Origin: Caenispirillum bisanense
GTDB taxonomy: Bacteria; Pseudomonadota; Alphaproteobacteria; Reyranellales; Reyranellaceae
Direction: 5' to 3'
DNA length: 34,040 nucleotides
Assembly (NCBI GenBank): GCA_945878895.1
Contig: CAMDVZ010000005.1
Coordinates: 1-34,040, forward strand
Shown: in pieces, positions 1 through 34,040 of the stretch
How positions within the stretch are numbered: the stretch's first letter is position 1
How the letters are laid out: every line of letters starts with the position of its first letter
Program-made: the position numbers and the translations under genes
Notes under the pieces: model-generated
Told to the model about the DNA's origin: nothing
Seen by the model: the letters and a program-made list of their open reading frames with translations, nothing else
The model's database searches: none

Positions 1-732
1 ACCGCCGTCAATCTCGCCATCGCGCTGGTCGCGATGGGTCGCAAGGTCGGCCTGCTCGACGCCGACATCTATGGCCCCTCGATGCCGCGCATGCTCGGCG
101 TCACCACCAAGCCGGACACCAAGGACGGCAAGACCCTGATGCCGATCGAGCGGTTCGGTCTGAAGACGATGTCGATCGGCTATCTGGTCGCCGAGGACAC
201 GCCGATGATCTGGCGCGGCCCCATGGTTCAGAGCGCCTTGCAGCAGATGTTGCGCGACGTCGAGTGGGGCAAGCTCGACGTGCTGATCGTCGACATGCCG
301 CCCGGTACCGGCGATGCCCAGCTGACGATGGCCCAGAGCGTCAAGCTGGCGGGCGCGGTGATCGTCTCGACGCCCCAGGACATCGCCCTGATCGACGCCC
401 GCAAGGGCCTCAACATGTTCCGCAAGACGGCCGTGCCCGTTCTCGGCATCGTCGAGAACATGAGCTTCTTCGTCTGCCCGAAATGTGGCGAGCGAGCGGA
501 GATATTCGGCCACGGCGGTGCCCGCGACGAGGCCAACAAGCTCGGCGTGCCCTTCCTCGGCGAGATCCCGCTGCATCTCGACATCCGCACCCACTCCGAC
601 GACGGCAACCCGATCGCCGCGGCGCAGCCGGAGGGGCCGCATGCGCTCGCCTATCGCGGCATCGCCGAAAAAGTCTGGGCAGGCCTGCACGGCGGCGCCC
701 AGCGCGCGGCGCCGAGGATCGTCATCCGGTAG
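1..732 (+). CDS. apbC: Mrp/NBP35-family (ApbC) iron-sulfur cluster carrier ATPase, 5' truncated by window edge
   Basis: Open frame from base 1; GRKVGLLDADIYGPSMPRMLG, VDMPPGTGDAQLT, and C-terminal CPKCG motif typical of Mrp/ApbC. Confidence 0.93.
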   Translation, partial: TAVNLAIALVAMGRKVGLLDADIYGPSMPRMLGVTTKPDTKDGKTLMPIERFGLKTMSIGYLVAEDTPMIWRGPMVQSALQQMLRDVEWGKLDVLIVDMPPGTGDAQLTMAQSVKLAGAVIVSTPQDIALIDARKGLNMFRKTAVPVLGIVENMSFFVCPKCGERAEIFGHGGARDEANKLGVPFLGEIPLHLDIRTHSDDGNPIAAAQPEGPHALAYRGIAEKVWAGLHGGAQRAAPRIVIR

Positions 733-796
733 TCCGAACCGGTCCGGTCGTCCGAACCTCGTGGCCGGCGTACCACGATTGTCGTATGCTGCCGCC

Positions 797-1561
797 ATGA
801 GCGAACGTGGAGCCGGCCCTTCGGGGAGCGTCGCGAGTTCCCGCCCAGCCTGCCCGTCGCGGACGGCGCTGGCGGTGCCATGATCGGCCTGCGGCGAGCG
901 CGAGTTCAACGTCTGCCAGCCGCTCGACGAGGCGCGCCAGGCGAGGTTTCTCGAACTGGCGACCCGGCTGCAGTGGGACAAGCACCGGACCATTTTCCGG
1001 GCCGGCGACGCCGCGCGTCACCTCTACAACATCACCGAAAGCACGGTGTCGATCTCGCGCACGCTGCCCGACGGACGCCGCCAGATTTTCGGCTTCCTGC
1101 TGGCGGGCGATTTCGCCGGCCTCGAAGCCGGCGCGGTTTACGGCTTCGACGCCGAGGCATTGACCGACGTCCGGGCCTGCCGGTTCGAGCGGCCGGCGTT
1201 CGAGGCCTTCATTCGCGACAACGTCGATGTCGCCCTGCGCCTCGTCCACGTGGCCTCCAACGAGCGGTCCCAAGCGGCGCGCCACGAGATGCTGCTTGGT
1301 CGCAAGACGGCGCTGGAGCGGATCGCGACGTTTCTCGCCGATCTGCGCGAGCGGTCGGGCGAGCGCCACTTGCGTACCCATCCGCTGTCGCTGCCGATGA
1401 CGCGAGCCGAGATCGCCGACTACACCGGCCTCACGATCGAGACGGTCAGCCGGGTATTCGGCCGGTTGCGCGACGACAAGGTCGTGGAGATGGTCGGTAC
1501 CGGCGCGGTACGCATTCTCGATCCCGCCCTGCTCGCGGTGTTCGCCGAATCGAGCACGTGA
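797..1561 (+). CDS. CRP/FNR-type (FixK/FNR-like) transcriptional regulator interrupted by an in-frame TGA at 881-883 (pseudogene, sequence error, or recoded)
   Basis: Conserved reading frame continues upstream from 1046 to the TGA with no start codon before the conserved N-terminus: ...ALAVP-[TGA]-SACGEREFNVCQPLDEARQARFLELA...FRAGDAARHLYNI...; second domain has AEIADYTGLTIETVSRVFGRL (HTH with E--SR). ATG 797 is in the same frame upstream of the TGA. Confidence 0.8.
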
Positions 1562-1577
1562 GAACATCGACGCCGGC

Positions 1578-1591
1578 GTGATCCAGATCAA
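1578..1591 (+). promoter_or_regulatory. FNR/FixK-box-like site GTGAT-CCAG-ATCAA
   Basis: 9 of 10 match to TTGAT-N4-ATCAA, between the FNR-like gene and uspA, 57 nt upstream of the uspA ATG. Confidence 0.6.
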
Positions 1592-1648
1592 GGCGAGGCC
1601 GGTCGCGCCGTGATGAACTGCTTCCCGTCACCAAGACAGGAGCCGATC

Positions 1649-2482
1649 ATGACCTACAAGACCATTCTCGTTCATTGCGACGGCGGCGGGACGATGTCCC
1701 ATTCGCTCGCGGTCGGCGCCGATCTGGCCACGCGCTCCGGCGCCCACCTCGTGGGCCTGCATGTCCGCGCGCCGTTCCAGGTTCCGGTCTACGCCGAGGC
1801 CACGTACGTCGTGGATTCGATCTACAAGGCCTGGGAGGAAAGCTCGAAGGCGGCCGAAGCGTCGGCGCGCGGCGTCTTCGGCAAGACGCTCCAGGGCAAG
1901 GGACTCTCGACCGAGTCCCGCGTCGCCGACGGCGCGGCCGACCGGGAGATCGCCCTGCATGCCCGCTACGCCGACCTGACGATCGTCGGCCAGGCCGGCG
2001 CCGACAACGACCAGAATGCGCCGGATCTGCCCGAGACGGTTGCGCTGGCGACTGGCCGCGGCGTGCTGGTCGTTCTCTGGATCGGTACCGCGACGATGCC
2101 GGGAAAGACCGTCATGCTGTGCTGGAACGCCAGCCGCGAAGCCGCGCGCGCCGTCGCCGACGCGATGCCCTTGCTCGAGGGCGCCGCCGCCGTGCACGTT
2201 CTTATCCTCGACCCCGAAACGTCCGGCGGCGCGCACGGCGCGGAGCCGGGCGCCGACATCGCGACGTTCCTGTCGCGCCACGGCGTGAAGGTCACGGTGC
2301 GGCGCGAGTCGGCCCCGGAACTCGACGTCGGCGAAACGATCCTCTCGCGCGCCGCCGATCTCGGCGCCGACCTGATCGTGATGGGTATCTATGGCCACTC
2401 GCGCCTGCGCGAGATGGTGCTGGGCGGTGCCAGCCGCACCATGCTGCGGAGCATGACCGTGCCGGTGCTGATGGCGCACTGA
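1649..2482 (+). CDS. Universal stress protein, two tandem UspA domains
   Basis: MTYKTILVHCDGGG start behind acagga SD; C-terminal ADLIVMGIYGHSRLREMVLGGASRTMLRSMTVPVLMAH typical of UspA. Confidence 0.88.
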   Translation: MTYKTILVHCDGGGTMSHSLAVGADLATRSGAHLVGLHVRAPFQVPVYAEATYVVDSIYKAWEESSKAAEASARGVFGKTLQGKGLSTESRVADGAADREIALHARYADLTIVGQAGADNDQNAPDLPETVALATGRGVLVVLWIGTATMPGKTVMLCWNASREAARAVADAMPLLEGAAAVHVLILDPETSGGAHGAEPGADIATFLSRHGVKVTVRRESAPELDVGETILSRAADLGADLIVMGIYGHSRLREMVLGGASRTMLRSMTVPVLMAH

Positions 2483-2546
2483 TCGCGAACCGCCATCCGG
2501 TATCGTCGACGTCTTTCCGGTTTGACGGGTCGTTGGAAAACTGCAA

Positions 2547-2680
2547 GCTTCCCTTCAGGCAAGGGTCACAAGGAAGCGACGACTTCCGGCCTCGTCGCCG
2601 CGATAGCGCGGCCCGCGCGACATGGATCGTCGCGCGGCGGCACAGGGAGGCAGCCGACACCGGGACCCCGATTGGTCCCG
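2547..2680 (+). promoter_or_regulatory. Hairpin-rich leader region upstream of ABC transporter operon
   Basis: Consecutive inverted repeats: CCCTT(2551-2555)/AAGGG(2561-2565); GCGACGA(2576-2582)/TCGTCGC(2592-2598); CCGCG(2598-2602)/CGCGG(2607-2611); CCGCGCGAC(2613-2621)/GTCGCGCGG(2629-2637); CGGGACC(2661-2667)/GGTCCCG(2674-2680). Confidence 0.45.
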
Positions 2681-2723
2681 AGGGGCACCGTCGCTCTGGC
2701 CGGAACGATCCGGGGGGCGGCGC

Positions 2724-3662
2724 ATGGGGCGACAGATAGTCCATCGTTTGCTGATTTCGATGCCGGCGCTGCTCGGCGTGCTTTTCCTGTGTTTTGTCCT
2801 GTTGCAGGTGGCCCCGGCGGATCCCGCGATGATCATCGCGGGTCCCGACGCCAAGCAGGAGACGGTCGACGCCATCCGCAAGGAACTCGGGCTCGACCAG
2901 CCCATCTTCGTCCAGTTCGCCAAATACATCACCCGCGTGGCCCAGGGCGACCTCGGCCGTTCGATCATCTCGAACAAGCGCGTCATCGAGGAACTCGCCA
3001 GCACGATCGGCCCGACCGTCGAGCTGATGCTGGGCGCCATGCTTATCGCTGTGCCGTTGGGTATGACGCTGGGCACGATGGCCGCGGTGCGGCGCGGCTC
3101 GTTCGTCGACCGGCTGATCATGGCCTTCTCGGTCGCGGGCGTGTCCACCCCCGTGTTCTTCGTCGGCCTGATCCTGATCCAGTATGTCGGCTTCAAGTGG
3201 GCGCTGCTGCCCTTCACCGGCCGCACCGGCCCGGTATGGGACGGTGGCCTGCCGAGCCTGATCCTGCCGGCCTTGACGCTGGGCGCCGTCCTGATCGGCC
3301 CGATCTCGCGGCTGACCCGCACCGCGGTGCTGGAGGTGCTGGGTGCCGACTTCGTGCGCACCGCGCGCGCCAAGGGACTGCGCGAGTCCGTCGTGATCGT
3401 CCACCACGCGCTGCGCAACGCGCTCATTCCGGTCGTCACGCTGATCGGTCTGCAAGCGGCGTTCCTGCTCGGCGGCGCCGTGGTGACGGAAACGATGTTC
3501 TCGTGGCCTGGCGTGGGCAGGCTGGCCGTCGGCGCGATCATCTCCAGCGATTTCCCGACCGCCCAGGGCGCGATCATGATCCTCGCCATGGCGTTCCTGA
3601 TGATCAACCTCATCGTCGACGTGCTCTACGTCTTTCTCGATCCCAGGGTGCAACGCGGATGA
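2724..3662 (+). CDS. ABC transporter permease, DppB/OppB family
   Basis: MGRQIVHRLLISMPALLGVLFLCFVLLQVAPADPA; FVRTARAKGLRESVVIVHHALRNALIPVVTLIG EAA loop. Confidence 0.94.
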   Translation: MGRQIVHRLLISMPALLGVLFLCFVLLQVAPADPAMIIAGPDAKQETVDAIRKELGLDQPIFVQFAKYITRVAQGDLGRSIISNKRVIEELASTIGPTVELMLGAMLIAVPLGMTLGTMAAVRRGSFVDRLIMAFSVAGVSTPVFFVGLILIQYVGFKWALLPFTGRTGPVWDGGLPSLILPALTLGAVLIGPISRLTRTAVLEVLGADFVRTARAKGLRESVVIVHHALRNALIPVVTLIGLQAAFLLGGAVVTETMFSWPGVGRLAVGAIISSDFPTAQGAIMILAMAFLMINLIVDVLYVFLDPRVQRG

Positions 3663-4546
3663 GCGTCCAGGCCGTCTCCGGGGAAGCGCCGGTCGAAGCG
3701 GCGCGCGCGCCGTCCGGCCGCGCCCACGTCCTTCGACGCCTCATGCGCGACAAGGTCGCGTTCGGCGCCGCCACCGTTCTCGGCGTGGTGATCCTGGCCG
3801 CGGTGTTCGCTCCGTGGGTGGCGCCGTTCGATCCCTACCTCACCGACCTCTCCAAGGCGATGGTGCCCCCCAACGAGATCAACTGGCTCGGCACCGACAA
3901 CACCGGCCGCGACATCCTCAGCCGCCTGATTTTCGGCGCCCGCAACACGCTGATGATGGGCCTCGTGGGCGTCCTGATCGGCGGCATGGTGGGCGGCACG
4001 CTCGGCATCATGGCCGCGTTCTACCGCCGCCTCGACGGCTGGATCATGCGGCTGGTCGACGTCATGCTCGCCTTCCCTGCGATCCTGATCGGTCTGGCGG
4101 TGGCCGCGATCTTCGGCGCCGGTCTGACCGCCGTGGTGATCGCGCTGGTGGTTGCCGACATCCCGGGCACCGCGCGGGTGTCGCGCGGGGCGGCAATGGG
4201 CGTCATGGGCCAGGAGTTCATCGAGGCCGGCCGCGCCGTCGGCGTGTCGGACTTCACCCTGATCTGGCGCTATCTGGCGCTGAACTGTGTCTCCACGATC
4301 TTCGTGTTCCTCACCCTGCGCTTTGGCCAGACGATCCTGGTCGGCTCGGCGCTGGGCTTCCTCGGCATGGGCGCGCAGCCGCCGACGGCCGAGCTCGGCA
4401 TGATGGCAGCCCAAGGACGCGACTTCCTGTTCATGGCGCCGCACATCGCGACCTTCCCGAGCCTGGCGATCTTCATCATCGTGCTGGCCGCCAACCTGCT
4501 GGGCGATGCCCTGCGCGACGTGCTCGACCCGAGGCTCCAGACATGA
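3659..4546 (+). CDS. ABC transporter permease, DppC/OppC family
   Basis: ATGA overlap with previous gene; PFDPYLTDLSKAMVPPNEINWLGTDNTGRDILSRLIFGARNTL motif. Confidence 0.94.
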   Translation: MSVQAVSGEAPVEAARAPSGRAHVLRRLMRDKVAFGAATVLGVVILAAVFAPWVAPFDPYLTDLSKAMVPPNEINWLGTDNTGRDILSRLIFGARNTLMMGLVGVLIGGMVGGTLGIMAAFYRRLDGWIMRLVDVMLAFPAILIGLAVAAIFGAGLTAVVIALVVADIPGTARVSRGAAMGVMGQEFIEAGRAVGVSDFTLIWRYLALNCVSTIFVFLTLRFGQTILVGSALGFLGMGAQPPTAELGMMAAQGRDFLFMAPHIATFPSLAIFIIVLAANLLGDALRDVLDPRLQT

Positions 4547-6111
4547 TCCGCTCGCTCCTCGCCGCTCTCGCCGTGTGCGCGGGCACGGCCGGAGCCGCCA
4601 CGGCCCAGACGCTCAACCTCCTGCGCAACATCGACGCGCCGCACTACGACCCGGCCCGCACCTCCTCCGGCGCCACCGCCGAGATCCTCTTCATCGTCGG
4701 CGACACGTTGCTGGGGCTCGACTACGACCTCAAGACGGTGACGCCGCTGCTGGCGAAATCGTGGAGCGTCAGCCCGGACGGCAAGCTCTATACTTTCAAG
4801 CTGCGCGACGACGTGACGTTCTGCTCGGGCCGCAAGCTGACGGCCGCCGACGTCGTGTTCAGCTTCAAACGCGTGATCGACAAGGACATCCGCTCGCCCT
4901 TCGCCTGGCGGATGGGACCGGTCACGGACATCCGGGCGCCCGATCCGCTGACCGTCGAGTACGAGCTGGAACAGCCATTCGGCGAACTGCCGCTCCAGCT
5001 GACCAATTTCCACGCCACGGTCATCAACCCCGAGAACGTCGCGACGCTGGGCAAGGATTTCGGCGTCAAGGGGCTCGACGGCACGGGACCCTATTGCTTC
5101 CAGTCGTGGGAACCGCGCTCCCAGGTCGTGGCGACGCGCCATGCCGCCTATCGCTGGGGGCCGCCCCTCTACAAGAACGCGGGGCCCGCGAAGTACGAAC
5201 GCATCGTCTGGAAGATCGTGCCGGAGGAAGCCGCCCGGCTTGCGGCGATGGCCAGCGGCCAGATCGACATGACCTACTCGATGCCCGACCAGTACCTGCC
5301 GCAGCTGGCGAAAATCCCGACGCTCGAGATCCTGCGACCGGCCGCCGACTTGCGGCTGTTCTATTTCGGCTTCAAGGCAAGTCGCCCGAACGTGTCGGAC
5401 GTGAAAGTCCGCACGGCACTCAGCATTGCCATCGACCGGAAACAGATTGTCGACGCGATCTATTTCGGCAACGGCGCGCCGGCGTCCACCTATCTCCATC
5501 CCAACACGCCGGGCTTCGATCCCGCGACGTCCACCCATCTCGGACGCTACGATCCGGCCGGCGCGGCGAAGCTGCTCGACGAAGCCGGCTGGGCGATGGG
5601 CGCCGACGGCTTCCGCTACAAGGACGGCAAGAAGCTGACCTTGCTCCTGTACGGCTTCGCCGGCGGCCGTTCGCCCAAGATGGCCGAGGCGGTGCAGGGT
5701 TTCTGGCGCAAGATCGGCGTCGACCTCCAGCTCCAGATGTGGGACGGCACCATCGTTTTCTCGAAGCTGGCGCAGCAGGACTACGACATCTGGTCGATCG
5801 CCTTTCCCTATTCGAGCGCCGGCGACGCGCTGCGCCTCTACTTCCATTCGACCAACATCCCGACGCCCAACCGGATGAACTGGAAAGATCCCGCGACCGA
5901 CGCCGCCCTCGATGCCGGCGGCAGCGCGCTCGACGAGCAGGCGCGCTTCGAGGCCTTCGCGAAGGTCCAGCGCATCGTGCACGAGAACGCGCTGTGGGTT
6001 CCGGTGGTGCACGAGGGGCTGGCGCTGGTCGTCAACAGGCGCGTGAAGAACGCGCGTGCCCACCATGTCTACACGTCGATGATCTACAAGGCGCTGGACA
6101 TCTCGCCGTGA
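4543..6111 (+). CDS. ABC transporter substrate-binding protein, family 5 (SBP1)
   Basis: ATGA overlap with upstream permease; signal peptide [61 protein letters not shown]. Confidence 0.94.
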   Translation: MIRSLLAALAVCAGTAGAATAQTLNLLRNIDAPHYDPARTSSGATAEILFIVGDTLLGLDYDLKTVTPLLAKSWSVSPDGKLYTFKLRDDVTFCSGRKLTAADVVFSFKRVIDKDIRSPFAWRMGPVTDIRAPDPLTVEYELEQPFGELPLQLTNFHATVINPENVATLGKDFGVKGLDGTGPYCFQSWEPRSQVVATRHAAYRWGPPLYKNAGPAKYERIVWKIVPEEAARLAAMASGQIDMTYSMPDQYLPQLAKIPTLEILRPAADLRLFYFGFKASRPNVSDVKVRTALSIAIDRKQIVDAIYFGNGAPASTYLHPNTPGFDPATSTHLGRYDPAGAAKLLDEAGWAMGADGFRYKDGKKLTLLLYGFAGGRSPKMAEAVQGFWRKIGVDLQLQMWDGTIVFSKLAQQDYDIWSIAFPYSSAGDALRLYFHSTNIPTPNRMNWKDPATDAALDAGGSALDEQARFEAFAKVQRIVHENALWVPVVHEGLALVVNRRVKNARAHHVYTSMIYKALDISP

Positions 6112-6164
6112 TGTCCGGAGCCCGCTACGAACGCAAACCAGGGCGGCGATACAGGGAGGCGACG

Positions 6165-7733
6165 ATGCGCAGGATGTTGGTTGGCGCCCTCGTGGCGGTC
6201 GGGCTCGTAGCCCCAGCGGCCGCGCAGGCCCAGACGTTGCGGATGATGAAGTCCATCGACGCGCCCCACTACGACGGCCAGCGCACGACGTGGGGACCGA
6301 CGTCCGACGTCGTCAACATGTTCCAGGACACGCTGGTGGCGCTGGACTGGGACGGCAAGACGCCGGTTCCCTATCTCGCGAAATCCTGGACCGTCAGCCC
6401 CGACGGCAAGCTCTACACCTTCAAGCTGCGAGAGGACGTAACCTTCTGTTCGGGCAAGAAATTCACGTCCGCGGACGTCGTCTATACCTTCACGCGCCTG
6501 AAGTCGGAGGCGATCAAGGGTCCCTTCGCGTGGCGCGCCGGCACGATCAAGGAACTGCGGGCGCCCGACCCGTACACCGTCGAGTACGAACTCGTGGAGC
6601 CGTTCTCCGAGTTGTTGCTCCAGCTGACGATGTTCACGAACTCCATTCACAACAAGGACAGCGTCGAGGCGCTCGGCAAGGACTACGGCATTAAGGGCGC
6701 CGACGGCACTGGCCCGTGGTGCTTCGACACCTGGCAACCACGCACCGAGATCGTGCTGAAGCGCCACGACGCCTATCGCTGGGGACCCTCGCTCTACGCC
6801 AACAAGGGTCCGGTGAAATTCGAGAAGCTGTCGATCAAGATCATTCCCGAGGATTCCAGCCGCGTGGCGGCGATGATGTCGGGCCAGTTCGATCTGACGA
6901 CGCAGTTTCCCGCCCAGTTCATCGCCCAGGCCAAGGCGGCGCCGACGATCCAGGTGCAGCAGGCCAATCCGAATTTCCAGTTGCTGTACTACGGGTTCAA
7001 GACCACCCGGCCCATGGTCTCGGACCGGCGCGTGCGCGAGGCGATGAGTATCGCCATCAACCGCGCCGAGATCGCGCGCGCCATCCTCCAGGGCAACGCC
7101 GATCCCGCCTTCACCATCGTCGACCCGGCCGCGCTCGATTACGCGGCGGGCACGAAGGACATCGTCAAGGAAGACCTCGAACGGGCGAAGAAGCTACTCG
7201 ACGAGGCGGGCTGGAAGCCCGGCGCCGACGGCATCCGCGAGAAGGATGGCGTGAAGCTCGCACCGCGTGTCTACTATACGCAGGCAGGCAACTCCGGGCG
7301 GGTCGCGGAGGCCATCCAGGGCTATCTGCGCAAGATCGGCGTCGACTGGCGCCTCAATCCTTGGGATTCGACGATCGCGCCGATCAAGATGGCCGAGCAG
7401 GACTACGAGATCTGGTCCGTCACCGTGCCCTATCTGTCGGCCGGCGACCTGATGAACATCTACTTCGACTCGCGCAACATCCCGACCCCCAACCGGATGA
7501 ACTGGAAGGACGCCGACACCGACGAATGGCTGCAGCTGGGCCGCTCGGCGCTGACCGCCGAAGATCGCGCGAAAAACTACGCCCTGGTGCAGGACAAGGT
7601 CATGCGCGAGCACCTCTGGATACCGGTCCTCAACATCAACATGCACATGGTCAGCAACCGGAAGATCAAGGGCGGCAAACCGCACATGATCTACCAGAAC
7701 ACGTTCTACAAGGGCCTCGACTTCTCCCTGTAG
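6165..7733 (+). CDS. ABC transporter substrate-binding protein, family 5 (SBP2)
   Basis: agggagg SD; signal peptide MRRMLVGALVAVGLVAPAAAQAQ; strongly similar to SBP1 and especially SBP3. Confidence 0.94.
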   Translation: MRRMLVGALVAVGLVAPAAAQAQTLRMMKSIDAPHYDGQRTTWGPTSDVVNMFQDTLVALDWDGKTPVPYLAKSWTVSPDGKLYTFKLREDVTFCSGKKFTSADVVYTFTRLKSEAIKGPFAWRAGTIKELRAPDPYTVEYELVEPFSELLLQLTMFTNSIHNKDSVEALGKDYGIKGADGTGPWCFDTWQPRTEIVLKRHDAYRWGPSLYANKGPVKFEKLSIKIIPEDSSRVAAMMSGQFDLTTQFPAQFIAQAKAAPTIQVQQANPNFQLLYYGFKTTRPMVSDRRVREAMSIAINRAEIARAILQGNADPAFTIVDPAALDYAAGTKDIVKEDLERAKKLLDEAGWKPGADGIREKDGVKLAPRVYYTQAGNSGRVAEAIQGYLRKIGVDWRLNPWDSTIAPIKMAEQDYEIWSVTVPYLSAGDLMNIYFDSRNIPTPNRMNWKDADTDEWLQLGRSALTAEDRAKNYALVQDKVMREHLWIPVLNINMHMVSNRKIKGGKPHMIYQNTFYKGLDFSL

Positions 7734-7758
7734 GGCACAACGAGACGGAGGCAACGAC

Positions 7759-9333
7759 ATGCGGAAATCGACGATCGCGGGCCTGCTCCTGGCCGCCCTT
7801 GGATCCGTGGCCACGACCGCGCCACAGGCCCAGACCCTGCGCATGATGAAGTCGCTGGACGCGCCGCACTACGATGGCCAGCGCACGACCTGGTCGCCCA
7901 GTTCCGACATCGTCAACATGTTCCAGGACACGCTCGTGGCGCTCGACTGGGACGGCAAGACGCCGATTGCCTATCTCGCCAAGTCCTGGACGGTCAGCCC
8001 CGACGGCAAGCTCTATACCTTCAAGCTGCGCGACGACGTGCAGTTCTGCTCGGGCAAGAAATTCACCGCCGCGGACGTGCTCTACAGCTTCGCCCGCCTG
8101 AAGGACCCCGCCACCAAGGCGCCGCTGGCGTGGCGCGCCGGCGACATCAAGGAACTGCGCGCGCCCGATCCCTACACGGTCGAGTACGAACTCAACGAGC
8201 CGTTCTCGGAGCTGCTGTTGCAGCTGACCATGTTCGGCAACGCCATCCACAACAAGGAGAGCGTCGAGGCGCACGGCAAAGACTACGGCGTCAAGGCGAT
8301 CGACGGCACCGGCCCGTGGTGTTTCGAATCCTGGACGCCGCGCACCGAGATCGTGCTCAAGCGCCACGACGCCTACCGCTGGGGGCCGTCGATGTACCAG
8401 AACAAGGGGCCGGTGAAGTTCGAGAAACTCTCGATCAAGATCATCCCCGAGGATTCCAGCCGCGTCGCGGCCATGCTGGGCGGCCAGTTCGATATCACCC
8501 ACCAGATCCCGATCGCCTTCATCTCCCACGTCAAGTCGGCCCCCAACCTGCAGGTCCAGGAGGCGGTGCCGAACTTCCAGCTGATGTACTATGGCTACAA
8601 GACGACCCGCCCGATGGTGGCCGACAAGCGCGTGCGCCAGGCCATGAACATCGCCATCAACCGGGCCGAGATCGTCAAGGGCATCATGCTGGGCAGCGCC
8701 TCGCCCGCCTACACCTACGTCGACGACCTGGCGCTCGACTTCGCGGCCGACACCAAGGGCATCATCAAGGAGGACCTCGAGCACGCCAAGCGGCTGCTCG
8801 ACGAGGCCGGCTGGAAGGTCGGCGCCGATGGCATCCGCGAGAAGGACGGCGTCAAGCTGGCGCCGAAAGTCTACTTCACCCAGGTCGCCTACTTCCCGCG
8901 CGTCTCGGAGGCTATCCAGGGCTACATGCGCAAGATCGGCATCGACTGGAAGATCATGGGCTTCGACTCGACCATCGCGCCCGCCAAGATGGCCGAGCAG
9001 GACTACGAGCTGTGGACCGTCACCTTCCCCTACATGTCGGCGGGCGACCTGCTGAACTTCTACTTCGACTCGCGCAACATCCCCGCCCCCAACCGGATGA
9101 ACTGGAAGGATGCCGACACCGACGCGGGCCTGCGCGCGGGCCGCACCGCGGTCGTTGATGCCGATCGCGCCAAGGCCTACGCCGCCGTGCAGAAGCGGAT
9201 CGCCGAGGAGCACCTCTGGATGCCGGTGATCACCGTGCCGATGTACACCACCAGCAGCCGCAAGCTGAAAGGCGTGCGCCCGCACATGCTCTACCAGAAC
9301 ACGTTCTACAAGGGCCTCGACTACTCCTTCTGA
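7759..9333 (+). CDS. ABC transporter substrate-binding protein, family 5 (SBP3)
   Basis: acggaggc [47 protein letters not shown]; near-collinear with SBP2. Confidence 0.94.
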
Positions 9334-9361
9334 GCGACGTCCCGACCGGAGTGCATTGACG

Positions 9362-10350
<989 letters not shown>

Positions 10351-10354
<4 letters not shown>

Positions 10355-11436
10355 GCGACGAACCCGTCCTGCGCGTCGAAGGCCTGACCAAGCACTTCCC
10401 GGTCAGCCGCGGCATCGTTTTCAGCCGCTCGATCGGCAAGGTACAGGCCGTCGACGACGTCAGTTTCGAGATCGCGCGCGGCGAGACGCTGGCGCTGGTC
10501 GGCGAATCCGGTTGCGGCAAGTCGACCACCGGCCGCCTGATCCTCAACCTGATGAAGCCGACCGCCGGGTCGATCCGTTTCAAGGGCCAGGAGGTCGCGG
10601 GGCTCGGCCCCAACGAGATGCGGCCCTTGCGCCGCCATCTCCAGATCATCTTCCAGGATCCCTACGCCTCGCTCAATCCCCGCATGACGGTGGGCCAGAT
10701 TCTCGCTGAGCCGATCGTCCTGCACCGGATGGCCGAGGGTGCCGCGGTCGAGGCGCGCGTCCAGGAACTGCTCGGCGTGGTTGGCCTGCTGCCCGAGCAC
10801 GCCAACCGCTATCCGCACCAGTTCTCTGGCGGCCAGCGCCAGCGCATCGGCATCGCGCGCGCGCTGGCGGTCAATCCCGACCTCGTGGTGTGCGACGAGC
10901 CGGTTTCCGCGCTCGACGTGTCGATCCAGGCCCAGGTGGTGAACCTGCTGCAGACCCTGCAGAAACGATTCGGCCTCTCCTACCTCTTCATCGCCCACGA
11001 TCTGGCGGTCGTGAAGCACATCAGAGACCGCGTCGCGGTGATGTATCTCGGCAAGCTGGTCGAGATCGCCGACAAGCGCACGCTCTACGCGCGACCGCGT
11101 CATCCCTACACCCAGGCCCTGCTCTCGGCGATTCCGCGGCCCGACCCGACCGCGCGCCCCCAGCGGATGCTGCTCGAAGGCGACGTGCCGAGCCCGCTCA
11201 ACCCGCCGACGGGATGCCGCTTCCACACCCGCTGCCCGCACGCCCAGCCGCGTTGCTCGGCGGAGGAACCCGTCCTGCGCGACGCCGGCGCCGGCCAGCG
11301 CGTCGCCTGTCATTTCTTCGAGACGATCCCGATCGTCAACGCCATCCCCGACAAGGACATCGGCGACAGCAAGTTCATGAAGCGCCTCGCCGCCTTCGAG
11401 GCAGCCAAGGCGAAGGGCGCGGCGTCTGCGGGTTGA
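10351..11436 (+). CDS. Oligopeptide/dipeptide ABC transporter ATP-binding protein (DppF/OppF type)
   Basis: GTGA overlap with previous gene; [56 protein letters not shown]. Confidence 0.95.
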
Positions 11437-11504
11437 GGGGATCGGGCAGGGCCCACCAACGTCGAGCGGACCGGGTTGGCGCACCGACGAGCGGACATCC
11501 CCGA

Positions 11505-11616
11505 TGTCATCCCGAGCTCCGGGCCGCTTGTGGTCCCGTGGAGGGACCTTGGCGCGACGCCGATACCGTGCGAAACGGCGGAGAATCCGGGGTCCCTCGA
11601 CAAGCTCGGGATGACA
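11505..11616. repeat. Palindromic intergenic repeat (REP/MITE-like)
   Basis: Outer 14-bp perfect inverted repeat TGTCATCCCGAGCT (11505-11518)/AGCTCGGGATGACA (11603-11616), internal GGTCCC-GTGGA-GGGACC hairpin (11532-11548); spurious translation contains CHPELVEGPRIL, a hallmark of this dispersed repeat class. Confidence 0.8.
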
Positions 11617-11738
11617 TTGTTTTCGTGGTCCCGATGGTGCGCCAACTGTTTCCGCCGAGGCTGGCGCCCACAGGTGGCGAGCCCTCGGAAACGTCGCGCG
11701 CAAGCACGAATCGTTCACGCACTCGCCGCGATCTCGCC

Positions 11739-12707
11739 TCAGACAACCCGCCCGATCGCGTCGACGCGTTCCAGCAGCTCGGCCGGCAGATCGAGTCCGC
11801 CGGCCGCGGCGTTGGCTTCGAGCTCGACCAGCGTCTCGGGGCCGACCAGCGCGCAACCGATGCCGGGCCGCGTTGTCAGCCACGCCAGCGCCAGCGCGGC
11901 GGGTGTGTTGCCGCTGTCGACGGCGATCGCTTCGAGTTGCTTCGCCAACGCGATCTGGGACTCGCTGAACCCAGGCGCGCCCCAGCGCAGACCGCCCGCG
12001 ACGGCGCGTTCGCGCACCGCGGGTCCCGCCAGCAGACCACCGGCCAGCGGGCTCAACACCGTCACGCCGAGGCCGAAGCGCCAGCATGCCGGCAACGTCT
12101 CGCGTTCGGCGATCCGGTTGGCAAGGCTGTAGGCGATCTGCGCGCAGACCGGCGGCGCCAGCCCGAGGCGATCGGCGATCCACAGGGCTTCCGTCGTCTG
12201 CCACGCCGGAAAGGTCGAGAGCGCGGCGTGTCGGATCTTGCCCTGGCGCACCAGATCGTCGAACGCGCGCAGGGTCTGGTCGAGCGGCGTCGCCGGATCG
12301 GGATGGTGGGCGTAGTAGACATCCAGATGGTCGGTGCCGAGTCGCTTCAGGCTGATCTCGACCTGCTCCATGACATGGCGCCGCGACAGACCACGGTCGT
12401 TCGGCCCCTCGCCGACCGGCTCCATCACCTTCGAGCACAGCACCACCGCGCTCCGGCGTCCGCGGATGGCGCGCCCGACGATCTCCTCGGCCGACGACCG
12501 CGCGCTGGCGGGCGGCGCGCCGGCGCGGTCGAAGCGAGCCTGGTTGCCGTAGCTGTTGGCGGTGTCGATCAGGTTGATGCCGAGATCGAGCGCGCGGCCG
12601 ATCAGCCGGTCGCAATCGGCCTCCAGCGGCGCCACGCCGAAGGTGGCGGTGCCGATGCCGATCCGGGAGACCTGGATGCCCGTCGTGCCGAGCGTGCGGT
12701 AGAGCAT
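11739..12707 (-). CDS. Aldo/keto reductase
   Basis: MLYRTLGTTGIQVSRIGIGTATFG...NLIDTANSYGNQ...LGTDHLDVYYAHHPD. Confidence 0.93.
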   Translation of the reverse strand: MLYRTLGTTGIQVSRIGIGTATFGVAPLEADCDRLIGRALDLGINLIDTANSYGNQARFDRAGAPPASARSSAEEIVGRAIRGRRSAVVLCSKVMEPVGEGPNDRGLSRRHVMEQVEISLKRLGTDHLDVYYAHHPDPATPLDQTLRAFDDLVRQGKIRHAALSTFPAWQTTEALWIADRLGLAPPVCAQIAYSLANRIAERETLPACWRFGLGVTVLSPLAGGLLAGPAVRERAVAGGLRWGAPGFSESQIALAKQLEAIAVDSGNTPAALALAWLTTRPGIGCALVGPETLVELEANAAAGGLDLPAELLERVDAIGRVV

Positions 12708-12729
12708 CGATACATCCTCCCGTGTCGCG

Positions 12730-13893
12730 TCAACCCGCCGCCGCGGACGCCCGCTCGCCGCCCACGCGCAACGGCGTGGCAAGCGTCGGGCGCTCGTTGG
12801 CGGCGCGCAGGCGCGTCTGCCACCAGCCATAGAAGGCGCGCTGGTTGGACTCCCCCAACAGCGGCCCGAAGCAGCCCGCGGCGTCCACGCGCTCCGCATC
12901 CCGTCCGGCCCGCAGCGTCAGCGGCACCCGGCGCGCGTGCAGGCCCGCCGACGACGCCGTGATGGAACGCCACGCGCCGACCAGATCCTGGCTGCGCAGA
13001 CCCGCGGCCCCCCAGGCGAACCGCGTCGCGCGCAACGCCGCCTCGCGGGTTTCGGCGGCGGCGTCGCGTGCCACCAGACAATACGTGTCGACGTCCGTCC
13101 GGCTTGGTCCGACGGGATGCCAGACATGCAGGCTGGCGGTCGCCGCGTCGAACGACAGGTTGGGAAACAGCGCGAAGCCCATCGGCACCGTCCGCCCGCG
13201 CCCGGCTTCACCGTCCGCGCCGATCGTCGCCGCGCCCGGCCCGACCGCGACCTGCGTTCCGGCCCGCCGCGTCGTTGGCGGCGAGACTCCCATCGCCTCG
13301 TCGGTCGCGGCGTGGGCGAACTGGCCGCCGTCGATGTCGCCGCAGAAACGCTCGACCGCGAGCTTCCAGTTGCCCTCGAAGCTCCAGGGAAGAGACGCGT
13401 TTCCAGCCGCCTCGACGGACCCACCGACGCCGTCGAGCGCCGCGTCGAGAAGGCGTGCGAAGGGCCCCAGCCAATCCCCGAACGGCAACGCCGCCGCGTC
13501 GAGGCAGGCGAACACCAACCCTCCGTGGATATCGAGGCCCGGCAGCGGGGTCAGGTCGGAATCGCCGTCGCCGGCCGTACCATGACGCGCGCAGCCGAGC
13601 CTCGACGCGTGACCGCGCGCGCCAATGCACGGCAGCCGGTCGCAACGCGGACACAGATTCACGAAGGCCCGCGGGATACCGGCATGGTCGCGCCAGACCA
13701 CCACCGGCACGTCGCCCATCCGCGTGGTCATCCAGTCGCCGGGACGCTCCACCCAGTTCGCCGGGCCCACGAACAACCACGACGTCGCGAAGATGCGGCG
13801 AAGTTCCAGCGCGTGAATCGCCGGATCGACGAAGGCAGCGCGATCCAGCAACGCCGTTGCCTCGTCGTAGAGATCGCCGGATCGCGACGTCAC
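12730..13893 (-). CDS. Rieske oxygenase alpha-subunit homologue with altered Rieske and mononuclear-iron ligands
   Basis: RIFATSWLFVGPANWVERPGDWMTTRMGDVPVVVWRD...NLCPRCDRLPCIGARGHASRLGCARHG...NWKLAVERFCGDIDGGQFAH; GTG start overlapping rhodanese stop (GTGA). Confidence 0.8.
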   Translation of the reverse strand: MTSRSGDLYDEATALLDRAAFVDPAIHALELRRIFATSWLFVGPANWVERPGDWMTTRMGDVPVVVWRDHAGIPRAFVNLCPRCDRLPCIGARGHASRLGCARHGTAGDGDSDLTPLPGLDIHGGLVFACLDAAALPFGDWLGPFARLLDAALDGVGGSVEAAGNASLPWSFEGNWKLAVERFCGDIDGGQFAHAATDEAMGVSPPTTRRAGTQVAVGPGAATIGADGEAGRGRTVPMGFALFPNLSFDAATASLHVWHPVGPSRTDVDTYCLVARDAAAETREAALRATRFAWGAAGLRSQDLVGAWRSITASSAGLHARRVPLTLRAGRDAERVDAAGCFGPLLGESNQRAFYGWWQTRLRAANERPTLATPLRVGGERASAAAG

Positions 13894-14258
13894 GGCGGTC
13901 CCTGGACATCGTCCAGCGTCGGCATGCCGTCGGAGATGGTTTCGACCGGATAGCCCGCGTCGAACCACGCCTCGAAGCCGCCGTCGAGCATCGCCACGTC
14001 GGCGAGCCCGAGCGACGATGCGAACACACAGATGTCGCCGGCCCTGGTGCCGTCGTCGTCGACGAACAGCACGGTTCTGCCGGGCCGCACCTTGCGCCAG
14101 TGCGCCTCGATGGCCTTGCCCGGCAGACTGACGGAACCCGGAATCTTGCCGCCGGCATGGTCGAACGGCGCCCTCGTGTCGATCGCGATCAGGTCGCCCG
14201 CCTCGATCCGGATGCGGGCGGTCTCGACGTCGAGCCGCTTGAATGAGTCGTTGCCCAT
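13890..14258 (-). CDS. Rhodanese-like domain protein lacking the catalytic cysteine
   Basis: AIDTRAPFDHAGGKIPGSVSLPG...TVLFVDDDGTRAGDICVFASSLGLADVAMLDGGFEAW; D occupies the active-site Cys position. Confidence 0.85.
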   Translation of the reverse strand: MGNDSFKRLDVETARIRIEAGDLIAIDTRAPFDHAGGKIPGSVSLPGKAIEAHWRKVRPGRTVLFVDDDGTRAGDICVFASSLGLADVAMLDGGFEAWFDAGYPVETISDGMPTLDDVQGPP

Positions 14259-14268
14259 CGCCCGCGCC

Positions 14269-14787
14269 CTAGAAAAAATTGCTGAGGTTGCGCGACAGCA
14301 GCAACGTCTGCTCCAGAAAGACGTGTCGGCTGGCGATCAGAAACTTGCCCTCGACGCGGCGCAGGGTGTCGCGGCGCATGCCCAGCCAGTTGTCTTCCTC
14401 GGAATTCAGGCGCGAGCGATGGAGATGGAAATTGGATTCGACCGTCATCGTGCCCTCGACGTCGTAGACGATCCGCACGTTGGTCACGAGATGACGGGTG
14501 CGCGAGGGCGGATCCTCGGCCCAGGCGTAACCGGACTCGATCCGCTTGACGCGGATTTCCAGCATTTTCCGGTCGTCGTCGAAGAACGCCATGTCGCCTT
14601 GCCGGGTGAACTCGCCGTCGAGTTCGTTGGTCGTCCGGGTGCGCCGCACCGGCATCCAGTACCGGATGTCGTCGGCCAGCAGGGCCAGCCAGTCGCGGTA
14701 GCGCCGCGCATCGAGCAGGGCCGCCTCGTCGGCGTAGAAACGCTCGACCTCGTATTGTCGCGCCATCGATCGGGCGATATCGGACAT
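14269..14787 (-). CDS. Aromatic-ring-hydroxylating dioxygenase beta subunit (NTF2-like)
   Basis: VERFYADEAALLDARRYRDWLALLADDIRYWMPVRRTRT...HLVTNVRIVYDVEGTMTVESNFHLHRSRLNSEEDNWLGMRRDTLRRV. Confidence 0.92.
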   Translation of the reverse strand: MSDIARSMARQYEVERFYADEAALLDARRYRDWLALLADDIRYWMPVRRTRTTNELDGEFTRQGDMAFFDDDRKMLEIRVKRIESGYAWAEDPPSRTRHLVTNVRIVYDVEGTMTVESNFHLHRSRLNSEEDNWLGMRRDTLRRVEGKFLIASRHVFLEQTLLLSRNLSNFF

Positions 14788-14801
14788 GATGGCCCCGGCA
14801 A

Positions 14802-14848
14802 TTTCCCTCGCGTGGACCGACACTAGGGATTTTCCGGTCCACGGGAAA
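14802..14848. promoter_or_regulatory. Operator-like inverted repeat between divergent genes
   Basis: CGTGGACCG (14811-14819)/CGGTCCACG (14835-14843) perfect 9-bp IR, outer TTTCC (14802-14806)/GGAAA (14844-14848). Confidence 0.55.
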
Positions 14849-14928
14849 GCGGCCCCCTCGCAGCGGACCTCTAGCCGTCGGGCAGCCGCAAATTCGCCAC
14901 GGTTGTTGCCGATCCTGGGGTGTCGACC

Positions 14929-15417
14929 ATGGAGAACGATATCGTGCGTCCGATCGGATGGGTGGGCGTGGCAGTGCTGGTGGCGGGCTTTGGCTCCGCG
15001 GCGATCGCGGAAAAGCCGAGCTGGGCGGGCCAGGGTAGCAAGGGGCATGGCGGTCCCGCGCAAGGCGTCTCGCCGGCGGCGCCCCAGGGCGGCGGCGTGG
15101 TCCAGACCACGATCGGCCCGCGCGACCGGACGAGCATCCAGAGCTATTTCGGCCAGCAATTCGCCGCCGGGAATTGTCCGCCGGGACTGGCGAAAAAGAA
15201 CAATGGCTGTCAGCCGCCGGGACAGGCCAAACAATGGCGGGTCGGCCAGCCGTTGCCGACGACGGTGATTTCCTACCCGCTTCCCGTGGCGCTGCTGGCG
15301 ATGCTGGCGCCGCCTCCAGCGGGACATCAATACCTGCGGGTGGCGGCCGACGTCCTGTTGATCGCCATCGGCACGAAGCTCGTGGTCGACGCGGTCGCCG
15401 ATCTCGCGGGTCTGTAG
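14929..15417 (+). CDS. Small secreted/membrane protein, RcnB/CigR-like
   Basis: Hydrophobic N-terminus; NCPPGLAKKNNGCQPPGQAKQWRVGQPLP...YLRVAADVLLIAIGTKLVVDAVADL. Confidence 0.75.
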   Translation: MENDIVRPIGWVGVAVLVAGFGSAAIAEKPSWAGQGSKGHGGPAQGVSPAAPQGGGVVQTTIGPRDRTSIQSYFGQQFAAGNCPPGLAKKNNGCQPPGQAKQWRVGQPLPTTVISYPLPVALLAMLAPPPAGHQYLRVAADVLLIAIGTKLVVDAVADLAGL

Positions 15418-15486
15418 AGCGACGCCAAATCCGTCGACGGTACCGGTCCGCCGACGATACCGCCGCCGGCAGCGATGCTCCCGCAG

Positions 15487-16806
15487 CTAGACGACTCCCG
15501 TCGGCATGGCGTGGTCGCACTTCAGCGCCGGCCAGTCCTTCGCCGTCATCCAGTCCGCCCAGGCGCGATAGGTCCAGAGCTGGGCGTGCTCGTTGATGTG
15601 GGTGTCGATGCTGGCGACGCCGGGCTGTCGCTCGACGATTTCGCCGCGCCCGAGATTCATCGCGAAGTTCAGGGGATGGCGGCGCGCCAGCGCGCTGCGG
15701 GTCGCCAGCGTGCTCTGGCTCCAGTTCTCGCCGTCGTCCTGTTCGAGGATGCCGGCCGGCCCGAAGGTATGATTCATCCGCTCGACCGAAGCGCGGCGGC
15801 GGTCCTCCGGCATGTTCTTGTCGAGCATCGTGAACCACCAGATCTCGGTCGAGAGCGGTCCGCGCGGAATCCTGAGGCAGAGCTGCACGCCGCTCGAGGC
15901 GATCCAGAGATTGGGGAAGATGTTGGGATGGCCGCGCGAGGCGACGCCGACCGGCCCCAGCGCCGCCATCGCCTCGGGCGTGTCGCGCCAGCGTTCGTCG
16001 ACCAGCGGCACCGCCGTGCTCGCCCCCGCCAGCGCCGCCCTGATCTCCGGCGTCGTGCGCGGCCCGCTGATGGCGTGGCCATACTCGCCCAGCGCCACGA
16101 TATGGTCCTCGTCCTTGTAGGGCAGTTTGGGCAAATAACCAGACAGCGGGGCGGACGCGTGCGAGATCTGCACGTGGTACCAGTCGAACAGGTTGTCGAC
16201 CGCGAGCTTCCAGTTGCAGCCGATGACGTTCTTCTGCACCCCGTCGACCACCATGACATCGCCGTGCGCCGCGGCCATCGACAGGCCCATGCGACCGACC
16301 GGGCCGAGATACTCCTCCAGCGGGGGCGTCTCGGGGTCCATGGTGGCGAACACGAAGCCCTTGTAGCTCTCGACTTTCGCGGCCCGCACGAGGCCCCATT
16401 TATCGCGCTCGAGGTCCTCGTGATAGAAGCTCTTGTGGCCGGGCACCCCCACCAGCTTGCCTTCGAGATCGTAGGTCCAGCCGTGATAGGTGCAGAGAAA
16501 CGACTTCACCCGCCCCGAATCGGCGCGGCACACCGCGTTGCCCCGGTGGCGGCAGGAATTGAGAAAAACCTGGAGCCCGCCCTTGCGGTCGCGGGTGGCG
16601 ATGACGCTGTCCTGGCCGATGAAATTCAGGAAAAAATCGCCCGCCCGCGGAATCTGCGACTCGTGGCACATGAAATTCCAGCAGCGCGCGAAGATGCGCT
16701 CCATCTCCTCGTCGTGGATCGCCTGGTCCGAGAAGATGCGCCGGTCCACCGTGCCCGCCCGCGCGTCGACGAAGGAGCGATAGTCGATGGCTGGGTCTTC
16801 GCGCAT
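15487..16806 (-). CDS. Aromatic ring-hydroxylating dioxygenase alpha subunit (Rieske), intact
   Basis: CRHRG...CTYHGW Rieske motif, NWKLAVDNLFDWYHVQISH mononuclear-iron motif. Confidence 0.95.
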   Translation of the reverse strand: MREDPAIDYRSFVDARAGTVDRRIFSDQAIHDEEMERIFARCWNFMCHESQIPRAGDFFLNFIGQDSVIATRDRKGGLQVFLNSCRHRGNAVCRADSGRVKSFLCTYHGWTYDLEGKLVGVPGHKSFYHEDLERDKWGLVRAAKVESYKGFVFATMDPETPPLEEYLGPVGRMGLSMAAAHGDVMVVDGVQKNVIGCNWKLAVDNLFDWYHVQISHASAPLSGYLPKLPYKDEDHIVALGEYGHAISGPRTTPEIRAALAGASTAVPLVDERWRDTPEAMAALGPVGVASRGHPNIFPNLWIASSGVQLCLRIPRGPLSTEIWWFTMLDKNMPEDRRRASVERMNHTFGPAGILEQDDGENWSQSTLATRSALARRHPLNFAMNLGRGEIVERQPGVASIDTHINEHAQLWTYRAWADWMTAKDWPALKCDHAMPTGVV

Positions 16807-17000
16807 GTCGGCCTTCCCCGTTCGTCGCCTCGTCCCGGAATACTACGCGGGGACGTCCGCGAATGCATCCGTTGGTCGGCCCGCCCGTCGCCTCCGCCGG
16901 GATCGTCCACTTCGGCCGCGTTGACAGGCGATCCGCCGTCCCGCATCCGTTGCCTCGAACAATGCCGCGACCGGAAACGGGATACCGCTGGAGGACGATC

Positions 17001-17978
17001 ATGAAGACCCGCATCACCGAACTGCTGGGCATCGAGCATCCGATCATCCAGGGCGGCATGCACTATGTCGGCTTCGCCGAGCTCGCCGCCGCGGTCTCGA
17101 ACGCGGGTGGCCTCGGCGTCATTACCGGCCTGACCCAGCGCACGCCGCAGCTCCTCGCCAACGAGATCGCGAAGTGCCGCGACATGACGGACAAACCCTT
17201 CGGCGTGAACCTCACGTTTCTGCCGACCGTCTCCTCGCCCGACTACCCCGGCTACGTGAAGGCCATCGTCGAGGGCGGCGTGAAGGTCGTGGAGACGGCG
17301 GGCCGGAACCCCGTGCAGGTCATGCCCTTCCTCAAGGACGCCGGCATCAAGGTGATCCACAAATGCACGTCGGTGCGCCACTCGCTGAAGGCCCAGGAGA
17401 TCGGGTGCGACGCGGTTTCGGTCGACGGTTTCGAGTGCGGCGGTCATCCCGGCGAGGACGACATCCCCAACATGATCCTGCTGCCGCGCGCCGCCGACGA
17501 ACTCGACATCCCCTTCGTCGCCTCGGGCGGCATGGCCGACGCGCGCTCGCTGGTAGCCTCGCTCGCCATGGGTGCCGAAGGCATGAACATGGGCACGCGC
17601 TTCATCGCCACGAAGGAGGCGCCGGTTCATGAACGGGTCAAGCAAGCGATCGTGGCCGCGAGCGAACTCGACACGCGTCTCATCATGCGGTCGCTGCGCA
17701 ACACCGAGCGCGTGCTGAACAACGCCGCCGTCGAGCGGCTTCTCCTCAAGGAGAAGGAACTCGGCGCCAAACTCAGATTCGAGGACATCATGGAGGAGGT
17801 CGCGGGCGTCTACCCGCGCGTGATGACCGACGGCGACATGGATGCCGGCGCCTGGTCTTGCGGCATGGTCGCCGGCCTGATCCACGACATCCCGACCTGC
17901 AAGGAGCTGATCAACCGCATCATGAACGAGGCCGACGCGCTGATCCGGAAACGCCTCCTCGGCCTCGCCGCGGCCTGA
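17001..17978 (+). CDS. Nitronate monooxygenase / 2-nitropropane dioxygenase-like flavoprotein
   Basis: MKTRITELLGIEHPIIQGGMHYVGFAELAAAVSNAGGLGVITG...FECGGHPGEDD...GGMADARSLVASLAMGAEGMNMGTRFIAT. Confidence 0.95.
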   Translation: MKTRITELLGIEHPIIQGGMHYVGFAELAAAVSNAGGLGVITGLTQRTPQLLANEIAKCRDMTDKPFGVNLTFLPTVSSPDYPGYVKAIVEGGVKVVETAGRNPVQVMPFLKDAGIKVIHKCTSVRHSLKAQEIGCDAVSVDGFECGGHPGEDDIPNMILLPRAADELDIPFVASGGMADARSLVASLAMGAEGMNMGTRFIATKEAPVHERVKQAIVAASELDTRLIMRSLRNTERVLNNAAVERLLLKEKELGAKLRFEDIMEEVAGVYPRVMTDGDMDAGAWSCGMVAGLIHDIPTCKELINRIMNEADALIRKRLLGLAAA

Positions 17979-18110
17979 CGCGGCGGCGTCCGGAAACACG
18001 CCCGCCCGGATGGCGCGATCGCGCGTCTCGCGCCGTCGCGGGACATCGGCACATCGCGCGCGACGGCGTTCCCGCAGGTGGTTTGGAGCCAGCCCGTCCC
18101 CCGCGCGCCC

Positions 18111-18404
18111 CTACTCCAAGCGGCCCGTCGTGCCCCTGGACGCGTGCCGTACCCGCAACATCCGGACTTCCCCCGCCGCGTCGTCGACGGCGTAGAACAC
18201 GATGTAGCGGTAGCGCACGATGACCAGTTCGCGCACGCCGGCGATCTGGCTCGAACGCCCGCGCCGGGGAAAGTCGACAAGCCCGTCGATGGCCTGCCGG
18301 ATCGTGGCGATCACCGCGCGGGCGCCACGTGGGTTGCGGGCATGGAGGTAGCTGAAAATACTCCGGAGCCGGGCCGTCGCGTGCGCCTCGTAGCGAACCC
18401 TCGC
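18111..18404 (-). pseudogene. RelE/ParE-family toxin reading frame without a recognisable start codon (GCG at expected GTG)
   Basis: [A/M]RVRYEAHATARLRSIFSYLHARNPRGARAVIATIRQAIDGLVDFPRRGRSSQIAGVRELVIVRYRYIVFYAVDDAAGEVRMLRVRHASR. Confidence 0.72.
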
Positions 18405-18640
18405 AGGCCGTACTTGGCGTACATTGCCGCCACTTCTTCCTCCGTGGCGAACTCTCCGCGGCGAGCGGCCGCAAGGGCCGCTTCGAGATCGGCACGCTCC
18501 TCGGGCGTCGTCTCGATGGCTGGACGCAGGAGATCTCCGGCACGCTCCATCAGCTCGACCGCGAGAAGATCCTGCTGGTCGAGCGACAATGTCCGCACCT
18601 TGTCCAGTGATTGCTCGAGGCGCCTCGATATCTGGCTCAT
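18311..18640 (-). CDS. Antitoxin-like protein, C-terminally extended out of frame into the toxin gene
   Basis: MSQISRRLEQSLDKVRTLSLDQQDLLAVELMERAG...ERADLEAALAAARRGEFATEEEVAAMYAKYGL, then a basic non-homologous-looking tail RGFATRRTRRPGSG... . Confidence 0.72.
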   Translation of the reverse strand: MSQISRRLEQSLDKVRTLSLDQQDLLAVELMERAGDLLRPAIETTPEERADLEAALAAARRGEFATEEEVAAMYAKYGLRGFATRRTRRPGSGVFSATSMPATHVAPAR

Positions 18641-18773
18641 CGATCACCCTTCCGTTCGCGACGCCATCCTAGCGGCCCGCCGGGGTCGTCGCACGGCCAC
18701 CGTGACGGCCATGCGCCAATCAGGTCGGCGGTGGCGCCATCACCCGGCGCCACGACACGGCCGAGTCGCGGAA

Positions 18774-19388
18774 TCAGCCGCGCTTGCCCGGCGAGGAAGC
18801 GCGCCGACGTTCGATCTTGCCGCCTGCGCCCGCCCTTCGCGCCGCGTCGCCCTGAGGTTTGCGCAGACGCGCCGGCGGCGCCTTCTCGATCATCCCGTGC
18901 ACGCCGAGCATCGACCCGCCGATGGTTTCCAGCGCGAGGAAGCGGCGATCCTCGACCCACCCCGGTAGCTGGAGATGCAGCGCCAGATCGCGGCGGAAAC
19001 CGAATGGCCGGTAATATTCGGGGTCGCCCACGAGAATCACGCGGGCGATGGCGAGTTCGCGGCAGCGCGCCAGGCTGTGCCACATCAGTGCCTTGCCGTA
19101 GCCGAGGCCGCGCAGGTCGGGCGCCACGGCGAGCGGCCCGAGCAGCGTCGCGGGCCACTTGCCGTTGATCGAGATCGGCCAGAACCGCAGCGACGCCACC
19201 AGCTCTCCGGTATCGTCGAGCGCCACGAAGCAGAGGTCGGCCGTCGGTTTCACCCCCTCGCGCAGCTTGTAGACGGTCTTGTTCATGCGGTCGGGACCGA
19301 ACGCCGCCGCCACCAGCGCGTCGACCGCCGGTCCATGGACCTTGCGCTCGCGCAGGATGCGCATCGGACGGTGCGGCAGGTCGGTCAT
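18774..19388 (-). CDS. GNAT-family N-acetyltransferase
   Basis: LGPLAVAPDLRGLGYGKALMWHSLARCRELAIARVILVGDPEYYRPFGF. Confidence 0.93.
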   Translation of the reverse strand: MTDLPHRPMRILRERKVHGPAVDALVAAAFGPDRMNKTVYKLREGVKPTADLCFVALDDTGELVASLRFWPISINGKWPATLLGPLAVAPDLRGLGYGKALMWHSLARCRELAIARVILVGDPEYYRPFGFRRDLALHLQLPGWVEDRRFLALETIGGSMLGVHGMIEKAPPARLRKPQGDAARRAGAGGKIERRRASSPGKRG

Positions 19389-19531
19389 CGTCGGGCTCCA
19401 CTTCACTGGATCGGCCGCGTAGGCTGGCGCGCGTCGGCGCGGAGGTTTATGGCAGGCGCGCGTGCCGCCCGCTATGGTGGGCGCGTCGTGGCGTTCGCTC
19501 GCCACACACCCCACCCTCGCCGGGAGGCCCG

Positions 19532-21220
19532 TTGGACTCCACCGCTCCCCCGTTGCGGACCGCTCTGTTCGCCGTCGCCGCGCTGGCCTATCTCGCCGGC
19601 ACCGCGCTCGCGGCCTGGGCCGTGATCGCGGCCTGCGACGGGCGCCTGATTTCCTGGCTCGACGACGCCTACATCCACATGGCGATGGCCAGGAACCTTC
19701 TCGAGCACGGCGTTTACGGCGTCACGCCACACGGCTTCACGACCTCCTCGTCCTCGCCGGCCTGGGTGATCCTGCTCAGCGTCGGTTACGCGCTGCTTGG
19801 CGTGAGCGAGTGGCTGCCCTTCGCCGTCAATGCCGTGGCGACGCTGGTGTTGCTGTTCTGTGCCGCGTCGATATTGACGCGCCCCGCCGACACGATCGCG
19901 GGCGGCGAACTGGGGCCGCGCTGGCGAATGATCGACGCGCCGTGGCCGGCCGCGTGCGCGGTGGTCGGCATGGTCGCGCTGGTTGCCACCGTGGCGCCGA
20001 TCACGCTCACGCTCGCGGCCATGGAGCATGTCGCGCATGCCGCGCTCATGCTCTACGCCACCGACATCCTGGCCCGTCGCCTGTGCGGCGAGGAGGCCGA
20101 GGAGATGCCGACCGGCGCCAGCGTCCACCTGCCGCTGCTGCTGCTGCCGCTGGTGCGCTACGAAAGCCTGTGGTTGCCGGTGATCGCCGCCGCGCTCGCC
20201 ATCGGCCGGCGCCAGTGGATCGCGGCGATCGCCATGCCGGCCGCGGCGTCGGTCGGCGTCGTCGCCGTCGGGGCGTGGTCCTGCGACGCCGGCTGGTGGT
20301 TCCTGCCGGTTTCCATCCTCGCCAAGACCAGCCTGGTCCCCGGCGCGGCAGCCGATGGCGGCGCGCTTTACGTGGCCAAGTTCCTGCTCTGGTATCCGTT
20401 CAAGCGCCTGTTGCTCAACGCTCCGATCCTGCTGGCGATCATGGCGATGTCCGCCACGACACTCGCCGTCGCGGTCGCACGCGACCGCGACAACGCGCGC
20501 ACCGCGTGGTTTCTGGCGCTGGCGATGTTCGTGGGCGGCGCCTGGACGCACGCGACGTTCAGGCAGTTCGGCTGGGGCGGCCGCTACGAAGGCTATTTGC
20601 TGGCGATGGGCTGCGTCTTCCTGCCCGCCGCCCTCGCCCGTCTGCGACCGGACGTCCGCGCGTTCCGGTCGCGTCCGGCGCTGATGGCGGGCCTGCCGTT
20701 GCTCGCCCTGCTCACCGGCCTGGTCGTCCATCGGACCGTCGTGATGCATCGCGGCCCCGGCGCGGCGGCCGCTACCGTGTGGCAGCGCGATTTCTGGCCG
20801 GCCGATTTCGTGGCCCAGCACTTCGGCGGTGGTTCGGTGATGGCGATGAACATCGGCGCGTTGAGCTGGATATCCTCGCCCCGACTGACCGACGTGCTGG
20901 CGCTCGGCGACCGCGAAGTCGCCGGGCTGCTCGCCGCGGGCCGTCTCGACAACGCGGCGCTGATCGACCTCGCCAGGCGACGCGGCGTCACGGTCGCGAT
21001 CCTGTTCGACGCCGACTACAGGCGCTGGGTCGGCGCGCCGCCGCCTTTCGTCAGGGTCGCCACCGGCCGTCCGCAGGCGGCACCCGAGAATGCCTTCGCG
21101 TTCTATGCCACCACGCCGGAACGGGCGGCCGAGCTGGCCCGCGCACTCCAGACCTATGTCGGCGAACGCACCACGCGCGTGACGCTGACGGTCGAACCGG
21201 CCTGGTCGACGCGGCGCTGA
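19532..21220 (+). CDS. Polytopic membrane protein, GT-C-type glycosyltransferase-like
   Basis: Many hydrophobic segments; LISWLDDAYIHMAMARNLLEHGVYGVTPHGFTTSSSSPAW resembles the first-loop acidic motif of GT-C/ArnT-like proteins. Confidence 0.65.
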   Translation: MDSTAPPLRTALFAVAALAYLAGTALAAWAVIAACDGRLISWLDDAYIHMAMARNLLEHGVYGVTPHGFTTSSSSPAWVILLSVGYALLGVSEWLPFAVNAVATLVLLFCAASILTRPADTIAGGELGPRWRMIDAPWPAACAVVGMVALVATVAPITLTLAAMEHVAHAALMLYATDILARRLCGEEAEEMPTGASVHLPLLLLPLVRYESLWLPVIAAALAIGRRQWIAAIAMPAAASVGVVAVGAWSCDAGWWFLPVSILAKTSLVPGAAADGGALYVAKFLLWYPFKRLLLNAPILLAIMAMSATTLAVAVARDRDNARTAWFLALAMFVGGAWTHATFRQFGWGGRYEGYLLAMGCVFLPAALARLRPDVRAFRSRPALMAGLPLLALLTGLVVHRTVVMHRGPGAAAATVWQRDFWPADFVAQHFGGGSVMAMNIGALSWISSPRLTDVLALGDREVAGLLAAGRLDNAALIDLARRRGVTVAILFDADYRRWVGAPPPFVRVATGRPQAAPENAFAFYATTPERAAELARALQTYVGERTTRVTLTVEPAWSTRR

Positions 21221-21226
21221 AGGGCG

Positions 21227-22165
21227 TCAGGCACCACGTCCCAGCGAGGCCATCAGTTCGCGCCAGTCCCGCGCCGACAGGCCGCTCGTCTTCTGCTCTA
21301 CCGGCTCGCCCGCCAGCAGTCGCTTGACGATGGCGAGGCCGGTCTTCGACAGCGCCGTGCCGCCGAGCCGGTATTCGAGAAACGCCTCGTGCGCCAGCGG
21401 GCACCAGCGCTTCAGCGTGTCCACCATCACGTCGGCATAGGCACGAATCTCGTACTGCGCGTGCGCGTCGGCGCGCAGCGACAGGAAATGCATGAGATTG
21501 TGCAGGTCGGTCTTCCAGTACCATTGCGTGTAGTAGTTGAGCGACAGGTTCATGCGCGCCAGCTCGCGCGCCAGGCCCGAGCGTTCCGGATCGAGCGGCG
21601 CGCCGTCGGTGCCTTCGTTCAGCATCTCGAAATAATGTTCGTAGACCAGCTCCGAATCCTTGCGCAGCAAATCGAATACGCGCTCGGCTTCCTTGCCCGC
21701 CAACACCGCGTCGCGACCCTGCCGGTTGGCGGCGCTCTGGGCCGCCAGATGCTCGGGCCGGGGGATGTAGAACTCCTTGTCGAGAATCGAATAGCGCGCC
21801 GAGTACTCGTTCACGTTGGCGGTGCGGTGGCGAATCCACTGCCGCGCCACGAAGATCGGCAGCTTCACGTGGTACTTGATCTCGCACATCTCGAAGGGCG
21901 TCGTGTGGCGGTGCCGGATCAGATAGTTGATCAGCCCCCGGTCCTCGCTGACCCGCTTGGTGCCGCGCCCGTAGGACACCCGTGCCGCCTGGACCACCGC
22001 GTTGTCGTCGCCCATGTAGTCGATCACCCGCACGAAACCGTGGTCGAGCACCGGCAACGCTTCGTAGAGAACCTCCTCCAGATCGGGCGCCACGACGCGC
22101 CGGGTCGGCCTTTGCTCGGCGCGCTGCTGGTCGATTTCGGCTTTCTGGTCGCTCGAAAGGGGCAT
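21227..22165 (-). CDS. thyX: FAD-dependent thymidylate synthase ThyX
   Basis: ThyX motif [69 protein letters not shown]. Confidence 0.97.
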
Positions 22166-22298
22166 CGGCGAATCCTTCGCGGTGATTGGCCGGCAATCTA
22201 GGGACCGGGGCCGGCGGCGCCAATCGGGAAAACCGCCGGTGCGTGGACCGGCCCTCCGTGTTGGGCTATCGGGCCGACCAACCGCGGGAGGCCAGACG

Positions 22299-22646
22299 AT
22301 GACGACAATCAAGCTCACCGTTCAGCCACTCGCCGGCGCGCTCGATGATTTCGTCCGCGGCTGGAAAACCGGCAAGGCCGACAAGGAGGCACGCATCGGT
22401 TTCGCCACGCCGGAATTGCTGTGGGAGGTGCCGACGGCCAGGCGCTGGGCATTGCTCAAGACAATGGCCGGCCAGCGACCGATGGCCTTGCGCGACGCGG
22501 CGCGCCGGGTCGGGCGCGACGTCAAGTCGGTGCATGGCGACGTTCACGCCCTCCTCGAGACCGGCATCCTGCGCAAGACCGACACCGGCGCGATCGTCTT
22601 TCCGTACACCGCCATCCACGTCGACGTGTTGATGAAGGCCGCATGA
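22299..22646 (+). CDS. HTH DNA-binding protein resembling HVO_A0114/TumA-type regulators
   Basis: [71 protein letters not shown]. Confidence 0.65.
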
Positions 22647-22659
22647 CGGTCGCGTCCGC

Positions 22660-24690
22660 TCAAGCCGCCCAGGCCGCGACGTCGAGCCAGGTGCTCTGGT
22701 AGGTGGCACCTTCGCCCATGTCGGTGTAGCGGTCCGAGACGAGCATGTTGATGGTGCCCGCCACCGCCTCCTCGTCGGGGCGCTGGCCCGGTACCAGCAC
22801 GACGCCGGGACGCACCTCGTCGACGACGCGCACGACCAGGCCGATCTCACCCTTGTCGTTGAACAGGCGCACCTTCTGGCCATCGGCGAGGCCACGTTTG
22901 GCGGCTTCTTCGGGATGCAACACACAGATCGGCGCGCCTTCGCGCTTGCGCAGGGCGCCGACGGCGGAGAAGGCGGTGTGGGCCTGGAAGTAGCCAGGTG
23001 CCGTCAGCAGACGCAGCGGCCAGCGCTTGCCATCCGTGGCTTCGACCGGATCGGGTGTCCAGTCCGGCAGGCCCGAAAGTCCCGCCTTTTCCATGTCGGG
23101 CGAGAAGAACTCCAGCTTGCGCGAGGGGGTGGCGAAAGGCTGGCCGACGATGTCGTGAACGATCGAAATCGGCTCGCTGGCGAACAGCTTCGCCTTGTCG
23201 GCCTTGCCGGCCGGCCCGGTGGCGCCGTCGAGCAGCCGCTCGGCGATCTGGCGCGGGCTCTCGCCGAATACCGCGTCGGTCAGGCCCATGCGTTGCGCCA
23301 GCGCTTGCGCCACCGCCACGTTGGAACGCGCCTCGCCCTGCGGTGGCACCACGGCCTGGCTCCACTGCATCCAGTAGGCGCCGTAGGCACGGAACAGGTC
23401 CTCCGTCTCCAGATAGGTCGTGGCCGGCAGCACGATGTCGGCGTAGCGCGCGGTGGCGTTCAGGAACGGGTCGTGCACGACCGTGAACAGGTCCTCGCGC
23501 GCCAGCCCTTTGCGAATCTTGTGGACGTCGGGATTGGTCACCGCCGGATTGTTGGCCGAAATGTACAGCGCCCGCAGCGGCGGATCGTTCATCGTCAGCA
23601 GCGCCTCGCCCAGCCTGAGGTGGTTGACCATCCGCGCCGAGGCGGGACCCGAGGGCTTGCGCACCGCGGCGTAGTTGAGATCGCACGACGCCGCCGTCAG
23701 CAACACCGCGCCACCGCCGCGCTTGCCGTAATGGCCGCTGACGCCTGGCAGCAAGGCCACCGCGCGCAACGCCTGGCCACCCCAGGTGAGGCGCGTCATG
23801 CCCTCGCCCAGCCGGATCAACGCCGCCTTCGAGCGGCCATACATCGACGCCAGCCGCTCGACGTCGGCAACGGTCAGGCCGGTGATTTCCGCCACTCGGT
23901 CCGGCGCGAAGCGCGGCAGGATCTCCTTCTCGACCCGATCGAACCCGACGGTGTGGGCGGCGACATAGGCGCGGTCGACCAGGCCGTCGCGAACGAGGAC
24001 GTGCATGATACCCAACGCCAGCGCGGCATCGGTGCCGATGCGGATCGGCAGATGCCAGTCGGCCGACTGCGCGGTGCGGCTGCGGCGGGGATCGATCACC
24101 ACGATCTTGACGCCGCGCTTCTTGCGCTGTGCCTCGGCCAAGGTCCAGAAATGGACGTTGGTCGCCATCAGATCGGCGCCCCACGAAATCACCAGATCGG
24201 AGTCCACGACCGATTCGGGATCCGCGCCGCCGATCGGCCCGATGGTCGCGTCCCACGCCGCCTCGCAACAGGTGTCGCACACCGTGCCGCCTTGCAGGCG
24301 GCTGGTGCCGAGCGCGTGGAACAGGCCGTTCACGAGGCCGCGGTTCATCAGGCCCTGGTGGGCCGAATAGGCGTAGCCGAGGATCGCGAGCGGCCCCGAT
24401 TCCGCGATAACCGCCTTCCAGCGCGTCGCGATCTCGTCGAGCGCCTCATCCCAGGTTATCGGTTCGAACTGGCCCGAGCCCTTGGGACCGGTGCGCCGCA
24501 GCGGCGTCGTCAGACGCTCGGGCGAATGCACCAGCTCGGCGTCGCGGTTGACCTTGCCGCAGGCGAAACCGGCCGTGTAGGGGTGGTCGGGGTCGCCCTG
24601 CACCCGTACCACCTTGCCGTTCTCGACGCTCGCCACCAGCGAACACATGTCGGGACAATCATGGGCGCAAACGGTCCGGATCTGCTGCAC
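22660..24690 (-). CDS. Molybdopterin-dependent oxidoreductase with N-terminal 4Fe-4S motif
   Basis: GTG start; CAHDCPDMCSLVASVENGKVVRVQGDPDHPYTAGFACGKVNRD; typical DMSO-reductase-family blocks through LFNDKGEIGLVVRVVDEVRPGVVLVPGQ. Confidence 0.95.
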   Translation of the reverse strand: MQQIRTVCAHDCPDMCSLVASVENGKVVRVQGDPDHPYTAGFACGKVNRDAELVHSPERLTTPLRRTGPKGSGQFEPITWDEALDEIATRWKAVIAESGPLAILGYAYSAHQGLMNRGLVNGLFHALGTSRLQGGTVCDTCCEAAWDATIGPIGGADPESVVDSDLVISWGADLMATNVHFWTLAEAQRKKRGVKIVVIDPRRSRTAQSADWHLPIRIGTDAALALGIMHVLVRDGLVDRAYVAAHTVGFDRVEKEILPRFAPDRVAEITGLTVADVERLASMYGRSKAALIRLGEGMTRLTWGGQALRAVALLPGVSGHYGKRGGGAVLLTAASCDLNYAAVRKPSGPASARMVNHLRLGEALLTMNDPPLRALYISANNPAVTNPDVHKIRKGLAREDLFTVVHDPFLNATARYADIVLPATTYLETEDLFRAYGAYWMQWSQAVVPPQGEARSNVAVAQALAQRMGLTDAVFGESPRQIAERLLDGATGPAGKADKAKLFASEPISIVHDIVGQPFATPSRKLEFFSPDMEKAGLSGLPDWTPDPVEATDGKRWPLRLLTAPGYFQAHTAFSAVGALRKREGAPICVLHPEEAAKRGLADGQKVRLFNDKGEIGLVVRVVDEVRPGVVLVPGQRPDEEAVAGTINMLVSDRYTDMGEGATYQSTWLDVAAWAA

Positions 24691-24702
24691 GGCGGGGCAC
24701 TC

Positions 24703-24730
24703 CTAGAAAAAGCGATCACCACCTTTCTAG
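24703..24730. promoter_or_regulatory. Operator-like inverted repeat CTAGAAA-N14-TTTCTAG
   Basis: Perfect 7-bp AT-rich arms immediately upstream of the molybdopterin oxidoreductase SD/start. Confidence 0.5.
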
Positions 24731-24756
24731 CGCCCCCGGGCGTGCCGGGAGGAGGC

Positions 24757-24784
24757 GAAATTGTCCGCATCGCCGGGAAATTGT
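24757..24784. promoter_or_regulatory. Direct repeat GAAATTGT x2, 20-bp period
   Basis: GAAATTGT at 24757-24764 and 24777-24784 in the same promoter region. Confidence 0.4.
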
Positions 24785-24797
24785 GCCGCGTCGCGGC

Positions 24798-26384
24798 TCA
24801 GCCCGGCGGCTTCAGCCCCGCCAGCAGCACCCGCTCGTCGCCGCGGAAATCGTTGACCACGCGCGAACGCACGTCGAACACCATCGTGGCCCGGTCGGCG
24901 GCGTTGTGGGCCGGCCATTCCGGAATCCGGGGATTGTTCGGATTCCCGCCGCGCGCGAAGGCCAGCCACGCCGCGCTCATCTGGTCCGCGACCGCCTGCG
25001 CTTCGGGTCCGGTGCCGACCATCGAGGCCGACAGGGCGACGTTGTCGAACACCATCGCCAGATCGAGCGAATGCGGCGAACCCCACTTGCCGCCGTCCAC
25101 GGGCGTCGTCCAGTCGAGTTCGTACAGCCACACGGGCGCGGCCTTCTGTGCCGCCTTGCGCTCGGCCTGTTGCCAGGCGCCCTCGCGCATTGCCTTGTCG
25201 GTGGCGACGGCGAAGAAGATGTCGGACGGCGTGGCACCGGGGCGCGTCGCGCGGAAGGTCGCGATCACCTGGTCGATGTCGGCGTCGCGGAACCACGCCG
25301 CCAGCCGCTTGCGCAGGCCCGCGTCGTCGAGCTTGAAGCTGTCCGGGTCGCGCGCGCCGGTCAGCAGCGTCATCTCGGTCGCCGTCGTGCCAACGATCAT
25401 GGGAATGTCGGCCGAGATCGCGGGTCCACCCGGCGCCCACGGACCCGAGGGCAGGTTGCGGCCATCGACCACCGGCCGGTAGTTCGCCTTCGCGGGTCCG
25501 CGCATCGCCTTGACCAGCCCCTCGACCAGCCGTTCCACCGGTAAGGTCGCAAGCCCCGCGGCGGCGTCGGACTTCATCTCCAGCGCCTCCAGCAACGCGA
25601 CCGTCAGTTTCGTGCCTTCGGCGGCCGACATCGCCTGGAGATAGTACGAGCCCCTCTGCACGATGGCCTTGTGGAACAGGCCGCGCGCCGCCGGCATCGC
25701 CATCAGCGTGCTCACCTTTCCGCCGCCGCCGGACTGGCCGAAGATCGTGACGTTGGCCGGATCGCCGCCGAATTCCGCGATGTTTTCCTTAACCCATTTC
25801 AACGCCGCGACGATATCCAGCATGCCGGTGTTGCCGGCATCGGGGAAGGCGGGCGCCAGTTCGCCGAGCTGGAGATAGCCGAACACGTTCAGCCGGTGGT
25901 TCAGCGTCACGACCACGACGTCGCCCTTGCGACACAGCCGCGTGCCGTCGAACACGTTGCGCGAACCCGACAGCGACGTGAAGTCGCCGCCATGCAGCCA
26001 CACCATGACCGGCCGCTTGACGTTGTCGCGCAAGCCCGGCGTCCAGACGTTGAGGATCTGGCAATCCTCGCTCATTTCTTTGTCGAACGTCCACGACGCG
26101 AACAGCGATCCCAGCGGCCCGCGCGCCTGCGGGCACATCGGTCCGAACGCCAGCGCGTCGCGCGTGTCGGTCCACGGCTTCGGGGCCACCGGCGCCAGGA
26201 AGCGCGGGGCGCTGGCGTAGGGAATGCTCCTGAATATCCGGATGCCGTTGTCCTCGACGCCGCGCACCTTGCCGTGCGCGGTCGCCGCGACCGGCGCGTC
26301 GGCGGCGAGCGCGCTACCGACCCCGACATGGGCCGCGGCGAGGCAGCCGATGAAGGTGCCGATCATGGTGCGACGGTCCAGCAT
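24798..26384 (-). CDS. Type-B carboxylesterase, exported
   Basis: MLDRRTMIGTFIGCLAAAHVGVGSALAADA leader; VMVWLHGGDFTSLSGSRNVFDGTRL; FGGDPANVTIFGQSGGGGKVSTLMAMPAARGLF. Confidence 0.94.
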   Translation of the reverse strand: MLDRRTMIGTFIGCLAAAHVGVGSALAADAPVAATAHGKVRGVEDNGIRIFRSIPYASAPRFLAPVAPKPWTDTRDALAFGPMCPQARGPLGSLFASWTFDKEMSEDCQILNVWTPGLRDNVKRPVMVWLHGGDFTSLSGSRNVFDGTRLCRKGDVVVVTLNHRLNVFGYLQLGELAPAFPDAGNTGMLDIVAALKWVKENIAEFGGDPANVTIFGQSGGGGKVSTLMAMPAARGLFHKAIVQRGSYYLQAMSAAEGTKLTVALLEALEMKSDAAAGLATLPVERLVEGLVKAMRGPAKANYRPVVDGRNLPSGPWAPGGPAISADIPMIVGTTATEMTLLTGARDPDSFKLDDAGLRKRLAAWFRDADIDQVIATFRATRPGATPSDIFFAVATDKAMREGAWQQAERKAAQKAAPVWLYELDWTTPVDGGKWGSPHSLDLAMVFDNVALSASMVGTGPEAQAVADQMSAAWLAFARGGNPNNPRIPEWPAHNAADRATMVFDVRSRVVNDFRGDERVLLAGLKPPG

Positions 26385-26523
26385 GGTGGTGTTCCTTTCG
26401 GCGGTCGGGCGACTGGTCGTCCCCGAGGTTCGCGGCACCGCGTTCGACGAGGAGCCGCGGCCCGCGCAAATCCGCGGCACGCCTGACTGGCGCGCCGCGG
26501 ACGACAGGTTCGCCCTGTGGTCG

Positions 26524-27660
26524 CTACGACAGGCGATAGAGCCTGGCGGCGTTGTCGCAGATCACCTTGCGGCGGGTCGCGGCCGGCACGTGGCTCAGCT
26601 CCTTCTCGATGAAGTCGCGCGAGTCGGGCCAGATGCCGTCGGGGTGCGGATAGTCCGAACCCCACATGACGTTGTCCTCGCCGAGCTCCGCCAGCAGCTT
26701 GATGCCGACCTGGTCGGTCTGGTAGGTCGCGTAGCACTGGCGGCGCCAGTAGTCGCTCGGCTTCATCTTGAGGTCGAGGTCCTGGAACTGGTCCCCCCAC
26801 TCCAGATCCGTGTGCTCGAGCACGTACGGGATCCAGCCGAGACCGGCTTCGCCGATCACGATCCTGAGGTCGGGGTAGCGCTCCAGCGCGCCGCTGAACA
26901 ACAGCTGGATCAGCATGTAGCTCATGTGCATCTGGAAGCCGGTGATGTGCGTCGCGAAGGCGCGGCGGGCGATCTTCGGCGTCATCTTCGTGTAGTCGGG
27001 CGAGCGGCCGCCGATGGTGTGGAAGTGCACCGGAATCTTCGTCTCGTGCGCGATCCGCCACAGCGGTTCGTAGAAATCCTCGTAGAGCGGGATCATGTCG
27101 GGCCGGTTGGCGACGTCGATGCCGCGCACGCCGCGATCGGCCGCGCGCTTCACCTCGGCGACGGCGGCCGTCATGTCGTGGCTGGGCACGTTGGCGAGGC
27201 CGATCAGGCGTTCGGGATGGACGCTGCAGAAATCGTGGAGCCAGTCGTTGTAGATCGAGAGCATCTCGCAGGCTGCCTCGCCGTCGTTGAGGCGCCCGCT
27301 CGAGCCCAGCACGCCGTAGAGCACCTCGGCCTGCACGCCGTCGAGGTCCTGGTCCTTCAGCCGCAGGTCGGGGTCGGTCAGCCGGCGGATGCCTTTCTTC
27401 CCGTCCTCGTAGAGACCGGTCGAGGCCATGCGGTCGGAACGGTAAATCTCGCCGGGCACGTACTTGCGGCCGGCCGATCCCATGCCGTTGACGAGGCCGA
27501 ACTGGGCGCCGTTGCGGCTGACCCAGCGCGGACCGTCGGGTCCGTCGACGACGTGGGGCATGCGGTCCTTGAACTTCGCCGAGGCGTTGGCGGTGAAGAG
27601 ATCGGTCGGCAGCCAGATCAGGTCGATATGGCCATCGGCCGAAATCACGTCGTACTTCAT
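26524..27660 (-). CDS. Amidohydrolase_2-family metal-dependent hydrolase
   Basis: MKYDVISADGHIDLIWLPTDLF; HFHTIGG; VIGEAGLGWIPYVLEHTDLEW; VMWGSDYPHPDGIWPDS. Confidence 0.93.
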   Translation of the reverse strand: MKYDVISADGHIDLIWLPTDLFTANASAKFKDRMPHVVDGPDGPRWVSRNGAQFGLVNGMGSAGRKYVPGEIYRSDRMASTGLYEDGKKGIRRLTDPDLRLKDQDLDGVQAEVLYGVLGSSGRLNDGEAACEMLSIYNDWLHDFCSVHPERLIGLANVPSHDMTAAVAEVKRAADRGVRGIDVANRPDMIPLYEDFYEPLWRIAHETKIPVHFHTIGGRSPDYTKMTPKIARRAFATHITGFQMHMSYMLIQLLFSGALERYPDLRIVIGEAGLGWIPYVLEHTDLEWGDQFQDLDLKMKPSDYWRRQCYATYQTDQVGIKLLAELGEDNVMWGSDYPHPDGIWPDSRDFIEKELSHVPAATRRKVICDNAARLYRLS

Positions 27661-27694
27661 CGTTCGCTCTCCTGGTTCATTGGATGTCCGGTGT

Positions 27695-28570
27695 CTATTC
27701 GGCGGCCCGCCTGGGCGGTTCGCGGAACTGCGTCCTGTAGCGATCCCACTCGTCGGCGCCGGCAAGCTGGAACGCCTGTTTCGGCGATATGTCCGACGTC
27801 GGCATCGGATGACGCCCCTGCTGCTTCAGATTGGCGAGCGCGATCTCGCAGGCGCCCAGCACCGAACGCGACAGGACGCCCGGCAGGATCGTCAGTTTGT
27901 AGCCAAGGCCCTCGACGTCGGGGAGCGCCATGTCCGGCGTCTTGCCGCGCCACACCATGTTCAGCATGCACGGCCCCTTGACCAGGCGCGGCACCGCCGC
28001 GACCTCGTCCAACGTCTGCGGCGCCTCCACGAAGGCCATGTCGGCACCGGCCTCGATCGCGGCGTTGGCGCGTCGTATCGCCTCCTCGAAGCCCAGCGGC
28101 GCCCGCGCGTCGGTGCGCGCGATCACCATGAAGTTCGGGTCGATCTTGGCGCTGACGGCCGCCCGGATCTTGGCGACATAGTCGTCGATCGGCACGATCG
28201 TCTTGTCCTCGAGATGGCCGCACTTCTTGGGAAAGCCCTGGTCCTCGATGTGCAGGCCCGCGACGCCGCGCCGCTCGTACTCGCGCACCGTGCGGATCGC
28301 GTTCAGCTCGTTGCCGTAGCCGGTATCGGCGTCGGCGATCACCGGCAGCCTGACCGAGGCCGCGATGCGGCCGGCGTTGTCGGCCATCTCGGTCATCGTG
28401 AGCAGCCCGTAGTCGGGATAACCCAGGCTCGCCGCCGTGCCGCCGCCGGTCATGTAGACGGCGGAGAAGCCCGCCCGTTCGATCGAGCGGGCGGTGATGC
28501 AGTCGTAGGCACCGGGCGCCACGACCATTCCCTTCGTCATCGCGTCGCGGAAGGCTTTCGTCGTCGTCAT
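27695..28570 (-). CDS. Isocitrate lyase/PEP mutase superfamily protein (copy A)
   Basis: VAPGAYDCITARSIERAGFSAVYMTGGG...LPVIADADTGYGNELN...IEDQGFPKKCGHLEDK. Confidence 0.95.
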   Translation of the reverse strand: MTTTKAFRDAMTKGMVVAPGAYDCITARSIERAGFSAVYMTGGGTAASLGYPDYGLLTMTEMADNAGRIAASVRLPVIADADTGYGNELNAIRTVREYERRGVAGLHIEDQGFPKKCGHLEDKTIVPIDDYVAKIRAAVSAKIDPNFMVIARTDARAPLGFEEAIRRANAAIEAGADMAFVEAPQTLDEVAAVPRLVKGPCMLNMVWRGKTPDMALPDVEGLGYKLTILPGVLSRSVLGACEIALANLKQQGRHPMPTSDISPKQAFQLAGADEWDRYRTQFREPPRRAAE

Positions 28571-28607
28571 CTGGTCGCTCCCGATATCGGTGTTTGCGGC
28601 GCCGCGG

Positions 28608-29483
28608 TCATTCGGCCGCCTGCTTGCCCGGCGTCCGGAACTGCGTCCGGTAGCGGTCCCATTCATCGGCGCCGGCGCGCTGGAATCCCTGCTGCGGCGT
28701 GATGTCGAGCTTCGGGCTCGGATGGCGACCGGTGGCGCGCACTTCGGCCAGAACGCCTTCGCAAACGCCCAGCGCCTCCTGGAACAGCATGCCGGGCAGG
28801 ATCGCGAACTTGTAGCCCATGGCCTCGGCGTCCAGCAGCGGTACGTCGGGGGTCTTGCCGCGCCACACCATGTTCAGCATGCACGGCCCCTTGACCAGAC
28901 GCGGCACCGCCGCGACCTCGTCCATGGTCTGCGGCGCCTCCACGAAGGCCATGTCGGCACCGGCCTCGATCGCGGCGTTGGCGCGCCGTATCGCTTCCTC
29001 GAAGCCCAGCGGCGCCCGCGCGTCGGTGCGCGCGATTACCATGAAGTCGGGGTCCGTCTTGGCGCTCACGGCGGCGCGGATCTTGGCGACGTAATCGTCC
29101 AGCGGAACGATCACCTTGTCTTCGAGATGGCCGCACTTCTTGGGGAAGCCCTGGTCCTCGATGTGCAGGCCCGCGACGCCGCGCCGCTCGTACTCGCGCA
29201 CCGTGCGGATGGCGTTCAGCTCGTTGCCGTAGCCAGTGTCGGCGTCGGCGATCACCGGCAGCTTGACCGACTCCGCGATGCGGCCGGCATTGTCGGCCAT
29301 CTCGGTCATCGTCAGCAGCCCGTAGTCGGGATAGCCGAGGTAGGAAGCACTGCCACCGCCGGTCATGTAGACGGCCGGGAAACCCGCCCGCTCGATGGCG
29401 CGCGCGGTCATGCAGTCGTAGGCACCGGGGGCCACGATCATCCCCTTCTTCATGGCTTCGCGAAAAGTCGCTGGCCTGCTCAT
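28608..29483 (-). CDS. Isocitrate lyase/PEP mutase superfamily protein (copy B, tandem paralogue)
   Basis: Nearly collinear with copy A; same KKCGH active-site motif. Confidence 0.95.
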   Translation of the reverse strand: MSRPATFREAMKKGMIVAPGAYDCMTARAIERAGFPAVYMTGGGSASYLGYPDYGLLTMTEMADNAGRIAESVKLPVIADADTGYGNELNAIRTVREYERRGVAGLHIEDQGFPKKCGHLEDKVIVPLDDYVAKIRAAVSAKTDPDFMVIARTDARAPLGFEEAIRRANAAIEAGADMAFVEAPQTMDEVAAVPRLVKGPCMLNMVWRGKTPDVPLLDAEAMGYKFAILPGMLFQEALGVCEGVLAEVRATGRHPSPKLDITPQQGFQRAGADEWDRYRTQFRTPGKQAAE

Positions 29484-29546
29484 CGTCGATCTCCCTGCGT
29501 CGCGTTCCGGGGACTGTCGCGCGCGTCCCGCGACGTGCCACCAGGC

Positions 29547-30533
29547 CTACTCAACGGTCATTCCAAGTCTGCGGATCTGTTGCCCCGACTCCACCAGCTC
29601 GCGCTGGAAGCGCTTGCTGAACTCGGCCGGCGGCATGCCGCCCGGCAGCGCGCCGAAATCCGTCAGCTTGGCCAACACCGCGGGCGACGCGAGGACTCTC
29701 ACGATATCGGCGTGGATGGCCTCGACGACCGCTGGCGGCGTGCCGGCCGGCGCGAACAGTCCGTACCAGGAGTTCTCCTCGAGGCCGAGGATGCCCTGCT
29801 CCTTGAACGTCGTCACCGAAGGCAGGATACCGAGACGCCGTTCGCTGAGAATGCCGAGCGCCTTGAGATTGCCGCTGCGGATCAGCGACAGTGCCGAGGT
29901 GACGCTGGAAACGCCGACATCGACCCGGCTGGCCGCGATATCGCCAATGAACTGGGCGGCGCCCTTGTAGGGAATATTGGTCAGCTTGACACCGGCCTTG
30001 TCGAAGATTCGCTCGGCGATCAGCCGACTGCCCGGGTCGGGGCTCGCGAAGGTCCGCTTGTCGGGTCCTTCTTTCCGGATCACCTCGACCAGCTCCTTCA
30101 GATCGTTCGCGGGCAGCGTCGGCGAGCCGACCAGCGTGACGACGGAATGCGCCATCGGCGTGATCGGCGCGAACGCCGTCGCCGTGTCGTAGGGCAATTT
30201 CATGACGTGGGCGTTGATCGCGATGCCCGACACCGCGAGAACGAGCGTGTGGCCGTCGGGCGGCGCGCGCGCGACGATGGTCGATCCGATGGAACCGTTG
30301 CCGCCGGTGCGGTTGTCGACGATCACCGTCTGGCCCCAGAGCTCTTCCAGCGCTTTCGCCATCAACCGGCCGACGGCATCGGTGCCGCCACCGGGACTAT
30401 AGGGCACGACGATGGTCACGGTCCGGTTTGGCTGAAACGCCGCCTTCGGCGCGGTCGCGGTCTGGCCCGTCGCCGGCCCGGTAAAAGCAAGGGCAGCCGA
30501 AAGAGCTGCGAGCGCCGCCAGTAGCTTTCCCAC
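29547..30533 (-). CDS. Tripartite tricarboxylate transporter substrate-binding protein (Bug/TctC)
   Basis: GTG start behind gagga; VTIVVPYSPGGGTDAVGRLMAKALEELWGQTVIVDNRTGGNGSIGSTIVARAPPDGHTLVL. Confidence 0.95.
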   Translation of the reverse strand: MGKLLAALAALSAALAFTGPATGQTATAPKAAFQPNRTVTIVVPYSPGGGTDAVGRLMAKALEELWGQTVIVDNRTGGNGSIGSTIVARAPPDGHTLVLAVSGIAINAHVMKLPYDTATAFAPITPMAHSVVTLVGSPTLPANDLKELVEVIRKEGPDKRTFASPDPGSRLIAERIFDKAGVKLTNIPYKGAAQFIGDIAASRVDVGVSSVTSALSLIRSGNLKALGILSERRLGILPSVTTFKEQGILGLEENSWYGLFAPAGTPPAVVEAIHADIVRVLASPAVLAKLTDFGALPGGMPPAEFSKRFQRELVESGQQIRRLGMTVE

Positions 30534-30706
30534 GTTGAATTCCTCCACGTCGTTTCTGGATTGTTGCAGCAACACGCAGACTGTCGGAAACAGGCACCAC
30601 CACGTCCGGGACGACGCCCTGGCGTTCGGATCGAGCCGGCTTGTCCCCCGATTCCCAGGGACCTGCGCCGCCGCCTTGATCCGGCGTCACGTCCGCCTCG
30701 ACCAAT

Positions 30707-30725
30707 GTCCGGACGACGTCCGGAC
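30707..30725. promoter_or_regulatory. Tandem palindrome GTCCGGAC-GAC-GTCCGGAC
   Basis: Two copies of a self-complementary octamer with 11-bp centre spacing in the divergent tctC/ssrA intergenic region. Confidence 0.4.
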
Positions 30726-30964
30726 CGCGAAATCGATCCCCTCCCTCGCACATTCAGACACTCCGCCAGGACGGCGACAAGTCGTCAGTCGGTCATGCCT
30801 GCATCCCGTGCCCGGTCGACGTCGCCGTTCCTCGACAAGCCGGTATTCGCACGGACAGGGAGGAGCGCGTCGACGTTTCGCGCTGTCGCGAGGTGCGCGA
30901 ATCAGGCGATGCCCGCCGCTCCATCACGCCCCTTCATTTCCCCGCCCATCCGTCCTATATTGGG

Positions 30965-31255
30965 TCCGTCGGGGTAACCCGACTATGAAGATAAACGCCG
31001 CGTGGCATAGACGTTTCGGACCCGGGGGCGGTACCCGGCGCCTCCACCATTCTCCCCAAACGTTCGCGGGCGGGGCCAGCGGGGGCGACACAGGATCGAC
31101 GAGCGTAATAAAGGCACGGTTTTCTTCCGGGATGGTTCCGTCGTTATCGGGCCATACACAAGTGCCAACGATAACAACGTAGCACTCGCTGCTGCCGCCT
31201 AAACAGCGGACGTAAGCGCGGTTCGGGGGGGCACCGGGCAACAGAAGCCCCCTCA
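30965..31255 (+). ncRNA. ssrA: Circularly permuted two-piece tmRNA (acceptor piece then coding piece)
   Basis: Acceptor piece ends ...GGACCCGGGGGCGGTACCCGGCGCCTCCACCA (CCA at 31047-31049); coding piece starts GGGGGCGACACAGGATCGACG at 31081; GGGGGCG pairs with CGCCTCC (G3-U wobble); tag ORF 31164-31202 GCC AAC GAT AAC AAC GTA GCA CTC GCT GCT GCC GCC TAA = ANDNNVALAAAA; distal CCGGGCAACAGAAGCCCCC. 5' end approximate. Confidence 0.92.
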
Positions 31256-31314
31256 CTTCATTCCGGGCCGGCGCCGCGACCGGTCGACGACCGGAGCGGC
31301 AGTCGGGGCGGGTC

Positions 31315-33474
31315 GTGGACAACAAGGACGCTTCTCCCGCCGCCCAGGACCATCTGGTCGCCCTCCGGGCCGGCTACCGGATCGGCCACTACACCATCGT
31401 GTCGGTGCTGGGCGAAGGCGGCTTCGGCATCACCTATCGCGCCCGCGACGAGACCTTGCGGCGCGACGTGGCGGTCAAGGAATACCTGCCGGCCGATCTG
31501 GCGATACGCGACCACGACACCACCATCCGGCCGCGCTCGAAGGCCGACGTCGAGCTCTACCAGTGGGGCCTGCAACGCTTCGTCGACGAAGGCCGAACGC
31601 TCGCCGCCCTCGACGCGCCGGGCGTCGTGCGGGTCTATGATTTCGTCGAGGCCAACGGCACCGCCTACATGGTGATGGAGCTGGTGCTTGGCGAGAGCCT
31701 GGCGCACCGGCTGGACCGCGCCGGGCCGCTGCCGCCGGCCGAGCTGACGGCAATGACCGCCCACCTGCTGCAAGGCCTCGATATCGTCCACCGCGCCGGC
31801 TATCTGCACCGCGACATCAAGCCCGCCAACATCCTGATCCGCCCGACCGGCCACGCCGTGCTGGTCGATTTCGGGGCAGCCCGCGCCGCCCGGCGGCCCG
31901 GCACCGGCAGCGCGCGGGCGCTGACCAGCGTCTACACGCCGGGCTACGCGCCGCCCGAGCAATATGCCGGCGACGGCAGCGACCAGGGTCCGTGGACCGA
32001 TCTCTACGCGCTGGCCGCCACGCTCTACGAGGCAGTCACCGGCCACGCGCCGCCCGACGCCACCAGCCGCTTGATGTCGGACCGCATGGTGCCCGCCCGC
32101 GAGGTCGCCGCCGGCCGCCACGCGCCGGCGTTCCTCGCCGGCATCGACGCGGCACTCGCCTTGCGCCGCGAGCAGCGGCCACAATCGGTCGCGGCATGGC
32201 TCGCCATGCTGCGCGGCGACGCGACGACCGCCCCGGCGATCGCGCCGGCGACGCCCGCGCCATCGGTGCGCAAACCGCCGCCGCCGCCGCGCCTGACCGC
32301 GGCGACCGGACCCGACAGCAAGGCACCGCGCAACGCACCCGGCACCGGCACGCCGCCGCCCTCGATACAGCGGCCCGTCGCCCCGGCCATGCAGCCCGCC
32401 GCGGCGATACCCGTGGCGCGACCGGCCGCGCCGCCGGCCGCGGCAGCGGCAGTGGCACCGATGGGCTTGACGTCGATGCCGACCGGAACCGCTTTGCCGC
32501 CGCCGAAGGCGCGCGCGCCGGTCGTGCTCTACGCATTGCTCGCCGTCGCGGCCGCAGCCACGCTGGCCGCCGGCGGCTGGTTCGTCGCCAGCCAGTTCGC
32601 GCCTGCCGCGACGCCCCGCCCCGTCGCCAGCACCGCGCCGGCCGACACGGCCGCGGGGCGGCCGCGGACAGCCGACCAGGAACGCCAGGCCGCCGACGAC
32701 GCCAAACGCCGCGCCGCGGAGACCGAGCGGCGCGACGCCGAGGAGGCGCGCCGGAAAGCCGACGCCGAGGCGCGGCAACGCGAAGAGGAGGCGCGGCGCC
32801 AGGCCGCCGAGCGCGAGCAGGCGAGCGCCGAGGCCGAACGCGTCCGGCTCGAGGAAGCCGCGCGCCTGCGGGCCGCCGAGGAAGCGCGCCAGAAAGCCGA
32901 GGCCGACGGCCGCCAGCGCGAGGAAGAGGCCAGGCGGCACGCCGCCGAGTGGGAACGGTTGAAGATCGAGGATCAGCGCCGCCGCGACGAAGCACGACGG
33001 CTGGCCGAAGCGGAACGCCGTCGTGCCGACGAGGCCCGCGCCAAGGCCGAAACCGACCGCCAGTCGCATCAACCGGCCCGCCCGATACCATCGGCGCCGG
33101 TGGCCGCGTCGCCTGCGCCCGTGCCCCCGGCTCCGGTGCCGGCCGCGCCGCCACCACCACCACCGGTCGCGCCGCCGCAGCCGCAACACGCCGCCGACGG
33201 GACATGGACCGGTCAGGCCGCCATCCGCACCCACGCCCGCACCGGCGTCTGCGAGGAAGGCTTCACGGTGCGCGGCAGCGCCAGCGCCGGCAACTGGACC
33301 GGCACGACCTCCAACGGCCTGCGGCTGGCGATGACCATCGGCCCCGACGGAATGACGCCGACGCGCGTGGCGCTCGACGGTCGCGATCCGCCGGCCTGGC
33401 TGGGCGACCTGCGCCAGCTGACGCTCGAACTGCGCGACGGCTGCGTCTACCGGATCCGCTTCACGCGGCAGTGA
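31315..33474 (+). CDS. Transmembrane Ser/Thr protein kinase with Ala/Glu/Arg-rich coiled-coil and small C-terminal domain
   Basis: GTG start; LGEGGFGITYRA, VAVKEYLP, YLHRDIKPANILI, DFGAARA, TSVYTPGYAPPEQYA; TM APVVLYALLAVAAAATLAAGGWFVASQF. Confidence 0.94.
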   Translation: MDNKDASPAAQDHLVALRAGYRIGHYTIVSVLGEGGFGITYRARDETLRRDVAVKEYLPADLAIRDHDTTIRPRSKADVELYQWGLQRFVDEGRTLAALDAPGVVRVYDFVEANGTAYMVMELVLGESLAHRLDRAGPLPPAELTAMTAHLLQGLDIVHRAGYLHRDIKPANILIRPTGHAVLVDFGAARAARRPGTGSARALTSVYTPGYAPPEQYAGDGSDQGPWTDLYALAATLYEAVTGHAPPDATSRLMSDRMVPAREVAAGRHAPAFLAGIDAALALRREQRPQSVAAWLAMLRGDATTAPAIAPATPAPSVRKPPPPPRLTAATGPDSKAPRNAPGTGTPPPSIQRPVAPAMQPAAAIPVARPAAPPAAAAAVAPMGLTSMPTGTALPPPKARAPVVLYALLAVAAAATLAAGGWFVASQFAPAATPRPVASTAPADTAAGRPRTADQERQAADDAKRRAAETERRDAEEARRKADAEARQREEEARRQAAEREQASAEAERVRLEEAARLRAAEEARQKAEADGRQREEEARRHAAEWERLKIEDQRRRDEARRLAEAERRRADEARAKAETDRQSHQPARPIPSAPVAASPAPVPPAPVPAAPPPPPPVAPPQPQHAADGTWTGQAAIRTHARTGVCEEGFTVRGSASAGNWTGTTSNGLRLAMTIGPDGMTPTRVALDGRDPPAWLGDLRQLTLELRDGCVYRIRFTRQ

Positions 33475-33548
33475 AGCGCGCGGCGCGGCGATGGCGCCGT
33501 TGACAGCGGCGCGTGGCTATGCGGAATCTCCCGCCGGAGCCGAAGCCA

Positions 33549-34040
33549 ATGACCGACAAGTTTCACTACGATGCGCTGATCGACGACGCCATGCGCGGCG
33601 TCGTGCGGCGCGTGCTCAAACAAGTGGCCGAAAGCGGCCTGCCGGGCGCGCATCATTTCTATCTCAGCTTCCGCACCGCCGACCCCGGCGTCGAGGTGCC
33701 CGCGTATCTGCGCGAGAAAGATCCCGACGAGATGACGGTGGTGCTGCAGCACCAGTACTGGGGGCTGGAGGTCACCGACGAGCATTTCGAGGTCACGGTC
33801 AGCTTCAACCGCCGCAACGAGCGGCTGAAGGTGCCTTTCGCGGCCCTGTCGGCGTTCGTCGATCCCTCGGTGCGGGTCGGCCTTCAGTTCACCAAGCGCG
33901 ACGCTTCGGGCGCGGCCGTCGAGACCAAACCGGCCTTGGCGGCGCCGGACGCGAAGACCGGCCCGGCCGAGGAAGCGCCCGCCCAGGACACCACGGCGGC
34001 ACCGGGCGAGGCGACGCCCGCCCCGGCAGCCGGCGGCAAG
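33549..34040 (+). CDS. sspB: Alphaproteobacterial SspB-family ClpXP adaptor, 3' truncated by window edge
   Basis: FHYDALIDDAMRGVVRRVLKQVAESGLPGAHHFYLSFRTADPGVEVPAYLREKDPDEMTVVLQHQYWGLEVTDEHFEVTVSFNRRNERLKVPFAALSAFVDPSVRVGLQF; frame open to last base. Confidence 0.9.
   Translation, partial: MTDKFHYDALIDDAMRGVVRRVLKQVAESGLPGAHHFYLSFRTADPGVEVPAYLREKDPDEMTVVLQHQYWGLEVTDEHFEVTVSFNRRNERLKVPFAALSAFVDPSVRVGLQFTKRDASGAAVETKPALAAPDAKTGPAEEAPAQDTTAAPGEATPAPAAGGK

Follow-up and report, generated by a model that had tools for sequence, protein, structure and literature searches.

The closest described counterparts of the regulator gene considered here, fnr, are FNR of Escherichia coli and Aliivibrio fischeri (PDB 5E44 group), FnrL of Rhodobacter (NCBIfam NF045989) and, with respect to one unusual codon, the selenoproteins that are found by Cys/Sec pairing, such as FdhG of the Reyranellaceae. 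The fnr product has the same Crp/FNR fold as the first of these: cluster ligands 1, 2 and 4 of FNR align with its positions 29, 32 and 128, and its recognition helix reads ETVSR where that of FNR reads ETISR. The two differ in the spacing of the N-terminal ligands, which is C-x2-C-x7-C here versus C-x2-C-x5-C in E. coli FNR, residue 40 thus lying two residues further on. Furthermore, unlike in the E. coli and Aliivibrio proteins, the codon for the first ligand is TGA. Of the curated models, that of FnrL matches best (142.9 bits over residues 26-247), but as this score lies under the equivalog cut-off of 300 bits the fnr product is not assigned as FnrL. Selenoproteins of the FdhG type share with fnr an in-frame TGA opposite a cysteine of the homologues and the presence of sel genes in the genome; unlike in these proteins, the TGA of fnr is common to no homologue, is followed by no discriminating SECIS and falls on a residue that is a structural cluster ligand.

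The gene lies in the window, by which we mean the whole stretch of 34,040 nucleotides that was analysed. It belongs to a fragmented draft assembly of 4.67 Mb in 527 contigs that is 90% complete. The features of the gene are as follows:

797..1561, + strand: fnr-type regulator gene of 254 codons with one in-frame TGA, encoding cNMP-binding and Crp HTH domains, with 58-63% identity to nine Reyranellaceae orthologues
797..880, + strand: segment N-terminal to the TGA in the same coding frame, with in-frame similarity to the orthologues
881..883, + strand: TGA codon at the first [4Fe-4S] cysteine position (residue 29, the FNR Cys20 equivalent)
890..892, + strand: second cluster cysteine codon, TGC (residue 32)
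914..916, + strand: third cluster cysteine codon, TGC (residue 40)
1178..1180, + strand: fourth cluster cysteine codon, TGC (residue 128, the FNR Cys122 equivalent, including by structure match)

The frame begins with the ATG at 797 that the initial annotation had placed 28 codons before the TGA, reaches the TGA as codon 29, and then remains open until the TGA stop at 1559-1561. Its product contains the cNMP_binding, HTH_Crp_2 and Crp domains (PF00027, PF13545 and PF00325, all above the cut-offs), and thereby has the sensory β-roll of the cNMP type and the C-terminal Crp-type HTH of the Crp/FNR superfamily. The recognition helix is of the FNR type (E..SR), with ETVSR at 215-219 being invariant in the alignment. 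As sequenced, three of the four cluster cysteines are present (32, 40 and 128) and the first position is TGA. The cysteine pattern proposed earlier therefore holds with respect to these three counterparts, whereas the spacing of x6 given after the second cysteine was a miscount for x7. The earliest in-frame start past the TGA is a GTG at 1046, which is already within the sensory domain, in agreement with the earlier observation that no start codon lies between the two. As written, translation would stop after 28 residues, and given the lack of an in-frame start between the TGA and the sensory domain no functional FNR would be made.

Comparison with homologues places the TGA on an otherwise unvarying cysteine. 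The homologous codon is TGC or TGT in all 109 readable homologues among the loci fetched. The orthologue alignment that had been proposed as a check shows cysteine at this site in all nine family members, C29 being invariant, which bears out the original description of an in-frame TGA at the first Fe-S cysteine codon of an FNR-type regulator. We surveyed 75 genomes of the family and 386 of the class, 146 of which gave a match, the statements on internal stops in the class covering the matches listed. Within this scope no TGA-bearing fnr homologue was found elsewhere, and an internal TGA in an FNR match is confined to this genome. One other class genome has an internal TAG in its FNR match (among the matches listed), indicating that sporadic in-frame stops do occur in FNR genes. 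A scan of GTDB genomes found no closer relative; the best named matches include a Reyranella metagenome-assembled genome, so that the draft probably belongs to the Reyranellaceae.

The segment preceding the TGA also bears the marks of coding sequence. Its last 16 residues align without gaps and in frame to the nine orthologues, with a score of 22.3 versus -0.7 to -18.8 for shifted frames, and only 3 of 20,000 shuffles did equally well; the similarity is exemplified by ASSR..C..R..LA.P.S.C of the orthologue L031. This in-frame homology on the 5' side shows that the TGA sits within the coding sequence. The suspicion of an upstream frameshift, raised by an ARRG match in a different frame, was dropped because the in-frame alignment scores far better.

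We take fnr to be the usual oxygen-responsive regulator gene of the FNR type in this lineage, and its intact product would be expected to bind a [4Fe-4S] cluster. We are highly confident that it is an ordinary fnr gene whose first cluster-cysteine codon is turned into a stop by a single base, either because of a nonsense mutation that arose recently in the strain or population sampled or because of a consensus or assembly error. The initial annotation had likewise favored mutation or error over recoding, and this preference is supported by the cysteine in all readable homologues, the want of a TGA-bearing homologue within the scope given above and the lack of a discriminating SECIS; the fragmented state of the assembly also fits it.

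Decoding of the TGA as selenocysteine by the organism's own SelABCD appears improbable to us. Selenocysteine would in this case be the first [4Fe-4S] ligand, with SelB being recruited by a weak hairpin at 891-923. A genome devoid of Sec genes, together with degraded orthologues, had been named earlier as a ground against recoding, but selA, selB and selC were found together on one contig (C173) and selD on another (C191), and ARAGORN detects a tRNA-Sec with the anticodon TCA. Hence, selenocysteine is not dismissible for lack of machinery. A selenocysteine opposite an invariant cysteine is moreover the classic signature for finding selenoproteins (PMC13188914), and fnr offers both the cysteine in its homologues and a frame that is constrained on both sides of the TGA. 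Most genomes of the family use the Sec machinery for FdhG, which was found with one TGA in 15 of the 18 relatives searched. Neither FdhG nor FdhB of the N-type formate dehydrogenase was found in this draft, so that the machinery lacks this explanation here. However, at the cut-offs applied both are also missing from the complete relative G001, which retains selB, and the missing formate dehydrogenase is thus not in itself an indication that FNR is the client.

Both selB and selC have been kept in this genome and in G001 (locus L157), and selA was detected here by family search, despite no N-type formate dehydrogenase being found. In this genome selC is adjoined by a long open frame that is integrase-like by eye (L050:5517-6893), and in G001 a phage-type integrase, confirmed by Pfam, lies beside selC (L157:5375-6694). 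These arrangements suggest that tRNA-Sec may be an integration site in the family Reyranellaceae.

The selenocysteine reading further requires a SECIS element, for which the candidate is the following:

891..923, + strand: loosely SECIS-like hairpin with the apical loop GUUCAACG (904-911), 20 nt past the TGA, not distinguishable from background

The hairpin arms noted earlier at 895-900 and 921-926 do exist, with a loop of 20 nt. We aligned the SECIS elements of the family formate dehydrogenases, which present an apical G-U 19 nt past the UGA together with a bulged U and a single compensatory pair, and turned them into a covariance model (R2). Under this model the fnr site scores 3.6 bits versus 60-79 bits for the true formate dehydrogenase sites, and 52 other places in the window outscore it; the SECIS check called for in the initial annotation thus reveals no discriminating element. 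The bulged U conserved in all the formate dehydrogenase SECIS is absent from the fnr hairpin, no Rfam family matches at the TGA site, and the RNA around the TGA is less stable than its shuffles (z +1.6). With respect to the general bSECIS rules, as quoted in PMC13188914, a permissive scan showed that the hairpin conforms to them loosely, at -14.6 kcal/mol, a stability equal to that of the family formate dehydrogenase SECIS. However, an equally good hairpin arises with 17% of random codons and with 28% of the synonymous recodings that preserve the peptide, and the cysteine-encoding orthologues L031, L032 and L036 form comparable ones, so that it does not stand out from the background. As the real formate dehydrogenase SECIS themselves reach only the 10-21% level in the same background test, the loose rules discriminate in neither direction. 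The best match of R2 in the genome (contig C140, 26.8 bits) starts with CGA, lacks a TGA and was regarded as a chance match.

On a text search, a 2026 review of prokaryotic selenoproteins (PMC13188914) shows no mention of FNR, Crp, 4Fe-4S or cyclic nucleotide. For the organism, selenocysteine insertion is possible; at the fnr site it is unsupported. If recoding were nevertheless true, an oxygen-sensing iron-sulfur transcription factor would have selenium among its cluster ligands. To our knowledge, such a ligand would be without precedent in an iron-sulfur sensor.

The position of the TGA on a cluster cysteine is also less remarkable than at first sight. In the cysteine form of fnr, 54 single-base substitutions yield a stop, nine of which create TGA; five of these nine are at cysteine codons and four at cluster cysteine codons, making the coincidence a mild one. 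Under a mutation or error the meaning of the locus is one of caution only: a Sec-encoding genome with a TGA over an invariant cysteine is insufficient for a selenoprotein call, since about half of the TGA-making substitutions in fnr would produce the same picture.

That fnr is an old pseudogene, lost in the lineage and with the TGA as one of several lesions, we consider highly improbable. It would account for the in-frame stop, and as no other Crp/FNR homologue was found in this genome at E<=1e-5 the function would be gone. However, apart from the TGA at 881-883 the 254 codons contain no further stop and no frameshift, and the remaining three cluster cysteines, the ETVSR motif and the nearby FNR box have been retained. 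Relative-rate tests give no protein rate excess for the frame (chi-square at most 1.2), the protein rate over the 218 codons past the TGA matching that of intact orthologues. Pairwise dN/dS values of 0.30-0.42 for pairs including the window gene and of 0.20-0.38 for other pairs cover a roughly similar range. An unraised protein rate and a frame intact on both sides are as expected for a very young lesion or an artefact, and we infer that the change at 881-883 is one or the other. Ordinary low-level readthrough by a near-cognate tRNA, yielding small amounts of an FNR in which position 29 carries a different residue, is scarcely credible: UGA is the leakiest stop codon and the frame past it is intact, but the inserted residue would normally not be cysteine, so that the cluster would be lost, and all readable homologues keep the cysteine.

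The surroundings of the gene include the following features:

1..732, + strand: Mrp/NUBPL-type iron-sulfur carrier P-loop NTPase, with its 5' end outside the window
1578..1591, + strand: FNR-box-like site GTGATCCAGATCAA between fnr and uspA, with one mismatch to TTGAY-N4-RTCAA
1649..2482, + strand: uspA-type universal stress protein gene, a conserved neighbor with a Usp domain both here and in L054

Perfect FNR boxes occur at or just past the fnr stop in six of the nine orthologues, and uspA is also next to fnr in L054, the relative tested. The conserved FNR box and uspA neighbor support the view that a working FNR was probably present in the lineage until recently. It is likely that uspA is an FNR target that would be regulated by the intact protein. 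Among the Reyranellaceae, an FNR box stands ahead of the next gene in L002, L003, L004, L031, L033 and L036, this gene being uspA where tested.

Elsewhere in the window, a peptide-type ABC transporter region occupies 2522-11436 on the + strand and encodes two solute-binding proteins, an OppC-type permease and two ATPases, and a molybdopterin oxidoreductase with an Fe4S4 domain and no internal stop lies at 22663-24690 on the - strand. A tmRNA gene with the tag peptide ANDNNVALAAAA, flagged with an asterisk by ARAGORN, is found at 30957-31293 on the + strand and is followed by a protein kinase gene.
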